NCBI GenBank assembly: GCA_017406405.1
Contig: JAFQYO010000007.1
Coordinates: 1 to 64,000 of the forward strand
Length of the DNA stretch: 64,000 nucleotides
Source: Candidatus Saccharimonadota bacterium
GTDB lineage: Bacteria; Patescibacteriota; Saccharimonadia; Saccharimonadales; Saccharimonadaceae
Direction of reading: 5' to 3'
Position 1 is the stretch's first letter. The number at the start of each line of letters is the position of its first letter. Below the pieces are notes generated by a model. That model was not told where the DNA came from, searched no databases, and was given only the letters and a program-made list of their open reading frames with translations. Both the position numbers and the translations under genes were made by a program. Of the stretch, positions 1 to 64,000 are shown piece after piece.

Positions 1-1
1 C

Positions 2-349
2 AACGCAACTGACAGTATATGCCCGAAGGGCTGGCAACTACCTACTTATTCCGGAGATAAGTCCTTTAATAACTTATTTGTCAATGGAGACTTAAGCTAC
101 GGCATGAGTAACTCCGGCTCCACCCGCGACTACGGCCTTCTTAGCGCTCCATTATCGTATGTGAGGAGTGGCTACTACTACTGGAGCTCTACGGGGCTTA
201 ACAACAGAGGTTCGGTCGGCGACTATTGGTCGCTTCGTTCCAGCAATACCACGCTCTCCAGCAGCCTGAACTTCAGCTCATCGAGCTTAAACCCTCAGGA
301 CTACAGCCGTCGCGGCTACGGGTTTGCGGTGCGTTGCGTATCGCAGTAG
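2..349 (+). CDS. DGR target protein, C-terminal part (C-type-lectin/FISUMP-like), 5' truncated by window edge
   Basis: The frame is open from base 2 to the TAG at 347-349, so the start lies left of the window. The residues after the edge (CPKGWQLPTYSGD, then RDYGLLSAPLSYVRSG) and the ending GFAVRCVSQ resemble the C-terminal part of the FISUMP/DUF1566-like and formylglycine-enzyme-like C-type lectin folds that serve as DGR targets. The last 60 or so residues are the variable region and are rich in Ser and Tyr at positions where the template at 946-1179 has AAC (Asn) codons. In this family the variable residues form a ligand-binding surface on a secreted or surface protein. The export signal, if any, is outside the window. 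I am confident of the DGR relation and less so of the exact fold. Confidence 0.85.
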   Translation, partial: NATDSICPKGWQLPTYSGDKSFNNLFVNGDLSYGMSNSGSTRDYGLLSAPLSYVRSGYYYWSSTGLNNRGSVGDYWSLRSSNTTLSSSLNFSSSSLNPQDYSRRGYGFAVRCVSQ

Positions 350-391
350 AGAGATCCGGTTCCGAGTTCCCGCTTGTTCCCTCCTCCCCAG
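158..391 (+). repeat. DGR variable repeat VR1
   Basis: This 234-bp stretch aligns without gaps to the template repeat at 946-1179. Codon by codon I count 20 differences in the variable stretch, and every one is at an adenine of the template: 15 of 19 template AAC codons changed (to TAC, AGC, GAC, GTC or CTC), AAT became CGT and GGA became GGC. The 3' part, from GGGTTTGCG through the stop codon to about 40 bp beyond it, is identical. That is the expected pattern of adenine-specific mutagenic retrohoming with an invariant 3' end acting as the initiation-of-homing region. Confidence 0.95.
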
Positions 392-404
392 ATTTTCTAG
401 GAAC

Positions 405-430
405 AGGCTAGCGTAACTCATCGCTAGCCT
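405..430. other. Inverted repeat (hairpin/cruciform) downstream of VR1
   Basis: A perfect 9-bp inverted repeat (AGGCTAGCG, 8-nt loop, CGCTAGCCT) begins 14 bp after the VR1 homology block and 55 bp after the stop codon. No T-tract follows, so it is not an ordinary terminator. In characterised DGRs a short inverted repeat just downstream of the VR promotes homing and is missing beside the TR. I see no such repeat next to the TR at 946-1179. Confidence 0.6.
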
Positions 431-470
431 GGAGGAGTAAAGAGGACGAAAACAAAAAGGTGAAAGTGCA

Positions 471-492
471 ATCCCCCGCAAAGGGGGATTTT
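471..492 (+). terminator. Rho-independent terminator
   Basis: ATCCCCC and GGGGGAT pair around the loop GCAAA and are followed by a short T run. It probably ends the DGR target transcript. Confidence 0.7.
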
Positions 493-520
493 GCAGTGAA
501 TGAGGTAGAAATAGTATAAT
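491..520 (+). promoter_or_regulatory. Putative promoter reading toward the template repeat
   Basis: TTGCAG (491-496), an 18-bp spacer and a perfect TATAAT (515-520) point rightward. No convincing ORF lies between here and the TR, so it could drive a non-coding template RNA. The predicted start is near 527, about 420 nt upstream of the TR. Confidence 0.45.
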
Positions 521-574
521 AGAGATGTATCGGCATCTCGATTTGGAATATTGAAAATCCATTCCAAAATCGAG

Positions 575-623
575 AAAAGGAAAATCAGAAGCACACTCTT
601 TTGAGTTCTGTATTGAGCTTGTT
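575..623 (+). repeat. TR-leader repeat, copy 1
   Basis: About 45 bp (AAAATCAGAAGCACACTC onward to TTGAGCTTGTT) is almost identical to 842-890. This copy lies in front of the deleted TR remnant at 675-743, whereas the second copy lies in front of the intact TR. Confidence 0.8.
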
Positions 624-674
624 CTATGGGACAGGTTCTAAGGAAGTTGCTTCTTTCGGCGCTTTTCGTGTCTC

Positions 675-743
675 TTTGCGGTGCGTTGCGTATCGCAGTA
701 GAGAGGTCCGGTTCCGAGTTCCCGCTTGTTCCCTCCTCCCCAG
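675..743 (+). repeat. Deleted TR/VR copy: only the invariant 3' end remains
   Basis: From TTTGCGGTGCG through the TAG stop to CCTCCCCAG this matches the 3' ends of VR1 and the TR almost base for base, but the whole adenine-rich part is missing. With its own leader copy at 575-623 it looks like a duplicated leader-plus-TR unit that lost its middle. Confidence 0.75.
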
Positions 744-746
744 CGT

Positions 747-813
747 TTCCTGCCGATACATTTTTGTATGGATTTGTTGTACAATGGTTATGTACTGGCA
801 TCCTTGGCAGGAA
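747..813. other. Inverted repeat between the two TR-like units
   Basis: TTCCTGCC (747-754) and GGCAGGAA (806-813) are perfect inverse complements enclosing about 50 bp. The role is unknown. It separates the deleted TR unit from the intact one. Confidence 0.4.
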
Positions 814-841
814 CATTCCCAAATCATTCTTGCAACAAGGA

Positions 842-890
842 AAAGAGAAAATCAGAAGCACACTCTTTTGAGTTCTATATTGAGCTTGTT
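842..890 (+). repeat. TR-leader repeat, copy 2
   Basis: Second copy of the leader found at 575-623, with a few substitutions. It ends about 55 bp before the intact template repeat and may belong to the template RNA. Confidence 0.8.
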
Positions 891-945
891 TTACGAAACG
901 GGCTTTTAACGAGATGCTTCTTCTGCTGATTTATTGTCTGTATTT

Positions 946-1179
946 TATGTGAGGAGTGGCAACTACAACTGGAACTCTACGGGGCTTAACAACAGAGGTT
1001 CGAACGGCAACTATTGGTCGCTTCGTTCCAACAATACCACGAACTCCAACAACCTGAACTTCAACTCATCGAACTTAAACCCTCAGAACAACAACAATCG
1101 CGGAAACGGGTTTGCGGTGCGTTGCGTATCGCAGTAGAGAGATCCGGTTCCGAGTTCCCGCTTGTTCCCTCCTCCCCAG
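946..1179 (+). repeat. DGR template repeat (TR)
   Basis: A 234-bp non-mutated template. It reads in frame as an Asn-rich copy of the target C-terminus because it carries 19 AAC codons. AAC is the codon that yields the most amino acids without stops when adenines are randomised. The frame has a short ATG-initiated opening from 934, but there is no ribosome site and no upstream part of the gene. All differences from VR1 are at its adenines. The RT that would copy it is not in this window: the next gene on the right is an unrelated methyltransferase. Confidence 0.95.
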
Positions 1180-1198
1180 CGTTTCTCGGCCAGTACAG

Positions 1199-2395
1199 CT
1201 AAATGGATTTATGACGACTTAAGATAACAAGGTTTTCTATATGAGGAGTTTTTGGGAAGAAATTGTAGGGCGAGATTTTTTCTATATCGTAGCTTTTTAG
1301 GAGGTGTTTTAGGTCGCGGGCTTGGGTCGAAGGATTGCAGGAGAGATAGATGATTTTTTCTGGAACTTCTTCGAGGAGTTTTTCTATAAGTTTTTTGTCG
1401 CAACCGGCTCGAGGAGGGTCGAGAATGACGGTTTCTTCGGGCGAGATAAAAGAGAGGGCTTCTTCGGATTTCGAGAGAACAGGGGTCGCGGTCTTTATTT
1501 TTGCGCAGTTTTTTTCTAGCTCGGAGAAGGCATCTTTGTTTGATTCGACGAGAGTGAGGGATTTGTCGGAGGCGACGGAAAGGCCGATTGAACCGACGCC
1601 AGAATAGAGGTCGAGGACTTTTTCGGTTTTTATATAGGATTTTATTTCTTTTAGGGCGAGTTCGTAAACGGGGAGGTTGATTTGGAAGAAGCCGTTTGGG
1701 GAATATGAGTAGGTTTTTCCGAGGAGGGAATCGGAGAGCGGAGAGAAGGAGGGATGAGGAGCGTGGTTTTTATAGAGGCCGCCAGAGACAGTTCCCTTTT
1801 GGTCACAACGGAGGAGAAGGGATTGGTAGTTTCTCGCGGGTTCGTGGGCGGAGTTTAGGGAGGAGATAATGGTTTTTGCGGTTTCGAAGAGTTCGGGACG
1901 CTCAATTGAAGATTTTGCGACTTTAAGTTTTTTGTGGGTTCCACGGACATGGAAGCCTGGAAAAATGCAATTTTTTTCGTTATCCCAAAAGAGAGAATAC
2001 TCCATTTTGTTCCGATAATGCCACTCTTTTCCGTCGGTTTTTACGGGGGAGATTTCGAGATTTTCTAGCGGGATTTTTTCTTCGCGGAGGGATTCGAGGA
2101 CGAGGAGGCGTTTTTCTGTGAGCTCGAAAGAATAGTCGAAAATTTGCCAAGGCGAAGTCGATAAATAACAGGGGTCTTTAGGGGTGACACGTGAGGGCGA
2201 AGGGTTTTCTATGTCCAGGGCGATTCCTTCGAGAAAAGAGGATTTTTCTTTTGTTAAGAGGAGGGTTTTTACGGTTTCTCCGGGAAGGGCGTTCCAGAGG
2301 AAAATCTTTTTTCCAGATATAGTTCCGAGGGCTTGGCCGCCGGGGACGATTTTTTCTACGAGGATTTCGGTCGCTTTTTCTAGAGGGAGTTTCAT
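1199..2395 (-). CDS. TrmA/RlmD-family RNA uracil-C5 methyltransferase
   Basis: A 398-aa class I SAM methyltransferase that would add a 5-methyl group to a uridine in rRNA or tRNA. An N-terminal TRAM-like beta domain covers residues 1-60. The C-terminal half has SPNGFFQIN, the SAM loop DLYSGVGSIG, ILDPPRAG, and YLSCNPST, which contains the catalytic Cys. The four cysteines that hold the Fe-S cluster in RlmD are not present: the corresponding stretch reads DPCYLSTSPWQIFDYS. Length is close to the 400-450 aa of the family. Whether the target is 23S U1939, U747 or tRNA U54 cannot be decided from sequence alone. The gene is single and transcribed away from tRNA-Gln. Confidence 0.85.
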   Translation of the reverse strand: MKLPLEKATEILVEKIVPGGQALGTISGKKIFLWNALPGETVKTLLLTKEKSSFLEGIALDIENPSPSRVTPKDPCYLSTSPWQIFDYSFELTEKRLLVLESLREEKIPLENLEISPVKTDGKEWHYRNKMEYSLFWDNEKNCIFPGFHVRGTHKKLKVAKSSIERPELFETAKTIISSLNSAHEPARNYQSLLLRCDQKGTVSGGLYKNHAPHPSFSPLSDSLLGKTYSYSPNGFFQINLPVYELALKEIKSYIKTEKVLDLYSGVGSIGLSVASDKSLTLVESNKDAFSELEKNCAKIKTATPVLSKSEEALSFISPEETVILDPPRAGCDKKLIEKLLEEVPEKIIYLSCNPSTQARDLKHLLKSYDIEKISPYNFFPKTPHIENLVILSRHKSI

Positions 2396-2453
2396 TTTTA
2401 TTATTATAACATATCTTGAAAGAATTAGAAAACGGTGGTAGAATTAAGAGGAT

Positions 2454-2528
2454 TGGACCGTCGCCAAGCGGTAAGGCACTGGGTTTTGGTCCCAGCATTC
2501 GCAGGTTCGAATCCTGCCGGTCCAGCCA
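2454..2528 (+). tRNA. tRNA-Gln (TTG)
   Basis: Cloverleaf with acceptor TGGACCG/CGGTCCA, anticodon stem CTGGG/CCCAG, loop TTTTGGT giving anticodon TTG, T-loop GTTCGAATC and an encoded CCA (2526-2528). Confidence 0.95.
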
Positions 2529-2543
2529 AATCGTGTTGTAAGT

Positions 2544-2567
2544 AAAATTGCCAAAGGGCAATTTTTT
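2544..2567 (+). terminator. Terminator of tRNA-Gln
   Basis: AAATTGCC and GGCAATTT form a stem followed by a T run, 16 bp after the tRNA. The next 150 bp up to valS hold nothing I recognise. Confidence 0.75.
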
Positions 2568-2715
2568 GATGTTAATCGTCCTTTGCTGATTTTAGCTCTT
2601 CATAATTTCAAAATTATTTATACAGCCGTTCAAGAAATTTAGACAACGGGTTTTGCGGAAAGGTGAGCTTTTGGAATAATAAAAGTGTGGATTTTTAATA
2701 AAAAGACGAGATTTG

Positions 2716-5379
2716 TTATTTTATGACTTCCAGTTCGAGTTTCAGACGAGAAATCAGAGCTTCTTTTTCTTTGATTCCCTGGCGGGTTTCTTCAACGAGA
2801 TGGGCGGGAGCCTTTTTGACGTAGTTCGGATTTGTCATTCGGGCGTTGAGGGCGTCTAGTTCCCTGCCGATCGAGAGGATGTGAGATTCGAGAGATTCGC
2901 GATGAGAGGCGACGGTTTTTTCGTCAACGTCGAGATAGACTTCGCGTCCTTCGAGCGCAAGACGAATTCCTCGAGGCGAACCGTCGGTCGGAGAGATTCC
3001 GGGGGCTTTCGAGAGTGCACAAATTAGATCGGCATTTTCGGAGACTAGACTGTCGTCACCAAAGAGAATCGGAGGGATTTTATAGTGAGGGTTTTGGGCC
3101 TTCAAAACGGTGTTTAGGCGACGGATTTCAGAGACGACGAGCTTTGTGCGTTCAAATTCTTCGGCGCTTATTGGGTCGAAATCGAGAGAGGAAGGCCAGC
3201 TTTCGGCGATTAAGAAGCCGTCAGTCCAAGAGAGGGCTTGCCAGATGGCCTCGGTCACGAAAGGCATAAAAGGGTGAGCGATGATTAAGATGTCTTCTAG
3301 AGTCGCTTTTAAGAGGGGGAGGTTTTTATAGAGTTTTTGGCTCTCGAGGAACCAGTCGGCGTATTTGTCCCAAATTGTCGAGTAGATTTCTTCGACGGCT
3401 TCGGAGAAGCGATAGGACTTCATGTTTTTTTCGACTGATTTTTTTAGAGAGTCGATTTCGCGACAAATCCAATCTTCACCGGGGTTAAAGGTTGTGTAGG
3501 CGGTTTTTGGACGAGGGATTGTTTCTTCGGCATCTGGGGTTTTAGCGTCTTCGACCCAAGAGTCGATAAGGCGAGAGATGTTCCAAAGCTTGTTACAGAG
3601 GTTTCGGCCGGAAAGGACGGATTGTTCAGAGAAAGCTTGGGACATGCCAGCGGAACGGCCACGGAGAATTCCGAGGCGGAAAGCGTCGGAGCCGTATTTT
3701 GCGACGAGGCTCATTGGGTTGATGACGTTCCCTTTTGACTTCGACATCTTTTTTCCGTGTTCGTCGAGAACGAGGCCGTGGAGATAAACGGACTTAAAGG
3801 GGACTTCGCCGGTTACGTAGAGACCCATCATAATCATTCGGGCGACCCAGGCAAAGAGAATGTCGGCGCCGGTTTCCATGACATTTAAGGGGTAGAACGG
3901 AGAGCCGTGAGCTTCGGTCCAGTCGGTGCAGACGATTGGCCAGTGAGATGAAGAGAACCAGGTGTCGAAGGTGTCTTCGTCGCGAATGTATTTAACGCCG
4001 GCGACCTCGATTTCTTTCAGCTCGACACGAGTGTCAAAAATCCAGTCAGGAGAGTCGTTTTTTACTTCTTCCCCAGTTCCGGAGGAGATTTCGGCAGATT
4101 TTTTAAACATTGGGATAGGAATTCCCCAGGGGATTTGGCGAGAGATATTCCAGTCTTTTAGGTTTTTTAGGTAGTTTATGAGGACTTTTTGTTTTGAGGC
4201 GGGGTGGAAGGAGATTTCGTTTTTCTCGAGGTGAGAAATCGCGAGACTGGCGAGTTTTTCCGTGTCGATGAACCACTGTTCTTTTAAGGTCGGTTCGATG
4301 ACGGTTCCGCATTTATAGCAGTGAGCGACGGCGTGGGTGATTTTTTTCTTTCCGAGGAGGAGACCTTCGGATTTTAGGTCTTTTAGGACTTGTTTCCGAC
4401 ATTCTTCGGTCGTGAGGCCGGAGTATCGTTCCCCGCAAATAGGGAGCATGTGGCCGTTATCAGAGATGACTCGAAGTTTTTCTAGGCTGTGGCGTTCACC
4501 GACTTCGAAATCGTCGAAATCGTGGGCGGGAGTGATTTTTACGGCGCCGGAGCCATAGGTCGGATCAGCGTGTTCGTCGGGGATGATAGGTATTTCGCGG
4601 TCGGTCAGAGGGAGCTTGACTTTTTTCCCGATTATGTTTTTATAACGGGGGTCGTTAGGGTTTACGGCGACCGCTTCGTCGCCAAACAATGTTTCGGGGC
4701 GAGTCGTCGAAACGACGATAAAATCAGGGGTAGAGGAGTTTTTAGAATCGGTATTTTCGGGAGCGATTTCATATTTCAGGTCCCAGAGAAAACCCGGTTC
4801 GTCGATATGTTCGACTTCAATGTCGGCGAAGGCGGTTTCGTGTTTCGGGCAGTAATTGACGAGCTTTTCCCCTCTATAAATGAAGCCATCGTTCCACATT
4901 TTTTCAAAGGTTTTATAGACGCGGGAAACGACGTTCTCGTCTAAGGTGAAAGTTAAATCTTCCCAGGAACAGGAAGCGCCGAGGGCGCGAACTTGGAGCT
5001 CCATGTTCCCTCTTTGTTCTTCGACGAAATCCCAGACCTGAGAATATAATTCGTCACGGGAATATTCGAAGCGAGAATGACCGAGTTTCTCGAGGGCGCG
5101 TTCATAGACGACCCAGGTTTCGAAGCCGGCATGGTCAGCACCGGGAACATACCAGGTTTTGTCGCCTCGTAATCTGTGAAAGCGGATTAAAGAATCTTCA
5201 AGGGCGATAGTTAGGCCATGGCCGATATGGAGGTTTCCGTTTGCGTTCGGGGGAGGCATGACGATTGAATAGAATTTTTCCGAATCTTCGGCCTTAGGGC
5301 GGAAGAAACCGTTTTGTTCCCAGGCGTTATAGATGTCAGATTCGAATTTATCAGGTTCGTAAGAAGGAGTGAATTTCAT
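2716..5379 (-). CDS. valS: Valyl-tRNA synthetase
   Basis: An 887-aa class Ia synthetase that charges tRNA-Val. It has PPPNANGNLHIGHGL near residue 45 (HIGH motif), a long CP1 editing region in the middle (STTRPETLFGD, GSGAVKITPAHDFDD), KMSKSKGNV (KMSKS loop), the anticodon-binding domain and a C-terminal coiled coil ending in RLKLELEVIK. Length matches bacterial ValRS. The start at 5379 fits a leaderless mRNA: the complement of 5386-5391 is TATAAT, 6 nt before ATG. The gene stands alone. A second, stronger promoter further up (5673-5701) points the same way and could add a long leader. Confidence 0.97.
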   Translation of the reverse strand: MKFTPSYEPDKFESDIYNAWEQNGFFRPKAEDSEKFYSIVMPPPNANGNLHIGHGLTIALEDSLIRFHRLRGDKTWYVPGADHAGFETWVVYERALEKLGHSRFEYSRDELYSQVWDFVEEQRGNMELQVRALGASCSWEDLTFTLDENVVSRVYKTFEKMWNDGFIYRGEKLVNYCPKHETAFADIEVEHIDEPGFLWDLKYEIAPENTDSKNSSTPDFIVVSTTRPETLFGDEAVAVNPNDPRYKNIIGKKVKLPLTDREIPIIPDEHADPTYGSGAVKITPAHDFDDFEVGERHSLEKLRVISDNGHMLPICGERYSGLTTEECRKQVLKDLKSEGLLLGKKKITHAVAHCYKCGTVIEPTLKEQWFIDTEKLASLAISHLEKNEISFHPASKQKVLINYLKNLKDWNISRQIPWGIPIPMFKKSAEISSGTGEEVKNDSPDWIFDTRVELKEIEVAGVKYIRDEDTFDTWFSSSHWPIVCTDWTEAHGSPFYPLNVMETGADILFAWVARMIMMGLYVTGEVPFKSVYLHGLVLDEHGKKMSKSKGNVINPMSLVAKYGSDAFRLGILRGRSAGMSQAFSEQSVLSGRNLCNKLWNISRLIDSWVEDAKTPDAEETIPRPKTAYTTFNPGEDWICREIDSLKKSVEKNMKSYRFSEAVEEIYSTIWDKYADWFLESQKLYKNLPLLKATLEDILIIAHPFMPFVTEAIWQALSWTDGFLIAESWPSSLDFDPISAEEFERTKLVVSEIRRLNTVLKAQNPHYKIPPILFGDDSLVSENADLICALSKAPGISPTDGSPRGIRLALEGREVYLDVDEKTVASHRESLESHILSIGRELDALNARMTNPNYVKKAPAHLVEETRQGIKEKEALISRLKLELEVIK

Positions 5380-5524
5380 AATAATATTATACCATACTTT
5401 TTCGTCATTTTTATCTCATCTCCCACTCATTTTTCACGTTAAACACCAAAATTTTTCCACCCGTTTAATCTGGTGCATGACAACAATCTTGTCATACATT
5501 ATTCACGAGAAGTTTTTTGACATT

Positions 5525-5593
5525 TCCCTTTTCCCCTTGTATTTCTGCGACTACAAAGGTCTATAAAGTCGCTTCTATAAAAGGGGTTAGGGA
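5525..5593. other. Compound inverted repeat in the valS upstream gap (380-5929 region)
   Basis: Three nested pairings share one axis: TCCCT/AGGGA, CCCCTT/AAGGGG and GCGACT/AGTCGC. It lies in a 550-bp stretch (5380-5929) with no convincing ORF. Together with a minus-strand promoter at 5673-5701 it may be part of a structured RNA or a long valS leader. ATGACAA/TTGTCAT near 5477-5495 is another small hairpin in the same gap. I recognise no tRNA, T-box core, 6S, RNase P or tmRNA signature. Confidence 0.45.
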
Positions 5594-5672
5594 AAATTCG
5601 AATTGTGGTTTGTTTTTATCCTACACTCGCCCAAAAGTTATCGAATATTTCATCGAACTTTCGGTTATTTTT

Positions 5673-5701
5673 ATTGTATCGTAGACGGGTTGCTAAGTCA
5701 A
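5673..5701 (-). promoter_or_regulatory. Near-consensus sigma-70 promoter without an adjacent ORF
   Basis: On the minus strand TTGACT (complement of 5696-5701), a 17-bp spacer and TACAAT (complement of 5673-5678). The predicted start is near 5666, about 290 nt before valS, with no ORF in between. Confidence 0.5.
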
Positions 5702-5827
5702 GTGGTTGCTAAGGAACAGGAGTAGGATAGATGGGGAGATTTGAGGATTTTGTGGAAAAGCCGGGGAAGAGAAATGAGTCGGGGATTCAAAAGGGAAAAT
5801 GAAGGGCAAAAAATGTGTATATACCCG

Positions 5828-5852
5828 GGGGCGCGCGCTGCGCGCGCGCCCC
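5828..5852. repeat. Very GC-rich palindrome
   Basis: GGGGCGCGCGC and GCGCGCGCCCC form an 11-bp perfect stem around a 3-nt loop. It lies 78 bp upstream of the 68-aa gene and contrasts sharply with the surrounding base composition. It may be a boundary or a structural barrier; no T run follows. Confidence 0.6.
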
Positions 5853-5929
5853 ACGCAACGAAAAATTTTTCGGCTCCAGGGATACTTTATCTAACTGATA
5901 AAAATGATGATTTGTGATAGAATCTAAAC

Positions 5930-6136
5930 ATGGCCTTTATACGAAAATTTGAGACGAGCTCAGGGAAAACGGGGGTTCAGGTTTGTTATAAACGACAGGG
6001 AAAAGTTGTTAAGACTGTTCATGTTGGGAGCGCAGAAACAGAGAAGGGCCTTGAGAAGTTGGTAAAAGAGGCCCAGAGTATAATAGATAAAGATAAAAAT
6101 CCGTTGTTTGATCTTCGGCAGTTTGACCGAAAATAA
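5930..6136 (+). CDS. Small protein resembling the N-terminus of IS1634-type transposases
   Basis: 68 aa. The pattern MAFIRKFETSSGKTGVQV, then KVVKTVHVGSAE, then a helix with LEKLVKEAQSII recalls the first domain of IS1634/IS4-group transposases, which usually begin FIRKxxxxSGxxxVQV and contain VVKTIGSS. There is no catalytic domain: the frame stops at 6136 and a different gene starts 26 bp later. A TAGAAT box at 5916-5921 lies 8 nt before the ATG, suggesting a leaderless transcript covering both genes. It may be a domesticated transposase fragment acting as a DNA-binding or antidote-like partner. The similarity is from memory of the family, so confidence in function is low. Confidence 0.6.
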   Translation: MAFIRKFETSSGKTGVQVCYKRQGKVVKTVHVGSAETEKGLEKLVKEAQSIIDKDKNPLFDLRQFDRK

Positions 6137-6162
6137 GACAGAGAAATACGGGATTTAGGAAT

Positions 6163-6876
6163 ATGATAAAAGTATTTATAGATGAGTCTGGGAATATGGG
6201 TACATCGGGGAAGTATTTTGTGCTTGCGGGGCTTGTTGTCAAAACGGAGAAAGATGAAGCGAGAATTAAGAGAATAATTAAGAAAGAACAGAAGTTGAGT
6301 GCAAAAGGGAATAAGCTCGAAACGAGGAAAGAGGAACTAAAGTTTTCTAGAATGAAGTTTGAACAGAGACAGAGGATTTTAAATAAGCTCGTCAAGGAGG
6401 AGGGGATTTCTTTATATTATTTTGTCGCCTATAAACCGATGGTGAAGCTCTTACAGGAAGGGAAGACTAAGAATTTGGTTTATAATTATTTTTCGAAGTT
6501 GTTGATGAGTAAGGTGTTTCGGAGATATAAGGATGACTTTGAGATTGTGTTTGATCAGAGGTCAACAGCGGTGAAGTCGATGAATTCTTTGACGGATTAT
6601 ATTGAAATTTCGGCGTATGCGGAGTTCCCAGAGCTGATTGGGAAGAAGATTTCGGTCGGGCAGGCGGATTCGAGGACTAATTTATCACTTCAGGCGGCGG
6701 ATATTGTTGCGGGGGCGGGAGCGCAAGCTTATACGTTGAGGAATTTGCATTTTTTGGAGATTCTTGGGGGAAAGATTTTTGGGATTTTAGAATATCCGAG
6801 GAGAGGATTTAATGGGTCGCTCAAATTCGAAATAGGGAAGCGGAAGTTGATTGACAAACTTAAAGGGGAAAGCTAA
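6163..6876 (+). CDS. DUF3800 domain protein
   Basis: 237 aa. It begins MIKVFIDESGNMGTSGKYFV, the typical opening of DUF3800 (FIDESGxxG...YFVLxG), and carries a late DQRSTAVKSM segment and QAADIVAGA, matching the conserved C-terminal Gln-Ala-Asp part of that family. DUF3800 proteins have a predicted RNase H-like fold with Asp/Glu active residues and are often found near mobile elements and defence genes, but the activity is not established. It forms a two-gene unit with the 68-aa gene 26 bp upstream. No further partner follows: a terminator lies at 6961-6986. Confidence 0.8.
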   Translation: MIKVFIDESGNMGTSGKYFVLAGLVVKTEKDEARIKRIIKKEQKLSAKGNKLETRKEELKFSRMKFEQRQRILNKLVKEEGISLYYFVAYKPMVKLLQEGKTKNLVYNYFSKLLMSKVFRRYKDDFEIVFDQRSTAVKSMNSLTDYIEISAYAEFPELIGKKISVGQADSRTNLSLQAADIVAGAGAQAYTLRNLHFLEILGGKIFGILEYPRRGFNGSLKFEIGKRKLIDKLKGES

Positions 6877-6960
6877 AATTAAGGCAGCGTAAGCCTTGCG
6901 GTGAGCTTATTTGTTTGAAAATTAAGTTAGCGCCAAACGCCGACCTGCAAGCGGCTCAGA

Positions 6961-6986
6961 GGGTATTCTTCGGAATACCCATTTTT
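6961..6986 (+). terminator. Terminator after the DUF3800 gene
   Basis: GGGTATTC and GAATACCC pair around a TTCG tetraloop and are followed by ATTTTTG. Confidence 0.75.
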
Positions 6987-7027
6987 GGGCTTTGAAAAAA
7001 GTATTTCTTGAGGCGGTGGAAAATATG

Positions 7028-7984
7028 TTATTTCTTGAGGTGGCGGAGTTTGAGGTTTAGGGAGCGGAGGTGTTTGTAGAGGGAATATTTAGACTTGTTT
7101 AAGGGGAGGTCGTAGGTTCCGGAATAATCACGCGGGAAGCCACCGAAGGATTTTTTGAAGGCGGTGAAGCCGGCCCAGGGGTGGTTTTTCGGGGCGTCTT
7201 CGGGGGCGATTCCCCAGAAGTCGAAGTATTTTAGGCCTTTTTCTTTTGCGTCGAAAATAGAGGCGGTTAAGAGGCCGACGGTCGCGGGGAGTTTTTTATA
7301 ATCGGAGTCGGTCGCGGATTGCATGTAATAACGAGTTTTGTTTTCGGGGTCGTCAAAGAACAGGGAAGCGGAGATGATTTTTTCGGAGTTTTCTTCGGGG
7401 GGAGTATAGTGTACGAGATAGAGGGAAGCAAACGGTTGAGCGAGCTCGTTTTTAAGATAAGAATCGGAGAAGGTGTTTATGCCTTTTTCGGAGGCGAGCT
7501 TGTGTTGGAGGCGGGTGAGCTCGGAGACGTCTTCGGGGGAGGTGGAAACAGAGACGGAGAGACCCTTTTTATTGAACTGGTTATGGCGAGTCCGGGTTCC
7601 TTGAGACATGTTGGTTAGGATTGTCTCTTTTTCGGGGGAGAGGTCGAGAAGCCAAGTTCGGGCAGGGTTTATGTCTTTTGACTTTTTTAGGCCGAGGGAT
7701 TTAAGATAGGACTCTTCGAAAACGGTCGTGGGCTCAATGCGAATGAAAAAGCAATTATTAGCATAAGCGGCGGATTTTAAGGCCTCTATGGCGGATTTTA
7801 AGGCCGTTTTCGGCGATTTTTCGGCCAAAGACGGTCCGTAAGGCACAAAAAGATAATTTCCGATTTTAGTGGGCTCTACGACGGCCAGGAAAGAAAAGTC
7901 GGTTCCGGAGCCTTCGACGACGGTCTTGTTTTCGGTTTCTTGGAAGGTTTTCCAAGAGGGAGATTGGAGAAAGTGTTTGTACAT
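7028..7984 (-). CDS. FemAB/FemX-family peptidoglycan bridge aminoacyltransferase
   Basis: 318 aa. It starts with FLQSPSWKTFQ and continues with YLFVPYGPSL and FIRIEP, then TWLLDLSPE, MSQGTRTRHNQFNKKG, ASLFFDDPENKTRYYMQSATDSDYKK (in parts) and FDFWGIAPEDAP, a layout characteristic of the double-GNAT FemAB fold. These enzymes use aminoacyl-tRNA to add residues to the peptide side chain of lipid II, building the cross-bridge of a Gram-positive-like wall. The usual coiled-coil insertion is absent. TATAAT in the complement of 7991-7996 lies 6 nt before the ATG, so it is probably leaderless and independent of the tsaD group. Confidence 0.85.
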   Translation of the reverse strand: MYKHFLQSPSWKTFQETENKTVVEGSGTDFSFLAVVEPTKIGNYLFVPYGPSLAEKSPKTALKSAIEALKSAAYANNCFFIRIEPTTVFEESYLKSLGLKKSKDINPARTWLLDLSPEKETILTNMSQGTRTRHNQFNKKGLSVSVSTSPEDVSELTRLQHKLASEKGINTFSDSYLKNELAQPFASLYLVHYTPPEENSEKIISASLFFDDPENKTRYYMQSATDSDYKKLPATVGLLTASIFDAKEKGLKYFDFWGIAPEDAPKNHPWAGFTAFKKSFGGFPRDYSGTYDLPLNKSKYSLYKHLRSLNLKLRHLKK

Positions 7985-8028
7985 AAAATTATTATAGCAT
8001 GAATCGGGCGGAGAGGGATAAGGGCGGT

Positions 8029-9126
8029 TTAGGCTATCGAGGAACGGGGGAGGATTTCGACAGAACGGGGGTCGGCCGGCTTTATGCCGGAGGAGATTTC
8101 ATGAGCGACGGAGATGGCGACCATGGCGGCATTGTCGCCAGAGAACTTTTTCGGAGGGAAGTAAACGTTGAGGTTTTTAAGGGTTTTTTCGGCGGTTTTT
8201 CGGAGGGTCTCGTTTGCGGAGACACCACCGGCAAAAACGACAGAGGTTGTGTCGGGATAAATTTTAAGGGCTTTTTTAAGCTTTTTTATGAGAATTTCAA
8301 CGGCAGTTTTTTCGAAGGAGGCGGAGAAATCGGCAATTTGTTCGGGGGAGAGGAGATTTTTTAGCTTGTGAGAAGGATAGGAGATTGGGACGCCGACTTC
8401 TTTTTGGACGGCATGAAGGACGGCGGTTTTTAGTCCAGAAAAGGAGAAATCAAGGTCTTTTATGTTTGGGATAGGGAGGGGGTATTTTTCGGGGTTTCCG
8501 GAGAGAGCGGATTTCGAGATAGAGGGGCCGCCGGGGTAGGGTAATCCGAGGATTTTTGCGACTTTGTCGAAACATTCACCGACGGCGTCGTCTAGGGTAG
8601 TTCCGATTATTTCGAATTTATTGTCGGAAGGCATGCGGATGATTTGAGTGTGGCCACCAGAGACGACAAGAGAGAGAAGAGGGAAAGAAGGAGGATTTTC
8701 TCGTCCTTTATCGTTTTTGTCGAGCCAGGCGGAATAGATGTGGGACTTGAGGTGATGGACAGGGTAGAGAGGTTTATTGTGTAAGATTGAGAGGGTGCGG
8801 GCAGTTAGAGTGCCGATTAAAAGCGAACCGAGAAGGCCAGGAGTGTTTGTAACGGCTATTGCGTCGATTTTTTCCCAGTTGTTTTTTTCTTCGGGGGTTA
8901 AAAAACCAGCGTCGGAGAACGCTCGGTCGATAACAGGGAGAATTGCCTCGAGGTGAGAACGGGCGGCGACTTCGGGGATAACTCCGCCGTAGGCTTTAAA
9001 AATGTCGATTTGGGAAACGACGACGTTTGAAAGGAGTTTAATGGAGGTATTAGGGCTTTTAGGGTCGAAAGAGAGAATAGCGGAAGCGGTTTCGTCGCAG
9101 GAAGATTCTATGCTTAAAATGTTCAT
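8029..9126 (-). CDS. tsaD: tRNA threonylcarbamoyladenosine biosynthesis protein TsaD
   Basis: 365 aa of the Kae1/TsaD/Qri7 family, which transfers the threonylcarbamoyl group to A37 of ANN-decoding tRNAs. It opens with NILSIESSCDETASAIL, has the metal-binding motif VHHLKSH, the ASKHA phosphate loop LSLVVSGGHTQ, DDAVGECFDKVAKILGLPYPGG, FSFSGLKTA and VFAGGVSANETLR. Length is normal. It follows the ABC permease with a 2-bp gap and is the last gene of a three-gene minus-strand operon. The partners TsaB, TsaC and TsaE are not in the window. Confidence 0.96.
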   Translation of the reverse strand: MNILSIESSCDETASAILSFDPKSPNTSIKLLSNVVVSQIDIFKAYGGVIPEVAARSHLEAILPVIDRAFSDAGFLTPEEKNNWEKIDAIAVTNTPGLLGSLLIGTLTARTLSILHNKPLYPVHHLKSHIYSAWLDKNDKGRENPPSFPLLSLVVSGGHTQIIRMPSDNKFEIIGTTLDDAVGECFDKVAKILGLPYPGGPSISKSALSGNPEKYPLPIPNIKDLDFSFSGLKTAVLHAVQKEVGVPISYPSHKLKNLLSPEQIADFSASFEKTAVEILIKKLKKALKIYPDTTSVVFAGGVSANETLRKTAEKTLKNLNVYFPPKKFSGDNAAMVAISVAHEISSGIKPADPRSVEILPRSSIA

Positions 9127-9128
9127 GA

Positions 9129-10355
9129 TTAACCCCAGAATTTAAGGGAGGAGATTGGATTTTTCTTTGCGGCTTTGATGGCGGGATAGAGGCCGAAGAT
9201 AAGTCCATCCGCGAAGGAGGTTAAGAAGGAGACAGCGAGAATTTCCCAGGAGATATAGGGAGCAAACGGGGTGACGAGGGAGATGAGGAAGGCGAGGACG
9301 TAAGCTAAAGCGAGACCAAAGAAGCCACCAGTGAGGGTCAAGATGAGGGCTTCAAAGAGGAATTGGAGGAAAATGTTGCTGAAGGAGGCGCCGACGGCTT
9401 TGCGGACGCCGATTTCGTGAGTGCGTTCGGACACAGAGACAAGCATGATGTTCATAACACCGATACCGCCAACGATAAGGGAGACGCCAGCGACGATGGC
9501 GAGGGTACCAGAGATAATAGAGAAGAGAGTTCCGGCAGGATGGGTGATTTCTTCGCCATAGAGAACTGAGAAATTTGTGTCGCCGGCTTTAGAGGCGATA
9601 AGGGTTTCGCGAATGAGGTTTACGGTGTCTTCGATTCCGTCGGTGTTGGTCGCGCGGACGTTGATTTGTTGGATTTGGAGAGAGTTGTCGATTTGGTTGA
9701 GGACTTTTGCGGAGACGAACAGGGAAGAGTCGAGATCGAGGTTGTTAAAGTTTATTGGGTCGTCGACTTTTGAGAGGACGCCGACGATGATGAAGCGACT
9801 TCCGAGGAGAGTGAGGGATTTTCCGATTGGTTCGTCGGTTCCGTAGAGGTCGTTAGCGAGGCCAGCGCCGATGACAGCGGTGTTGGTTTTTGCGTCTTCG
9901 CGAAGAAATGTGCCGGATTTAAGGGTTAAATTTTGGATTTTAAGGAAATTTGCGTTGGTTCCGACGATGGTGGCAGAGGGGACGAAATCGTCGCCTTGAA
10001 GGGAATTAACGGAGACGGCGAGAGGAGCGACAGAGGAAACGTTGTTTAGTTTTTCGATAAGGGAAACGTCTTTTAAGGTTAAATTTGATTTTAGGTATTG
10101 GGTCGAGGAAGTGAGTTCGTTGACGACAGAGTCAACAGTGCTGCGGGTCGAGGAGGGGCGGACGACGATAAGGTCGGAGCCCATTTGAGAGACCTGTGAG
10201 GAGATGAGGGAAGAAATACTACCCATGAGGGAAAGAATTAAAATGATAGAGGCAACACCAATGCCAATCCCGAGGCAGGTCAAAAAAGAGCGGGTGCGGT
10301 TTTGGCGGAGAGAGGACTTTGCGAGTTCGTAATGAGTTTTTAAGAGAAGCGACAT
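9129..10355 (-). CDS. MacB-type ABC transporter permease
   Basis: 408 aa with the MacB_PCD/FtsX arrangement: first membrane helix at about residues 22-45 (LTCLGIGIGVASIILILSL), a large extracytoplasmic domain, then three helices in the C-terminal third including VAGVSLIVGGIGVMNIMLV and the coupling helix ERTHEIGVRKAVGA. These type VII ABC systems do mechanotransmission or extrusion of lipoproteins, peptides or antibiotics rather than classical import. The gene overlaps the stop/start of the upstream ATPase by 1 bp, so they form one transporter. No HlyD/MacA adaptor gene accompanies them, as in many organisms without an outer membrane. Confidence 0.9.
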   Translation of the reverse strand: MSLLLKTHYELAKSSLRQNRTRSFLTCLGIGIGVASIILILSLMGSISSLISSQVSQMGSDLIVVRPSSTRSTVDSVVNELTSSTQYLKSNLTLKDVSLIEKLNNVSSVAPLAVSVNSLQGDDFVPSATIVGTNANFLKIQNLTLKSGTFLREDAKTNTAVIGAGLANDLYGTDEPIGKSLTLLGSRFIIVGVLSKVDDPINFNNLDLDSSLFVSAKVLNQIDNSLQIQQINVRATNTDGIEDTVNLIRETLIASKAGDTNFSVLYGEEITHPAGTLFSIISGTLAIVAGVSLIVGGIGVMNIMLVSVSERTHEIGVRKAVGASFSNIFLQFLFEALILTLTGGFFGLALAYVLAFLISLVTPFAPYISWEILAVSFLTSFADGLIFGLYPAIKAAKKNPISSLKFWG

Positions 10356-11158
10356 TATTTTTTGCCTTTCTTTTTCTTATTCTTGCTCTTTTTTTGCTTT
10401 TTTAGGGATTTTTGAGGCTTTTTCTTTCGGGAGGCAACAGGGACGGGGAGATCAGAATCTTTTACGGTTTTTATGTCGGTGTCGATAGCGCCGTCGAGCA
10501 TGTTAATAACACGGGTGGCGTATTTAGTGAGGGTCGGGTTGTGAGTAACCATGATGATAGTGTTGCCTTCGGAGTGGATACGCTTTAGTTCTTCCATGAC
10601 GAGGCTAGAAGAGTGAGAGTCAAGGTTCCCGGTCGGTTCGTCGGCAAGAATAATCTCGGGGCCAGAGACGATGGCACGAGCGATTGCGGCGCGTTGCTGT
10701 TGGCCACCAGAGAGCTGGAAGGGCATATAGTATTCTTTTTCTTTCAAGTTAAAGCGGTCGAGGACTTCGGAGGCGCGAATGAGGCGGCGGGTTTTATGGT
10801 AGCCGGAGTAAACTAGAGGCAGAGCGACGTTTTCGATAATGGGAAGGTCAGGAATGAGGTTGAAGTTTTGGAAAATAAAGCCGATTTTTTTCGAGCGGAG
10901 ACGAGCTTGGCGACGGGCGGAGATTCGGGAGGCGGGTTCGTTGTTTAAGAGATAGACGCCGGAGGTCGGGGCGTCGAGAAGACCGATGATGTTTAAGAGG
11001 GTGGTTTTTCCGCAACCAGAAGGGCCCATAATCATAATAAATTCACCGCGTTTTACGGTTAAATCAAAATCTTTGAGCGCGTAAGAGGCGGCGTCGCCAT
11101 AACCATAACGCTTTGTGAGGCTTTCGAGTTTGATGATGATTTCGTTTTCTTCTGCCAT
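10355..11158 (-). CDS. ABC transporter ATP-binding protein (MacB/LolD type)
   Basis: 267 aa. Walker [11 protein letters not shown]-loop [12 protein letters not shown], signature [14 protein letters not shown], Walker [13 protein letters not shown] and the H-loop MVTHN are all present. The C-terminal 30 residues are almost entirely Lys with some Ser, an extension beyond the usual length of about 225 aa. It partners with the permease next door. TATAAT (complement of 11166-11171) lies 7 nt before the ATG, so the operon ABC ATPase-permease-tsaD should start with a leaderless mRNA. Confidence 0.93.
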
Positions 11159-11443
11159 TACTTTAATTATAGAACTTAAATATTATTTTTTTGAGTGATT
11201 TTTTATGGTTTTTTGTTTTAATTTTTAGGGGTGAAATTTATTTCGCTAGTCGGGATTTTGTTTTTTAGGGTTTTCGAATTCGCAATAAAAAAATGAGGCA
11301 GGCCTCCTAATTTATTTCGGGTTTTATTATACCATGGATTCTCTAGAATGAGAAGAGGTTTAGAGGAGTTTTTTAAGGGGAAGCGGTTTTGTGGACAGAA
11401 GGGGGTTTAAAGATTTTTGGGATTATGATATAATTTTTGAGAC

Positions 11444-11533
11444 GGAAGAGTGTCCGAGTGGTTGAAGGAGCACGCTTGGAAAGCGTGTAGACTCGCAAAG
11501 GTCTCGCAGGTTCGAATCCTGTCTCTTCCGCCA
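11444..11533 (+). tRNA. tRNA-Ser (GGA)
   Basis: Class II tRNA with long variable arm. Acceptor GGAAGAG/CTCTTCC, anticodon loop TTGGAAA (GGA), T-loop GGTTCGAATCC and encoded CCA. A TATAAT box lies at 11429-11434. Confidence 0.95.
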
Positions 11534-11534
11534 G
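11510..11534 (+). other. Possible attachment site in the 3' end of tRNA-Ser (left)
   Basis: The T-arm and acceptor end of tRNA-Ser, ending CTTCCGCCAG, is partly repeated at 13370-13398 on the far side of the Fic gene. Integrases commonly use tRNA 3' ends, but no integrase gene lies between the two copies. Confidence 0.35.
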
Positions 11535-11535
11535 G

Positions 11536-11577
11536 AAGTATTTGGAAATATCCCGGAAGGGATATTTTTAAATACTT
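11536..11577 (+). terminator. Terminator-like long hairpin after tRNA-Ser
   Basis: AAGTATTT + AAATATCCC pair with GGGATATTT + AAATACTT around a GGAA loop. The rest of 11578-11878 has a second hairpin at 11704-11729 and no gene that I can support. Confidence 0.6.
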
Positions 11578-11703
11578 CTTGCTTGCAAGAAGTGAGGATT
11601 CGAGCCTAGGTTCGTTAATGCCCGGTTTTGCGAAGCAAAACGACGGCGCATTATTTATATCCTCTCGCTTCCCAAGGGGCGAACGCTTCCACCAATCCGA
11701 ACG

Positions 11704-11729
11704 AATAGCCGAAATTTGGCTATTTTTTC
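11704..11729 (+). terminator. Terminator-like hairpin upstream of the Fic gene
   Basis: AATAGCC and GGCTATT with a 7-nt loop, followed by a T run. No ORF precedes it, so it may be the relic of a lost gene. Confidence 0.5.
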
Positions 11730-11778
11730 TGTTCCGAGCATGTTCGAACCTCGTCAAATTGTTTTTCTAAGGTTTTTA

Positions 11779-11822
11779 TGAAATTTCAGTCATTTTTCAG
11801 TCATTTTTCAGTCGTTTTTCAT
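11779..11822 (+). repeat. Fic-flanking direct repeat, left copy
   Basis: A 44-bp block that starts TGAAATTTCAGTC and contains three CAGTC(A/G)TTTTT units. It recurs at 13232-13276 immediately behind the Fic gene with about three mismatches. Confidence 0.7.
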
Positions 11823-11878
11823 AGGAAATATTGTTTTTTTTCATATATTATGATATAGTGCCCTAAAAGGAGATTATT

Positions 11879-13234
11879 ATGTCTGGAGAATTTATCAAAT
11901 TAAAAAAACCCAATAATCTTTCAAAAATTGACACCACTAAGCTTTTCTCTGCTTATTTATCTGATCCGAAAAGTGCTTTTTCTTATTTCAGTAAAACTTC
12001 TAATGAAAAATATTTATATTGGGACAAAGCTCGCTTCGTTCGACCGCTTATTGGTGATTTTTCAGAAGCGGAATCTTGGGTTCTTTTACGCCAGATTCGA
12101 AGAATTACCTCTATCCCCATCAAGATTAAGGCAGAAAATGGACAATTTTTCTCTTGGCTTCGGCCGATTTATACAGATGAATTACTTAGAAAAATTGATA
12201 TGCATGCTGGTGGGCTTTTTCTCACCGAAAAAGATGCTATTTCTCAGAGTGCAGAGCGTCAGAAATATCTTGCGCGAGGTATCGTAGAAGAATCTATTGC
12301 CTCTAGCCAGCTAGAGGGCGCAGACACCTCTAGCCGTTATGCAAAAAAAATGATTGCCGAGAATATTAAACCTCGCAATAAAAGTGAACAGATGATTCTT
12401 AATAATTATCGAGTGCTTCAGAAAATTGAGAATGAATATAAAGATCAGCCACTTACACTTGGTTTACTCCAGACGCTACAGATGGAATTAACTGAAAAAA
12501 CCTTGTCTGAGAAATATATCCCAGGTAATTTTCGTCGTGACGAAGATGATATAGTGGTCTGGTATGACCAGAAAATTGCTCATGTTCCTCCGAAAGCGTC
12601 TTTTGTTCAGCGTGAACTCATTAGATTAATAGAATATGCCAATTCGGATCAACCATTTGTCCACCCTGTTATTAAAGCCATAGAATTACATTTTTGGTTA
12701 GGCTATCTTCACCCATTTCCAGATGGTAATGGTCGCCTCGCTCGTTCTATTTTCTATTGGTATCTTACGCGACATGGATATTGGGCATTTGCCTATTTAC
12801 CTATTTCCTCTGTTATAAAAAGATCTCAACATGATTATGCTTATTCGTATATTTATTCAGAACAGGATGACTTGGATTTTACTTACTTTTTTGATTATAA
12901 CATTCGACGCATAGTAAAATGTATCGATGAATTTCAAGCCTATATTGAAAGAAAAAGTGCCGAGAACAGCTCGCTTGTTGCTAATCTGCAAGATGTTGCT
13001 TCTGACTTAAATTCACGTCAGATTAATACATTAAGGTATCTCGTTAAGAATCATTCTTCTTATACTACCGCACAGGCGCACTCTATATTGAACGGCATTA
13101 CTCTTCGCACCGCATACTCCGATCTGAAAGATCTTAAATTTCGCAATCTTGTCATTCCTAAAAAACAAGGTAAAACAATTCAGTATCATCTTTCTGCTTT
13201 CGTAATAAAGCACTTGGATTTAAAAAACGACTGA
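11879..13234 (+). CDS. Fic family protein (AMP-transferase) with C-terminal winged helix
   Basis: 451 aa. The Fic core motif LHPFPDGNGRLAR matches HxFx(D/E)GNGRxxR fully, so the protein should be catalytically competent (AMPylation or related NMP transfer to a hydroxyl side chain). An inhibitory-helix motif, SSQLEG, sits near residue 142, as in class II Fic proteins, which restrain themselves until the helix moves. The last 80 residues resemble a winged-helix domain (SRQINTLRYLVKNH, TAQAHSILNG). An AGGAG site lies before ATG 11879. Codon use is unlike the neighbours: AT-rich, few GGG/CGA/TCG codons, so recent transfer is likely. It sits alone between tRNA-Ser and pyrG, bounded by direct repeats. 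Confidence 0.92.
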   Translation: MSGEFIKLKKPNNLSKIDTTKLFSAYLSDPKSAFSYFSKTSNEKYLYWDKARFVRPLIGDFSEAESWVLLRQIRRITSIPIKIKAENGQFFSWLRPIYTDELLRKIDMHAGGLFLTEKDAISQSAERQKYLARGIVEESIASSQLEGADTSSRYAKKMIAENIKPRNKSEQMILNNYRVLQKIENEYKDQPLTLGLLQTLQMELTEKTLSEKYIPGNFRRDEDDIVVWYDQKIAHVPPKASFVQRELIRLIEYANSDQPFVHPVIKAIELHFWLGYLHPFPDGNGRLARSIFYWYLTRHGYWAFAYLPISSVIKRSQHDYAYSYIYSEQDDLDFTYFFDYNIRRIVKCIDEFQAYIERKSAENSSLVANLQDVASDLNSRQINTLRYLVKNHSSYTTAQAHSILNGITLRTAYSDLKDLKFRNLVIPKKQGKTIQYHLSAFVIKHLDLKND

Positions 13235-13251
13235 AATTTCAGTCGTTTTTC
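13226..13251 (+). terminator. Palindrome overlapping the Fic stop codon
   Basis: AAAACGACTGAAA and TTTCAGTCGTTTT are exact inverse complements; the TGA stop (13232-13234) lies inside the left arm, and T runs follow. It may act as terminator and is also the start of the right flanking repeat. Confidence 0.6.
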
Positions 13252-13276
13252 AGTCGTTTTTCAGTCGTTTTTTGCA
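13232..13276 (+). repeat. Fic-flanking direct repeat, right copy
   Basis: Right-hand copy of the 44-bp block at 11779-11822, with three tandem CAGTCGTTTTT units. Confidence 0.7.
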
Positions 13277-13369
13277 TGAAAGTTTATTTGAACTTTGTTT
13301 GAAAAGATCGGAGCATTTGTGTATTTAGGCTATGCTAGCAAGATATAGAGAGTTACGGGGATATTAAGT

Positions 13370-13398
13370 TTCGAACTTCATCCAGACACTTCCGCCAG
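13370..13398 (+). other. Possible tRNA-Ser 3'-end remnant (right attachment site)
   Basis: TTCGAA, then TCC, then CTTCCGCCAG occur in the same order as in the 3' end of tRNA-Ser (11510-11534), separated by a few inserted or changed bases. It could mark the right boundary of an old integration that delivered the Fic gene. Confidence 0.35.
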
Positions 13399-13416
13399 AA
13401 GAGTAACACGAAAAAA

Positions 13417-13436
13417 TCCCCAAAGGGGACTTTTTT
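13417..13436 (+). terminator. Terminator-like hairpin upstream of pyrG
   Basis: TCCCC and GGGGA around AAA, followed by CTTTTTTG. Confidence 0.6.
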
Positions 13437-13470
13437 GTGCAGACTCTAGCGAGTTCAGTTATGGTTGTGC

Positions 13471-13476
13471 TATAAT
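13471..13476 (+). promoter_or_regulatory. -10 box of the pyrG promoter
   Basis: TATAAT preceded by TTGTGC gives an mRNA start near 13483 and a 30-nt leader. An AAGGAGG ribosome site ends 9 nt before ATG 13513, which decides that start over earlier ATG-like codons. Confidence 0.6.
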
Positions 13477-13512
13477 AGAGAAAACTGGTGGGATAAGAAG
13501 GAGGTACCCACG

Positions 13513-15285
13513 ATGAAAAATAAAAACTGTAAATATATTTTTGTAACAGGGGGGGTTCTTTCGGGGGTCGGAAAGGGGATAACGGCGGCGAGTATTGGGG
13601 CGATTTTGAAGGCGAAGGGGTTTCGGGTAACGATGCAGAAGTGCGACCCGTACCTTAATGTGGACGCAGGGCTCTTGAACCCGGTCGAACATGGGGAATG
13701 CTTTGTTACGGCGGACGGAGTCGAAACGGACCTCGATCTCGGGCATTATGAGAGATTTCTTGATTTTTCGACTTCGAAATATTCGATTACGCTTTCGGGG
13801 GCGATTTTTAAGGAGTTGATTGAAAAGGAGCGAAGCGGAGGGTTTAAGGGGAAGACAGTTCAGCTTGTGCCGCATTTTACGAACTTAGTGCAGGAGAAAA
13901 TCGCTCGAGCGAGCGAAGATAGCGATATACATATTGTTGAGATTGGGGGGACGATTGGAGATTATGAGGGGTTGTCGTTTGTTGAGGCGATTCGGTTGTT
14001 TGCAAACAGAGTGGGAAGGGAGAATTGTCTCTATGTTTCGGTCGTTTATGTGCCTTGGATAAATACTTCGAAGGAATTTAAAACGAAGCCGGCGCAAAAT
14101 GCGCTCAAGGACCTCAGGGGATTTGGGATTATTCCGGACGTAGTTTGTACGCGAACGGAGAGACCGGCACCAAAGGAGATTCAGGAGAAAATTGCGGCGT
14201 TTGCAGGAATAAACAGGGATGGGGTGGTGAATTTGCCGGATATTAAGTCGGTTTATGATGTGCCGTTTAATGTTTTGAAGTCGGGAGTTTTAACGATTTT
14301 GAACAAGTTTGTTGGGGATTCGAGCGAGCCGGATATGCGAAAATGGAAAGAGTTTTCACGGAGAAGGAATAAAGATTATAAAAAGACGGTTAAAGTTGGG
14401 TTGGTCGCGAAATATGTTGGGAACGAAGACACATATATCTGTGTTACGGAGGCGCTGAAAGCGGCGGCGGCTTGGGAGGGGGTGAACTTAGACCTTAGAT
14501 GGGTAAACGCAGAGGAGCTTGAGAAGAGCAATAGCTCAAGAGGCGCCTTGCTTTCTTCTCTTGATGGGATTGTGGTTCCAGGGGGGTTTGGGGCGAGAGG
14601 GGTCGAAGGGAAGATTTTTGCGGCGGGATATGCGCTCGAGAATGATGTGCCGTATTTAGGGCTGTGTCTCGGACTCCAAACAGCTTGCATAGCGGCTTGC
14701 AGGCGTTCAGCTGAGCGGATTTCTGCGTCAGCAGATGCGTTGCTCAGTCGACGTATGTCAAATACGTCTTCTTCCGCTACTCCTGCTTCCTTGAACTCCA
14801 TCTCAGCTAGAACGCCTGCACGGAAAAATCTTTCAGCTGAGGGGGTCTCTGCGTCAGCAGGAAGAAACAAACCGGTGAAACCGTATAATTCGGAGGAGTT
14901 TGGGGCGAGCGAGAAGGATAATAATAATGTGATTTATATTATGGAAGGACAGAAAGGAAAGGAATCGACAGGGGCGAGTATGAGGCTGGGGGATTATCCG
15001 GCGAAGCTTAAGAAGGGGTCGAAGGTGGCAAAGATTTATGGGAAAACAGATGTCGTTGAGAGGCATCGGCATAGGTATGAGGTCAATCAAAAATTTTTGC
15101 CCGAAATCAAGGCGGGGGGAATTGAGGTTTCTGGGACGAGTCCGGACGGAAGGTTGGTCGAGTTTGTTGAGGCGCCGGGATGTAAATATTTTGTTGCGAC
15201 ACAAGCGCATCCTGAGTTCAAGAGTAGGCCGCTCGAGGTTCACCCGTTGTTTAGGGAGTTTTTGAAGGCTTGTAAGAATAAGTAG
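13513..15285 (+). CDS. pyrG: CTP synthase with a long insertion in the glutaminase domain
   Basis: 590 aa versus about 535-550 usual. The synthetase domain is complete (FVTGGVLSGVGKGI, DPYLNVDAG, GTIGDYEG, VPHFT). The class I glutamine amidotransferase domain has VVPGGFGARG, the nucleophile loop GLCLGLQ and the late QAHPEFKSRPLEVHPLF. It makes CTP from UTP, ATP and glutamine. Between IAAC and YNSEEFG, where other CTP synthases have about 8 residues, lie about 60 Ala/Ser-rich residues encoded largely by a palindromic repeat element (14698-14820). The frame stays open, and all catalytic residues remain outside the insertion, so the enzyme may be functional. The start at 13513 is chosen from the AAGGAGG site. 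Confidence 0.95.
   Translation: MKNKNCKYIFVTGGVLSGVGKGITAASIGAILKAKGFRVTMQKCDPYLNVDAGLLNPVEHGECFVTADGVETDLDLGHYERFLDFSTSKYSITLSGAIFKELIEKERSGGFKGKTVQLVPHFTNLVQEKIARASEDSDIHIVEIGGTIGDYEGLSFVEAIRLFANRVGRENCLYVSVVYVPWINTSKEFKTKPAQNALKDLRGFGIIPDVVCTRTERPAPKEIQEKIAAFAGINRDGVVNLPDIKSVYDVPFNVLKSGVLTILNKFVGDSSEPDMRKWKEFSRRRNKDYKKTVKVGLVAKYVGNEDTYICVTEALKAAAAWEGVNLDLRWVNAEELEKSNSSRGALLSSLDGIVVPGGFGARGVEGKIFAAGYALENDVPYLGLCLGLQTACIAACRRSAERISASADALLSRRMSNTSSSATPASLNSISARTPARKNLSAEGVSASAGRNKPVKPYNSEEFGASEKDNNNVIYIMEGQKGKESTGASMRLGDYPAKLKKGSKVAKIYGKTDVVERHRHRYEVNQKFLPEIKAGGIEVSGTSPDGRLVEFVEAPGCKYFVATQAHPEFKSRPLEVHPLFREFLKACKNK
14698..14820. repeat. Palindromic repeat element inserted in frame inside pyrG
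   Basis: 123 bp (41 codons). Ends are inverted repeats: TGCAGGCGTTCAGCTGAG on the left against CTCAGCTAGAACGCCTGCA on the right with one bulged base. An inner perfect hairpin GACGTAT/ATACGTC lies at 14750-14768. Related sequence occurs between genes at 39744-39790 and 40988-41093, so it belongs to a dispersed family rather than being pyrG sequence. Codons inside differ from those of pyrG (GCT, TCT, CCT, AGT, GCA). The arrangement recalls Rickettsia palindromic elements, which also insert in frame into genes. Confidence 0.75.
14706..14734 (+). repeat. 29-bp direct repeat inside the pyrG insertion, copy 1
   Basis: TTCAGCTGAG, four or five variable bases, then TCTGCGTCAGCAG. The second copy at 14832-14860 differs at three positions. 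The pair surrounds most of the inserted segment. Confidence 0.8.
14832..14860 (+). repeat. 29-bp direct repeat inside the pyrG insertion, copy 2
   Basis: Same as 14706-14734 with 3 mismatches. It lies just outside the right inverted-repeat end, so the insertion may consist of one whole and one partial element. Confidence 0.8.
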
Positions 15286-15309
15286 AGGCCGAAAGTTAAT
15301 TGAGGAGCT

Positions 15310-15603
15310 TCGGGGAGGAGGGAACAAGGGAAACCTGGGACCCGGACCTCTCTACTGCGATACGCAACGCACCGCAAACCCGTTTCCGCGACTGTAGCTG
15401 TAGTACCGAGGGCCCAAGTTTGATGAGCGGAAGTACAGGCTGTAGGAGGTCGTAGTATTGTTGGAACGAAGCCACCAATAGTTGCCGTCCGAACCCCTGT
15501 TGCTAAGCCCCGTAGAGCTCCAGTTATAGTTGCCACTCCTCACGTACGATAATGGGGCGCTAAGGAGGCCGAAGTCGCGGGCGGAGCCAGAGTTGGACAT
15601 GCG
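15310..15603 (-). pseudogene. Orphan DGR variable-repeat cassette VR2
   Basis: Read on the minus strand this encodes MSNSGSARDFGLLSAPLSY, the variable region, GFAVRCVSQ and the stop (complement of 15352-15600), followed by the same 3' flank as VR1. The rest of the target gene is missing and there is no ribosome site at the ATG. Against the TR I count about 18 changes at adenines, 4 at other bases (TAC to TAT, ACC to ACT, TCG to TGG, TCG to TCA) and one inserted codon. It therefore arose by DGR mutagenesis, but from a slightly different template or long ago. It occupies most of the 383-bp gap between pyrG and argS. Confidence 0.85.
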
Positions 15604-15655
15604 AGGGGGAAGGAATGGCAGGGGAGAGAATAGTGATATATGATTTGTATTATGG

Positions 15656-15661
15656 TATAAT
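15656..15661 (+). promoter_or_regulatory. -10 box of argS (leaderless start)
   Basis: TATAAT ends 7 nt before ATG 15669, placing the mRNA 5' end at or next to the A of the start codon. This decides the start over an in-frame upstream ATG at 15615. Confidence 0.65.
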
Positions 15662-15668
15662 ATGCGTA

Positions 15669-17369
15669 ATGGATACGATAGAGAAAATTCTTAAAGAGAT
15701 ATTAAGAGAAGAGTTTGGGGCGGATGTTCTTGAGGAAGGAGAGGTGGAGATTTCTGTTCCGCCGGAACTTTCGGGAGAGTTTAGGGCGGACTATGCGACG
15801 AATATTGCGATGAAGCTTTCGAAAAAGTTGAAGAGGAATCCTCGAGAAATAGCCGAGGTGATAAGGGAGAAATTTTTAGAGAAATCAAAAATCAAGGTCG
15901 AGGTCGCGGGGCCGGGATTTTTGAATTTTATGCTACCAGATGAATATTTTATTAAGAAAATTGAGGATTTTTCCAGAAATGAGGCTGATTTTCTTGAAAA
16001 TATATCACAAGACGAATATAAGGATAAGGTGGTGGTAGTTGAGTTTTCTGACCCAAATCCGTTTAAAGTTCTTCATATCGGACATCTTTATACCTCCGTC
16101 ATCGGAGATGCGATGTCGAGAATGGTCGAGTTTTCTGGAGGGAAGGTGCACAGAGTGAACTTTGGGGGGGACGTCGGGCTGCACGTCGCGAAAACACTGT
16201 ATGCACTGATGAAAAATAAGGACTCTTTAGAGGAATTTAAGGGGTCCGAGGAAGCGGAAGTTATAGCGAATATACTCGCTCGAGCATATGTCGAGGGGAC
16301 GAGAGCATATGAAGAGAGCGAGGAGGCGAAAGGTGAAATTGTTAAACTCAATAAGCAGATTTATGAAATCGCTGAGAAGAAGATACGCGAGGGGGAACTC
16401 GCGGAGGTGTATTTCCGAGGAAGGGAAGCGAGCTATCGGTATTTTGATGAGTTCTATGAGAAAATTGGGGTGAAGTTTGAGAAGTATTATCCGGAGTCGG
16501 AGGTGGCCGAGAGAGGGGTCGAGGAAGTCGAAAAACATACACCGGAGGTTTATCAGGAGAGCGAGGGGGCGATTGTGTTCAAGGGAGAGGAATTTGGGCT
16601 TCATACCAGAGTGTTTATGAATAAAGAAGGACTTCCGACATACGAAACGAAGGACGTCGGGCTTCTTTTTACGAAAAATGACGATTTTAAATTTGATGAG
16701 TCGGTCGTCATAACGGGGAATGATATTGTTGAGTATATGAAAGTTGTCTTGAAGAGCGTCGAGCAGTATGCGCCGGAGCTTGTCCGGAAAACTAAACACA
16801 TCACACACGGGATGGTTAAACTTCCGGGGGCGGTGAAGATGGCGAGCCGAAAGGGGAACTTTGTCAAGGCGGTGGACGTTATCAGAAGTGTCGAGGAGAG
16901 GCTCGAGGATCTAGGGCTTGCACTCGGGGCTATCAAATATTCGTTTTTGAAATATCGAGTTGGGGGAGATATTGAGTTTGATATAGACGAGTCGGTTTCT
17001 CTCAACGGGAATAGCGGGCCATATCTTCTTTATTCGGCCGTGCGGGCGAAGAAAATTTTAGCTGCCGAGACGGATTCTTCGAAGGCTCAATCTGCGGAGC
17101 CTTGGGCGTTGTCGATGGCGGAGGTGAAGGTTTGTAAGAAAATTGTTGAGTATGGGGAGGTGCTTGGGGAGGCGACAAGAGAAATGGCGCCACATCTGCT
17201 TTGTTCGTATTTATTTGAGCTTGCGAAGGAATTCTCGAGATTTTATGAGAGTTGTCAGGTCAGGGGAAGCGAGAGAGAAAAGGAGAGATTGAAGATTGTG
17301 CTCGCGTTCCAGAGAGTGATGGAGCATGGGCTGGGGGTTTTAGGAATAAATGTACCGGAGGAAATGTAA
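15669..17369 (+). CDS. argS: Arginyl-tRNA synthetase
   Basis: 566 aa from the chosen start (an upstream in-frame ATG at 15615 would precede the promoter). Class Ia enzyme charging tRNA-Arg: Add-1-like N-terminal domain (residues 1-100), catalytic fold with VVVEFSDPNPFKVLHIGHL (HIGH motif), a divergent KMSKS loop VKMASRKGNFV, SGPYLLYSAVRAKKIL and a DALR anticodon-binding domain to the end (ELAKEFSRFYESC). Length fits. It is followed directly by orn, whose ribosome site lies inside the last codons of argS, so the two are co-transcribed. Confidence 0.96.
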   Translation: MDTIEKILKEILREEFGADVLEEGEVEISVPPELSGEFRADYATNIAMKLSKKLKRNPREIAEVIREKFLEKSKIKVEVAGPGFLNFMLPDEYFIKKIEDFSRNEADFLENISQDEYKDKVVVVEFSDPNPFKVLHIGHLYTSVIGDAMSRMVEFSGGKVHRVNFGGDVGLHVAKTLYALMKNKDSLEEFKGSEEAEVIANILARAYVEGTRAYEESEEAKGEIVKLNKQIYEIAEKKIREGELAEVYFRGREASYRYFDEFYEKIGVKFEKYYPESEVAERGVEEVEKHTPEVYQESEGAIVFKGEEFGLHTRVFMNKEGLPTYETKDVGLLFTKNDDFKFDESVVITGNDIVEYMKVVLKSVEQYAPELVRKTKHITHGMVKLPGAVKMASRKGNFVKAVDVIRSVEERLEDLGLALGAIKYSFLKYRVGGDIEFDIDESVSLNGNSGPYLLYSAVRAKKILAAETDSSKAQSAEPWALSMAEVKVCKKIVEYGEVLGEATREMAPHLLCSYLFELAKEFSRFYESCQVRGSEREKERLKIVLAFQRVMEHGLGVLGINVPEEM

Positions 17370-17370
17370 A

Positions 17371-17889
17371 ATGATGAAGCTGTTTTGGGTTGATTTAGAA
17401 ATGACGGGGCTCGACCCGGAAAAAGACCGGATTTTAGAGGTCGCGGGGATTGCGACGGGGTGGGATTTAGAGCCGATGGCGAGTTATCAAGGGGTCGTGA
17501 AAGTTAGTGATGAAATTATTAAAGAGAGAATGGTCGGGGAATTTTGGGAGAAAAATAAGGCGTCGAGAGACGGGCTAATCGAACAGAATAAACAGGGAAA
17601 GCTGATTTCTGAAATCGAAGATGAGATTTTAACATTTCTTGATAAGAATTTTGGGGAGGAAATTATACTTGCGGGCAACTCGATTCATCAAGACCGGAAA
17701 TTTATTGATAGAGAGATGCCGAGGGTGAGCCAGAGGCTTCATTATCGGATGCTCGACGTGAGCGCTTGGAAAGTTTATTTCGAGGGGGCGAGGAAAGAAA
17801 AATTTAAGAAACCTGAAGCGCATAGGGCGCTTTCGGACATTCAGGGGTCTATTGAGGAGCTTAAATGGTATTTGACATTTCTAAAGTAA
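17371..17889 (+). CDS. orn: Oligoribonuclease
   Basis: 172 aa of the DEDDh exonuclease family. LFWVDLEMTGLDP carries the first Asp and Glu, GNSIHQDRKFIDREMP the second Asp, and HRALSDIQGSIEEL the His and final Asp. It degrades 2-5-nt RNA fragments to mononucleotides. The start at 17371 is 1 bp after the argS stop with a GGAGG site inside argS. It overlaps the next gene by 25 bp. Length is slightly below the 180 aa of E. coli Orn. Confidence 0.93.
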   Translation: MMKLFWVDLEMTGLDPEKDRILEVAGIATGWDLEPMASYQGVVKVSDEIIKERMVGEFWEKNKASRDGLIEQNKQGKLISEIEDEILTFLDKNFGEEIILAGNSIHQDRKFIDREMPRVSQRLHYRMLDVSAWKVYFEGARKEKFKKPEAHRALSDIQGSIEELKWYLTFLK

Positions 17890-18185
17890 CGGGGATAGGA
17901 GAGTATGAGGTCGAGACTCGCAAAGAGGAATCTAAAGGGTCTTCGAGGTTTGATGTTTATAAAGTTAAAGGGCATGCGTTTTTAATCGTTAATTCGCACA
18001 CAATCGAAGTTCGGACAGATGAGAAGCTAAAAAAACTGCTTGTTGAGAAATATGAAAGCGTGATGGAGAGTCGGTATTTTGGGCGAGGGGGAATCGAGAT
18101 TGTTATGGAGGGGCAACAGCTTCGGGATGACGAGATTTGGGACCTGGTTCGGCTTTCGTATAATATGACAAAGGAATTTGAGTAA
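17865..18185 (+). CDS. MmcQ/YjbR-like small protein
   Basis: 106 aa. VYKVKGHAFLIVNSHTIEVRTDEKLKKLL, read in parts, and the ending DEIWDLVRLSYNMTKEF resemble MmcQ/YjbR (DUF419) proteins, which have a CyaY-like fold and often end in a DLxxxSYxL helix. No function is established. It overlaps orn by 25 bp, ends before a bidirectional terminator and belongs to the argS-orn unit. Confidence 0.6.
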   Translation: MVFDISKVTGIGEYEVETRKEESKGSSRFDVYKVKGHAFLIVNSHTIEVRTDEKLKKLLVEKYESVMESRYFGRGGIEIVMEGQQLRDDEIWDLVRLSYNMTKEFE

Positions 18186-18186
18186 A

Positions 18187-18213
18187 AAATTGGCCGCGAG
18201 TGGCGGCCAATTT
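18187..18213. terminator. Bidirectional terminator
   Basis: AAATTGGCCGC and GCGGCCAATTT, loop GAGTG. A-runs and T-runs lie on the two sides, so it serves both the orn unit and mscL, which converge here. Confidence 0.8.
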
Positions 18214-18227
18214 GGACTTTAGAGAAG

Positions 18228-18752
18228 TTAGGACTTTTTCGCGGGTTTTGAACCGGCTTTCAAGAGGTCGCGGATTTCTTTCAGGAGGACAGTCGTTTCT
18301 TCGGCGGATTCTTTTGCTTCTTTCGCGGCTTTTTCGGCCTTTTTGTCTTCGACAGGGGCCGGAGCGGCTTTCTCCTTTGCTTTGTTGATGAAGCGAACAA
18401 GGAGGAAGATAACGAAGGCGATAATGAGGAAGTTCACGAGAGCTTGGATGAAGTTCCCGTAGTTGATGGTCGCGGGTTCAATCCCTTCTATGTAAGCGGG
18501 GATAGTAACTTTTAATGAGGTAAAATCAAAGCCACCGATAATCATGGAGATGACGGGCATGACGACGTCGTTCACGAGGGAAGTGACAATCGAGGTGAAA
18601 GCGCCACCGATGATAATGCCGACAGCGAGGTCGATTACGGAGCCGCGGTTGATGAATTCTTTGAATTCTTTAATGACCTTCGGTTCTTTTTTCTTTATGG
18701 TTTCGAAGCCCTTTTGGACATCGATTTTAGGGAGTTTAGATTCTTTTGCCAT
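18228..18752 (-). CDS. mscL: Large-conductance mechanosensitive channel MscL
   Basis: 174 aa. KEFKEFINRGSVIDLAVGII is the family signature at the start of TM1; TM2 is ALVNFLIIAFVIFLLVRFIN. The pentameric channel opens under membrane tension to release solutes in hypo-osmotic shock. The cytoplasmic tail after residue 120 is longer than usual, very rich in Ala, Lys and Glu, with the typical LLKEIRDLL helix near the end. TATAAT (complement of 18759-18764) lies 6 nt before the ATG, so the mRNA is probably leaderless. A second osmotic channel, mscS, is at 58.8 kb. Confidence 0.95.
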   Translation of the reverse strand: MAKESKLPKIDVQKGFETIKKKEPKVIKEFKEFINRGSVIDLAVGIIIGGAFTSIVTSLVNDVVMPVISMIIGGFDFTSLKVTIPAYIEGIEPATINYGNFIQALVNFLIIAFVIFLLVRFINKAKEKAAPAPVEDKKAEKAAKEAKESAEETTVLLKEIRDLLKAGSKPAKKS

Positions 18753-18789
18753 GCGTATATTATATCACGAGAAAATGGGAAAGAAAAGG

Positions 18790-19413
18790 CTAATCGGACT
18801 CGGAGAAGGAGGAGAAGGTTTCTTCGAGCTGGGTCAAAGTTGCTCGCGAGGACTCGAGGTATTCGGTCACTTCGGGGTCGGGGGAGCGGCTGATGGTGGC
18901 GTCTTCGAGGATGAGAAGATGGGAGATTTGGTAAGCCATTTCTGAGGCGAAATAGCGGTCGAGGAGACCGTTCAGACGAGCATGTTCGAGGGCGAGGCTG
19001 GTATCCTCGAGGAGTTTTGAATCTTCAGGGGAGAGGTCGTTTTCGGTCGGGGAGAGACCATAAATTTCGGAGAGGGTTTTGGAGGTGTTTGTTTCGAGTT
19101 GGGTCAGAGCGGTCGAGAGAGTAGAACCGGCGGCGCGAAGGTTTGAGGACTTTACGCGGGGGGAGTAAGTGGAAATGTAATCTAGGAGATAAGTCGACCG
19201 GAGGTTTATTCGAGTGAGTTCGGACTCGATGGTGACTTCCTTCGGGGTGAGGGCGGTGATAAGAATAACGCCGATAACAGAGATGATAACGAAGGCGAGG
19301 ATGCCAATGAGGATTTTAAAGAGAGGGCCGGAGGTGAGGGATTTTATGCCGGTCGGAGGGAGGTCAGAGGGAAGGGGAGAAGAGATTTGGTTAAGATAAT
19401 CTAAATCGTTCAT
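18790..19413 (-). CDS. Single-pass membrane protein of unknown function
   Basis: 207 aa from ATG 19413. A longer frame exists, but its upstream part lies antisense to dnaG and has no coding character. One membrane helix at about residues 33-55 (ILIGILAFVIISVIGVILI), then an all-alpha, Leu/Thr/Ser-rich extracytoplasmic domain. I recognise no family. TATACT (complement of 19420-19425) is 6 nt before the ATG. It is divergent from dnaG across a 57-bp gap that holds both promoters. Confidence 0.8.
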   Translation of the reverse strand: MNDLDYLNQISSPLPSDLPPTGIKSLTSGPLFKILIGILAFVIISVIGVILITALTPKEVTIESELTRINLRSTYLLDYISTYSPRVKSSNLRAAGSTLSTALTQLETNTSKTLSEIYGLSPTENDLSPEDSKLLEDTSLALEHARLNGLLDRYFASEMAYQISHLLILEDATISRSPDPEVTEYLESSRATLTQLEETFSSFSESD

Positions 19414-19470
19414 GGTTTTAGTATAACATAGATTTTGGGGATTTTTAAGAAGGTGATATACTAAAGGTGT

Positions 19471-21099
19471 ATGCAAGATGCGAAGGAGGAGATAAAAGCG
19501 AGGTTGCCAATCGAGGATGTGATTTCTCAATATATTGAGCTTAAACGAGCGGGACGTACGCTTAAAGGGAGGTCGCCTTGGGGGGTTGATAAAACACCGA
19601 GTTTTATGGTTTCGCCGGAGAAGGGGATTTGGCATGATTTTTCGGCCAATAAGGGGGGAGACGTTTTTACGTTTGTGATGGAAGTTGAGGGGATTGGATT
19701 TCGGGAGGCGCTTGAAAAGCTGGCGGCGCAAGCGGGGGTGGATATTTCTAAATATTCGGGGGGAGATGCACAACTAACAAAAAAGAAGGCTAGGGCGCGG
19801 GAAGCGCTCGAGCTTACTACTAAATATTATCAGTTTTGTCTTTCGAAGTCAAAGCGAGTTTTGGATTATGTTTTTTATAAACGGAACATAAACCGAGCAA
19901 CGGCGAAGGAGTTTCGGATCGGGTACTCGCCGAAAGACGGAAAAGCGCTGAAGACGTTTTTGGGGAGTCGAGGGTTTTCGGAGAAAGAGATGGAAGATGC
20001 GGGGCTGTTAAACCGGTTTAAGGGGGATATGTTTAGGGGGAGAATGATGGTGCCGTTTATCGATACAACGGGAACGGTGATTGGGTTTACGGCGAGAGTG
20101 TTAGATAAGTCGGAACCGAAATATCTCAATACGCAGGAGACGTTGTTGTTTAATAAAGGAAGGTTTATTTTTGGACTTCATCAGGCGAAGGAGGCGATTC
20201 GAACGAACGGGTTTGTGGTGATTGTGGAGGGGAATATGGATGTGATTTCTTCGCATCAAGCAGGAGTGAAAGAGGCGGTGGCGACGAGCGGGACAGCGAT
20301 GACGGAAAATCACTTGAAGATTTTGTCGAGGCTGACGAATGATATTCGGCTTGCGTATGATGGAGATGACGCGGGGGTAAAGGCGGCAGAGCGGGCGATA
20401 ATGATGGCGGGGGATTTAGGAATAAATTTGAAGGTGATTTCGGACTATCAGGGGGCGAAGGACCCGGATGAGTTGATTCAGAGGGGGTCGGAGCTTTGGC
20501 GGGAGGCGGTGAATAATTGTCGACCGGCGGTCGAATGGCTACTTGATAAATATGAAGAAAAGGTCGATATGGGGTCGGTATTTGGGAAGAAAGAGTATTC
20601 GGACATCGCGCTGAAGGTGATAAAATATGTGAACGATGACATTGAGCGGGCGCAATATGAAGAGATGGTCGCGAGGAGACTTGGGGTTACGAGGGAAGAT
20701 TTGAAGAATAAAAGCAAGAACATTGAGGAAAAATTAGAAAAGAAGGCAAAGCGGAGGCTGAAGGAAGCAAAAACGAAAGTTATAGGGGATAGACTAGGGA
20801 AGCTTGAGAACAATTTGCTTGCTATCGCGGTTTATGGCGGGGTGGAAGTCCCAGCGGAGGTGGAAATTCCGACGGACGAGACGAGACTCGAAGAACTCGA
20901 GATGGTGTTTGATCATAATTATAAGGGTTTGGGGACGAGTGAACTTAAGGCAGAAGTCAAAGAGCTTTATCGGGGGTTGAAGATAGAGATGACGAAAGCG
21001 GAGATTGAGAAGCTGACAGAGAGACTCGAGGCGGAGGATTTGGATAAGGAAGAAGAAAAGGAGATTTTAAGGAAGATTACGGAGTTGCAGAGGGGCTAA
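19471..21099 (+). CDS. dnaG: DNA primase with degenerate zinc-binding domain
   Basis: 542 aa. The RNA polymerase core is clear: YSPKDGKALKTFL region, TOPRIM motifs IVEGNMDVISSHQAGV and LAYDGDDAG (Glu and DxD metal ligands). The N-terminal CHC2 domain keeps its shape (KRAGRTLKGRSPWGVDKTPS then IWHDFSANKGGDVFTF) but all four zinc ligands are replaced: CPFH became SPWG and CFGC became DFSA. The C-terminal helicase-binding part is short and highly charged. Makes RNA primers at the replication fork. TATACT at 19457-19462 is 8 nt before the ATG. Confidence 0.93.
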   Translation: MQDAKEEIKARLPIEDVISQYIELKRAGRTLKGRSPWGVDKTPSFMVSPEKGIWHDFSANKGGDVFTFVMEVEGIGFREALEKLAAQAGVDISKYSGGDAQLTKKKARAREALELTTKYYQFCLSKSKRVLDYVFYKRNINRATAKEFRIGYSPKDGKALKTFLGSRGFSEKEMEDAGLLNRFKGDMFRGRMMVPFIDTTGTVIGFTARVLDKSEPKYLNTQETLLFNKGRFIFGLHQAKEAIRTNGFVVIVEGNMDVISSHQAGVKEAVATSGTAMTENHLKILSRLTNDIRLAYDGDDAGVKAAERAIMMAGDLGINLKVISDYQGAKDPDELIQRGSELWREAVNNCRPAVEWLLDKYEEKVDMGSVFGKKEYSDIALKVIKYVNDDIERAQYEEMVARRLGVTREDLKNKSKNIEEKLEKKAKRRLKEAKTKVIGDRLGKLENNLLAIAVYGGVEVPAEVEIPTDETRLEELEMVFDHNYKGLGTSELKAEVKELYRGLKIEMTKAEIEKLTERLEAEDLDKEEEKEILRKITELQRG

Positions 21100-21198
21100 A
21101 ATGGATTAAAAGCTGAGATAGAAACGGGGGTAAGAAGCTAGGGGCGACGGAAAATCGGGGGTTGATTTTCGAGATTTTTGTGGTTATAATGAGGGGTA

Positions 21199-22155
21199 AT
21201 GGATCAAGAAAAAGACGAGACGATTCTCGAGCCGTTAGAACCGAATGCTCTTGACCTAGCGGACGAGGAAGAACTTTCTGATGAAGACCTTGAGATAACG
21301 GTCGATAATGTTGATGCGTTTGCGGACGATTCGGTTCGGCTTTATCTTCGAGAAATTGGGAAGATTCCGCTGTTGACGCCTGATGAAGAACAAGAACTCG
21401 CGAAGAAGATTGTTGAAGGGGATAAGAAGGCTAAAGATAAGATGGTCGAGGCGAACATGAGGCTTGTTGTTTCGATTGCGAAGAGATATTCGGGAAGGGG
21501 GCTGGATTTTTTGGACTTAATTCAAGAGGGGAATACGGGGCTTCTTCGAGCGGTGGAAAAATTTGACCCGGAGAAGGGGTTTAAGTTTTCGACTTATGCG
21601 ACGTGGTGGATTCGACAGGCGATAACGAGGGCGATTGCGGACCAGGCAAGGACGATTAGGATTCCTGTGCATATGGTCGAGACAATCAATAAGGTTTTAA
21701 GGACAACGAGAAAGTTGACAACTGAGCTTAATCACGAACCGACTACTGAGGAAATTGCGAAAGAACTCGACATGGATGTTGATAAAGTCGAGTATGTGAT
21801 GAGGATTAAACAGGATATCGCTTCGCTTGATGCGAGCGTCGGTCGAGACGGAGACGACGAAGATTCGGTTCTCGGGGATTTTGTGGAGGATGAAGAGAGG
21901 ATTTCTCCGGAAGATTCGGCGGCGACGCAGATTTTAAAAGAACAACTTGCTTCGATTATTTCTTCGCTTTCGGATAGGGAGCAGAAGATTATAAAAATGA
22001 GATTCGGAATCGGGGGAGAGAGACCGCATACGCTCGAGGAAGTCGGGTCGGAGTTTTCTGTCACGAGGGAGAGGATTCGCCAAATTGAAGCGAAGGCGCT
22101 TTCGAAGTTAAGAAAGCATAAAGACACGAAAAAACTGCACGAATACTTAAAATAA
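21199..22155 (+). CDS. rpoD: Primary RNA polymerase sigma factor (RpoD/SigA)
   Basis: 318 aa, short because region 1.1 is lacking. Region 1.2 [16 protein letters not shown], region 2 [19 protein letters not shown] and [15 protein letters not shown] (the -10 recognition helix), region 3, and region 4 with [21 protein letters not shown] (the -35 helix-turn-helix). It is the housekeeping sigma factor. The many TATAAT boxes in this window are consistent with its region 2.4. The gene itself has TATAAT at 21185-21190, 8 nt before the ATG. Confidence 0.96.
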
Positions 22156-22163
22156 GGAGGTTT

Positions 22164-22643
22164 ATGAAGCAGAGAAGGATTTTTAAGATGGCCGTGGCGA
22201 TTTTTATCGGAACGGCATTGTGTTTTGGGGTTGTTCTTGGGGGAGAAATTTCGGTCGGGGGATTTAGAGTAGGAACAGAGGCGGTGTATGCGAGGACTGA
22301 TTCGGGAGGCAATAATCCGACGCTCGATAACAGCGGTTCGTCGGGGACATCATGCGCAGGAGTGGATACGAATTTAATAAGTTGTGATGAGGATGATGGA
22401 AAGGGAAGTGGAATATTTCATATTCTGACGATTGTTTTGAATGTTTTGACGTTTGGAGTGGGTGCGGCTGGGGTGCTTGGGCTGGTGATTTCAGGGATTC
22501 AATATATGACTGCGGCGGGGAATCAGGCGCAAATGACAAAAGCAAAAAATCGAATTGTGCAGGTTGTGATTGGGTTGGTGTTTTATGGATTGTTTTGGGC
22601 GTTGCTAGAATGGCTGATTCCGGGCGGAATTTTGAATAGATAA
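22164..22643 (+). CDS. VirB2/TrbC-like pilin
   Basis: 159 aa. N-terminal signal-like helix (MAVAIFIGTALCFGVVLGG), a Ser/Gly-rich middle with two Cys, then two hydrophobic helices (ILTIVLNVLTFGVGAAGVLG and NRIVQVVIGLVFYGLFWALL) separated by a short basic loop. This is the layout of VirB2/TrbC-type pilins, which form conjugative-type pilus filaments in the membrane. No other type IV secretion gene is nearby. An AAGGAGG site starts inside the sigA stop region, so it is probably expressed with sigA. Confidence 0.7.
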   Translation: MKQRRIFKMAVAIFIGTALCFGVVLGGEISVGGFRVGTEAVYARTDSGGNNPTLDNSGSSGTSCAGVDTNLISCDEDDGKGSGIFHILTIVLNVLTFGVGAAGVLGLVISGIQYMTAAGNQAQMTKAKNRIVQVVIGLVFYGLFWALLEWLIPGGILNR

Positions 22644-22646
22644 AAA

Positions 22647-23582
22647 ATGAAGAGATTAGTACTTGTTTATAATCCGAGGTCGGCGAGATTCCCGGAAGTC
22701 GAGAGAAAGGTGATTCAAAAATCGCGTGAGCTCAAGGGATGGATGGTTTGTAAATTTGAGGTTAGGAAAGCGAGTGTTGAGGAGAATGCGGAGGAGCTTG
22801 CAAAGATAATTAAGAAAGACGATTTGGTTGTTTCTGCGGGCGGAGACGGAACGGCGAGTATGGTGCTTAATGCGATTTTGAAATCAGAGAAGTTAGCGAC
22901 GCTCGGAGTTTTAGGGCTTGGGAATTTTAATGATTATGCGTTGACGTTCGGAGAGATGAGTCTTCAACGGATTTGTAAGAAGTTTAGTGAGGGGAAATTT
23001 GAGGAGCTATATCCGCTCGAGGTGAAGGTGGACGGGCGGTTTTTTAGATATGTTGGAATGTATTTTACGGTTGGGATGTTTGCTGAGGCGGCTGGGGTGT
23101 TTGAGAAGCCAAAAGTGAGAAAGAGAATTGGGAAGGTGAAAAATAGGTTGGGGTATTCGATAAGAAAGTTGGCGGGATGGTATTTTTTCTGGAATAAGTG
23201 GAGAAAGGATTTTTTTCCGGAAGGACGGTTGTTAGAGGGGGGAGTGCAGAAGGGGTTTCAGTTTGAAAAAGGGACAACGGATTATGTGGCGCTGAACGGG
23301 AAGAGCGTTGCGGGGTTGGTTGAGGCGAAAGGGTGGACGCAAGAAAAGAAAGAGTTTTTAAGCGGGACGCTGAGAAATCGGAGTTTTTGGAGGATGTTGG
23401 TTGTTGGGGTGAGGACGCTTGAGGGCAAATTGCCAGGGGAGGTGACAGAGGGAGATGTGATTGAGTTTCTTGAACCAGGAGACGTGTACCTTCATGTCGA
23501 AGGGGAGCTTGAGAAGAAGGTGGGTGTGAAGAGAATTGAAGTGAAAAAGACAGGAGTGAAGCTTAGAGTGATACGAAAATGA
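22647..23582 (+). CDS. Diacylglycerol/lipid kinase-like protein
   Basis: 311 aa. LVLVYNPRSAR and DDLVVSAGGDGTASMVLNAIL match the catalytic domain of DAGK/YegS/sphingosine kinases (GGDGT binds ATP phosphate). The next motif reads LGLGNFNDYALTFG, where LGNFND replaces the common GTGND. Family members phosphorylate lipids with a free hydroxyl. The substrate here is unknown. The gene is 3 bp from the pilin gene, in the same direction. Confidence 0.8.
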   Translation: MKRLVLVYNPRSARFPEVERKVIQKSRELKGWMVCKFEVRKASVEENAEELAKIIKKDDLVVSAGGDGTASMVLNAILKSEKLATLGVLGLGNFNDYALTFGEMSLQRICKKFSEGKFEELYPLEVKVDGRFFRYVGMYFTVGMFAEAAGVFEKPKVRKRIGKVKNRLGYSIRKLAGWYFFWNKWRKDFFPEGRLLEGGVQKGFQFEKGTTDYVALNGKSVAGLVEAKGWTQEKKEFLSGTLRNRSFWRMLVVGVRTLEGKLPGEVTEGDVIEFLEPGDVYLHVEGELEKKVGVKRIEVKKTGVKLRVIRK

Positions 23583-23622
23583 TGTATATTTAAGATATAA
23601 TTTTTGTAAATAAGGAGGAAAG

Positions 23623-24198
23623 ATGAGCGAAAAAAGAGATGTTAAGATTTTAGCGGTGGTAGGGATGAGTGGGAGCGGAAAATCGGTTGTGGTGGATTAT
23701 TTGACGAAGAGGGGAATTCCGAAAGTATATTTCGGGGGGATGATTTATAAGGAGATGGAAAGACGAGGAATCGAGAGGACGCCGGACGGAGAGAGTGAGA
23801 AGAAATTTAGAGAGGAAATTCGAGAAAAGGAAGGGAAGGACTGGGTTGTAAAACAGGTGATTGAGGAAACAAAGAATTTAATCAAGGCGGGACAGAAGCG
23901 GATTGTGCTTGACGGAGTTTATTCTTGGACGGAATATAAGGCTTTGAAACAGGAGTTTCCGGGGGAGATGGTGTTTTTGGCTATTGTTGTGCCGAAGAAA
24001 TTGAGATATAAGAGAGTAGGGGAGAGACCAGAGAGGCCGTTTAATCGAAATGAGATTATTGAGAGGGATAGGAGCGAGATTGAGAATCTTGAGAAAGGGG
24101 GGCCGATTGCGGCGAGTGATTTTTATATACTTAATGATGGCGAGGTTGCGAAGTTGTATAGTGATTTAGATGAGATTCTTCAGGAGATGGAGTTTTAA
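23623..24198 (+). CDS. P-loop kinase, dephospho-CoA-kinase/UPF0200-like
   Basis: 191 aa. P-loop VVGMSGSGKSVVVDYL, then GGMIYKEMERRGI, VLDGVYSWTEYKALKQ and a lid with RPERPFNRNEIIERDRSE. The layout is like archaeal UPF0200 proteins and dephospho-CoA kinase. The substrate is uncertain: it may be a nucleotide or CoA precursor. An AAGGAGG site precedes ATG 23623, and a TATAAT-like box is at 23597-23602. Confidence 0.7.
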   Translation: MSEKRDVKILAVVGMSGSGKSVVVDYLTKRGIPKVYFGGMIYKEMERRGIERTPDGESEKKFREEIREKEGKDWVVKQVIEETKNLIKAGQKRIVLDGVYSWTEYKALKQEFPGEMVFLAIVVPKKLRYKRVGERPERPFNRNEIIERDRSEIENLEKGGPIAASDFYILNDGEVAKLYSDLDEILQEMEF

Positions 24199-24252
24199 GA
24201 TTTCTTCGCGGGGGCTATTTGAAAAGTGGGGCGGATACTTTATAATGAGGGT

Positions 24253-26676
24253 ATGAAAAGATTAGTGGTGATTGACGGAAAGTCGGTCTTCTATCGGGGG
24301 TATTATGCGATGGGTGCGCTTTCGACTTCGAAAGGGGAGCCGACAGGGGGAGTTTATGGGTTTGCGGCGATTGCGATGGAGCTGGTCAAGAGGTTGGAGC
24401 CTGATAAAGTGGTGGTTGCTTGGGATAAGGCGGGGACATCTGTCGAGAAACGGACAGCGATTTTTAAAGATTATAAGGCCGGACGGAAAAAACCGCCGGA
24501 AGATTTTTTTGCGCAAATTCCGGCGCTTAGGGAGCTGATTCAGGCGCTCGGGTGGGGATTTCTTGAGGCGGACGGGTACGAAGCTGATGATATAATAGGG
24601 ACGCTGGCGAGTCAGGTCGTACATTCCGACGCGGGGGAGTGGGAGATGTATATTATTTCTTCGGACCTTGATATGCTTCAGGTGGTGGATGAGCATGTAA
24701 AGATGTATCGACTCCTGAAAGGGTTTTCGGAGCTTGAGGAAATCGATATAAAGGCGATTGAGAAGAAATATGGGGTTTTAAAGGAGCAGTTCCTCGACCT
24801 CAAGGCATTAAAGGGGGATGCTTCGGATAATATTCCAGGAGTGCCTGGGATTGGAGAGAAGGGGGCGGTGAAGCTTCTTAATGAATTTGGGACGCTCGAG
24901 GGGATATACGAGAATTTAGATAAGATAACAGGGGCGACAAGAAAGAAGCTCGAAGCGGGGAGGGAGTCGGCATTCATGTCGAAGAAGTTGGCGAAGATTA
25001 TGACAGATGCGCCGGTGAAGATAGAGGATATTCCGGAGCTTGAAGTGGATTTGCCAAGGATTTTAGAGGAATTTAAGAAGCTCGAGTTTAAGAGTTTAGA
25101 GAGAAAAATGATGAAATGGGCAAAAGAGGGGTTTGAGATAAAACAGAAAAATTCATTGAATGAAGGGGGTTTCAATGAAGATGAGGACGATGCAGGTATT
25201 TCAAGGGAAGATGAGGATTTCAATGAAAGGTTGCCAGAAGATGTGATTTTTTCGTTTGATGTGAAAAAGTTGATGCATGAAAACGAAGGAGTTGCGAGGA
25301 AGATTTTAAAGGGAGCGAAGTTTTATGACCTTGGGCAAGGGAGGTTCCTCTTGGATCCGCTTCAGAGGAAGACGGATGAAGAAGGGCTGTTTAGAGATGA
25401 CGAAGAGGAGATGAGAAAAGAGTATTTTAGGCAACAGAGAGAATTTGAGAAATATCCGAAGTTAAAAAGAGTGCTTTATCAGTTAGATTTGCCGATGATT
25501 CCAGTCCTCTATAAGATAGAAAAGAGGGGAATGAAGCTTGATTTTCAATACTTTAAGAAGCTAGAGAAAGAATATGAAGAGTATGTCGGGAAACTTACGG
25601 CGGAGATTTATAAACTTGCGGGGACGGATTTTAATATAAATTCGACGATTCAGCTTTCGTATGTTTTGTTTCAGGCGTTGGAACTGCCGACAAAGGGGAT
25701 AAAAAAGACACAGAGAGGATATTCGACAGGGGCGAAGGAGCTGGAGAAATTAAAGGATTTTCATCCGATTGTGCCAAAGCTGATTGAATATAGAGAAGCG
25801 GCGAAGCTTCTGAACACTTATATAGTACCTTTGCCGAATCTGGCGGATATTGAGGGGAGGGTGCACACGACGTTCACGCAAGATGTAACGGCGACGGGGA
25901 GGCTTTCGTCGGTGAATCCGAATTTACAGAATATTCCGACGCGAACAGAGGAGGGGAAGAAAATTCGAGAAGGATTTATCGCTGACCAGGGGAAAGTGTT
26001 GATTTCGGCGGATTATGCACAGTTTGAGCTTCGGCTCGCGGCGGCGCTAGCAGGGGATGAGGCGTTGATTGAGGATTTTAATTCGGGAGCGGATGTACAT
26101 ACAAAGACAGCGGCGGAGATTTATGGAATCCCCGAAACAAAGGTGACGAAAGATCAGAGGAGACTTGCGAAGGTCGTTAATTTTGGGATTATTTATGGGA
26201 TGAGTGCGAAAGGGTTAGCGGATGCGACGGGAATGTCGATTGCGGACGCGAGGGAGTTTGAACGGAAGTATTTTGAGCTGAGGAAACCGATTCAAGATAA
26301 GTTGAATAGCTATCTTCAACAGGCGAAGAATCAGGGGTATGTCGAGACGTATTTTGGGCGGAGAAGACCGACGCCGGATGTGAAAAGTGCAAACTTTTTA
26401 GTGAGGATGGGAGCGGAACGAGCGGCGCAAAATATGCCAATTCAAGGAACTGAGGCGGATTTAGTGAAGTTGGCGATGATCAGGCTTGATAAAGAATTAC
26501 CAGAGGGAGCGGAGATGGTGATGCAGGTACATGATTCGGTGATGGTCGAGGTGACGCCGGAAGTTATAGGGGAAGCAAAGAGGGTGTTAAAGGAAGTGAT
26601 GGAGGGAGTGGCGCCAGAGTTTAAAGTGAAACTTGTGGTCGATGTTAAGGAAGGGAAAAATTGGGGGGAGATATAA
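24253..26676 (+). CDS. polA: DNA polymerase I
   Basis: 807 aa from the leaderless start (TATAAT 24241-24246, ATG 24253); an earlier in-frame ATG at 24226 would lie upstream of the promoter. The N-terminal 5'-nuclease domain has IDGKSVFYRGYYAM, GYEADDIIGTLA, SSDLDMLQ and DNIPGVPGIGEKGA. The middle is an acidic, shortened remnant without 3'-5' exonuclease residues. The polymerase domain has SADYAQFELRLAAALAGDE (motif A), RRLAKVVNFGIIYGMSAKGL (motif B) and QVHDSVMVE (motif C). It acts in repair and in replacing RNA primers. Confidence 0.96.
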   Translation: MKRLVVIDGKSVFYRGYYAMGALSTSKGEPTGGVYGFAAIAMELVKRLEPDKVVVAWDKAGTSVEKRTAIFKDYKAGRKKPPEDFFAQIPALRELIQALGWGFLEADGYEADDIIGTLASQVVHSDAGEWEMYIISSDLDMLQVVDEHVKMYRLLKGFSELEEIDIKAIEKKYGVLKEQFLDLKALKGDASDNIPGVPGIGEKGAVKLLNEFGTLEGIYENLDKITGATRKKLEAGRESAFMSKKLAKIMTDAPVKIEDIPELEVDLPRILEEFKKLEFKSLERKMMKWAKEGFEIKQKNSLNEGGFNEDEDDAGISREDEDFNERLPEDVIFSFDVKKLMHENEGVARKILKGAKFYDLGQGRFLLDPLQRKTDEEGLFRDDEEEMRKEYFRQQREFEKYPKLKRVLYQLDLPMIPVLYKIEKRGMKLDFQYFKKLEKEYEEYVGKLTAEIYKLAGTDFNINSTIQLSYVLFQALELPTKGIKKTQRGYSTGAKELEKLKDFHPIVPKLIEYREAAKLLNTYIVPLPNLADIEGRVHTTFTQDVTATGRLSSVNPNLQNIPTRTEEGKKIREGFIADQGKVLISADYAQFELRLAAALAGDEALIEDFNSGADVHTKTAAEIYGIPETKVTKDQRRLAKVVNFGIIYGMSAKGLADATGMSIADAREFERKYFELRKPIQDKLNSYLQQAKNQGYVETYFGRRRPTPDVKSANFLVRMGAERAAQNMPIQGTEADLVKLAMIRLDKELPEGAEMVMQVHDSVMVEVTPEVIGEAKRVLKEVMEGVAPEFKVKLVVDVKEGKNWGEI

Positions 26677-26687
26677 GGGGAGGTGGG

Positions 26688-27656
26688 ATGAAGAATGATT
26701 TGGTGATTTATGACGCGGAAGAGGGGGAGGTGGTGTTTGATTTTGATAGAGAGAAAGAGACGGTTTGGGCAGATGTGGAACAGATTGCGAGTTTATTTGG
26801 GGTGCAGAGACCGGCGATCGTGAAGCATTTGAAGAATATTTATGGTGATGGAGAATTAGAGGAGGAGAGGACATGTTCCAAAATGGAACATATGGTCAAT
26901 GGGAGAGTTTATCAGAGAAAGCTTTATAATCTGGACGCGATTATTTCGGTCGGATATAGAGTGAATTCGAAGAAAGCGACGAAGTTTAGGGTTTGGGCAA
27001 CAGGGGTGTTGAAGAAATATATAGTAAACGGAGCGGCAGTAAACGAGCGAAGGATAAAAGAGTTGCCAGAGAAGAAATTGGCGGAGCTTGAGGCGACGTT
27101 AGGGATGGTGAAGAGGTTAGTTGAGAAGACAGAGCTTGAAGAGGGGGAAGCAAAAGGAATTTTAGAGGTGATTTCGAGATATGGAATGGCGATTGAGACG
27201 ATAAAAGAGTTCGATCAGGGGAGAATTCCGAGGTTTTTAAGCTCGACGCAGAGGATGAGAAGGAATTTGACGGTCGGAGATGTGAAAAATTTAGCGGAGA
27301 ATTTAAGAGAGGAATTAGATGAAGGGAGAGAATTTGGGGAATTAAAAGACGAGGAGGATTTTCGAGGTTTTCTTGAGAAGATAGGGACAGATGAGGGAGG
27401 AAAAACTGTAGCTGAGAAGGCGGCAAGACTTTTGTATTTTACGGTAAATGAAGAACCGTTTTTACAGGGGAATAATCGAATCGGGGCGCTTCTTTTTATC
27501 TATTTTTTGACCATAAATGATTTTCATTTGTCAGAAAATGGAGAAACGAAGATTTCCGATAGAGCGTTGACGGCAATTGTGCTTTTGATGTCTGAGAGTA
27601 AGGCGGATGAGAAGGAGTTGATTGTTGGGGTTGTAAGAAAACTGTTGGAGGGATAA
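26688..27656 (+). CDS. RhuM-family protein with C-terminal Fic/Doc-like domain
   Basis: 322 aa from ATG 26688 (GGGGAGG site). Residues 1-110 match RhuM: VWADVEQIASLFGV, then ERTCSKMEHM, LYNLDAIISVGYRVNSKKAT and FRVWATGVLKKYI. The C-terminal part has a Doc-like core NEEPFLQGNNRIGALLF in place of HPFxDGNKR, so the catalytic His is Glu and the acidic residue is Gln. The domain may be inactive or altered. Relatives are often carried on mobile elements. Composition is like the neighbours, so transfer is old. It follows polA by 11 bp. Confidence 0.85.
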   Translation: MKNDLVIYDAEEGEVVFDFDREKETVWADVEQIASLFGVQRPAIVKHLKNIYGDGELEEERTCSKMEHMVNGRVYQRKLYNLDAIISVGYRVNSKKATKFRVWATGVLKKYIVNGAAVNERRIKELPEKKLAELEATLGMVKRLVEKTELEEGEAKGILEVISRYGMAIETIKEFDQGRIPRFLSSTQRMRRNLTVGDVKNLAENLREELDEGREFGELKDEEDFRGFLEKIGTDEGGKTVAEKAARLLYFTVNEEPFLQGNNRIGALLFIYFLTINDFHLSENGETKISDRALTAIVLLMSESKADEKELIVGVVRKLLEG

Positions 27657-27698
27657 AAGAGGTTTGTCCGGCGCGGAAGGTGTGATATAATTTTTTTC

Positions 27699-28691
27699 AT
27701 GAGTAGGAAGAAATTGGAAGGGGAGAAGACAAAGCCAAAAAAGAGGGGATGGAAAATATGTCTGGTTAGTTTTCTGGTTTTAGCAATTATAGGGGTGGGC
27801 GGATTGTTCTTGTATAAATTTATATCTCGGCCACAAGTTTCGACGGAGACGGTAAAAATTGAAAACGATTCGAGAGATTTTTCGGTTTATTTTAAAAATT
27901 ATGTGAGCAATAGGTTAAGGTATAAATATTTGACGAGCGAAAAGTTTCGGGATTTGACGAGTGAAGAAATTTTGGAAGAGTTAGCGACGCTTAAAGAGGG
28001 ATTTTCGAAGGTTTCTAAGGGAGTGGGAACGAGTTTTGAGGATTCGGAGTTCGAGGAGATGGCAGAGATTTTAGCGAACGATACGACGGTTTTTTTGAAG
28101 ACAATTCGCGAGATGAGAGCGATAGAGGCAAAGAATTATGATAACGACGCGGATAAACAACTTGATTTTATGAAGGCAGTAGAGGGAGGCGAGGACCAGT
28201 TAAGAAGCGGGCTTTATCTTTCAAGGGGAGCGTTTGACGAAGAGAAGAGCGGTTTGTCGACGGAAGGGATTTTGATTTTTGAGGGGGATATAGTGACGGA
28301 AGTAGGGGGTGGAGTGATGAATATTTTGGTCGGAGATGTTGAACAGAATGTAACAGCGACGACGCTTTCGGATTTGAATGAGACGGTAAGAAAGATAAAT
28401 GCGGAGAAAATGTTCGGGTTTAAGGACGGGAAGATGGTTTTAGTTGGCCAGGGATTAAGAGAGGCGATTGAGCTGAGCAAGTTAATTGAGATAAAGCTAG
28501 AGATGAAGCAAGGAGAGGCAGAAAAAACAATAACGAAGGTTTCTTTGGTCGGGAAGAGTACTTGGGGGCTGAAGTCCCGTTTGAACGAATATGGGATTCA
28601 GGGGCTTTTAGAACAGGGGAACGAAGGGACGACTGAGGTTTTGAGGGAAACAATACAGATTTTGAGCGGGGAAACGGCAGTGGAGAAATAA
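27699..28691 (+). CDS. Membrane-anchored protein of unknown function
   Basis: 330 aa. A Lys-rich start, then one membrane helix at about residues 21-42 (ICLVSFLVLAIIGVGGLFLY) and a large extracytoplasmic domain that is mostly helical and charged. No motif that I recognise. TATAAT at 27686-27691 is 7 nt before ATG 27699, so a leaderless transcript covering this gene and mutM is likely (the gap to mutM is 1 bp). Confidence 0.8.
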   Translation: MSRKKLEGEKTKPKKRGWKICLVSFLVLAIIGVGGLFLYKFISRPQVSTETVKIENDSRDFSVYFKNYVSNRLRYKYLTSEKFRDLTSEEILEELATLKEGFSKVSKGVGTSFEDSEFEEMAEILANDTTVFLKTIREMRAIEAKNYDNDADKQLDFMKAVEGGEDQLRSGLYLSRGAFDEEKSGLSTEGILIFEGDIVTEVGGGVMNILVGDVEQNVTATTLSDLNETVRKINAEKMFGFKDGKMVLVGQGLREAIELSKLIEIKLEMKQGEAEKTITKVSLVGKSTWGLKSRLNEYGIQGLLEQGNEGTTEVLRETIQILSGETAVEK

Positions 28692-28692
28692 G

Positions 28693-29592
28693 ATGCCAGA
28701 GCTGCCGGAAGTTGAGACTATTCGGAGGGGGCTTGAGGAGAAGATGCTGGGGCGAGTCGGAAAAGTTTTAGACGTGAAGGTTTATGAGCAAAAATCGTTA
28801 ATTGGGGAACCAGAGATAATTTTAGGGGCGGAAATTGAGGGCTTTGATAGAAAGGGAAAGGCACTGATTGTTCATTTTTCGAATGGTTTTTCGGCGATAA
28901 TTCATTTGAGGATGACTGGACAGTTGATTTGGCGAGAAAAATATTCATGTGGTGATATAAAATCAGAACAAGAGATAGTTGAAAAAACTTTCGCGGGAGG
29001 GCATCCGAGTGAGAATTTTGTCGCGAAGTTGCCGAATAAACAGACGCGAGTCGAAATTGTGTTCGAGAACGGGGTATTGTTTTTTAATGACCAGAGGAAA
29101 TTTGGGTTTATTAAAATTTTAGAGAGAGACGAGGTTAAGAAAGATAAGTTTATCAAGAAATTGGCGAAAGAACCATGGGAGATGACGCCGGAAGAACTGT
29201 TTAGTAAGTTGCAGAAACATAAAGGGGCTCCGATAAAAACGGTAATCTTAGACCAAACGGTGATTGCGGGACTTGGGAATATCTATGCTGACGAGGCGTT
29301 GTATTTTTCGGGGATAAACCCGAAGCGGAAAGCGGGGGAGCTGACAGAAGAGGAGACAGGAATCTTGCTTCTAGGGGCGAGGAAAGTGATGGAAAAAAGT
29401 ATCGAAGCGGGCGGTTCGACAATCAGGAATTATGTAAAAAGTGATGGGACGAGAGGAGATTATCTCGACTTGTTTGCGGAGGTTTATAATAGAGAAGGAA
29501 AGGAGTGCAGAAAATGCAAAACGAAAATCGTGAAGGAGAAACTCGGCGGAAGAGGGACGCATTATTGTCCGAAATGTCAGAAGGAGAATTAG
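28693..29592 (+). CDS. mutM: Formamidopyrimidine-DNA glycosylase
   Basis: 299 aa. Pro2-Glu3 of MPELPEVETIRRGL is the catalytic nucleophile region. Also seen are IHLRMTGQL, NDQRKFGF, GLGNIYADEALYFSGINP (H2TH) and a four-Cys zinc finger (CRKCKT ... YCPKCQK) at the end. It removes 8-oxoguanine and ring-opened purines and nicks the DNA. Length is slightly above the usual 270 aa. The zinc finger is intact, unlike that of DnaG in this window. Confidence 0.96.
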   Translation: MPELPEVETIRRGLEEKMLGRVGKVLDVKVYEQKSLIGEPEIILGAEIEGFDRKGKALIVHFSNGFSAIIHLRMTGQLIWREKYSCGDIKSEQEIVEKTFAGGHPSENFVAKLPNKQTRVEIVFENGVLFFNDQRKFGFIKILERDEVKKDKFIKKLAKEPWEMTPEELFSKLQKHKGAPIKTVILDQTVIAGLGNIYADEALYFSGINPKRKAGELTEEETGILLLGARKVMEKSIEAGGSTIRNYVKSDGTRGDYLDLFAEVYNREGKECRKCKTKIVKEKLGGRGTHYCPKCQKEN

Positions 29593-29649
29593 AAATTTTA
29601 GAGAATGAGCGGAAAGAGAATTTAGGAGAGAGAGAAGAAAAGGGGGATT

Positions 29650-30282
29650 GTGGGGATTAGGATTTTTACGGGGGAGGATAGAGGAAAGATTTCCGAACAG
29701 ATAAAGAAAGAGCTTGGGGAAGGATACGAGGTTTTTGAGGGGGAGAACTTGAGACTAGGCGATTTAGATGGGATTTTTTTAGGTGAGACGTTGTTTTCTG
29801 GAGCGGCGGGGCGAAAAGTTTTAATAAAGGATTTAGGAGAGAATAAAGCGGTTTTTGAGGAGTTTGGGGAAAGGATTCAAGAATTTTCGGGGACCGATGC
29901 GGAAGTGATTTTGTTTGAGACGAAAGTAGATAAGAGATTAGGGGCGACGAAGAAAATCACGGGGGCGGGGGTGCAGATTGTTGAGTTTAAACAGGTGTCG
30001 AAAGGAGATTTTCGCGCAGTATTTAATATATATGATTTAGCGCTCAGAGATGGAGCGAGAGCCGTGAAGGAGTTGGAAAAGATAGAGAAGGAACAGGATC
30101 CATATATGTTTTTTGGGCTGATGGTTTCGCAGGCGTTGAAGAAGTTGGAACGAAATCCAAAAGGGAAAAAAGAAAAGAGAGCTTTAGGGGAGCTCTCTAG
30201 ACTTGATGTTTTAATGAAGACAACCGGGAATGAACCGTGGTTATTGATAAAGGGTTTTTTAATTCGGCTGCCGAGGATTTAG
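29650..30282 (+). CDS. DNA polymerase III delta-subunit-like protein
   Basis: 210 aa from a GTG at 29650 with AGGAGAG upstream. IRIFTGEDRGKISEQIKKEL, FSGAAGRKVLIKDLG and the C-terminal MFFGLMVSQALKKLERN with WLLIKGFLIRL resemble HolA-like clamp-loader delta proteins, which are usually 320-340 aa. The ATP-fold part is much reduced. Similar short forms are common in reduced genomes. Call is by pattern and position after mutM. Moderate certainty. Confidence 0.6.
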   Translation: MGIRIFTGEDRGKISEQIKKELGEGYEVFEGENLRLGDLDGIFLGETLFSGAAGRKVLIKDLGENKAVFEEFGERIQEFSGTDAEVILFETKVDKRLGATKKITGAGVQIVEFKQVSKGDFRAVFNIYDLALRDGARAVKELEKIEKEQDPYMFFGLMVSQALKKLERNPKGKKEKRALGELSRLDVLMKTTGNEPWLLIKGFLIRLPRI

Positions 30283-30612
30283 TTATTTCTCGAACTTTTC
30301 GGATTTTTTAGGTTTTTTAGAAGTTGTTTTTGAGGATTTTCGGGCTGGGGATTTTTTCGGGGTTTTGATGTTGTTGAGTTCTTTCGCAAGGCGAGCGACG
30401 CGGGATTTGCGGCGGGAAGCGGTGTTTTTCTTCATCAGGCCTTTTTTGACGGCTTTATCGTATTCGCTTTGGATTTTTTTCATGTTTTCGGCAGTAGGGG
30501 CAGCCTTGAAGGTTTTAAGGGCGAGTTTGATGTCGCGTTTGATGTCGCGATTTCTTGCGGTGCGTTTCGTTGCTTGACGAGCGGCCTTTTTGGCGGATTT
30601 AATAATCGGCAT
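30283..30612 (-). CDS. rpsT: Ribosomal protein S20
   Basis: 109 aa. MPIIKSAKKAARQATKRTARN and VKKGLMKKNTASRRKSRVARL are the typical helices of S20, which binds 16S rRNA in the small subunit. A 25-residue Lys/Ser tail extends beyond the family length of about 87. It converges with the holA-like gene, their stop codons being adjacent. Confidence 0.94.
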   Translation of the reverse strand: MPIIKSAKKAARQATKRTARNRDIKRDIKLALKTFKAAPTAENMKKIQSEYDKAVKKGLMKKNTASRRKSRVARLAKELNNIKTPKKSPARKSSKTTSKKPKKSEKFEK

Positions 30613-30750
30613 TAGAATTCCTGTTAGATTAAATTATATAATTTTTGTTATTATACCTCAAAAGTTTGGGAAAAGCAAGGTTTTAGGGGAGAAAACGGAA
30701 AATTGGATTGTATTTTAAAAATGGTTGTGTTAAACTTGAACTGAATAGCT

Positions 30751-32697
30751 ATGGACAATCAGGAACAAAACTCACTAATTCCACCAAACCCTAATGCGAA
30801 CCCAGACGGAGTTCAACCTCCAAATGTGCCTGGGAAGAGCGTTTCGAGCGCAGTGGTAACTCCGACTGCTCCAGATGTTCCGGCGGAAAGTACCGAGCCA
30901 GAGCCGAAAACGAGTGATACTGGTTCTGAGGGGGCGGGAGGTACTCTTGAGGACGTAATCAAAAAAATAAATGATTGTGAAAATGTTTTGGTAGCGTTGT
31001 CTGCGGACCCTTCGGTCGATGAGATGGCGGCAGCTTTAGGGCTGACGTTAGTTTTGAATGAAGATGGGAAACATGCGACGGCGATTTATTCGGGGAAGAC
31101 TCCGAATGTAATTGAGTTTTTGAAGCCGGAAGAGACTTTCGAGGCTAATACGAACAGTTTACAGGATTTTATTATCGCTTTAAATAAGGATAAAGCGGAT
31201 CATTTAAGATATAAAATAGATGGGGATTTTGTAAAGGTTTTTATTACGCCTTATAAAACGACACTTGATGAGAGCGACCTGGAGTTTTCTAGGGGTGATT
31301 TTAACGTTGATTTGGTGGTCGCGATTAATGTTCCGGCTGCGACGGACCTTGATGGTGCTTTGAGAGAATATGGGCGCATTATGCATGATGCGACTTCGAT
31401 AAATATTACGAATGATCCTTCGGAGAAATTTGGTGATTTAAGATGGGTTGATGCTGAGGCTGGTTCGATTTCTGAGATGGTGACGAAACTGGGGCTTCAA
31501 ATTAGCGAGGAAATAGGGCCAGATGTGGCGACGGCGTTTTTGACGGGATTAGTGGCGGCGACAGATAAATTCACAAATGAGTCAACGACGCCAGAAGTGA
31601 TGAAGTTGGCTGGGAAGTTGATGGAGGCTGGGGCCGACCAACAAGATGTAATGAAGAATGTTTCTCAGGAATTGAAATTCTTAAACAGGAGTGATTCAGA
31701 AAAGGCTGAAGAGACTGGGGATAAGACGGAAATTTCTATTGACCATGATACCGTCGATAAGAGTTCGGAAAAACAAGAGAAAGAAGAGGCGGAGATTCCT
31801 GAGGCTGAGACCGAGAAAGTGTCTGCTCCGGCGGAGGGGACGGTTCCGGAGGAAGGGGCAGTCTCAGCCACTAACGAAGCGGCTCCTGGGGGAATGCCCG
31901 GGATGACTATAGCGGGAGTGCAGGTAACCCCGACGATTGAAGGATTCGGAAATGACGGGGCGGCAGTCACGGATCAGATTTTGAATACGTTACAACAAGG
32001 GGCGGGGGAGGCTGGAGCGGTCCAGCCTGAAGGAAATGTAGTTCAGGCGGATGCTTCTAATGGAATGAACATTCCAGGCGGGATGGATGGTTTGAATGGG
32101 GCGAGTGCTCCGACTGGTGTGGCGGATAATATGACGATTACTCCTAATTCGATATCTGCGGATTATGGGAAGATGATTGACGAAGCTCTTGCGGAGCCAT
32201 TACCTGGGGAGACTGGGGTGGTTCAGCCAGGTTCGGAAATGAGTGCAGGAGGCGCTATAGGAGTTGAGGGGGTGCCTGCACCTCAAGGAACGCCAAATTT
32301 AACAACTGAAGATGGGCTGGCGGGACCGAAAGAGTTTCCGCCGATAATTCCGACTGGCGGGACGCTCGGGTACGAATCTCCGGCTGTGGCGTCAGCCACG
32401 ACAGCACAAGGAATGACGGGGGTGCCAGAAATGAATCCAGCAGCGATGCAGGCGCCGGATGTCGCGGGAATTACTCCGAATGTGGCGGCTTCGCCTTCGG
32501 TTTTGCCGATGCCTGGTCAAGAAATCGCTCCACCGCCGATGGCACCGATGCCTGATTTTGCAACTTTGCCGCCGGTGCAGGGTGCGGCAGAAGTGAATCC
32601 GGTGGTTCCTTCTGGGCCGGTACAAACTCCAGAGCAGGTTGGAAATGTTCCTCAACCTCAAGCAAGTCCTGGGGCGTTCCAGATTCCAGGGATGTAG
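30751..32697 (+). CDS. DHH-like protein with long Pro/Gly-rich tail, active site not conserved
   Basis: 648 aa. After a Pro-rich start, residues 65-310 resemble the NrnA/RecJ-like DHH fold (IKKINDCENVLVALSADPSV, AAALGLTLVL, DLVVAINVPAATDL, INITNDPSEKFGDL), but the metal-binding DHH and DxD residues are missing: ADPSVDEM stands where HxxPDGD is expected. From residue 330 onward the protein is low complexity, with acidic then Pro/Gly/Ala/Met-rich sequence. It has no signal peptide. It may be a binding rather than catalytic protein. TTGAAC-spaced promoter elements lie near 30735. Confidence 0.65.
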   Translation: MDNQEQNSLIPPNPNANPDGVQPPNVPGKSVSSAVVTPTAPDVPAESTEPEPKTSDTGSEGAGGTLEDVIKKINDCENVLVALSADPSVDEMAAALGLTLVLNEDGKHATAIYSGKTPNVIEFLKPEETFEANTNSLQDFIIALNKDKADHLRYKIDGDFVKVFITPYKTTLDESDLEFSRGDFNVDLVVAINVPAATDLDGALREYGRIMHDATSINITNDPSEKFGDLRWVDAEAGSISEMVTKLGLQISEEIGPDVATAFLTGLVAATDKFTNESTTPEVMKLAGKLMEAGADQQDVMKNVSQELKFLNRSDSEKAEETGDKTEISIDHDTVDKSSEKQEKEEAEIPEAETEKVSAPAEGTVPEEGAVSATNEAAPGGMPGMTIAGVQVTPTIEGFGNDGAAVTDQILNTLQQGAGEAGAVQPEGNVVQADASNGMNIPGGMDGLNGASAPTGVADNMTITPNSISADYGKMIDEALAEPLPGETGVVQPGSEMSAGGAIGVEGVPAPQGTPNLTTEDGLAGPKEFPPIIPTGGTLGYESPAVASATTAQGMTGVPEMNPAAMQAPDVAGITPNVAASPSVLPMPGQEIAPPPMAPMPDFATLPPVQGAAEVNPVVPSGPVQTPEQVGNVPQPQASPGAFQIPGM

Positions 32698-32703
32698 AAG
32701 AGG

Positions 32704-32930
32704 TTATTGGAAAAATGTAAACGCAAACCCGTTTCCGCGAGAGTTGCTGACCTGAGGGCCTAAAGTCGACGAGCTGAAGTACAGGTCGCTGGAGTTCGTA
32801 GTATTGTCGGAACGAAGCGACCAATAGTAGCCGACCGAACCTCTGTAGACAAGCCCCGTAGAGGTCAAGTTATAGTAGCCACTCCTCACATACGATAATG
32901 GGGCGCTGAGAAGGCCGTAGTCGCGGGTGG
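32704..32930 (-). pseudogene. Orphan DGR variable-repeat cassette VR3, 3' truncated
   Basis: On the minus strand, homology to the target gene begins near 32930 (STRDYGLLSAPLSYVRSG) and runs through the variable part to GNGFAF, where it breaks off: the conserved VRCVSQ end and 3' flank are gone and the frame ends at TAA (complement of 32704-32706). Against the TR I count 22 changes at adenines and 4 at other bases. Two of those four (TAC to TAT, ACC to ACT) are shared with VR2. Without the 3' homing region it should no longer be a target. It fills most of the 276-bp gap before truB. Confidence 0.85.
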
Positions 32931-32973
32931 AGTGTGTACGGAGAGAAGGTAGAGGGTATGATATAATTTTTTC

Positions 32974-33666
32974 ATGGATGAAGTGATTTTTGTTGATAAG
33001 CCGAAGGGAATGACGTCGTTTGGGGTGGTTTCGAGATTAAGGCGAATTCTAACTGAAAAGATGAGAGAAGAATATACGAAGCGGGGGGAGACGGCGCCAA
33101 AAAGGTTAAAAGTTGGACATACGGGGACTTTAGATCCGTTTGCGACGGGGTTGTTGATTGTTTTAGTCGGGAAGGCAACTAAAAAATGTGAACGTTATTT
33201 GAAAATGAACAAAGAATATATAGCGAAAATTAAGCTCGGAGAGACGTCGACAACAGGGGACCCAGAGGGTTTTGTGCAAAAAATTTATACTGGGAGGCCG
33301 ATTTCTGGAGAGAAAATTAAAAATGTTGTGCAAAGTTTTCAAGGAAAAATTCAGCAAACTGTGCCGAGTTTTTCGGCAGTGAAGATAGACGGGGAAAGGG
33401 CGTATAAGCTGGCAAGGAGAGGTGAAAAAGTGGAGATGCCGACGAGGGAAGTTGAGGTTTTCCAGATTGAGATTTTAAAGTATGAGTGGCCGATTTTGGA
33501 GATTCGAGCGAAGGTTTCTTCGGGGACGTATATACGGACACTCGGAGAGGATATTGGGAAGAAGTTGGGGACGGGAGCGTATTTGACGGAGCTGAGACGG
33601 ACGAAAATTGGGGAGTTTGATGTTAAGGACGCGAGAGAATTAAGCGAATTTGGGATTTTTAGTTAA
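32974..33666 (+). CDS. truB: tRNA pseudouridine(55) synthase
   Basis: 230 aa. IFVDKPKGMTSFGVVSRLRR, GHTGTLDPFATGLL (catalytic Asp), YIAKIKLGETSTTGDPEG, VPSFSAVKIDGERAYKLARRG and VSSGTYIRTLGEDIG are the TruB motifs. It modifies U55 in the T-loop. The C-terminal PUA-like part is lacking, so it is shorter than the E. coli enzyme. TATAAT at 32962-32967 is 6 nt before ATG: leaderless. Confidence 0.95.
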   Translation: MDEVIFVDKPKGMTSFGVVSRLRRILTEKMREEYTKRGETAPKRLKVGHTGTLDPFATGLLIVLVGKATKKCERYLKMNKEYIAKIKLGETSTTGDPEGFVQKIYTGRPISGEKIKNVVQSFQGKIQQTVPSFSAVKIDGERAYKLARRGEKVEMPTREVEVFQIEILKYEWPILEIRAKVSSGTYIRTLGEDIGKKLGTGAYLTELRRTKIGEFDVKDARELSEFGIFS

Positions 33667-33707
33667 ACTCCTTTATTTTCTCTTAAAATTATGATATAAT
33701 GGCGCGT

Positions 33708-33974
33708 ATGATATCAAAAGATAAGAAGGCAGAGACAATCAAGAAGCTTGCTCGTTCTGAAAAGGACGTAGGTTCTCCTGAGGTGCAAGTTGCTATTTTG
33801 ACCGAAAGAATCAAAGAGGTGACTGAGCATGTGAAGGCGAATAAGCATGATTATATGGCTCGAAGAGGTTTGATGCAGATGGTTGGGCGTCGTAAGAGAC
33901 TCCTGAAATATCTTGAGAAAACTGATTTCGAAAAGTATAAAGCAACGGTTGCTGAACTCGGACTTAGGAAATAG
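33708..33974 (+). CDS. rpsO: Ribosomal protein S15
   Basis: 88 aa from ATG 33708; an earlier in-frame ATG at 33699 overlaps the -10 box TATAAT (33695-33700) and would leave no room for transcription, so the second is chosen (7-nt spacing). [25 protein letters not shown]-like ([20 protein letters not shown]) and LLKYLEK are standard S15 motifs. It is an early 16S-binding protein, often autoregulated. It ends before a terminator. Confidence 0.95.
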
Positions 33975-34031
33975 TTTTTTAGAAAACTTTCTACTTGGTT
34001 CAGACGGAATGTCTTTGCTCGGTAAAAAGAA

Positions 34032-34055
34032 AATCCCCCTTTTCGGGGGATTTTT
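34032..34055. terminator. Shared terminator between rpsO and the convergent gene
   Basis: AATCCCCC and GGGGGATT around TTTTC, followed by T runs on the plus strand and A-rich sequence on the other side. Confidence 0.8.
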
Positions 34056-34056
34056 G

Positions 34057-34605
34057 TTATGAGTATTGAACGCGGAATCCGTGAGCGGGAATATAGCCGT
34101 TTTTAATCAGAGTGCTTTTTAAGACTTGATTGGCGTTCTCTATGGCTTCGGAACGAAGATCGGCGTTCGGAGCTGAGGCTGCGGTTGCGATGTATTGGCC
34201 GTAAAGGGCATAGCCGTTCGGGTCGTTTGTGAAATCTTCGATTATGCGAACAAATTCTTTTCTGATTTTTTCGGTGTTGTTTGTCATGATCGTTGAGATT
34301 TCTTTTGCCTGGTCTTGAGGGGACGAGGCGGTTTTTGGGATGTAAGTAACGTAGTTCGGGCGGAAAATGCAGGTCGTTTCGGAAGTTTCCGCGTTATACT
34401 TCGGAAACCCTACGACGTAATGCATCATGGGAGCATAACTCGGGTTGTGCTGGGCACGACGCATAAGACTGAGGTTTATGGCGCGGAAAAACTCGATAAT
34501 CGGGTTGTCGGCGTTGTGGTAGTGGCTGTAGTCACCCGAGAGGGTGAGTTCTATAACCTGTTCTTTGTGGTTTACGACGAACTTTTTTACGATTTTGCTT
34601 GGCAT
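34057..34605 (-). CDS. Protein of unknown function
   Basis: 182 aa. The start is set by an AAGGAGG site 9 nt before ATG 34605; a longer frame extends into the promoter. Contains SHYHNADNPIIEFFRAIN, FRPNYVTYIP, and a helical second half with EKIRKEFVRIIEDFTNDPNG. It has no signal peptide and no membrane helix. I do not recognise the family. Unlike most genes here it has a full promoter and a 5' leader of about 40 nt. Confidence 0.8.
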   Translation of the reverse strand: MPSKIVKKFVVNHKEQVIELTLSGDYSHYHNADNPIIEFFRAINLSLMRRAQHNPSYAPMMHYVVGFPKYNAETSETTCIFRPNYVTYIPKTASSPQDQAKEISTIMTNNTEKIRKEFVRIIEDFTNDPNGYALYGQYIATAASAPNADLRSEAIENANQVLKSTLIKNGYIPAHGFRVQYS

Positions 34606-34653
34606 AGTTAGCCTCCTTAATGTACGATAGTCAAAAGTGACGGATATTCTTCT

Positions 34654-34682
34654 ATTATAGCACAAAGTGTAAATAAAGTCAA
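34654..34682 (-). promoter_or_regulatory. Consensus sigma-70 promoter of the 182-aa gene
   Basis: TTGACT (complement of 34677-34682), 17-bp spacer, TATAAT (complement of 34654-34659). It is one of the best -35/-10 pairs in the window. Confidence 0.75.
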
Positions 34683-34780
34683 GCATTTTAGGGTGTGGCG
34701 GTAATAGTTTAGGAGGAAATTAGAAAATGTTTTTAGCGGGGTATTTGTGATATAATTGAGGAGATATATAAAAATGTAAT

Positions 34781-34832
34781 TTGAGAAGACGGCAGAGATT
34801 TTTTAGGGGAAGAATCTCTGGAGTTTTCTCAA
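34781..34832 (+). promoter_or_regulatory. Stem-loop in the pnp leader
   Basis: TTGAGAA/TTCTCAA forms an outer stem and AGAGATT/AATCTCT an inner stem, separated by internal loops. It ends 21 nt before the pnp ATG and follows TATAAT at 34751-34756. In other bacteria PNPase autoregulates through a leader hairpin cut by RNase III. The position and form suggest the same, but this is inference. Confidence 0.5.
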
Positions 34833-34853
34833 GAAAGGGATTCATAAGGAATT

Positions 34854-37034
34854 ATGGATATTATCAATCCGAGCGGCAAAAAAACAGAGGTCGTGAAGAC
34901 AAAATGGCTAGGGAGGGAATTGTCGCTCGAGGTGAACAGAGTCGGATTTAGGTCGACTTCGTCTGTGTTGGTGAGATATGGGGATACGGTTGTTTTAGGG
35001 TCGGTTGTTGTGGGGACGAAGCCAGTTGTACAGGATTTTTTCCCGCTTTCTATTGAATATGAAGAGAAATTTTATGCGGCGGGGAAGATATCTGGTTCGA
35101 AATTTATCAAGAGGGAAGGTAAACCGGCTGATGAGGCGGTTTTGGTCGGAAGGTTGATTGATCGGCCGATTCGACCTCTGTTCCCTAAGGGATATCGTCA
35201 GGAAATTCAAGTTGTGACGACGGTTTTGTCGATGGACCCGGAGTTTAGGCCAGATGTAGTGGCGATGGTGGCGGCGTCGAGCGCTTTGATGAACGCGGGC
35301 GTGCCGTTTGATGGACCGATTGCGGGACTGAGGATTGGGAGGATAAACGGAGAGTTTAAAGCATTTTTGAGTCCGGAAGAGAGAGAAAAATCTGCGCTTG
35401 ATTTAGTGGTTGCTTGTAAAGACGGAAAGGTCGTGATGGTTGAGGCGGGCGCGAAAGAAGTTCCTGAGGACATGATTATTGAGGCGATGCATTGGGCAGT
35501 GGAAAATGTCCAGCCGGTGCTTGATTTACAGAGGAAGTTAAGAGAGATTGTGAAGCCAGCCGAACAAGAATATGAGCTTGTCTTGCCTGATTCTGAGATT
35601 CAAGAGAAAGTTAATAAGTGGACAGAAGGGAAGTTTGGCGAGAAAGTGCGTGGAAATGTGCTTGAGAGAGCGAGAGTCTTAGACGAGATGAAGTATGAGA
35701 TGCATGATGAATTTGCGATTGAGCTCGGAGAGGGCGAGACGGACAACGAAAAAGTTGAATGGTATGATGAGAATTTAAGAGATAAGTATAATCAGGCGTT
35801 TGAGTTGGCGGTTTATAAAGAGGTACGACGTTCAATTGTTGAGGAGGGAATAAGGCCAGATGGTCGTAAAACAACAGAGGTGAGGCCATTGTCGAGTCAG
35901 GTGGGAATTTTGCCGAGAACGCACGGTTCGTCGCTGTTTACAAGAGGAGTAACACAGGCGATGAATATTGTTACGCTTGCGCCTTTGTCGTTTGCACAGG
36001 TGGTTGATACGATGGAGGTAACAGATGGAAAGCGTCGTTATATGCATCATTATAACGCGCCGAGTTATACAGTCGGAGAAATCGGAAGGATTGGGAGCCC
36101 AGGACGTAGGGAAATTGGACATGGATACCTTGCGGAGAGAGCTTTGACTCCTGTTCTGCCGGATGAGGAGGAATTTCCGTACGCGATTCGTTCGGTGACG
36201 GAAATCATGTCTCAGAATGGTTCAACTTCGATGGCGGCGACTTGCTCGAGTTGCTTGGCGTTAATGGATGCGGGGGTGCCTTTGAAGCGGCCTGTATCGG
36301 GGGTGGCGATGGGGTTGATGGTGGACGTGCCGAAGGGGACGGAAATTACAGAGAAGGACATTGATAAGGCGTATGTTTTGACGGATTTGATGGATGCAGA
36401 GGATTTTGCTGGTGATATGGACTTTAAGGTAACGGGGACGACAGAAGGTGTGACGGCGCTACAAATGGATATGAAGGTACATGGACTTCCTGTTGAGATT
36501 TTAGAGAAGGCAATCAAACAAAGTCACGAAGGGAGAATGTTTATTCTCAAACATATGCTTTCGGTGCTTGATAAGCCGAGAAAAGAACTTTCGAAATTCG
36601 CGCCGAGAATTGAGAAGTTGATGGTAAGCCCGGATAAAATTGGGGCGATTATTGGAAAAGGTGGGGAAATGATAAACAAAATCACGACCGAAACAGGGGC
36701 GATGGTGGATATTTCTGATGATGGTTTAGTGACGATAGCAGGGAACGAGAACGGGGCGATCGAGAAGGCGCTCGAATGGATAAAATCGTTAGTCGAAGAA
36801 CCAGAGGTTGGGAAGATTTATGAGGGGGTTGTAGCGACGATTAAGGATTTTGGGGCGTTTGTGACAATTTTGCCTGGGGTTGATGGAATGTTACATGTTT
36901 CTCAAATTGCTGATAAGAGAGTTGAAAAGGTTTCGGATGTGCTAAAGGTCGGGCAGAAGGTGAGAGTGAAGCTGGTGGCGATAGATGACAAGGGGAGGTT
37001 GTCTTTGACTATGCGAAATATAGAGAAGGCTTAG
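34854..37034 (+). CDS. pnp: Polyribonucleotide nucleotidyltransferase (PNPase)
   Basis: 726 aa. First RNase PH domain (residues 1-140; VRYGDTVVLGSVV), alpha-helical linker, second RNase PH domain with GIRPDGRKTTEVRPL, TRGVTQAMNIVTLAPL and the catalytic part EIMSQNGSTSMAATCSS, then KH (KIGAIIGKGGEMINKI) and S1 (GKIYEGVVATIKDFGAFV) domains. It degrades RNA by phosphorolysis as a trimer and is a main mRNA decay enzyme. Domain order and length are normal. Weak SD (AAGGA) 4 nt before ATG. The mRNA has a 90-nt leader with a stem-loop. Confidence 0.97.
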   Translation: MDIINPSGKKTEVVKTKWLGRELSLEVNRVGFRSTSSVLVRYGDTVVLGSVVVGTKPVVQDFFPLSIEYEEKFYAAGKISGSKFIKREGKPADEAVLVGRLIDRPIRPLFPKGYRQEIQVVTTVLSMDPEFRPDVVAMVAASSALMNAGVPFDGPIAGLRIGRINGEFKAFLSPEEREKSALDLVVACKDGKVVMVEAGAKEVPEDMIIEAMHWAVENVQPVLDLQRKLREIVKPAEQEYELVLPDSEIQEKVNKWTEGKFGEKVRGNVLERARVLDEMKYEMHDEFAIELGEGETDNEKVEWYDENLRDKYNQAFELAVYKEVRRSIVEEGIRPDGRKTTEVRPLSSQVGILPRTHGSSLFTRGVTQAMNIVTLAPLSFAQVVDTMEVTDGKRRYMHHYNAPSYTVGEIGRIGSPGRREIGHGYLAERALTPVLPDEEEFPYAIRSVTEIMSQNGSTSMAATCSSCLALMDAGVPLKRPVSGVAMGLMVDVPKGTEITEKDIDKAYVLTDLMDAEDFAGDMDFKVTGTTEGVTALQMDMKVHGLPVEILEKAIKQSHEGRMFILKHMLSVLDKPRKELSKFAPRIEKLMVSPDKIGAIIGKGGEMINKITTETGAMVDISDDGLVTIAGNENGAIEKALEWIKSLVEEPEVGKIYEGVVATIKDFGAFVTILPGVDGMLHVSQIADKRVEKVSDVLKVGQKVRVKLVAIDDKGRLSLTMRNIEKA

Positions 37035-37061
37035 GATTCTAGGGAAGCGAATAGATTAAGC

Positions 37062-37108
37062 TTTACAATTTTAGGAAAGTGTGCTATAATGAAAAGATAG
37101 CACACTTT
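37062..37108 (+). promoter_or_regulatory. Promoter with perfect palindromic operator-like site
   Basis: TTTACA (37062-37067), 17-bp spacer, TATAAT (37085-37090). An 11-bp perfect inverted repeat AAAGTGTGCTA ... TAGCACACTTT (37076-37086 and 37098-37108) spans the -10 box and the start point. A repressor site or an early RNA hairpin are both possible. Confidence 0.6.
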
Positions 37109-37170
37109 GTGCTTGTTTCTTTTCAGCGAACGGGAGTTAAAGAATAATGGTTAAAGGAGGGTAAATTGAG

Positions 37171-37335
37171 ATGGGATTTTTGTTTTTTGTGGCTTTGCTG
37201 GTAGTAGATGGGCTTTTGGAGAGTTTTTTGAATCCTAATCAGGATGAATATGTTCGCTTTTTGAGGGCTGAACATGTACCTGTTGATGTGAAACAGAAAT
37301 CGCCCTTTGAACTGATGCCGTTTCGCGCATATTGA
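37171..37335 (+). CDS. 54-residue small protein with hydrophobic N-terminus
   Basis: ATG 37171 to TGA 37335. An AGGAGG site at 37155-37160 lies 10 nt upstream. The first 19 residues (MGFLFFVALLVVDGLLESF) are a hydrophobic, possibly membrane-inserting helix; the rest is polar (QDEYVRFLRAEHVPVDVKQ) and ends FRAY. It has its own promoter with a palindrome, a good ribosome site and its own terminator (37341-37366). That is strong evidence that this very short frame is a real, independently regulated gene. No family recognised. Confidence 0.75.
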   Translation: MGFLFFVALLVVDGLLESFLNPNQDEYVRFLRAEHVPVDVKQKSPFELMPFRAY

Positions 37336-37340
37336 GTAAA

Positions 37341-37366
37341 GGCTGCCGAAAGGCGGCCTGTTTTAT
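37341..37366 (+). terminator. Terminator of the 54-residue gene
   Basis: GGCTGCC and GGCGGCC (one G-T pair) around GAAA, followed by TGTTTTATTT. Confidence 0.75.
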
Positions 37367-37413
37367 TTGAGGGGGCTTGCGAAAAATTAGCATTATGGTT
37401 ATAATAAAAACAT

Positions 37414-39738
37414 ATGGCTACGAAGAAGAAAACAAGTACAAGAGGTGGAAGGAGCTCAACGGGGAGGGGAAAGAGTTCGAGTCGGGGGAGAAGTTCGACG
37501 AGACGGGGGAGTTCGCGAGAAGTAAGGAAGAGGCAAGAGTTGCCGGGAGGCTGGGGGCAACAAGTTTTTGCGTTGTTTTTGATTGCGATTTCGGTCGTGT
37601 TAGTTGCGACGTGGTTTTCTGGTGAGAAAAATGAGGTTTATAGGATTGTTTTTTCGATAATAGGGAACGCAATGTACGTGATTCCTTTTTTGTTTGCTTA
37701 TCTTGCGGTGAAAGTTTTTAGGAGCGATGATAATAGAGTTCCGGTGATTGTTTGGGTTGTGTCGGTGATGATGATTGTGTTTGCGGCGGGGGCGAGCGGA
37801 GTGTCGACTTATGGCCAGAAGGGGGCACACGGAGGGGCGATTGGGGAATGGGTAAATGAGATGTTTTTGCCGATGTTTGGGGCGGGGGCAGCGATATTTG
37901 TGTATGGTGTTTTGATTTTGGTTTGTATTCTATTCATTTTGCAGAAGACTCCGAGCGCAGTGGTGCATGGGTTGAAACGTTCGCTCAAGGGAGAGAAGAA
38001 GGTTGCGGAGAAGACAGATGATGAGAAAGATGCGGAAGAGACAGAGAAGACCGGAGGAAAAATAAAGTTTAAGGTCAACAAGGGGGTGGCAATTGAAGAA
38101 AAGGCAATGGAAGAGACGGGGAAGAGACGGGGATTGTTTGGGAAAGGTGTTGTTAGGGGTGGGAAGATTGAGGAGGTGTCACCTGCAAAAGTTGAGGCGA
38201 AACCGGAGAATAAGGGTGCTTTGGTTAGTGTGCAGGATAAGGATTGGAAGATGCCGAATGTTGACTTGCTCGAGAAGAAACAGAGTCCGGCGGACGCAGG
38301 AAATATTCAGCAAAATGCCATGGTGATTAAAAACACGCTGAGTGAATTTGGGATTGATGTTGAGATGGAGGGGGCGAATATTGGGCCGAGAGTAACACAG
38401 TATACTATGCGGCCGCCAGCGGGGGTGAATTTGTCGAAGATTTTAGCGAGAGACAAGGAACTTGCGTTGAATTTGGCGGTTGATAAGATTAGGATTGAGG
38501 CGCCAATTCCGGGAACAAGGAGTGTTGGAGTTGAAATTCCGAATGTGAAGTCAGCGAGCGTGATGTTTAGAGGGGTAATCGAGAGTCAAGAGTGGAAGAA
38601 GGCGAAGGATCCGTTGACATTTGCGGTTGGGAAGGATATTTCTGGGAAGGCAGTGGTTGCAAACTTGGCAAAGATGCCACACCTTTTGATTGCGGGGACG
38701 ACTGGTTCAGGTAAGTCGGTAATGACGAATACGTTGATTTCTTCGCTTTTGTATCGAAATACACCGAGTGATTTAAAACTGATTATTATTGACCCGAAGC
38801 AGGTGGAGATGGCGCTTTATAATGATATTCCGCATCTTTTAACGCCGATTATTTCTTCGACGGAAAAAGCACTTTCGGCAATGAAGTGGGCGGTGAACGA
38901 GATGGAAAAAAGATATACCTTAATGGCGGAGAAACGAGTAAAGAGTATTATTGATTATAATGAGAAGGTTTTAGGAGAGGCAGAAGAGAAAAAAGATGAG
39001 GCTGAGACAGCGGAAAAAATGCCGTATATTGTTGTGGTGATTGACGAGATGGCGGATTTGATGATGACGGCCGGGAAAGACCTAGAAATGTTAATTGTGA
39101 GGATTGCTCAGAAAGGGCGCGCGGCGGGGATTCACCTTGTTTTGGCGACTCAGAGGCCGGAGGTGAAAGTTATCACAGGTTTGATAAAAGCGAACGTGCC
39201 AGGGAGGATTGCGTTTGCGGTCGGAAGCCAAATTGATTCGAGAATCATGCTTGATCAAGGAGGGGCGGAAAAGTTGCTTGGGAAGGGTGATATGCTGATG
39301 TTGACGACTGAGATGATGGGGAAGCCGAGAAGAATTCAGGGGGCGTGGGCCTATGAAGATAAGAAGGGGAATGGTGACGTGAAGAATTTGACGAATTTTT
39401 TGAGAGAACAACGTGCGCCAGAGTATAATCCGGAGGTGGTAGCGCAACCAGTCCAAATAAAGGGAATGGGGCCGAGCGACGGAGGAGCAATCGGTGATTT
39501 AGGGAGGAAATACGATCCGAACGACCCGATTGTGAGAAAAGCGGTTGAGATTTCTATAAGTAAGGGGAAGTTTTCTACAGCGATGCTTCAGACGTATTTA
39601 GGGAAGGGGCATGGATTTGTGAGCGGACTTGCGATTTGGTTTGAGGAAATTGGGGTGATTGGGCCACAGAATGGAAATAAACCGAGAGATATGCTTATCA
39701 AGTCGTTAGACGAGTTCGATCAGTTAGTTAATACCTAG
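37414..39738 (+). CDS. ftsK: FtsK/SpoIIIE-type DNA translocase
   Basis: 774 aa. A Ser/Arg/Gly-rich basic start (residues 1-45), four membrane helices between about 50 and 175, an acidic linker, then the motor: LLIAGTTGSGKSVMTNTLI (Walker A), KLIIIDPKQVEMALYNDIPHLLTP, YIVVVIDEMADLMM (Walker B), and IHLVLATQRPEVKVITGLIK. The gamma winged helix (KFSTAMLQTYLGKGHGFVSG) ends the protein. It pumps chromosome DNA through the division septum and aids XerCD recombination; a Xer recombinase is at 50.8 kb. TATAAT at 37400-37405 is 8 nt before ATG. Confidence 0.96.
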   Translation: MATKKKTSTRGGRSSTGRGKSSSRGRSSTRRGSSREVRKRQELPGGWGQQVFALFLIAISVVLVATWFSGEKNEVYRIVFSIIGNAMYVIPFLFAYLAVKVFRSDDNRVPVIVWVVSVMMIVFAAGASGVSTYGQKGAHGGAIGEWVNEMFLPMFGAGAAIFVYGVLILVCILFILQKTPSAVVHGLKRSLKGEKKVAEKTDDEKDAEETEKTGGKIKFKVNKGVAIEEKAMEETGKRRGLFGKGVVRGGKIEEVSPAKVEAKPENKGALVSVQDKDWKMPNVDLLEKKQSPADAGNIQQNAMVIKNTLSEFGIDVEMEGANIGPRVTQYTMRPPAGVNLSKILARDKELALNLAVDKIRIEAPIPGTRSVGVEIPNVKSASVMFRGVIESQEWKKAKDPLTFAVGKDISGKAVVANLAKMPHLLIAGTTGSGKSVMTNTLISSLLYRNTPSDLKLIIIDPKQVEMALYNDIPHLLTPIISSTEKALSAMKWAVNEMEKRYTLMAEKRVKSIIDYNEKVLGEAEEKKDEAETAEKMPYIVVVIDEMADLMMTAGKDLEMLIVRIAQKGRAAGIHLVLATQRPEVKVITGLIKANVPGRIAFAVGSQIDSRIMLDQGGAEKLLGKGDMLMLTTEMMGKPRRIQGAWAYEDKKGNGDVKNLTNFLREQRAPEYNPEVVAQPVQIKGMGPSDGGAIGDLGRKYDPNDPIVRKAVEISISKGKFSTAMLQTYLGKGHGFVSGLAIWFEEIGVIGPQNGNKPRDMLIKSLDEFDQLVNT

Positions 39739-39743
39739 TCGGC

Positions 39744-39790
39744 GAATTTCTGCGTTAGCGGATGTTTAAATTGCGACCATTATTTATGTA
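39744..39790. repeat. Partial copy of the pyrG-type repeat element
   Basis: GCGAATTTCTGCGTTAGCGG, then ATG and a TTGCGACC segment, resembles the pyrG insertion (GCGGATTTCTGCGTCAGCAG then ATG) with about four mismatches in 23 bp, and shares GCGACC with the copy at 40988-41093. It lies in the gap between ftsK and rpsF. Confidence 0.5.
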
Positions 39791-39815
39791 GCTAGACATG
39801 GGGGACAATTCGTGA

Positions 39816-39866
39816 TATAATCTGGATGATATTAACTCAGCTAGTAGCCTAGCGTACTAGCGTTAA
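39816..39866 (+). promoter_or_regulatory. rpsF promoter and candidate S6:S18 leader hairpin
   Basis: TATAAT at 39816-39821 is followed by a bulged hairpin: TTAAC, bulge TCA, GCTAGTA, 8-nt loop, TACTAGC, GTTAA. rpsF leaders in many bacteria carry an S6:S18-binding hairpin for feedback control. The placement fits, but the usual CCG signature is not evident. Confidence 0.5.
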
Positions 39867-39878
39867 CCAAAGGAGCCT

Positions 39879-40250
39879 ATGAAGCAATACGAATTGACGT
39901 TTCTGATTCATCCGGATTTAGAGATGAATACGGAGACGGTCGTCAGCAAAGTTAAAGAGCTGATTGACGCCAATGGTGGCAAGGTTACAAAAGAGACCAA
40001 CGAGGGAAAGAAGAAACTCGCTTATGCTATCAAGGGACAAGAATATGCGGTTTATTATTATCTAGAACTTGAGCTCCCGGCGGAAGCCCCGGCGAAAATT
40101 TCTAGTGTAATGAACATCACTGATGAGGTTCTTCGTTATCTTTTGGTTGCTGTGGATGAGCGCAAACTCAAATTTGAGGCAAAAAAGCGCGAAAACAAGG
40201 CAAGCAAACCGACGACGGAAGCTAAATCAGAAACAACAGAGGAGGAATAA
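39879..40250 (+). CDS. rpsF: Ribosomal protein S6
   Basis: 123 aa. YELTFLIHPDLEMN, NGGKVTKETNEGKKKLAYAIKGQEY and the ending RYLLVAVDERKL are S6 motifs. It pairs with S18 on the small-subunit platform. The acidic C-terminal tail (TEAKSETTEEE) is common. AGGAGCC precedes the ATG. First gene of the conserved rpsF-ssb-rpsR operon; the gap to ssb is 3 bp. Confidence 0.94.
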   Translation: MKQYELTFLIHPDLEMNTETVVSKVKELIDANGGKVTKETNEGKKKLAYAIKGQEYAVYYYLELELPAEAPAKISSVMNITDEVLRYLLVAVDERKLKFEAKKRENKASKPTTEAKSETTEEE

Positions 40251-40253
40251 TAT

Positions 40254-40736
40254 ATGCGTGGCTTTAGTAAAGCTATTATCACAGGAAATTTAACGAGAGA
40301 CCCTGAACTTAGGACTACTCCGAACGGGGCGAGCGTTTGTTCGTTTTCCGTGGCAGTGAACAGAGTGTTTAGAGATTCGAGCGGAACTCAGCAAGAACAA
40401 GTTTCGTTTATTGACTGTTCGGCTTGGGGAAAGCTCGGAGAAATGATTGGACAGTATGCAAAAAAAGGAGCGGGCGTGCTCGTTTCTGGAAGACTTGACC
40501 AAAGGACTTGGGAAGATAAAAATACTGGACAAAAGAGATCTCGTGTTGAAATTGTGGTGGAAGATTTTAACTTTACGACAGCCGCGAGTGATAGAAACGG
40601 TGGGGGGAATCGTGGGGGATATGATGGGGGGAGCTTTGGTGGAAATGCTGAGGTCGAAGAAAAGAGTGAGGCAGGTTCGTCGATTCCTGATGAGGAAGAA
40701 GAACAGCCGATTGACCTTTCTGAGATTCCATTCTAG
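40254..40736 (+). CDS. ssb: Single-stranded DNA-binding protein
   Basis: 160 aa. The OB fold occupies residues 1-105 (GFSKAIITGNLTRDPELRTT, VSFIDCSAWGKLGE, GVLVSGRLDQRTWEDKNTGQ), then a Gly-rich linker and an acidic tail ending DLSEIPF, which matches the DDDIPF tip that recruits replication and repair partners. It sits between rpsF and rpsR, the usual position. Confidence 0.95.
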   Translation: MRGFSKAIITGNLTRDPELRTTPNGASVCSFSVAVNRVFRDSSGTQQEQVSFIDCSAWGKLGEMIGQYAKKGAGVLVSGRLDQRTWEDKNTGQKRSRVEIVVEDFNFTTAASDRNGGGNRGGYDGGSFGGNAEVEEKSEAGSSIPDEEEEQPIDLSEIPF

Positions 40737-40780
40737 TCTTTCTTTCCAGGCGAAAAATATTTAAAGTTTAAGGAGAAAAT

Positions 40781-40978
40781 ATGAGAAGGATGAAAGTTGA
40801 TGCCAACTTGTATTTTGACTATAAGGACGTAAAGACTTTGCAGAAGTTTCTTGACCCTTATGGAAGAATTGAAGCAAGTTCTAGGACTGGTCTTTCCGCA
40901 AAACAACAGAGACAACTTGCGGTGGCTGTTAAACGCGCCAGACATTTAGCGTTGTTGCCTTTTGTTACTATGAACTAA
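40781..40978 (+). CDS. rpsR: Ribosomal protein S18
   Basis: 65 aa. [51 protein letters not shown] is the S18 core. The basic N-terminus is shorter than in most species. AAGGAG lies 8 nt before ATG. Last gene of the rpsF operon. Confidence 0.94.
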
Positions 40979-40987
40979 ATTTTAAAA

Positions 40988-41093
40988 TGGCGAGCTTCGG
41001 CGTTGGGAGCCTGCGACCGTACGTTTAGCGTGTTTTAAATACGTCTCAGTTCGTTGTTCGACTCTGCCTTGAATCTCATCCATTTTGTAAATT
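40988..41093. repeat. Intergenic copy of the pyrG-type palindromic repeat element
   Basis: Shares TTTTAAATACGTCT-like core (identical AAATACGTCT) and, 20 bp on, TGCCTTGAATCTCATC against TTCCTTGAACTCCATC in pyrG (19-bp spacing there). The ends are imperfect inverted repeats (AAAATGGCGAG and CTCATCCATTTT). It lies in the 143-bp gap between rpsR and efp and does not code. Confidence 0.6.
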
Positions 41094-41121
41094 TGTTAAA
41101 TATATAAGGAGTGGAATTATC

Positions 41122-41682
41122 ATGTATGGACCAACAGATTTGAAGAAAAATGTCCTGATTACACTTGATGGGCAACCATATAAGGTCGTTGAGTATTCCC
41201 AAAAAGTGATGGGGCGCGGGGGGTCGATTGTGAACGTGAAGGTGAAGAATTTAATCACGGGAGCGTTACTTCCAAAGACGTTTAAAGGTCAAGAGAAGAT
41301 TGAGCCGGCAGAGGTTACAACTCGTAAGGTGCAGTATCTCTATAAGGATGATGAAAAGTTTTATTTCATGGACCCGGAGACGTTTGAACAATATGAGTTG
41401 CTCGGCGAGATGGTGGGGGATTCGGCAGATTTTATGAAGGATGGGGACGAGATGGAGATTCAGTTCTATAACGGGACTCCGATAAATTTGACTCTCCCGA
41501 AGAACCTTTGGTTGAAGGTTACTTATACTGAAACTGCGGTCAAAGGGGATACGTCGACTTCAGTGATGAAGGACGCGACTTTAGAAACTGGGGTCGTGAT
41601 TAAGGTTCCGGCATTTATTAAGGTCGGCGATATTGTAAGCGTTGATACGGAAACTTATGCGTATCGAGAAAGAAAAAAATAG
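41122..41682 (+). CDS. efp: Elongation factor P
   Basis: 186 aa, three beta domains (KOW-like, OB, C-terminal). TDLKKNVLITLDGQPYKVVE, FKGQEKIEPAEVTTRKVQYLY and the ending TGVVIKVPAFIKVGDIVSVDTETYAY, read in parts, are standard. It relieves ribosomes stalled at polyproline. The tip loop that carries the modified Lys34 in E. coli reads VMGRGGS, with Arg in that place. AAGGAG precedes the ATG by 9 nt. The 3' end overlaps the next gene. Confidence 0.95.
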   Translation: MYGPTDLKKNVLITLDGQPYKVVEYSQKVMGRGGSIVNVKVKNLITGALLPKTFKGQEKIEPAEVTTRKVQYLYKDDEKFYFMDPETFEQYELLGEMVGDSADFMKDGDEMEIQFYNGTPINLTLPKNLWLKVTYTETAVKGDTSTSVMKDATLETGVVIKVPAFIKVGDIVSVDTETYAYRERKK

Positions 41683-42232
41683 GGTTTCAAGGGCAGAGGA
41701 TAAACTCGCAGGATTTTGCGAGTTTATTTCTTATGATTTTCGAGGAAAAACGGTGCTGGATATCGGTTCGAGTACGGGAGGGTTTACGGAATATGCGCTA
41801 AACCGAGGCGCGAAGAAAGTGATTGCGGTTGAAAAGGGAACTAGGCAGATGAAGGCACCGTTGAGATTCCGAGAAGAAGTTGAATTACACGAAAAGACAG
41901 ATATTTTTAAGTTTAGAACAGACGAGAGAATTGAGACGATTTTGGCGGACGTCTCGTTTGTCAGCTTGACAAAAGTTCTCGCTTATGCTAAACTTGAGCT
42001 AGCACGTAGTGATACGGACTTTCTTGTTATGCTCAAACCGCAGTTCGAAGCGGAGGAATGGGAGTTAAATAAAGGGGTGGTGAAGAATGAAAAAATTAGA
42101 CGAGAGATTTTAAGAAAATTTGAGAACTGGCTTTTTAAGAATGGGTTTTTGGTTTTGAAGAAAAGAGATAATACTCTGAGGGGGAAGAATGGTAACTTGG
42201 AGCGATTCTATTATTTGAGGCTTGCAAAATAA
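41657..42232 (+). CDS. TlyA-like rRNA methyltransferase lacking the S4 domain
   Basis: 191 aa from ATG 41657, inside the 3' end of efp (26-bp overlap). NRVSRAEDKLAGF, the SAM loop VLDIGSSTGGFTEYALNRGA, ILADVSFVSLTKVL and FLVMLKPQFEAEEWELNKGVV, read in parts, match the FtsJ-like domain of TlyA, which methylates 16S and 23S rRNA at cytidine 2'-OH and is linked to capreomycin sensitivity. The usual N-terminal S4 RNA-binding domain is absent, so the substrate may be different. An upstream TTG at 41642 is an alternative start. Confidence 0.8.
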   Translation: MRIEKEKNRVSRAEDKLAGFCEFISYDFRGKTVLDIGSSTGGFTEYALNRGAKKVIAVEKGTRQMKAPLRFREEVELHEKTDIFKFRTDERIETILADVSFVSLTKVLAYAKLELARSDTDFLVMLKPQFEAEEWELNKGVVKNEKIRREILRKFENWLFKNGFLVLKKRDNTLRGKNGNLERFYYLRLAK

Positions 42233-42256
42233 AAAGCTTGTGGTTATAATGGGGAT

Positions 42257-43303
42257 ATGAATTTGTTAAAAGGAGTGGGTGATTTCTTTGCGTTGGATAT
42301 CGGCACGACGTCGGTCAGGATTGTTCAGCTTTCTGGTGATGCGACAAGAGGGTGGACTTTGCAGAAGTATGCATATGTTCCGGTTGATGAAAAAGTTATT
42401 CAAGATTCTTCTGAGTTGGGGCGGAAAAAATTTCAGGATATTGTTAAAACGGCTGTAGTTAATGCGGGGATTAGAACGAAAAATATTGCGGTAGGGCTTC
42501 CGGCACGGAATACATTTACTGCAATTGTTGAGACTAATACGCAAGATCCAAAGGATTTAGCGAAGACGATAAAATATTCGCTTGACCAGTATATTCCGAT
42601 GGCGATTGAGGAGGCGAAAGCTGATTTTAAGATTTTGGGGCCGAGCCCAAATGATCCGGCGAAAACGGAGGTTTTGGTTTCTTCGACATCGAATGATTAT
42701 GCTGAGCGGACTTTGGCGATGATTGAGGGGATGGGGTTTAATGTGGTGGCCATGGAACCAGAGCCGTTAGCAATGACGAGAGCTTTGATGCCGGTTGGGG
42801 CGGTTGATGCGAGAATGATTGTTGATCTTGGCGAGAGATCGACAGACTTAGTAGTAGTTTTTCAGGGAGCGCCGAGATTAGTGCGGTCGATACCCGGTGG
42901 GTTTGATGCTTTAATTAAAGCTGTGGCGACTTCGCTATCAGTAAAGCCTGATCAAGCGAGACAGTTTATTTTGAAATTTGGGTTGGCACAGGATAAAATT
43001 GAAGGTCAGGTGTTTAAGGCGCTGGATTCGACGCTGGAATCTTTTGCGGCTGAGTTGATGAAATCGGTGCTATTTTTCCAGGGAAAATATCTGAATGTTA
43101 AGGTTGGCGGGATTGTTTTGTCGGGTTTTGCGGAGATTATTCCGTTTATTGCAGAGTATATCGAAGCAAAGACAGATGTGCCGACGATGCAGGGAAATCC
43201 GTGGCAAATGGTGAGAGTTTCTTCAGAGCAACAAGCAAAGTTGGCGAATGTGGCGAGCGAATTTGCGGTTGCGATTGGATTAGCAGAGAGGAGTAATGAC
43301 TAA
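42257..43303 (+). CDS. pilM: Type IV pilus assembly protein PilM
   Basis: 348 aa of the actin-like ASKHA family. FFALDIGTTSVRIVQLSG (phosphate 1), VAVGLPARNTF, ARMIVDLGERSTDLVVVFQG (phosphate 2), and VGGIVLSGFAEIIPFI (adenosine motif) are clear. It is a cytoplasmic ring component that binds the N-terminus of PilN. TATAAT at 42245-42250 is 6 nt before ATG, so the pilus operon begins with a leaderless mRNA. Overlaps the next gene by 1 bp. Confidence 0.93.
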   Translation: MNLLKGVGDFFALDIGTTSVRIVQLSGDATRGWTLQKYAYVPVDEKVIQDSSELGRKKFQDIVKTAVVNAGIRTKNIAVGLPARNTFTAIVETNTQDPKDLAKTIKYSLDQYIPMAIEEAKADFKILGPSPNDPAKTEVLVSSTSNDYAERTLAMIEGMGFNVVAMEPEPLAMTRALMPVGAVDARMIVDLGERSTDLVVVFQGAPRLVRSIPGGFDALIKAVATSLSVKPDQARQFILKFGLAQDKIEGQVFKALDSTLESFAAELMKSVLFFQGKYLNVKVGGIVLSGFAEIIPFIAEYIEAKTDVPTMQGNPWQMVRVSSEQQAKLANVASEFAVAIGLAERSND

Positions 43304-44484
43304 TGTACGAGATTAACCTTGTTCCGGATATAAAGGCGGCGGCGATTAAAGCGCAGAAAATGCGTAATCTAGTCTTCTTCTTGTCGGGAGCTGTAGCTGC
43401 AATTTCTGTGGCAATTGTGGTTGTGCTCGGAGCGGTGAGAGCAGGACAGGAATTAAGGATAAATGCGCAAGATACGACTTTAAAGTTGATGTCGGATAAG
43501 TTAGGAGAATATAGTGGGCTTGATGAGCTTTTGACGATAAAGAAACAGTTAAGTGATTTGAGAATCATCGAAAACAATAAGACAGTGTTTTCGCGTGTTT
43601 TTCCGATTTTGGCGACGATGTTGCCGAGCGGGGCGGATAGTGTGACGATTTCTTCGATGTCGGTAAACATGGAAGATTCGACTATATCGATTGAAGGGCA
43701 GGCGAATGCGGGAGCGGGGACGGACGGGATTGATTATCGGGTACTTGAGTCATTTACGAAGCAGGTTGGTTTGATGAAGTATGATTATGGACGATATGTC
43801 ACGGCAGGTGGGCTCGAAATTCCGACGATGTGCATTAGTGAAGCAGATGATACTGGGATGCCGTATGTAGATGAAGATGGGAATTTGTATGCGATGTGGT
43901 CGAAAGGATTGAAGGGATGTGATCCTGATAAGGGCGATGAAGAGGTGGTCGAGAGCGAGACTGTTTCTGAGTCGGAGGAGAGTGGAGAAGATGAGGAGAA
44001 CACAGAGACTGAACAGTCTGAAAACGCTGAGGAGAAAAAGGTTGAAACAGTAAAAATATATAGAACTCCGAAATTTAATGAGTGGGCTGGTAATTCATCG
44101 AAGGGAACACCTCAGTATATGAGCATTGATGGAACGATTGAAGGAGTTCCGCATTTCGAGAGCCAGTGTATTGTTTATACTGGTATAGATAATGGGGGGA
44201 AAATCGAATGGGTGAGCGAGAATAGTTGTAATTTAGCGCCGGAAGGAATGACTGTGGTTGAGTCGAGAAATGGACGTCAGAGTACGGGGGAATTAGTGTT
44301 GACGTTCTCGGGAACGATGACGCTAGAGCCGGAGGTATTTGATTATAATAACAAGCATTTAATTGCGATTGCTCCGACAGGAAGGGTGAATGTGACGGAT
44401 TCGTTGTTACAGGTCGAGACTATGTTTAGCGAGAAAGCAATAGTTTGCACGGAGGGAGATGCTGCTTGTGAGGGGAAAAATTAG
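43303..44484 (+). CDS. pilN: PilN-like pilus assembly protein with long acidic insertion
   Basis: 393 aa, twice the usual PilN. It opens with the PilM-binding motif YEINLVPDIKAAA, followed by one membrane helix (residues 22-46) and a coiled-coil, then a ferredoxin-like segment (SVTISSMSVNMEDSTISIEG). A Glu/Ser-rich acidic stretch of about 45 residues interrupts the extracytoplasmic domain, and extra beta-rich sequence with Cys pairs follows. It belongs to the inner-membrane alignment complex. Position and the N-terminal motif support the call; the long C-terminal part is not recognised. Confidence 0.8.
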   Translation: MYEINLVPDIKAAAIKAQKMRNLVFFLSGAVAAISVAIVVVLGAVRAGQELRINAQDTTLKLMSDKLGEYSGLDELLTIKKQLSDLRIIENNKTVFSRVFPILATMLPSGADSVTISSMSVNMEDSTISIEGQANAGAGTDGIDYRVLESFTKQVGLMKYDYGRYVTAGGLEIPTMCISEADDTGMPYVDEDGNLYAMWSKGLKGCDPDKGDEEVVESETVSESEESGEDEENTETEQSENAEEKKVETVKIYRTPKFNEWAGNSSKGTPQYMSIDGTIEGVPHFESQCIVYTGIDNGGKIEWVSENSCNLAPEGMTVVESRNGRQSTGELVLTFSGTMTLEPEVFDYNNKHLIAIAPTGRVNVTDSLLQVETMFSEKAIVCTEGDAACEGKN

Positions 44485-44493
44485 GAGATAAAA

Positions 44494-45384
44494 ATGGCAG
44501 ATAAGAAAAAACTAACAGACAAATTAAAGATAAGTAAGGCTCAGAAATATATGCTAGGGGCGGTAGCTGGGGCGTCGCTCGTGTTGGGCGTTTGCTTGGT
44601 TTTGTCGGTTTATTTTCTGAAGTTGATTAAGTTTGATGGGAAGGTGATTGGTGCAAAGGATGACGCTATTAAAGGATATAGCGATACTATTAAGGATATT
44701 GGGGTTTGTAGAAGGCCGAGGAAGAAATTGTATTCGGATGAAGAAATTAAGAATTGTGTGCCGGACAGTTTAAATGTGGATGATGTCCCTAACACGCTAA
44801 GAGCAAATGTGCTTTCTAATATGGCTTCGAATGAGAATTTGGAGACAGTGGGACGGAGCGGAATTGGAGTCTGCGTTGATTCCGTAACTGGGGAAGCTTT
44901 GAGCTATGAAGCTTTGTTGAAACGATATGAGAATTCGACATCCAGTAACCAAGAGCGAAATTTTCAGATTTTTACGATGTGCTCAGCGTTAAGGACGATT
45001 CCTGACGCTTTGCCGGCGGCGAAAAATGAGTTAGCATTGATGGCGAGCGTTGATAAGATTTTTAAGATTTCTGGATGGGAACCTGATTCGATTATGCCGG
45101 GCGGTGATGCGGAAAGCTTGTTACCGGGTCTGGGAGCGATTGGTTTGAATTTGACCCTTGAAACGAATTTACAAACCACGATGAGAGTTTTGCAGAATAT
45201 TGAAAGGAGTATTAGAGAAATTAATATCGAGCGGGCGACGGTTGAGTGGTCTGGTGGGGAATTGGATGTACATGCTTCAGCGACGGCTTATTATACTGAT
45301 ATTGCGGGATTAGAGGAAGGATTAGTGACAGTTCGTGGTAATGGAAACGTACGTAAGAGTGCGGGAGAGGGTTCAACAGAATGA
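44494..45384 (+). CDS. PilO-like pilus assembly protein
   Basis: 296 aa. Short cytoplasmic part, one membrane helix at about residues 19-48 (MLGAVAGASLVLGVCLVLSV), a coiled-coil, then an extracytoplasmic domain ending in a ferredoxin-like repeat (LNLTLETNLQTTMRVLQNIE, ATVEWSGGELDVHASATAYY). The layout and the location after pilN fit PilO, though it is larger than usual. It overlaps the following gene by 4 bp (ATGA). Confidence 0.7.
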   Translation: MADKKKLTDKLKISKAQKYMLGAVAGASLVLGVCLVLSVYFLKLIKFDGKVIGAKDDAIKGYSDTIKDIGVCRRPRKKLYSDEEIKNCVPDSLNVDDVPNTLRANVLSNMASNENLETVGRSGIGVCVDSVTGEALSYEALLKRYENSTSSNQERNFQIFTMCSALRTIPDALPAAKNELALMASVDKIFKISGWEPDSIMPGGDAESLLPGLGAIGLNLTLETNLQTTMRVLQNIERSIREINIERATVEWSGGELDVHASATAYYTDIAGLEEGLVTVRGNGNVRKSAGEGSTE

Positions 45385-45845
45385 AATTATCTGATTATAT
45401 AACCGTTTTTATGATTGCGATAGCCGGGACTATTCTAGCGTATTTCTTAACTAATTCGTTGTTGGGAGACCCGAAGGAAAAAACGGTAAGTTTTGAATAT
45501 GTTGAGCCGATAACGGCGGATTTGGAACAACCAGATAGTGAGTTGTTTAATGCGGGAGCAATAAATCCGACGGTGGAGATTTATGTTGGTAGCTGTAAGG
45601 ATTTGGACCAAGATGGATCGATCGATGAAGGGGAGCTTGTGGAATGTGGACAGGCAAACCCAGTTACGACGGTTAATAATGAGGAAGAAGAAGAGGTTGA
45701 CGAAGAAAATGAGGCGATGAACCGAGCAGAAGGGTACGCGAGCGGAACAACGGCGGAACAACGTCAGGACGTTCAGAACCAAATTGACGAATACCAGCAA
45801 CAACAGGAACAAAATAATATGGTTGTTCCGGTGCCGGAGAGATAA
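45381..45845 (+). CDS. Pilus-cluster protein with one membrane helix and an EF-hand-like loop
   Basis: 154 aa in the PilP position. A membrane helix at residues 8-28 (VFMIAIAGTILAYFLTNSLL), a linker, the loop DLDQDGSIDEGE that matches the Ca-binding DxDxDGxxDxxE pattern, an acidic run, and a Gln-rich tail. It shows no PilP homology that I can see. With no outer membrane and no secretin a classical PilP is not expected. Overlaps both neighbours' control regions; translation coupled to PilO. Confidence 0.6.
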   Translation: MKLSDYITVFMIAIAGTILAYFLTNSLLGDPKEKTVSFEYVEPITADLEQPDSELFNAGAINPTVEIYVGSCKDLDQDGSIDEGELVECGQANPVTTVNNEEEEEVDEENEAMNRAEGYASGTTAEQRQDVQNQIDEYQQQQEQNNMVVPVPER

Positions 45846-45846
45846 T

Positions 45847-47625
45847 ATGGCGCTTTTGACGCGAGAGATGCAGGAAAGGGTGGTGACGGTCCTGATAGAT
45901 GAGGGATTGGTTGATGCGGATGCGGTTACGAAAGTAAGAACTATGGCGACTATGTCGAAACAACCGATTTTGGCGGCGTTGGTTTCGAATAAGCTGACTT
46001 CGGACGAAACGATTAGTCATGCGACGGCGACGGTGATGAAAGTGCCGTATGTCAATTTGAAGAATGTGAGAATGGAACAAGAGACGCTTTTGAATATTCC
46101 GCAGGATGTGGCGGAGCGGAGCATGGCGGTTCCGCTTTGCGTAGGACAGGACGGTCGTTTGGCGGTTGCTATGCTTGATGTAACAAATGTTCAGGCAACG
46201 GATTATCTCGCGACGCTTGTTAAAAAGCCGATTCGAACCGTGATGGCGAGCGAGGAGGGGATTCGGGCAGTTTTAATACAATATCGTAACGATTTTTCTA
46301 GCGTAACAAAGGCGGCGAAAACTTCGGAACAAGAGCAGGCGCAAAAATTAGAAAAGACTCAAAGTGCGAATGTAAAAACAATTACACAAGATTCGCCGAT
46401 TTCTAAAGCGTTGACGACGATTTTGGATTTTGCGGCAAAGTCGAAGGCTTCTGATATCCATATCGAGCCATTAGAGAATTCTTTAGTGATTAGATGCAGG
46501 ATTGATGGCGTGTTAAGGCAAGTAATGGAGCTCCCGAAAGCGATTGAACCGGCGCTTGTGTCGAGGATTAAAATTTTGTCGAATTTGAAAATTGACGAAC
46601 ATAGGATTCCGCAAGACGGTCAATTTACGGTTATGGTTGATGATAAGGAAATTGATTTGCGTATCGCTATTTCTCCGGTCGTTTGGGGAGAACAGGTCGT
46701 GATTCGTTTGCTTGATAAAAGTGGTACGACGATGGAAGTCGAGAAGATGGGGATGACGGGTCGAGCTTTGAGAACGGTAATGAAAGGAGTTTCTGAACCG
46801 AATGGAATGATTTTAACTTCTGGTCCGACTGGCTCTGGTAAATCGACTACATTATATGCTCTAGTGAAAAAGATAAAATCTGAAGCGATTAACATTGTGA
46901 CGCTTGAGGACCCGGTTGAGTATAAAATGGATGGCGTGAACCAGATTCAGGTGAATGTTGACGCCGGATTGACGTTTGCTTCGGGATTGCGTTCGATTTT
47001 GCGTCAGGACCCAGACGTAGTAATGGTTGGGGAGATTCGTGACTCGGAGACAGCGAACTTAGCAGTCCAGGCGGCGCTGACGGGACACTTAGTGTTTTCT
47101 ACACTCCATACAAATTCAGCAGCAGGTATTATGCCAAGGCTTCTGGACATGGGAATTGAGCCGTTTTTGATTGCATCGACGTTAAATACAGTGATTGGAC
47201 AGAGATTAGTAAGGAGAATTGCAGAGAAGAGGGAAGTATATAAATCTTCAGAAATGGAAACGAGGGAAATAAATGAGGTGCTTGGGGACGTGTTGCCGAA
47301 GAATCAAGCGGAAGTTGCAAGCTTGTCTGAGGATTTAGGGTATCCGGGTTTGCCGGTTTTGAATTCGAGCGGATATTCGCTTGCGAAGGGAATTGAATCA
47401 AAGGATACGCCTGGCGGATTTTCCGGACGGGCGGGTCTTTATGAAACAATCGATGTTGATGAAGATATTCAAAAGTTGATTGTGGCAAGGGCGACAGCAG
47501 GGGATATTATGAAAGTCGCTAGAGCTAAAGGGGCGATTACTATGCGACAAGATGGAATACTCAAGGCTCTGTCTGGGATTACGACGATTAAAGAAGTAAA
47601 TAGGGTGGCTTCAGATTTGGCATAA
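45847..47625 (+). CDS. pilB: Type IV pilus extension ATPase PilB
   Basis: 592 aa from ATG 45847, 1 bp after the previous stop. Residues 1-150 are the T2SSE_N domain. The motor has KASDIHIEPLENSLVIRCRI, SGPTGSGKSTTLYALV (Walker A), ILRQDPDVVMVGEIRDSETA (Walker B and Asp box) and GHLVFSTLHTNSA (His box). It drives pilus assembly from the cytoplasm. The zinc-binding tetracysteine module normally near the C-terminus is replaced by a Cys-free stretch between residues 460 and 545. Length is normal. Confidence 0.95.
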   Translation: MALLTREMQERVVTVLIDEGLVDADAVTKVRTMATMSKQPILAALVSNKLTSDETISHATATVMKVPYVNLKNVRMEQETLLNIPQDVAERSMAVPLCVGQDGRLAVAMLDVTNVQATDYLATLVKKPIRTVMASEEGIRAVLIQYRNDFSSVTKAAKTSEQEQAQKLEKTQSANVKTITQDSPISKALTTILDFAAKSKASDIHIEPLENSLVIRCRIDGVLRQVMELPKAIEPALVSRIKILSNLKIDEHRIPQDGQFTVMVDDKEIDLRIAISPVVWGEQVVIRLLDKSGTTMEVEKMGMTGRALRTVMKGVSEPNGMILTSGPTGSGKSTTLYALVKKIKSEAINIVTLEDPVEYKMDGVNQIQVNVDAGLTFASGLRSILRQDPDVVMVGEIRDSETANLAVQAALTGHLVFSTLHTNSAAGIMPRLLDMGIEPFLIASTLNTVIGQRLVRRIAEKREVYKSSEMETREINEVLGDVLPKNQAEVASLSEDLGYPGLPVLNSSGYSLAKGIESKDTPGGFSGRAGLYETIDVDEDIQKLIVARATAGDIMKVARAKGAITMRQDGILKALSGITTIKEVNRVASDLA

Positions 47626-47664
47626 AATGTATAAAAAATTTAATGGTTATGGTAAAATAAAATT

Positions 47665-48735
47665 ATGCAAAATAGTGGGCTAAGGATAGAAAGTTTACTT
47701 GAAGAGTGTATTCAGAAGAATGCTTCGGATTTGCATATACAAGTAGGTTTGCCGCCGGTTTTGAGGATTGATGGGGAATTAGTTAAGATTGCTGGTTTGG
47801 CGCCTTTAAACCCACAGATGGTAGAGACGATGATTTTCTCTACGCTTGACGAGTCGCAGCAAAAGATTTTGCTGAGAGATAAGGAATTTGATTATTCGTT
47901 TGCGTTTGGGGAGCTGGGGAGGTTTAGGGCGAACGCGTTTCACGAAAGAGGAAATTTAGCTTGTGCTTTTAGGCTGATTCCAAATAAAATAAGGACAGTT
48001 GAGGAATTAGGTTTGCCTGCGGTTGTGGAGTCGTTTGCGGATTATCCTAGAGGGTTAGTTTTAGTGACAGGTCCGACTGGTTCTGGTAAATCAACTACCT
48101 TAGCAGCGTTGGTTGATAAGATAAATCGAGAGAAGGCAGTACATATTTTAACAATTGAGGATCCGATTGAGTTTACGCATAAGTCACAAAAGGCGGTGGT
48201 GGTTCAGCGAGAAGTGCATTATGATACGTTTTCTTTTTCGGCGGCGCTTAGATCGGCGTTGCGTGAGGACCCGGATGTAGTGCTTTTAGGGGAGATGAGA
48301 GATTTAGAAACAATTTCTTCGGCAATTACGATTGCGGAGACGGGGCATTTGGTTTTGGCGACCTTGCATACGAATTCGGCAGCACAATCGGTGGACAGAA
48401 TGATTGATGTGTTTCCTTCGCACCAGCAGCCGCAAGTCCGTTCTCAGCTTTCGAATATTTTGATGGCGATTTGTGCGCAGAGGTTAGTACCAGCGATTGG
48501 TGGTGGCAGGATTGCGGCGGCAGAAATTATGGTCGCTAATTCGGCAATTCGCTCATTAGTCCGGGATGGAAAAACACATCAAATTGATTCGATGATTCAG
48601 ACTGGCGCTAGCGCGGGCATGCAAACGATGGATGCGACGTTAGCGAAACTCGTGAAGACCGGAACCGTGACTTATGAAGATGCACGGGATTATGCTGTAA
48701 GTATTGAGGATTTTGATAGATTGGCGAGGGGTTAA
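47665..48735 (+). CDS. pilT: Type IV pilus retraction ATPase PilT
   Basis: 356 aa. ASDLHIQVGLPPVLRIDGEL, VTGPTGSGKSTTLAALVD (Walker A), ILTIEDPIEFTH, LREDPDVVLLGEMRDLETI (Walker B) and the PilT-type AIRSLVRDGKTHQIDSMIQT (AIRNLIRE motif) are all present. It disassembles pilin subunits, giving twitching or pulling force and DNA uptake. TAAAAT at 47650-47655 may be its own leaderless promoter, 9 nt before the ATG. Confidence 0.96.
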   Translation: MQNSGLRIESLLEECIQKNASDLHIQVGLPPVLRIDGELVKIAGLAPLNPQMVETMIFSTLDESQQKILLRDKEFDYSFAFGELGRFRANAFHERGNLACAFRLIPNKIRTVEELGLPAVVESFADYPRGLVLVTGPTGSGKSTTLAALVDKINREKAVHILTIEDPIEFTHKSQKAVVVQREVHYDTFSFSAALRSALREDPDVVLLGEMRDLETISSAITIAETGHLVLATLHTNSAAQSVDRMIDVFPSHQQPQVRSQLSNILMAICAQRLVPAIGGGRIAAAEIMVANSAIRSLVRDGKTHQIDSMIQTGASAGMQTMDATLAKLVKTGTVTYEDARDYAVSIEDFDRLARG

Positions 48736-48737
48736 GA

Positions 48738-49943
48738 ATGAAACGGTTTAATTATAAGGCAGTTGAAAAGGGAACAAAGAAACAGATTTCCGGAACGATT
48801 CAGGCGGAGAATGAGCGAGCGGCTGGGAAGCTTTTAGTTGAACAGGGATATGTCCCAGATAAGATTGAGGAAATCGACGAAGAAGGAATACTAGCGAAGC
48901 TTGCGAATAAAGTTTCTACAAAGGATAGAATCATTTTTACGCGTCAGTTTGCAACGTTGATTGGGGCGGGGCTGCCAATGTCGAGATCGTTAAGAACGGC
49001 TGCAGAGCAGTCGACTTCGAAGCCGATGAAGGCCGTGATCGAGGATGTGACTGCAAGCGTTGAGGCAGGAAAATCATTGTCTGACTCTTTAGCGCAACAT
49101 TCTGATGTGTTTGGAGATGTTTATCTTGCTCTAGTGGCGGCTGGTGAGGTTTCTGGTACATTAGACGTGGCTTTAGCGAGGTTGGCGGCACAAGACGAAA
49201 AAGATGCGTCGATGATTTCTGAAATTCGTGGAGCGATGGTTTATCCTGGGATTATTTTCGTGGTAATTATTGTGGTTTTGGCATTCATGATGGTTGAGGT
49301 TGTTCCAGAAGTAAGGACTCTATATGAGGATATGGGGAAAACTTTGCCGGGGATTACGCAGTTCTTGGTGAACGTGTCGGATTTTTTCACAAATCAGTGG
49401 TGGGTTGTTCTGTTGGTGATTGCCGCGATTGCCTATTCGATAAATGTTTATAGGAAGACTAGCTCGGGGAAAAGATTATTTGCTTTGTTTAAGCTAAATA
49501 TTCCGCTTTTTAATACATTGTTCCAAAGGCTTTATATGACACGGTTTGCGAGAACAATGGAAATGTTGCTCGGGACGGGTGTTTCCATGCTTGATGCGAT
49601 GAAGATCTCTGCGAGAGCAACGAATAATTATTATATGGAGGAGCAATTCCTTGAGGCGGCAGAGAAAGTAAAAGCAGGACGGCCGCTTTCGGAGAGTATT
49701 GCTGATTTAGATTATGTTTTGCCATTAGTTCCACAGATGATAAATATCGGTGAGCAGTCTGGTAAAATAGATGAGATGCTTGGAAAGGCGGCGGAAGTGT
49801 ATGAAAATGAGCTTGATGAGAAGATTGCGAATATTTCTACAATGATTGAGCCTGTTTTGATGGTAGTGATGGCTGGGTTGATTGGGATTGTGATTGCGGG
49901 TACGCTGTTGCCGATTTATTCGTTAGTTAGTTCGATTGGGTAG
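48738..49943 (+). CDS. pilC: Type IV pilus platform protein PilC
   Basis: 401 aa. FNYKAVEKGTKKQISGTIQA opens the typical PilC/GspF N-terminus; two GspF domains follow (IIFTRQFATLIGAGLPMSRS and FARTMEMLLGTGVSMLDAMK) with membrane helices at about 170-190, 215-235 and 375-398. It anchors the PilB/PilT motor in the membrane. Start is 2 bp after the pilT stop. Confidence 0.95.
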   Translation: MKRFNYKAVEKGTKKQISGTIQAENERAAGKLLVEQGYVPDKIEEIDEEGILAKLANKVSTKDRIIFTRQFATLIGAGLPMSRSLRTAAEQSTSKPMKAVIEDVTASVEAGKSLSDSLAQHSDVFGDVYLALVAAGEVSGTLDVALARLAAQDEKDASMISEIRGAMVYPGIIFVVIIVVLAFMMVEVVPEVRTLYEDMGKTLPGITQFLVNVSDFFTNQWWVVLLVIAAIAYSINVYRKTSSGKRLFALFKLNIPLFNTLFQRLYMTRFARTMEMLLGTGVSMLDAMKISARATNNYYMEEQFLEAAEKVKAGRPLSESIADLDYVLPLVPQMINIGEQSGKIDEMLGKAAEVYENELDEKIANISTMIEPVLMVVMAGLIGIVIAGTLLPIYSLVSSIG

Positions 49944-49960
49944 TGTGATATAATTGTTGT

Positions 49961-50821
49961 ATGGTTGGAGGTTTGAGTTTGTTGGATTTGAGGAGTGGTT
50001 CTTGGGAAGGGATTGTTGCGGTGATTGTTTTTATGATATTAGGAGCGGTTATGGGGAGTTTTTGTTGTTGCCAAGCGTGGAGGATTAGATATAAGGAAGA
50101 GGGAAAGAAGGATTTAGGGAAGCGGAGTGTTTGTTTGAAGTGTGGGAGACAATTAAAGTGGTATGAGAATGTGCCAGTGGTTTCTTGGTTAGTTCAGAGA
50201 GGAAAATGTCGAGGGTGTGGAAAAGAGATTGGGGCAGCGGAAATTCTTAGTGAGTTGGCGGGAATAGCAATATTTGGAATTCTGGGGGCGGTGAGTGTCT
50301 CGGGGTTAGGGTTTTGTATTGTTGGGAATTGTGCTTATTCGAATCGGAATTTTTTGGCGATAGGAGTTTTGGCGGTATTGTTGGTTGCGTTGCTTATTTT
50401 GGCGATTTATGACGCGAAATGGGGCGAGCTTCCGACAAGGCTTTTGGTGGTTGGAATTGTTTTAGGGATTGGAATTTGGGCGATTTCTTTTTCGACGACG
50501 TGGGGTTGGGGAGAGGGGATGAGAGAGCTGGTTCTTGAAACATTAGGGGCAGTGGGGATTTTAGGAGGGATTTATTATCTTTTATATTTTTTTTCAAAGG
50601 AGAACCTGGTTGGAGGGGGGGATTGGATGTTGGGAGTGGCGATTGGATTAGTTTTACAGGATTGGTGGTTAGCGATTTGGGTGTTGTTTTTGAGTAATTT
50701 GGTTGGAGCTATTGTGATGTTGCCTCAGAGGAAGAAAAAGATTGCGTTCGGGCCGTTTTTGGCGGGAGCTTTTGTGGTAGTGTTGGCGCTAAAATGGGTA
50801 ATTTTGGGATTTAAACCCTAG
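49961..50821 (+). CDS. pilD: Prepilin peptidase / N-methyltransferase PilD
   Basis: 286 aa, seven or eight membrane helices. The cytoplasmic loop keeps both CxxC pairs (SVCLKCGRQL and GKCRGCGKEI). Catalytic aspartates are in LAIYDAKWGELPTR and VGGGDWMLG (GxGD motif). It cleaves and methylates prepilins. TATAAT at 49949-49954 is 6 nt before ATG. The gene is tail-to-tail with the xer gene, overlapping by 4 bp. No prepilin gene lies in this window. Confidence 0.95.
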   Translation: MVGGLSLLDLRSGSWEGIVAVIVFMILGAVMGSFCCCQAWRIRYKEEGKKDLGKRSVCLKCGRQLKWYENVPVVSWLVQRGKCRGCGKEIGAAEILSELAGIAIFGILGAVSVSGLGFCIVGNCAYSNRNFLAIGVLAVLLVALLILAIYDAKWGELPTRLLVVGIVLGIGIWAISFSTTWGWGEGMRELVLETLGAVGILGGIYYLLYFFSKENLVGGGDWMLGVAIGLVLQDWWLAIWVLFLSNLVGAIVMLPQRKKKIAFGPFLAGAFVVVLALKWVILGFKP

Positions 50822-51756
50822 GTTGTTTCTGAGTGAAATTTTTCATGAACTTCGCGGAGGTGAGGGTCGGTGATGTGGGTGTAAATCTGGGTTGTGGAGA
50901 TGTTAGCGTGGCCGAGCATGGCTTGGACGCTACGTAAATCGGCGCCGTTCATGAGGAGATCGGTTGCAAAAGAATGACGGAGAGTGTGGGGGGTAACATG
51001 TTTGGTGATGCCGGCGGCGCGAGCGTATTTTTCGATAATGCGCTGGACGGAGCGAGGAGTGAGACGACGATAGTTTCCGGAGGTGTCGGCAGAATTTAAG
51101 TTTCGAGAGTTGTTGAGAAAAAGAGCAGGGAGAGAATCTTTTCTGACCGCGAGATAATTTCGGACGTGGTCGGCGGCGGATTCAGAGACGAAAATTGGGC
51201 GGTCTTTTTGACCCTTACCGCGAACAAGAAATTCGCGACGGTCGAGATTGATTGAATCGCGGTTTAGATTTATAAGTTCAGAAACACGAAGACCACCAGA
51301 AAAGAGAAGTTCGACAATTGCTCGGTCGCGGAGACCGGATTCTGTGTCGTCTGGGATTGCGTTTAGAAGTTCTTCTATTTCGTCGAAATGAAGGAAGGTT
51401 ACCTGTTTTTTTGCGGCGCGAGGAAGATCGACGAGGGAAGGGTCAAGAGATTTTATTTTGCGGCGAGCGAGGTATTTTAAAAAACCTCGAAGAGCAATAA
51501 GATGGTAGGCTTGAGTGATGGTTTTTAGGCCTTCGTTGCGGACGTTGTTCATGTAACGATTAAGTGAAAGGCGATATTTTCTAAGGAGTTCAGTGTCGAT
51601 TTCTTCGGGTTTTATTGAATCTTTGCCGGTGATTTCTGAACAAATTTCATAAAAACGATAGAGATAAAGACGGTAGTTTTCGATTGTGCGTTTCGAACGG
51701 CCACGTTCGACTTCGAGATGCTCAAGAAAATCTTCAATAAGTTCGTTTATATCCAT
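50818..51756 (-). CDS. xer: Tyrosine recombinase XerC/XerD-like
   Basis: 312 aa from ATG 51756; TATAAT (complement of 51763-51768) lies 6 nt upstream, so a longer in-frame extension is excluded. SAM-like N-terminal domain (FLEHLEVERGRSKRTIENYR). Catalytic residues: Arg in FSGGLRVSELINL, Lys in VRGKGQKDR, HxxR in HTLRHSFATDLLMNGADL, His in LGHANISTTQIYTH, whose Tyr is the nucleophile. It resolves chromosome dimers with FtsK, also in this window. Confidence 0.93.
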   Translation of the reverse strand: MDINELIEDFLEHLEVERGRSKRTIENYRLYLYRFYEICSEITGKDSIKPEEIDTELLRKYRLSLNRYMNNVRNEGLKTITQAYHLIALRGFLKYLARRKIKSLDPSLVDLPRAAKKQVTFLHFDEIEELLNAIPDDTESGLRDRAIVELLFSGGLRVSELINLNRDSINLDRREFLVRGKGQKDRPIFVSESAADHVRNYLAVRKDSLPALFLNNSRNLNSADTSGNYRRLTPRSVQRIIEKYARAAGITKHVTPHTLRHSFATDLLMNGADLRSVQAMLGHANISTTQIYTHITDPHLREVHEKFHSETT

Positions 51757-51810
51757 AACCAGATTATAGCACATTGACAGATATGTTATAATAATATAAA
51801 AGGAGAAAAA

Positions 51811-52326
51811 ATGGGAAAAGAAAAAGACCTTATCCAGAGAAGTTTAGTAGTTTGTAAGCCGGATGCTGTACAACGAGGAATTGTTGGGGAGATTTTGCAA
51901 AGATTTGAGAGAGTTGGCTTGAAGATTGTGGGGATGAAAATGGTAATGCCGGATGAAGACCATTATCGCGCGCATTATGAAGAGATTGGAAAAATGATTA
52001 CAAGAAGAGGCGAACAAGCGTTTCGCTATAACTTGTCGTATATGACAACAGGGCCGGTTATTGCGATGGTTCTTGAAGGTGTTGAGGCAGTTCCGTTAGT
52101 TCGAAAAATTGTTGGGCCGACCGAACCAAAGTCAGCAGAGATGGGAACGATTCGAGGTGATTTTTCTCATATGAGCTTTGGTTATTCGGACGCAAAAGGG
52201 ATTGGAGTGCCAAATCTTGTTCATGCTTCGGGAAATGTTGAGGAAGCTAAGAAGGAAATTAAACTCTGGTTTAATGATGATGAATTGTACGATTATTCAG
52301 ATTTAAACGAGAAATATACAAGATAA
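51811..52326 (+). CDS. ndk: Nucleoside diphosphate kinase
   Basis: 171 aa, longer than the usual 140-150. LVVCKPDAVQRGIVGEILQR, GPVIAMVLEGVEAVPLVRKI and GTIRGDF are clear. The active His lies in NLVHASGNVEEA, where NxxHGSD is usual, and an insert of about 17 residues precedes it. It exchanges phosphate between nucleoside di- and triphosphates. AAAGGAG precedes the ATG. Confidence 0.93.
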   Translation: MGKEKDLIQRSLVVCKPDAVQRGIVGEILQRFERVGLKIVGMKMVMPDEDHYRAHYEEIGKMITRRGEQAFRYNLSYMTTGPVIAMVLEGVEAVPLVRKIVGPTEPKSAEMGTIRGDFSHMSFGYSDAKGIGVPNLVHASGNVEEAKKEIKLWFNDDELYDYSDLNEKYTR

Positions 52327-52329
52327 TTG

Positions 52330-52406
52330 TGGTAGCCTGGGCGGGAGTCGAACCCACAACCTTCTCCTTAGGACGGAGCTGCTCTATCCAATTGAGCTAC
52401 CAAGCC
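52330..52406 (-). tRNA. tRNA-Arg (CCT)
   Basis: On the minus strand acceptor GGCTTGG/CCAGGCT, anticodon loop GTCCTAA (CCT), T-loop TTCGACT and encoded CCA. Confidence 0.93.
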
Positions 52407-52534
52407 ATTAGATTATAATAAAACAGCTCGAGTTCGATAAAAATCTACTTCCGCTTTGCTTTAAAATCGAAAAGACAAAAACGGTGGTCGAGCTGTAGCT
52501 ACATTATAACATATGTTTGTGGTATAATTTGAAT

Positions 52535-53569
52535 ATGAGTTCAAAGCTTTCGCGAAAGAAAAATGACAATAAATTTAAAACTCGTGTGACCGAAAAGGAA
52601 AGAGTTGAGGCGAGACGAGAAGAAGTTTTAGCGAGAGGCAGAAAGTTTAAATATCCTCTTCAATATGCAAAACATAGATTAGTAGTCAATACAGTTATAA
52701 TTGGGGTGGTGGCGCTTGTTGTTTTGGTTGTTTCTGGGTGGGCGGCGTTATATAAGTTCCAGGATATGGGGGATATTATGTACCGGATTTCTATGGTGGT
52801 TCCGGTTCCTGTGGCGAAGATAGATGGAAAAAAAGTAAAGTTTTCTGATTATCTTTTGTTTGCGAGAAGTAGCTTGACGCCGTTAGAAAAATCTTCAGGG
52901 ATTGAAGATAGTGCTGAAGATGAGGCGGCTATGAGAAATGATTATAAACGAATGGCGTTGACGCAAGCGGAAGATTTGACTTTTGCTTTGAAGCTTGGGG
53001 AGGAAAATGGTATTGAAGTGTCAAATGAGGAGGTGAAGGCGGTTTTTGACGAACATAGAAAGGTTGGAGGGACGGAAAGAAGCGAAGAGAGTTTTTTGAA
53101 GGTTCTAAATACGAATCTTGGTGTATCGAAAAGAGAATATGAACGAATGCTTTATTTGACGCTGATGAAATCAAAGGTGGTACAGGAGATTGATATGAAC
53201 GCGAATAAGGTCGTAGCGGAGGTTGAAAAAACATTAAAAGAGAACGGTGGGGATTTCCAGGCTACAGCAGAGAAAATGGGGGATAAAGTTCGATATGAAG
53301 ATACGGGTGGGTTAGTGGATAGTAAGAATGTTGACGGAGGGCGTGCGGCTAAGGCGGATTCAATGAATGTCGGAGAGGTTAGCGGAAAGTTTTTGTCGGG
53401 GAACGGAGATGGATATTATTTTGTAAAAACGACAAAAAAGGAAGATGGGAAAGTCGCCTACGCCTCGCTTTATGTGAAGTTTACGGAATTTGATAAGAGG
53501 TTAGCACAAGTTAGAGAAGAGGGGAAGGTCAAAGAATATATTGATTTGCCTGAGCACAATGAGCAGTAA
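52535..53569 (+). CDS. Membrane-anchored SurA/PpiC-like folding protein
   Basis: 344 aa from ATG 52535 (TATAAT 52523-52528, 6 nt; a further upstream ATG is excluded by the promoter). A basic cytoplasmic start, a membrane helix at about residues 47-70 (VVNTVIIGVVALVVLVVSGW), then PVAKIDGKKVKFSDYLLFAR, a SurA-N-like helical domain (EENGIEVSNEEVKAVFDEHR) and a C-terminal part resembling a parvulin domain (GGDFQATAEKMGD, GEVSGKFLSGNGDGYYFVKT). It probably assists folding of exported proteins. The isomerase residues are not certain. Confidence 0.7.
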   Translation: MSSKLSRKKNDNKFKTRVTEKERVEARREEVLARGRKFKYPLQYAKHRLVVNTVIIGVVALVVLVVSGWAALYKFQDMGDIMYRISMVVPVPVAKIDGKKVKFSDYLLFARSSLTPLEKSSGIEDSAEDEAAMRNDYKRMALTQAEDLTFALKLGEENGIEVSNEEVKAVFDEHRKVGGTERSEESFLKVLNTNLGVSKREYERMLYLTLMKSKVVQEIDMNANKVVAEVEKTLKENGGDFQATAEKMGDKVRYEDTGGLVDSKNVDGGRAAKADSMNVGEVSGKFLSGNGDGYYFVKTTKKEDGKVAYASLYVKFTEFDKRLAQVREEGKVKEYIDLPEHNEQ

Positions 53570-53589
53570 GAAAGTTTGGTAATAAAAAA

Positions 53590-53665
53590 TGGAGCCGATG
53601 GCAGGGATCGAACCTGTGACCTGCTCGTTACGAATGAGCTGCTCTGCCAGCTGAGCTACATCGGC
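53590..53665 (-). tRNA. tRNA-Thr (CGT)
   Basis: Acceptor GCCGATG/CATCGGC, anticodon loop TTCGTAA (CGT), T-loop GGTTCGATCC, encoded CCA. Confidence 0.93.
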
Positions 53666-53669
53666 AATA

Positions 53670-53744
53670 TGGTGCGGGTACAGGGAGTCGGACCCTGATC
53701 TCATCCTTGGGAAGGATACATAATAGCCGCTATACGATACCCGC
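53670..53744 (-). tRNA. tRNA-Gly (CCC)
   Basis: Acceptor GCGGGTA/TACCCGC, anticodon loop TTCCCAA (CCC), encoded CCA. Only 4 bp from tRNA-Thr, so both come from one transcript. Confidence 0.93.
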
Positions 53745-53847
53745 GATGGTTTTATTATAACAAAAAATCTTTCTTTTTGAAGGGGGATTTTCGAGAGGAA
53801 AATAAGACTTGAAGAGAAGGCTGATTTGGGGTATAATGTGAGTAAAT

Positions 53848-53924
53848 GGATTCGTAGCTCAGTTGGTTAGAGCGCTGCCCTGTCACGGCAGAGGTCGCGA
53901 GTTCGAGTCTCGTCGGATCCGCCA
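53848..53924 (+). tRNA. tRNA-Asp (GTC)
   Basis: Acceptor GGATTCG/CGGATCC, anticodon loop CTGTCAC (GTC), T-loop GAGTTCGAGTC, encoded CCA. TATAAT at 53832-53837. Confidence 0.95.
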
Positions 53925-53979
53925 TTTGTTTTAGGCCTGAGTGGTCTTTATTTTTTGTTTATGGTATAATGGAGATACT

Positions 53980-54384
53980 ATGAGAGAAATCGGCAACGGT
54001 TTTAGGAAGATTTTTAGAAAAGATAAGAAAATACTGATTTTAATGTTTGTGTTGTTTATAGCAAGCGGAGTGTTGGCCCTGCACGCATTATTCCATTTCA
54101 AGGTGGGGGGGACAACTATGTACATCGGTTATTCGGATATTGGGGAATTTTCTGGCGGAGAGTTCTCTTCGCTTTGGAATTCTGGTGGATATCGGACGGG
54201 GGGTTGGATGGATGTGGCGATTTTCCCGATTTTAGCGCTTATACTGGGAGTCTTCCATAATTTGTTAGCGGTTCAAATTTATAACAGACGTGGAAAGGGG
54301 TATGCAGAGGCGTTTTTGATTCTGTCTTTAATAGTGGTAGTTGGGGCGTTTTTGTTCTTGTTGAGGTTGCTAGGAGAAATCTAA
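53980..54384 (+). CDS. Small membrane protein of unknown function
   Basis: 134 aa from ATG 53980 (TATAAT 53965-53970, 9 nt). Three hydrophobic helices: about residues 17-38, 80-100 and 110-130. The loop after TM1 is Gly/Ser/Thr-rich and likely outside. It directly precedes the glycosyltransferase gene (adjacent stop and start) and may be its membrane partner. No family recognised. Confidence 0.75.
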   Translation: MREIGNGFRKIFRKDKKILILMFVLFIASGVLALHALFHFKVGGTTMYIGYSDIGEFSGGEFSSLWNSGGYRTGGWMDVAIFPILALILGVFHNLLAVQIYNRRGKGYAEAFLILSLIVVVGAFLFLLRLLGEI

Positions 54385-56022
54385 ATGAGAAGGCCGAGTC
54401 TTGATATTCCGCAAGGGAAAAGGACGTTAAAATATAGGTTTCTTGAGATTCTGCCAGGAGCTGTTTCTTATGGTGGAGTGATACTGTTGTTTATCTTGTC
54501 GTTTTTTAGTCCTTTCGCGGGGGCTATTTATTTATTGTTAATAATATCAATAACGTTAGTGAAGGCCGTCGCGGTTGCGTATCGGACTTATGGGGGGTAT
54601 AAGGCAGTTGATATGGCGGAAAGAGTAGATTGGGTGAAACGATGCGAAGATTTAGAGAATCCTCATGAAGCTTATGAGCGATTAAGAAATACTCATAGGG
54701 AGAGTTATAATTTTTCTGAGCATGTAAGAAATCTGAAAGCGATTAGTTCAGATCCTGACGCGAACAAGAACTATATTAGGCCGAGTGATATTTATCACGC
54801 AGTGATTATGGTCGCTTATAATGAAGGAATCGAAACGATGCAACCGAGTATTGAGGCGGTTCGAGATACAGATTTTCCGAATGACAGAATAATTTTTGTA
54901 CTTGGATACGAGGAGAGAGGGGGCGAGCAAATAGAGAAGAATGCGAAATATCTAAAAAATTTGTTCAAGGATACGTTTAAGGATTTTATTATTGTTAAAC
55001 ATCCTGACGGGATTAAAGGTGAGATAACTGGGAAGGGGCCGAATCTTTGTTGCGCTGCGAGAGAATTGAGTAAATATATTGTACGGAAACGAATTGACAG
55101 GGAAAAGGTAATGATAACTAGCATAGATAGTGACAATCAGATGCACAAGAAGTATCTTGATTCGGTTGCTTATGAGTTTTGTGCAAGAAATCAAAAGACG
55201 AGACAAAGAAGGAGCTATCAGCCAGTCTGTTTGTTTATGAATAATATTTGGGATGCAGCGGCGCCTATGAGGGTAATTGCGATGAGTAATTCTTTTTTTA
55301 ATATTATTCAGACGATGCGACCACATATGCTATGGAATTTTGCGAGCCATTCACAGCCGTTAGCGGCACTTGAGGATATGAATTATTGGAGCAAAAGGAC
55401 AATTGTGGAAGATGGGCATCAGTATTGGAGAAGTTATTTCTATTTTAAGGGGGATTATGACACTGTGCCGATTCGGGTGCCGATTTATCAAGATGCAGTG
55501 ATAGATGAGACGGTACCGGCGACTTTGAAGGCACAGTTTGTACAGTTAAGAAGATGGGCTTATGGGGCGAGTGATGTAGCGTACGTTGGGAATATGTTGT
55601 TTAGGAAAAATAGGGAAGTGCCGTTTTGGAAGACGTTCGTGAAGTTTATGAAACTCTTTTATAGCCATATTACGAGATCGATGATTGCGCCAATTGTGGC
55701 GGTGGGGGGTTGGGTGCCAATGCTTATGAATATGTCGACGAGAAAAATGGTGGCATTTAATTTGCCGATGGTAGTAAGCGTAGTGCAGACGATTGCGGTA
55801 GTAGGGGCGTTAATGACGGTGGTTGTAAGCTTGAAGATTTTGCCGAAGAGGCCGGCGAAATATGGGAAGAGTAAGAGCTTGGCGATGGTTGCACAATGGG
55901 TTTTTTCGCCGATTGTAGCAATTTGTTATTCAAGCGCGTCGGCGTATGTTGCACAAACGAAGTTGATGTTGGGGCATTATATGGAAAAATTTGATGTTAC
56001 GAATAAGGTCGTTAAGAAGTAA
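54385..56022 (+). CDS. Membrane glycosyltransferase, GT2 cellulose-synthase-like
   Basis: 545 aa. Two membrane helices (about residues 25-70), a cytoplasmic GT-A domain and three or four C-terminal helices. GT2 motifs: AVIMVAYNEGIETM, the DxD-like MITSIDSDNQMHKKYL, RTIVEDGHQYWRSYF (ED/TED base) and QFVQLRRWAYG (QxxRW). These processive or single-step enzymes build surface polysaccharide or glycolipid from nucleotide sugars. Sugar and product are unknown. It forms a two-gene operon with the small membrane protein. Confidence 0.85.
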   Translation: MRRPSLDIPQGKRTLKYRFLEILPGAVSYGGVILLFILSFFSPFAGAIYLLLIISITLVKAVAVAYRTYGGYKAVDMAERVDWVKRCEDLENPHEAYERLRNTHRESYNFSEHVRNLKAISSDPDANKNYIRPSDIYHAVIMVAYNEGIETMQPSIEAVRDTDFPNDRIIFVLGYEERGGEQIEKNAKYLKNLFKDTFKDFIIVKHPDGIKGEITGKGPNLCCAARELSKYIVRKRIDREKVMITSIDSDNQMHKKYLDSVAYEFCARNQKTRQRRSYQPVCLFMNNIWDAAAPMRVIAMSNSFFNIIQTMRPHMLWNFASHSQPLAALEDMNYWSKRTIVEDGHQYWRSYFYFKGDYDTVPIRVPIYQDAVIDETVPATLKAQFVQLRRWAYGASDVAYVGNMLFRKNREVPFWKTFVKFMKLFYSHITRSMIAPIVAVGGWVPMLMNMSTRKMVAFNLPMVVSVVQTIAVVGALMTVVVSLKILPKRPAKYGKSKSLAMVAQWVFSPIVAICYSSASAYVAQTKLMLGHYMEKFDVTNKVVKK

Positions 56023-56042
56023 AATGTGTTATAATTTTTTGT

Positions 56043-57278
56043 ATGAGATTATCTAAGACTTTCGTAAAGACATTGCGCGAAGCGCCGAAAGACGAAACGG
56101 CGAAAAATGCGCAACTTTTGATTCGGGCGGGATACATACATAAGGAGATGGCGGGGGTTTATTCGTATTTGCCACTTGGGTTGAGGACGATTGAAAATAT
56201 TAAGAAGATAATTAGGGAAGAGCTGAACGGGATTGGAGCCGAGGAAATTCAGATGACTGTGCTTCAAAATCCGAAACCATGGGAGTTGACAGATAGATGG
56301 GATATTAAGAAGATGGACGTTTGGTTTAAAACGGAGTTGTCGAGCGGAGGGGAACTTGGATTAGGGCCAACTCACGAAGAGCCAACAACGAGTATGCTGA
56401 AGGAATATATTAAAAGTTATCGAGATTTGCCGGTTTTAGTGTATCAAATTCAGACAAAGTTTAGGAATGAGTTGAGAGCGAAGTCAGGGATTTTAAGAAC
56501 GCGAGAGTTTTTGATGAAAGATTTATATTCTTTTTCGGCGACAGAAGAGGAACATAAAAAGATTTATGCTGAGGTCGAGAAGGCTTATGAGAGGATTTAC
56601 GATAGATTAGGGATTGGTAAGGATACATTTGAAACTTTCGCGAGCGGAGGTGTTTTTTCGAAATATTCGCATGAATACCAAACGATTTTGCCAGCGGGGG
56701 AAGATACTATTTATCATAATAAGGACATGTCGGTTGTTTTGAATAAGGAAGTTTTAGAACCAGAAGTTTTAGAGGATTTAGGGGTTTCTAAAGAAGAGTT
56801 AACGGAAACGACGGCTTCGGAGGTCGGGAATATATTTACTTTGAAATATAAATATAGTGAGCCGTTAGGGTTGAAATATCAGGATAAAGATGGAGAACAG
56901 AGAACGGTGTTTATGGGATGTTATGGAATTGGCGTCTCGAGAGTTTTAGGGGTGATTGTAGAGAAATTTGCGGATGAGAAGGGATTAGTTTTTCCCGAGA
57001 CGGTTGCACCGTATAAATATCATTTTGTGGCGATTGGGGAAAAGGGGATGGAGAAGGCGAATGAAATTTATGAAAAGTTTAAGATGAAAGATGAAATTTT
57101 GTTCGATGATAGAGATGTGAGATTTGGGGAGAAAATGAAGGATGCGGAGTTGATGGGGATTCCGACGAGAGTGTTAATTTCTGATCGAACGCTTGAGAGT
57201 GACGAAGTAGAGATTTGCGACAGGATGACTGGAAATATAAAGAGAATTTCTATTGACAAATTAATAGCTTCTTTGTAA
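56043..57278 (+). CDS. proS: Prolyl-tRNA synthetase, short form without editing domain
   Basis: 411 aa. Class II motifs: motif 1 around AGVYSYLPLGLRTIENI, motif 2 FRNELRAKSGILRTREFLMKD (in parts), motif 3 FMGCYGIGVSRVLGV. The C-terminal anticodon-binding domain (DDRDVRFGEKMKDAELMGIP) is present. The YbaK-like INS editing domain of about 180 residues that bacterial-type ProRS has between motifs 2 and 3 is lacking, which explains the short length. TATAAT 56030-56035 is 7 nt before ATG. Confidence 0.95.
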   Translation: MRLSKTFVKTLREAPKDETAKNAQLLIRAGYIHKEMAGVYSYLPLGLRTIENIKKIIREELNGIGAEEIQMTVLQNPKPWELTDRWDIKKMDVWFKTELSSGGELGLGPTHEEPTTSMLKEYIKSYRDLPVLVYQIQTKFRNELRAKSGILRTREFLMKDLYSFSATEEEHKKIYAEVEKAYERIYDRLGIGKDTFETFASGGVFSKYSHEYQTILPAGEDTIYHNKDMSVVLNKEVLEPEVLEDLGVSKEELTETTASEVGNIFTLKYKYSEPLGLKYQDKDGEQRTVFMGCYGIGVSRVLGVIVEKFADEKGLVFPETVAPYKYHFVAIGEKGMEKANEIYEKFKMKDEILFDDRDVRFGEKMKDAELMGIPTRVLISDRTLESDEVEICDRMTGNIKRISIDKLIASL

Positions 57279-57337
57279 GATTTTTAGGAAAAGTTACAAC
57301 AAAATGATTATGTTTATTTTAAGGAGGTTTTTGAGTC

Positions 57338-57784
57338 ATGAAGAAGAGTATTGATTTGACTAAGGAAGGTAGGGCTGAATTAGAAAAGGAGCTGAAGGAA
57401 AGGATTGCCGAAAGGGAAGTAATAAAAGAGAAAATTGCGACAGCTAGGGCCTTTGGGGATTTGTCGGAGAATGAAGATTATTCAGCTGCGCGAAGTGAAC
57501 AAAAGTTGAACGAGAGCAGGATTTCTGAAATTGAGGAAATTTTGAAAAGTGCAAAAATTATTGCGAACCGAGGTCATGATAAGGTTGTGATGGGGGCGAA
57601 GGTGACGGTTAAAGTAGGAGGGAAAGAGTATACTTATTCTATTGTTGGGCCAGTTGAAGCGAACCCGCTTGAGGGGAAGATTTCTAATGAAAGCCCAATT
57701 GGGAAGGCGATGTTCGGAAAGAAAGCTGGAGAGGAATATACTTTGCCGAATGGAAATACGGGAAAGATTCTAAAGGTTGAATAA
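57338..57784 (+). CDS. greA: Transcription elongation factor GreA
   Basis: 148 aa. The N-terminal coiled coil (GRAELEKELKERIAEREVIK, FGDLSENEDYSAARSEQ with the acidic tip) and the FKBP-like C-terminal domain (GAKVTVKVGGKEYTYSIVGP, SPIGKAMFGKKAGEEYTL) are typical. It rescues backtracked RNA polymerase. AAGGAGG precedes the ATG by 11 nt. A terminator follows at 57789-57811. Confidence 0.96.
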   Translation: MKKSIDLTKEGRAELEKELKERIAEREVIKEKIATARAFGDLSENEDYSAARSEQKLNESRISEIEEILKSAKIIANRGHDKVVMGAKVTVKVGGKEYTYSIVGPVEANPLEGKISNESPIGKAMFGKKAGEEYTLPNGNTGKILKVE

Positions 57785-57788
57785 GAAG

Positions 57789-57811
57789 ACGCCCTCAAGT
57801 GGGCGTTTTTT
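57789..57811 (+). terminator. greA terminator
   Basis: CGCCC and GGGCG around TCAAGT, then TTTTTT. Confidence 0.8.
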
Positions 57812-57866
57812 GATTCTAGGTTTAGACTATGATATCATAAACATAAGTTAAAATGGAGGAGTTTTT

Positions 57867-58817
57867 ATGTGTACAGGAGTTCGTTTTACAGATGATAAAG
57901 GAAGCATGTTTTTCGGACGAAATTTGGATTGGTCGGTCGGGTATGGAGAAAGAATTGTCGTGACGCCAAGGAATTATGATTATAATTCGGCGTTTTTAGG
58001 GAAGATTAAACCGAAATATGCGCTTATTGGAATGGGGATTGTTGAAGAGAACGTACCTCTTTATTTTGATTGCGGCAATGAGGCAGGACTTGCGATTGCG
58101 GGGTTGAATTTTCCGGGATATGCGCAATATGAGCCAGCTGCGGTTGAGGGAAAGACGAACGTGGCAGCTTATGAGTTCCCGCTTTGGGTGGCGATGAATT
58201 TTGCGACTGTGGATGAAGTTGAGGATGCTTTGAAAAATGTGGCGATTGTAGCGAAACCGGTGAGCGACAAATTCCCGGTTTCGATGTTGCACTGGATTAT
58301 CGGAGATGCAAAAAGAAGTATTGTTGTCGAATATACAAAAGATGGTTTGGAAATCTTCCATAATGAGGTAGATGTTTTGACGAATCAACCTGGATATGGA
58401 TGGCACAAAGAGAACTTGAGGAACTATATGAATTTGACTAGTCTGCAGCCGAAAAAAGTGATGTGGGGGAAGCAGGAGCTTGATGCGTTTGGGTCGGGTT
58501 CGTTGATGCGAGGGATGCCAGGCGATTATTATTCTCCTTCGAGATTTGTTAGAGTTGCATACCTGAATACGCATTATCCGACAAAGACGACTGAGGAGGA
58601 GAACGTTTCTCGTTTGTTCCATACTTTAGCTGGGGTTGCGATGATTGACGGCGCGGCGGCTATGGCGGATGGTGATTTTGAAAAAACGGTTTATACGGGC
58701 GGATTTTCGGCGGCAACAGGAACGTATTATTGGAATACTTATGAAAATCCAGCGATTCAGAAAGCGGCTTTGAAGGATTTCGATATAAACGGCACAGAGT
58801 TGACCCAAGGCCAGTAG
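57867..58817 (+). CDS. Choloylglycine hydrolase family protein (bile salt hydrolase / penicillin V acylase-like)
   Basis: 316 aa, cytosolic Ntn hydrolase. Starts MCTGVRF, so Cys2 becomes the N-terminal nucleophile after Met removal. Family residues: FFGRNLDWSVGYGE (Arg, Asp), IAGLNFPGYAQY (Asn), VLTNQPGYGWHKENLRNY (Asn), GMPGDYYSPSRFVRVAYLN (Arg). It hydrolyses an amide bond, in bile salt hydrolases the glycine or taurine conjugate. Whether the substrate is bile salt, penicillin V or an acyl-homoserine lactone is not decided by sequence. The gene has its own upstream region and a GGAGG site. Typical of gut bacteria. Confidence 0.9.
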   Translation: MCTGVRFTDDKGSMFFGRNLDWSVGYGERIVVTPRNYDYNSAFLGKIKPKYALIGMGIVEENVPLYFDCGNEAGLAIAGLNFPGYAQYEPAAVEGKTNVAAYEFPLWVAMNFATVDEVEDALKNVAIVAKPVSDKFPVSMLHWIIGDAKRSIVVEYTKDGLEIFHNEVDVLTNQPGYGWHKENLRNYMNLTSLQPKKVMWGKQELDAFGSGSLMRGMPGDYYSPSRFVRVAYLNTHYPTKTTEEENVSRLFHTLAGVAMIDGAAAMADGDFEKTVYTGGFSAATGTYYWNTYENPAIQKAALKDFDINGTELTQGQ

Positions 58818-58827
58818 AGGAGGCTAG

Positions 58828-59649
58828 ATGGAAGTTCACATATTTGGGATTACGTTTGATTTACTAAAAATTATAAATCCAGCGTTTTATATTTTCTTTA
58901 TTCTTTGTTTGAATCTGTTAGTGAGAAGGATTCTAAACGGGGTGTTTGTGCGCGCGATTCGGGGGAAGAAAGTGAGCGAGCATCAAAAACAGAGGGTACA
59001 GACGATTCACGAAATGTTAAAAAGTATTCTCAGATATGTGACTTTGATTCTGATTTTCTTGGTGGTTTTGGCGAGTTGTGGAGTTAATGTGACGTCTTTG
59101 CTCGCGGGTTTGGGGGTTCTGACGGCGATTTTGGGGCTTGCGTTCCAGGATATGATAAAAGATATGATTGCGGGAGTAGCAATCATTACGGAGGGGCAGT
59201 TTAGTGTAGGAGACACTATTGAGGTGAATGGGTTTCAGGGGCAAGTGCTGAGCGTTGGGCTGAAAACGACTCAACTAAAGAATTATCGTGGAGAAGTAAA
59301 AATTATTTCCAATAGAAATATTGATAATTTGACGAATTATAGTAAATTTGACGTCTTAGCAGAGGTAACGGTTGAAACCGGATTTGAGGTGCCGGAGGAA
59401 AAAGTGGTGGAGGCACTTGAGAATGTAAAGAGTCGGCTCGATGGCAAGGTGAGCGAAATGACAGGAGAGATTTCTATTTCGCCAATTTCAAATATGGACG
59501 AGTCGGGCGTGTCGTATACTTTGGCATGTACGAGTGCGCCTGAAGATGCTTCGACAGTCCAGACGGCGCTGAGGGAAGTGATTTTAGAGGAATTTGCGAA
59601 AGCAAAAATTAAACCGGCTTATCGGAAGATTATTGTGGAAGGCAGATAA
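58828..59649 (+). CDS. mscS: Small-conductance mechanosensitive channel MscS
   Basis: 273 aa. Three membrane helices (about residues 16-38, 62-85 and 88-110), the pore helix GLGVLTAILGLAFQDMIKDM, the beta domain FSVGDTIEVNGFQGQVLSVG and LKTTQLKNYRGEVKIISNRN, and the mixed C-terminal domain. It opens in osmotic downshock. Starts 10 bp after the hydrolase gene with GGAGG, so co-transcribed with it. Confidence 0.94.
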   Translation: MEVHIFGITFDLLKIINPAFYIFFILCLNLLVRRILNGVFVRAIRGKKVSEHQKQRVQTIHEMLKSILRYVTLILIFLVVLASCGVNVTSLLAGLGVLTAILGLAFQDMIKDMIAGVAIITEGQFSVGDTIEVNGFQGQVLSVGLKTTQLKNYRGEVKIISNRNIDNLTNYSKFDVLAEVTVETGFEVPEEKVVEALENVKSRLDGKVSEMTGEISISPISNMDESGVSYTLACTSAPEDASTVQTALREVILEEFAKAKIKPAYRKIIVEGR

Positions 59650-59765
59650 AGCTTTATAAATATTTTATGTTTTAGAAAAAGTGACGACTGTCGGGACTTT
59701 GGATAGGCTCTGATAAAATAATTTACACACCCGAAATCGGCCTTCTCTACAGAGAAAAAACATTA

Positions 59766-59790
59766 AAAAAGGGCGTTGATTCGCCCGAAA
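59766..59790 (-). terminator. Terminator of tRNA-Val
   Basis: On the minus strand GGGCG and CGCCC around AATCAA, followed by TTTTTT, 10 bp after the tRNA. Confidence 0.7.
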
Positions 59791-59799
59791 AGTCGTTCA

Positions 59800-59876
59800 T
59801 GGTGGATCGCGAGGGGCTCGAACCCCCGACCTTCTCGGTGTAAACGAGACGCTCTAGCCAACTGAGCTAGCGATCC
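59800..59876 (-). tRNA. tRNA-Val (TAC)
   Basis: Acceptor GGATCGC/GCGATCC, anticodon loop TTTACAC (TAC), T-loop GGTTCGAGCC, encoded CCA. Confidence 0.95.
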
Positions 59877-59944
59877 AACGGAGTTATTATATCACAAAAG
59901 AGAGGGAATGTGGTAAAATGGGGAGGTAAAGAAAGGATAAAGCT

Positions 59945-61693
59945 ATGGACAAAACAGAAAACTTAGAAAAAATGCGACATACGCTCAGTCATGTTCTTGC
60001 TGCGGCGGTTCAGGAGCTTTATCCGACAGCTACATTTGGGGTTGGGCCTGCTATTGAAGATGGGTTTTATTATGATATTGATTTTGGCGATGTGAAGATT
60101 ACAGAGAAGGATTTAGGAAGAATAGAAAAGAAGATGAGGGGAATAATTAAGCGTAATTTGAAGATGGAGCGAGAAGTTAAATCTCGTGAACAGGCGTTTG
60201 AGTGGGCCTCTGAAAATGAACAAAAGTATAAGACAGAGCTTATAAAAGATTTACCCGAAGGGGAAGAAATTTCTTTTTATCGGCTTGGGAATTTGTTCAC
60301 TGACCTTTGTAAAGGACCTCATGTGAAGTCGACTTCGGAAATCGGTGCGTTTAAGTTGACGAAAGTTGCGGGAGCATATTGGAGGGGAGACGAGAAGCGA
60401 GAGATGCTCACGAGAGTTTATGGTGTGGCGTTTGAAACTCAGAAAGAGTTAGAGGCATATTTGAAGCAACAAGAGGAGGCGAGAGCTAGAGACCATAGGA
60501 AGCTTGGGAAGGAGTTAGATTTGTTCTGCAACTCGCCACTTGTGGGCTCAGGGTTGCCCCTTTTTACTCCCAGAGGGACAATTTTAAGAGATAAGTTGAA
60601 TGAATTTACGCAAGGGTATCGTTTAAGGTGTGGATATAAGAAAGTTTGTATTCCGCATATTGCGAATATTGATCTTTATAAAACATCTGGTCATTATGAA
60701 AAGTTTCCGGAAATGTTACAATTTACATCTCAGGAGAGCGGAGACCACCTTGCGTTAAAACCGGTAAGCTGTCCACATCATTCACAGATTTTTGCGAGCG
60801 TGCCGAGAAGCTATAAAGAGTTGCCGGTTAAATATCTTGAGACGACGATGGTTTATCGCGACGAAAGGAAAGGGGAATTGGGCGGGCTTTCGAGGGTGAG
60901 AGCTATTACGCAAGACGATTCGCATGTTTTTTGTACAGAGGAACAGATTGGAGATATATTCGGGGAACTGATTGAAGCCGCAAAGGATTTGTATAAAAAA
61001 GTCGACATGAAACTTCGTCTTCGACTTTCCTTTAGAGATGATGGAGATGGGTATATCGGAACGCCGGAGATGTGGAAGAAAGCCGAGAAGGCTATCCAAA
61101 AGATGGCTGAGAAGTTTAAGATGGATTATTTTGTTGGGAAGGGCGAAGCGGCTATGTATGGTCCGAAGATGGATTTCATGGCGGTCGATGCGTTGGGGAG
61201 AGAGTGGCAGTTGGCAACGGTTCAGCTTGACTATGCTATGCCGGCGAGATTTGGACTTGAATATGTCGCAGAAGATGGAACGAAGAAGACTCCGATTATG
61301 ATTCATTGTGCCTTGATTGGTTCAATCGAAAGATTTATGTCGGTATTTATCGAGCATACTGCGGGGTGGTTTCCGCTTTGGTGCGCGCCGGAGCAAGTTA
61401 GGATTTTGACAGTGAACAATAAGGTTGAGAAATATGTTCAAGAAATAAAAGAATTACTCAGTGGGATTGTTTTAAGTGAACCAATTCCACATAATGAATT
61501 GAGGTTTGAAATTGATGATTCTGATGAATCGCTAGGGAAGAAGATTAAAAAAGCTACGGCCATGAAAATTCCGTTGATTTTGGTTGTTGGTGAGAAGGAT
61601 ATGAAGAACAGAGAAGTTTCTGTTAGATTGAGAGATAAAGAGGAAATAGTTAAACTAGATAAACTTGAGGACTATATTAAGGGAATTCAGTAA
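59945..61693 (+). CDS. thrS: Threonyl-tRNA synthetase without TGS domain
   Basis: 582 aa. It starts directly with the editing domain (RHTLSHVLAAAVQELYP carries HxxxH; FTDLCKGPHVKS its Cys), so the N-terminal TGS-like domain of about 60 residues is missing. Class II motif 2 TMVYRDERKGELGGLSRVRA, in parts, and motif 3 MIHCALIGSIERFMSVF are present, as is the anticodon-binding domain (VNNKVEKYVQEIKELL). Weak promoter TAAAAT at 59914-59919 and AAAGGA before the ATG. Its stop overlaps the miaA start by 1 bp. Confidence 0.95.
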   Translation: MDKTENLEKMRHTLSHVLAAAVQELYPTATFGVGPAIEDGFYYDIDFGDVKITEKDLGRIEKKMRGIIKRNLKMEREVKSREQAFEWASENEQKYKTELIKDLPEGEEISFYRLGNLFTDLCKGPHVKSTSEIGAFKLTKVAGAYWRGDEKREMLTRVYGVAFETQKELEAYLKQQEEARARDHRKLGKELDLFCNSPLVGSGLPLFTPRGTILRDKLNEFTQGYRLRCGYKKVCIPHIANIDLYKTSGHYEKFPEMLQFTSQESGDHLALKPVSCPHHSQIFASVPRSYKELPVKYLETTMVYRDERKGELGGLSRVRAITQDDSHVFCTEEQIGDIFGELIEAAKDLYKKVDMKLRLRLSFRDDGDGYIGTPEMWKKAEKAIQKMAEKFKMDYFVGKGEAAMYGPKMDFMAVDALGREWQLATVQLDYAMPARFGLEYVAEDGTKKTPIMIHCALIGSIERFMSVFIEHTAGWFPLWCAPEQVRILTVNNKVEKYVQEIKELLSGIVLSEPIPHNELRFEIDDSDESLGKKIKKATAMKIPLILVVGEKDMKNREVSVRLRDKEEIVKLDKLEDYIKGIQ

Positions 61694-62490
61694 TGCGGAT
61701 AATTCCGGTTATTGTCGGACCGACTGGGTCTGGAAAAACTGGGGTAGGGATAGAAGTTGCAAAAGCAATTGAACAGAAGTTCGGTAAGAGAGCCGAGATT
61801 ATTTCTGCTGATTCGAGAACTATTTATAGGGGGTTTGATGTTGGGACAGCGAAGCCAACGATAGCCGAAAGAGAGGGAGTAACTCATTTTGGGTTTGATT
61901 TGGTGGAAGCTGATGAAAGGTTTACGGTTTCTGATTGGAAGAAATATGCGGAGGAAAAGATTTTAGAGATAGAAGAACGAGGAAATATTCCTATTGTTGT
62001 GGGCGGGACGGGGCTATATGTTGATGCGCTTATTTTTGACTATAAATTTAATAGTAGTACAAATAAATTGAACAAAGAAGGAAATAAAATTGTTCATGGT
62101 GATTCCACTGAGTATCCTGATCGTGAAAAAATGTGTTCAAAATATAAGGTTTTTGGTATTTTTTGGGAGAGAGATGAACTCAGAGAAAGATTAAGAAAAC
62201 GAGCGGATAAAATGTTTAATCAGGAACTATATGATGAGACGGAGAGGCTTGTTCGGAAATATGGATGGGAAAATCAGGCGATGAAAAGCGATGTCTATCA
62301 GTTTGCTTGGGAATATATGCAAGGCAGAAAGAGTCGTGAAGAATCGGTCGAACTAGCTGCAATCGACGATTGGCATTTAGCAAGAAGACAACTAACATGG
62401 TTTAAAAGAAATGAAAAAATTTTATGGCTTCCGCTTGAAAAAATTAAACCGGCTGTGATAAAATGTATTCAGGATGAGCAAGGAAAATAG
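61693..62490 (+). CDS. miaA: tRNA dimethylallyltransferase MiaA
   Basis: 265 aa, shorter than the 300-315 aa of most MiaA. PVIVGPTGSGKTGVGIEVAK (P-loop), IISADSRTIYRGFDVGTAKPT (catalytic Asp-Ser), FTVSDWKKYA, PIVVGGTGLYVDALIF and the late RRQLTWFKRNEKILWL. Adds an isoprenyl group to A37 of tRNAs reading UNN codons. The tail overlaps the next gene by 17 bp. Confidence 0.93.
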   Translation: MRIIPVIVGPTGSGKTGVGIEVAKAIEQKFGKRAEIISADSRTIYRGFDVGTAKPTIAEREGVTHFGFDLVEADERFTVSDWKKYAEEKILEIEERGNIPIVVGGTGLYVDALIFDYKFNSSTNKLNKEGNKIVHGDSTEYPDREKMCSKYKVFGIFWERDELRERLRKRADKMFNQELYDETERLVRKYGWENQAMKSDVYQFAWEYMQGRKSREESVELAAIDDWHLARRQLTWFKRNEKILWLPLEKIKPAVIKCIQDEQGK

Positions 62491-63079
62491 TACACCAATA
62501 GAAAAATTGTTCGGTTCGAAGACCCGGGCGAAGCTATTGAATCTTTTTTTCGAAAGTTCTGATAAATCTTTTTATGTGCGTGAGATTACAAGGGTAATAG
62601 AAGAGCAGATTAACTCTGTAAGACGAGAATTATTGAATCTCGAGAGTATTGGGGTTATAAAGAATGAAACTTATGACAATAAGGTGTATTATTCGGCGAA
62701 TATGAAGCATCCTTATGCTCATGCGCTAGTTGAGATTTTTTCTAAGAAGGTTGATTTAAGTAAAGACAAAGACGTGAAGGAAAGTGGTTGGGAAGAGTAT
62801 GTTAGACCGGTCAAGAAATATCTTTCTGCAATGGCTCTAACGAATCGTTTGCCGGGGCAGGAGGGAATTGATCTTTTGATCGTGGGCGATGACAAGACTA
62901 AGAAGTTAACGCATTGGGCGGAAATGATTGAGAAGAAGGTCGGAAAACCACTTAACTATGTCATTTTTTCGGTAGAAGATTTTTTGTATCGTAAGAGCGT
63001 GCGCGATAGGTTTGTGCTAGAGATTTTAGATATGAATATAAGTGAATTGTTCGATCCTGATAAAATAATTAAGGAGTAG
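62474..63079 (+). CDS. Winged-helix transcriptional regulator-like protein
   Basis: 201 aa. Residues 8-85 form a winged helix (LFGSKTRAKLLNLFFESSDK, REITRVIEEQINSVRRELLN, GVIKNETYDNKVYYSAN). The second half (GIDLLIVGDDKTKKLTHWAE, LNYVIFSVEDFLYR) resembles a minimal nucleotidyltransferase-like domain, as in proteins fused to such HTH domains. DNA target unknown. Overlaps miaA. Confidence 0.7.
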   Translation: MSKENSTPIEKLFGSKTRAKLLNLFFESSDKSFYVREITRVIEEQINSVRRELLNLESIGVIKNETYDNKVYYSANMKHPYAHALVEIFSKKVDLSKDKDVKESGWEEYVRPVKKYLSAMALTNRLPGQEGIDLLIVGDDKTKKLTHWAEMIEKKVGKPLNYVIFSVEDFLYRKSVRDRFVLEILDMNISELFDPDKIIKE

Positions 63080-63088
63080 TTAAAATAA

Positions 63089-63538
63089 ATGTTCGATATT
63101 GAAAGCAGAAGCTCTGAGCTGATTACGATAAATACGAAGAAGACTTCGGTGACGTTTAATATGAGTGATTATTCTATTTCTGGAAAAATTTCTGTTGGGT
63201 CGATTTCTGGCCCGGGAGAGTTCGAAATTGGGGATGTAACGATTAGGGGGATTGCTGTTTCTGGAAATAGGACAATTTATGATGCGGAAGTCGGTGGAGT
63301 GCACGTAGGGGTTATTGGAGAAATTGAAGAAGGTTTAGATGATTTGGGGGTTTCTGATATACTTTGCACATCTTCTGTGAGAGCAATCAGGGAAATTGAC
63401 CCGAAGGTGATTATTCCGATGGGAAATGTCGATGCTATGATAACGGAGTTGAAGCTTTCTGCGAAGACAGAATCTAAATATAAGGTTAAGAGCCTCGATT
63501 CTTTGCCAGTTGCAAAAGAAATTGTGATGTTGAAATAA
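63089..63538 (+). CDS. Short MBL-fold (UlaG-like) protein without metal ligands
   Basis: 149 aa. SVTFNMSDYSISGKISVGSI, PGEFEIGDVTIRGIAV, GGVHVGVIGEIEEGLDDLGV and DPKVIIPMGN follow the beta-sandwich of UlaG-like metallo-beta-lactamase proteins, but the HxHxDH metal signature is absent and the protein is about 60% of the normal length. Probably a degenerate, non-metal binding form. 9 bp after the regulator gene, likely same operon. Confidence 0.6.
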   Translation: MFDIESRSSELITINTKKTSVTFNMSDYSISGKISVGSISGPGEFEIGDVTIRGIAVSGNRTIYDAEVGGVHVGVIGEIEEGLDDLGVSDILCTSSVRAIREIDPKVIIPMGNVDAMITELKLSAKTESKYKVKSLDSLPVAKEIVMLK

Positions 63539-63559
63539 TTTGATTAGAGAGGAGAGGGA

Positions 63560-64000
63560 ATGACAAATTTTTTGGGTGGACTGATCGTGATTTTAATCAT
63601 TCTTTTTTCGATGGTTTTGCATGAGCTTGCGCACGGTTGGGTTGCATACTTATTAGGCGATACAACCGCAAAGGAGGATGGACGGTTGACCTTGAATCCT
63701 ATAAAACACCTTGACCCGTTTTTGTCGTTTTTGTTGCCTTTGGCGTTGTTTTTTATGGGAGGGGTAGTGTTTGGTGGAGCGAAACCTGTGCCAGTTAATT
63801 CTTCGAGGCTGAAGGGAAAAGAGTGGGGAATGGCGCTCGTGGCTTTAGCGGGGCCGATGACTAATCTTTTGATTGCGTTTTTATCGTTTTTAGTAGGATA
63901 TTATACTGGGTATATATATGATGAGGGGGTGATTGGATTTGTTTTTGTTGAGCTTGTTATGGTTAATCTTGGCTTTATGATTTTCAACTTGATTCCGATA
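63560..64000 (+). CDS. Site-2 protease family (M50) membrane metalloprotease, 3' truncated by window edge
   Basis: 147 codons to the window end with no stop. The first helix ends in the zinc motif MVLHELAHGWVAYLLGD (HExxH). Further hydrophobic helices, FLSFLLPLALFFMGGVVFGG, GAKPVPVNSSRLKGKEWGMA and LAGPMTNLLIAFLSFLVGYY follow, and the last residues FNLIPI lead into the expected NxxPxPxxDG motif beyond the edge. Cleaves substrates inside the membrane. GGAGAGG lies before ATG 63560. Confidence 0.9.
   Translation, partial: MTNFLGGLIVILIILFSMVLHELAHGWVAYLLGDTTAKEDGRLTLNPIKHLDPFLSFLLPLALFFMGGVVFGGAKPVPVNSSRLKGKEWGMALVALAGPMTNLLIAFLSFLVGYYTGYIYDEGVIGFVFVELVMVNLGFMIFNLIPI

What the first reader, a model, noticed from the sequence alone, without database searches (positions are those of the whole stretch)
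158..1179. Diversity-generating retroelement: VR1 differs from its template only at adenines
VR1 (158-391) and TR (946-1179) are both 234 bp and align without gaps. In the variable part I count 20 substitutions, all at TR adenines, affecting 15 of 19 AAC codons plus one AAT and one GGA. The 3' parts are identical through and beyond the stop codon. The lack of any other difference implies recent homing. The target resembles a C-type-lectin-like surface protein, so this reduced bacterium probably diversifies a binding protein.
Basis: seen in the sequence. Interest (0 to 1): 0.95.

Follow-up and report, generated by a model that had tools for sequence, protein, structure and literature searches.

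The report
DGR with silent variable-cassette library
A tiny Saccharibacteria species rewrites the tip of one surface-type protein with a mutation-prone reverse transcriptase, and it and several relatives also keep dozens of start-less but still readable copies of past versions around the genome, a combination that we did not find described before.

Summary
VR1 (158-391) and TR (946-1179) align without gaps. They differ at 20 positions, all template adenines (P about 5e-13), in 15 of 19 AAC codons plus one AAT and one GGA. It is a diversity-generating retroelement (DGR) of a Saccharibacteria genome. The only RT (GIVIGNLSSQ, YVDD) lies on another contig, and the target is a surface-type protein with a FISUMP-like C-terminal domain.

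The larger finding lies outside the reported coordinates. The same 700-kb genome holds 26 short silent copies of the variable region, two in this window and most in tandem arrays. They lack a start and (nearly all) the full IMH tail, yet carry about 35 nt of target-gene flank that is absent from TR. They are hypermutated at TR adenines, derive largely from an older template, and are never interrupted by a stop codon. The same architecture occurs in other species of the genus (about 44 copies in G022, 19 in G011, about 22 in G008). G030 has about 84 copies and no detectable RT.

Best reading: a DGR coupled to a library of archived, selected VR variants, probably donors for gene conversion. Copying out and recombination among copies are supported; conversion back into the expressed gene is not shown.

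The parts
1..349 (+). 3' end of the target gene (115 codons, stop at 347-349); its 5' part (971 aa) is most likely the end of contig C9 (115-nt exact overlap)
   Evidence: Fib_succ_major/FISUMP
123..157 (+). Target-gene flank 5' of the TR homology (CCCGCGACTACGG...); present in the silent cassettes, absent from TR
158..391 (+). VR1, homing-competent variable repeat, 20 A-only differences from TR
318..391 (+). 3' invariant part (IMH region), identical to TR through and past the stop codon
404..431 (+). Perfect 10-bp inverted repeat with 8-nt loop just 3' of VR1 (DNA fold -12.1 kcal/mol, z -5.3), like the hairpin/cruciform used by DGR targets
575..749 (+). Remnant of a second TR: leader copy 575-655 (81% to 842-922) and IMH tail 675-749 (99% to 1111-1185), adenine-rich core deleted
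842..922 (+). Leader upstream of TR, with a motif also found upstream of TR in species G022 (AAAATCAGAARCACACTCT)
946..1179 (+). Template repeat (TR)
15312..15598 (-). Longer silent VR cassette with IMH tail between two genes; 17 A-site and 5 other changes from TR; no target ORF upstream
32722..32930 (-). Short silent VR cassette between two genes; 22 A-site and 5 other changes from TR; frame open, no start, IMH tail missing

Best explanation
The window holds the template, the 3' end of the target gene and two silent copies of a Saccharibacteria DGR. The RT, encoded elsewhere in the genome, copies TR with errors at adenines and rewrites the variable repeat of one surface-type FISUMP-domain protein (inferred from the A-only differences). 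Variable repeats that had served in the expressed gene have been copied, with about 35 nt of gene flank and mostly without the full IMH, into intergenic sites, where they form tandem arrays and scattered single copies (inferred from the flank, from selection on the variants and from dispersed positions). The short cassettes no longer receive homing, recombine among themselves, and are kept free of stop codons. The most likely use is a donor library: segments are converted back into the expression site by homologous recombination, as in vls, pilS or tprK systems. Shown: the A-only VR/TR pair, the cassettes, their flanks, shared variable tracts, the absence of stops. Inferred: selection through use and conversion into the expressed gene.
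For: A-only VR/TR. 30 DNA matches to TR and 35 protein matches to VR in the genome, most in five arrays with 213-275-nt spacing (one gap of 504) that is mostly not a multiple of 3. Cassettes carry target flank absent from TR. The three homing-competent VRs have 0 non-A changes, while 26 cassettes have 1-43, and 23 of 26 keep what looks like an older template base (T where TR and all three VRs have C). No stop in 26 cassettes (19 expected) with syn:nonsyn 230:104 against 140:194 simulated. The same in 42 G022 cassettes (0 stops, about 48 expected). Even changes private to one copy give 0 stops against 6.2, 5.2 and 7.4 expected in G000, G022 and G030. Template adenines in scaffold codons: synonymous changes as frequent as at AAY sites (24 vs 24.4), nonsynonymous nearly absent (7 vs 79.6); G011 26 vs 27.5 and 11 vs 61.9. 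Shared variable tracts between different arrays exceed all 300 permutations in G000 and G022; PHI on non-A sites p = 0.012 and 0.03. RecA is present. G030: about 84 stop-free cassettes with the DGR codon signature and no RT.
Against: No expressed VR was found that carries a cassette tract: VR1 is purely TR-derived, and the full-length G030 gene is not tiled by its cassettes (31 of 196 nt). Private changes in cassettes are otherwise neutral-like (even over codon positions, syn:nonsyn between about 1:2 and 1:4), so constraint beyond 'no stop' is weak. In G022 synonymous scaffold-adenine changes are also low (5 vs 15.4), so sequence context of the RT may contribute. The genomes are draft MAGs broken at these repeats.
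Confidence: 0.5

Rival explanations
1. Write-only archive: an ordinary DGR whose selected variants are occasionally copied out (ectopic recombination or misdirected retrohoming) and then decay; the cassettes have no function.
For: Private changes are spread evenly over codon positions; expressed VRs show no cassette tracts; some species of the genus with the DGR have few VR matches and so few or no cassettes, e.g. G031, G034, G027.
Against: No stops even among private changes (about 19 expected over three genomes, 0 seen), only in-frame gaps in the G000 alignment, highly diverged yet open copies (up to 69 of 128 non-A sites), retention of about 84 copies in a 700-kb genome without RT.
Confidence: 0.3
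2. Many live targets: each silent copy is itself a direct target of retrohoming, so this is a DGR with unusually many VRs.
For: Long copies with full IMH tail show 0 non-A changes although at least two of the three in G000, and all three in G022, are 5'-truncated; several G011 copies have 0 non-A changes.
Against: Short cassettes lack the IMH tail and carry bases of an older template. Direct unselected homing should mutate scaffold adenines like the others, but the nonsynonymous ones are depleted five- to tenfold.
Confidence: 0.12
3. The cassettes are a small mobile element with defined ends that happens to carry the VR.
For: Uniform ends within a species (G011 CTTTCCCGCTCCGG..GCCTTGCCCGCTAG; G030 two end types), 5' junctions at pyrimidine tracts, often right behind a stop codon.
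Against: No target-site duplications seen by eye, ends differ between species, linkers shared between arrays in different order point to recombination. A transposase or integrase was not systematically searched for.
Confidence: 0.08

Closest known systems
Diversity-generating retroelements (BPP-1 type; Patescibacteria DGR clade 2 of Roux 2021, PMC8144416)
   Same: A-only VR/TR pair, DGR-type RT, invariant 3' end, hairpin behind VR (compare PMC3240598), AAY-coded variable residues; compact target-TR-RT locus in sister species G031
   Different: Here RT and TR are far apart, and the genome carries 26 short start-less VR copies, nearly all without full IMH. Surveys report multiple VRs mostly in multiple target genes (PMC6642488), and the metagenome survey could not see remote VRs (PMC8144416).
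Silent-cassette antigenic variation: vls of Borrelia (PMC11499132), tprK of Treponema (PMC8480903), pilS of Neisseria
   Same: One full-length gene recovered, many start-less partial copies in arrays, shared tracts between copies, short homologous flanks
   Different: Variation inside the copies is DGR-made, copies lie in several arrays and singly among chromosomal genes, no stops seen in G000, G022, G030 (they do occur in vls), and transfer into the expression site is not shown here
Treponema denticola DGR with remote and leftover targets (PMC4891356)
   Same: Remote VRs, and a VR that fits another TR type better than the present TR
   Different: Those are genes; here they are trimmed silent cassettes in arrays

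Membership tests
Diversity-generating retroelement | VR differs from TR at template adenines only | tested here: met
   20/20, 19/19 and 16/16 differences at A in three VRs
Diversity-generating retroelement | RT with DGR-type motif ([IVL]GxxxSQ, my prior knowledge) and catalytic YxDD in the genome | tested here: met
   Only PF00078 hit, C14:38072-39187, GIVIGNLSSQ and YVDD; conserved in four relatives
Diversity-generating retroelement | RT phylogenetically within the DGR clade | not tested
   No tree built; in L084 and L085 the same RT family sits between target and TR
Diversity-generating retroelement | Invariant IMH/IMH* end and downstream hairpin | tested here: met
   Identical 318-391 / 1106-1179; hairpin 404-431
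Diversity-generating retroelement | Target domain with C-type lectin or Ig fold | tested here: inconclusive
   FISUMP-like by HMM below cut-off; model failed
Silent-cassette gene conversion system (vls/pilS/tprK type) | Multiple start-less partial copies of an expressed gene | tested here: met
   26 short cassettes in G000, more in G022, G011, G008, G030; lack of transcription not testable here
Silent-cassette gene conversion system (vls/pilS/tprK type) | Recombination among copies | tested here: met
   Shared tracts beyond permutations, PHI on non-A sites
Silent-cassette gene conversion system (vls/pilS/tprK type) | Non-reciprocal conversion of cassette sequence into the expression site | tested here: inconclusive
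   Not seen in VR1 or in the G030 gene; reads or strains needed

The most novel reading that the evidence does not exclude
A two-stage surface-diversification system: a DGR invents variants of one adhesin-like protein, selection keeps working ones, and a genome-wide library of silent cassettes stores them as donors for gene conversion; a sister species (G030) runs on the stored library after losing the RT.
Probability: 0.42. Interest if true: 0.92.

Novelty: new variant of a known kind. Interest (0 to 1): 0.8.

Why it matters
A DGR overwrites the previous variant at each homing event, so successful variants should be lost. A genomic archive of selected variants would give such a system memory and would link two separately known diversification strategies (retroelement mutagenesis and silent-cassette gene conversion). 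It would also explain how highly reduced, host-dependent bacteria keep a large binding repertoire, and it makes the age and history of DGR variants readable from single genomes.

Tried and rejected
(1) Repeat-protein reading of the arrays: rejected, start-to-start distances are mostly not multiples of 3. (2) Strong purifying selection on each cassette: rejected as stated; private changes are neutral-like except for stops. (3) Four-gamete test alone: 308 of 351 site pairs, not used as proof because homoplasy is likely; PHI on all columns was not significant, on non-A sites weakly so. (4) Patchwork test for conversion in the G030 gene: negative. (5) Structure of the target domain from 4 sequences: failed, pLDDT 32, so no fold search was run. 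(6) TR near the RT in G000: none found by the whole-genome TR search. (8) PDB sequence search: no match.

Full report
OBSERVATION. VR1 and TR are as described: 234 nt each, no gaps, 20 differences, every one at a template adenine (11 to G, 6 to T, 3 to C), in 15 of 19 AAC codons, one AAT and one GGA. The chance that 20 random differences all fall on the 64 adenines of 234 positions is 4.5e-13. The last 74 nt, including the stop codon, are identical, and a perfect 10-bp inverted repeat follows VR1 (404-431), as behind DGR targets (PMC3240598).

SETTING. The window is the start of contig C4 of a 698-kb draft genome in 20 contigs. A scan of species genomes with its RT finds the nearest relatives in three Candidatus Saccharibacteria MAGs at 56-70% identity. 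The single RT gene of the genome (C14:38072-39187) has GIVIGNLSSQ and YVDD, and a 264-aa conserved gene without a family match lies just upstream. No TR lies beside it. In relatives the same RT family sits in compact loci, target-accessory-RT-TR (L084, L085) or target-TR-RT (G031, where all 20 substitutions in the variable part are at A). The target gene most likely continues to the left as the end of contig C9, a 971-aa N-terminal part with a hydrophobic N-terminal segment and the start of a FISUMP-like domain.

THE WIDER FINDING. A TR search of the genome returns 30 matches and a VR-protein search 35. Besides TR and three VRs with a full 3' tail there are 26 aligned copies, 24 of them in five arrays (C14 twice, C8 twice, C17) and two alone in this window. 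They start at about CCCGCGACTACGG, 35 nt upstream of where TR homology begins, and nearly all end in or just behind GGGTTTGCGGTGCG; the window copy at 15312-15598 is longer and keeps the tail. So they contain target-gene sequence that TR does not have and cannot be simple TR cDNA. Spacing is mostly not a multiple of three, and they have no start of their own. Linkers such as CGACACAAGAACC and CAAAAAACTCCTCACC recur in different arrays in different order. Of the three tailed VRs, at most one belongs to the full gene: the left-hand partners C8 end and C16 start are truncated copies whose upstream frame is closed. The C4 copy has the longest 3' flank and is the best candidate for the expressed gene (inference).

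WHERE THE VARIATION COMES FROM. The three tailed VRs differ from TR at 20, 19 and 16 adenines and nowhere else. The cassettes differ at 14-30 adenines and at 1-43 other positions. One base (C in TR and all three VRs) is T in 23 of 26 cassettes, so most cassettes probably descend from an older template. None of the 26 has a stop in the VR frame and all gaps are 3 or 6 nt. Non-A changes are 230 synonymous to 104 nonsynonymous, against 140 to 194 in simulation, with 0 stops against 19. Split by frequency, the common changes carry the synonymous excess and private changes look neutral (19:39), yet private changes too give no stop (6.2 expected). Template adenines outside AAY codons tell the same story: synonymous changes occur as often as at AAY codons (24 vs 24.4), nonsynonymous ones hardly (7 vs 79.6), and base composition at the second position of AAC codons differs between sites (p = 0.008). 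Hence the archived variants look filtered for protein function. Sequence preference of the RT is a possible contributor that these data cannot exclude.

RECOMBINATION. Two cassettes in different arrays share a 45-nt variable tract containing 14 adenine sites, above the maximum of 300 column shuffles. G022 has a duplicate pair and a 55-nt shared tract, again above all shuffles. PHI on non-A sites is weakly significant in both (p = 0.012, 0.03). RecA is encoded.

OTHER SPECIES. Nearly all same-genus genomes (35 of 36, the own genome included) match the VR protein; none of 24 genomes from other families of the order do. G022 has its own TR (C2:67091), three tailed VRs with 19-24 A-only differences, and 47 units in all including TR, about 25 of them within 10 kb on C7 on both strands; 42 analysed cassettes have no stop against about 48 expected. 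G011 has TR beside its RT and 19 copies with 0-60 non-A changes and uniform ends, one of them with a stop. G008 has about 22 copies whose TR was not recovered; G013 has 26 mostly weak matches. G030 (97% complete) has 91 matches, 84 aligned; 83 have no stop and the remaining one was a misplaced frame. Diversity is .70/.58/.37 by codon position in 14 hypervariable codons against .25/.22/.40 elsewhere, and no RT was found by two searches. Other species hold families of full-length genes instead.

MECHANISM AND LIMITS. The steps 'DGR rewrites VR', 'variants were copied out with gene flank', 'copies recombine' and 'copies stay readable' are supported. The step 'copies are converted back into the expressed gene' is inferred from the last of these and from the resemblance to vls, pilS and tprK. 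Direct tests were negative or impossible: VR1 is purely TR-derived and the G030 gene is not a patchwork of its present cassettes. The rival, a write-only archive, must explain why about 19 expected stops among private changes are missing in three genomes. It could do so if those changes arose in the expressed gene before copying. Draft assemblies of repeats may contain chimeras, but arrays lie inside contigs between unique genes and recur in several species.

NOVELTY. Searches of open full text for DGR with silent cassettes, gene conversion, antigenic variation, pseudogenes or Saccharibacteria found no description of such a library. Multi-VR DGRs are known but mostly as several target genes (PMC6642488), remote VRs escape the metagenome survey (PMC8144416), and antigenic variation has only been raised as a question for another patescibacterium (PMC11809585). 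Subscription papers and preprints were not searchable. I file the core as a true DGR and the whole as a new variant of a known kind.

Noticed in passing
window 575-749: Remnant of a second TR: conserved leader plus IMH tail with the adenine-rich core deleted.
   Followed up: partly
L062:17278-18072 (G000 C14:37277-38071): 264-aa gene directly upstream of the RT; similar-sized genes sit beside the RT in G011, L084 and L085; no family match; probably a DGR accessory protein.
   Followed up: partly
G030, loci L158-L198: A genome with about 84 silent VR cassettes of two end types, both strands, and no RT detected; possibly a DGR lineage that lost its RT.
   Followed up: partly
5' junctions of cassettes in G000, G011, G022: Cassettes begin at pyrimidine tracts and often directly behind the stop codon of the preceding gene; 3' ends fall in the presumed cDNA priming region. 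The copying-out mechanism is unexplained.
   Followed up: partly
G003, G018, G028, G033: Same-genus species with about 18-27 FISUMP-domain matches, most in long reading frames (full-length genes), instead of cassettes: an alternative diversification strategy.
   Followed up: no
window 11768-11836 and 13221-13289: Two clusters of an 11-nt repeat (TTTTTCAGTCG) before and at the end of a 451-aa gene; function unknown.
   Followed up: no
window 6163-6876: DUF3800 gene (Pfam 1.4e-14).
   Followed up: no
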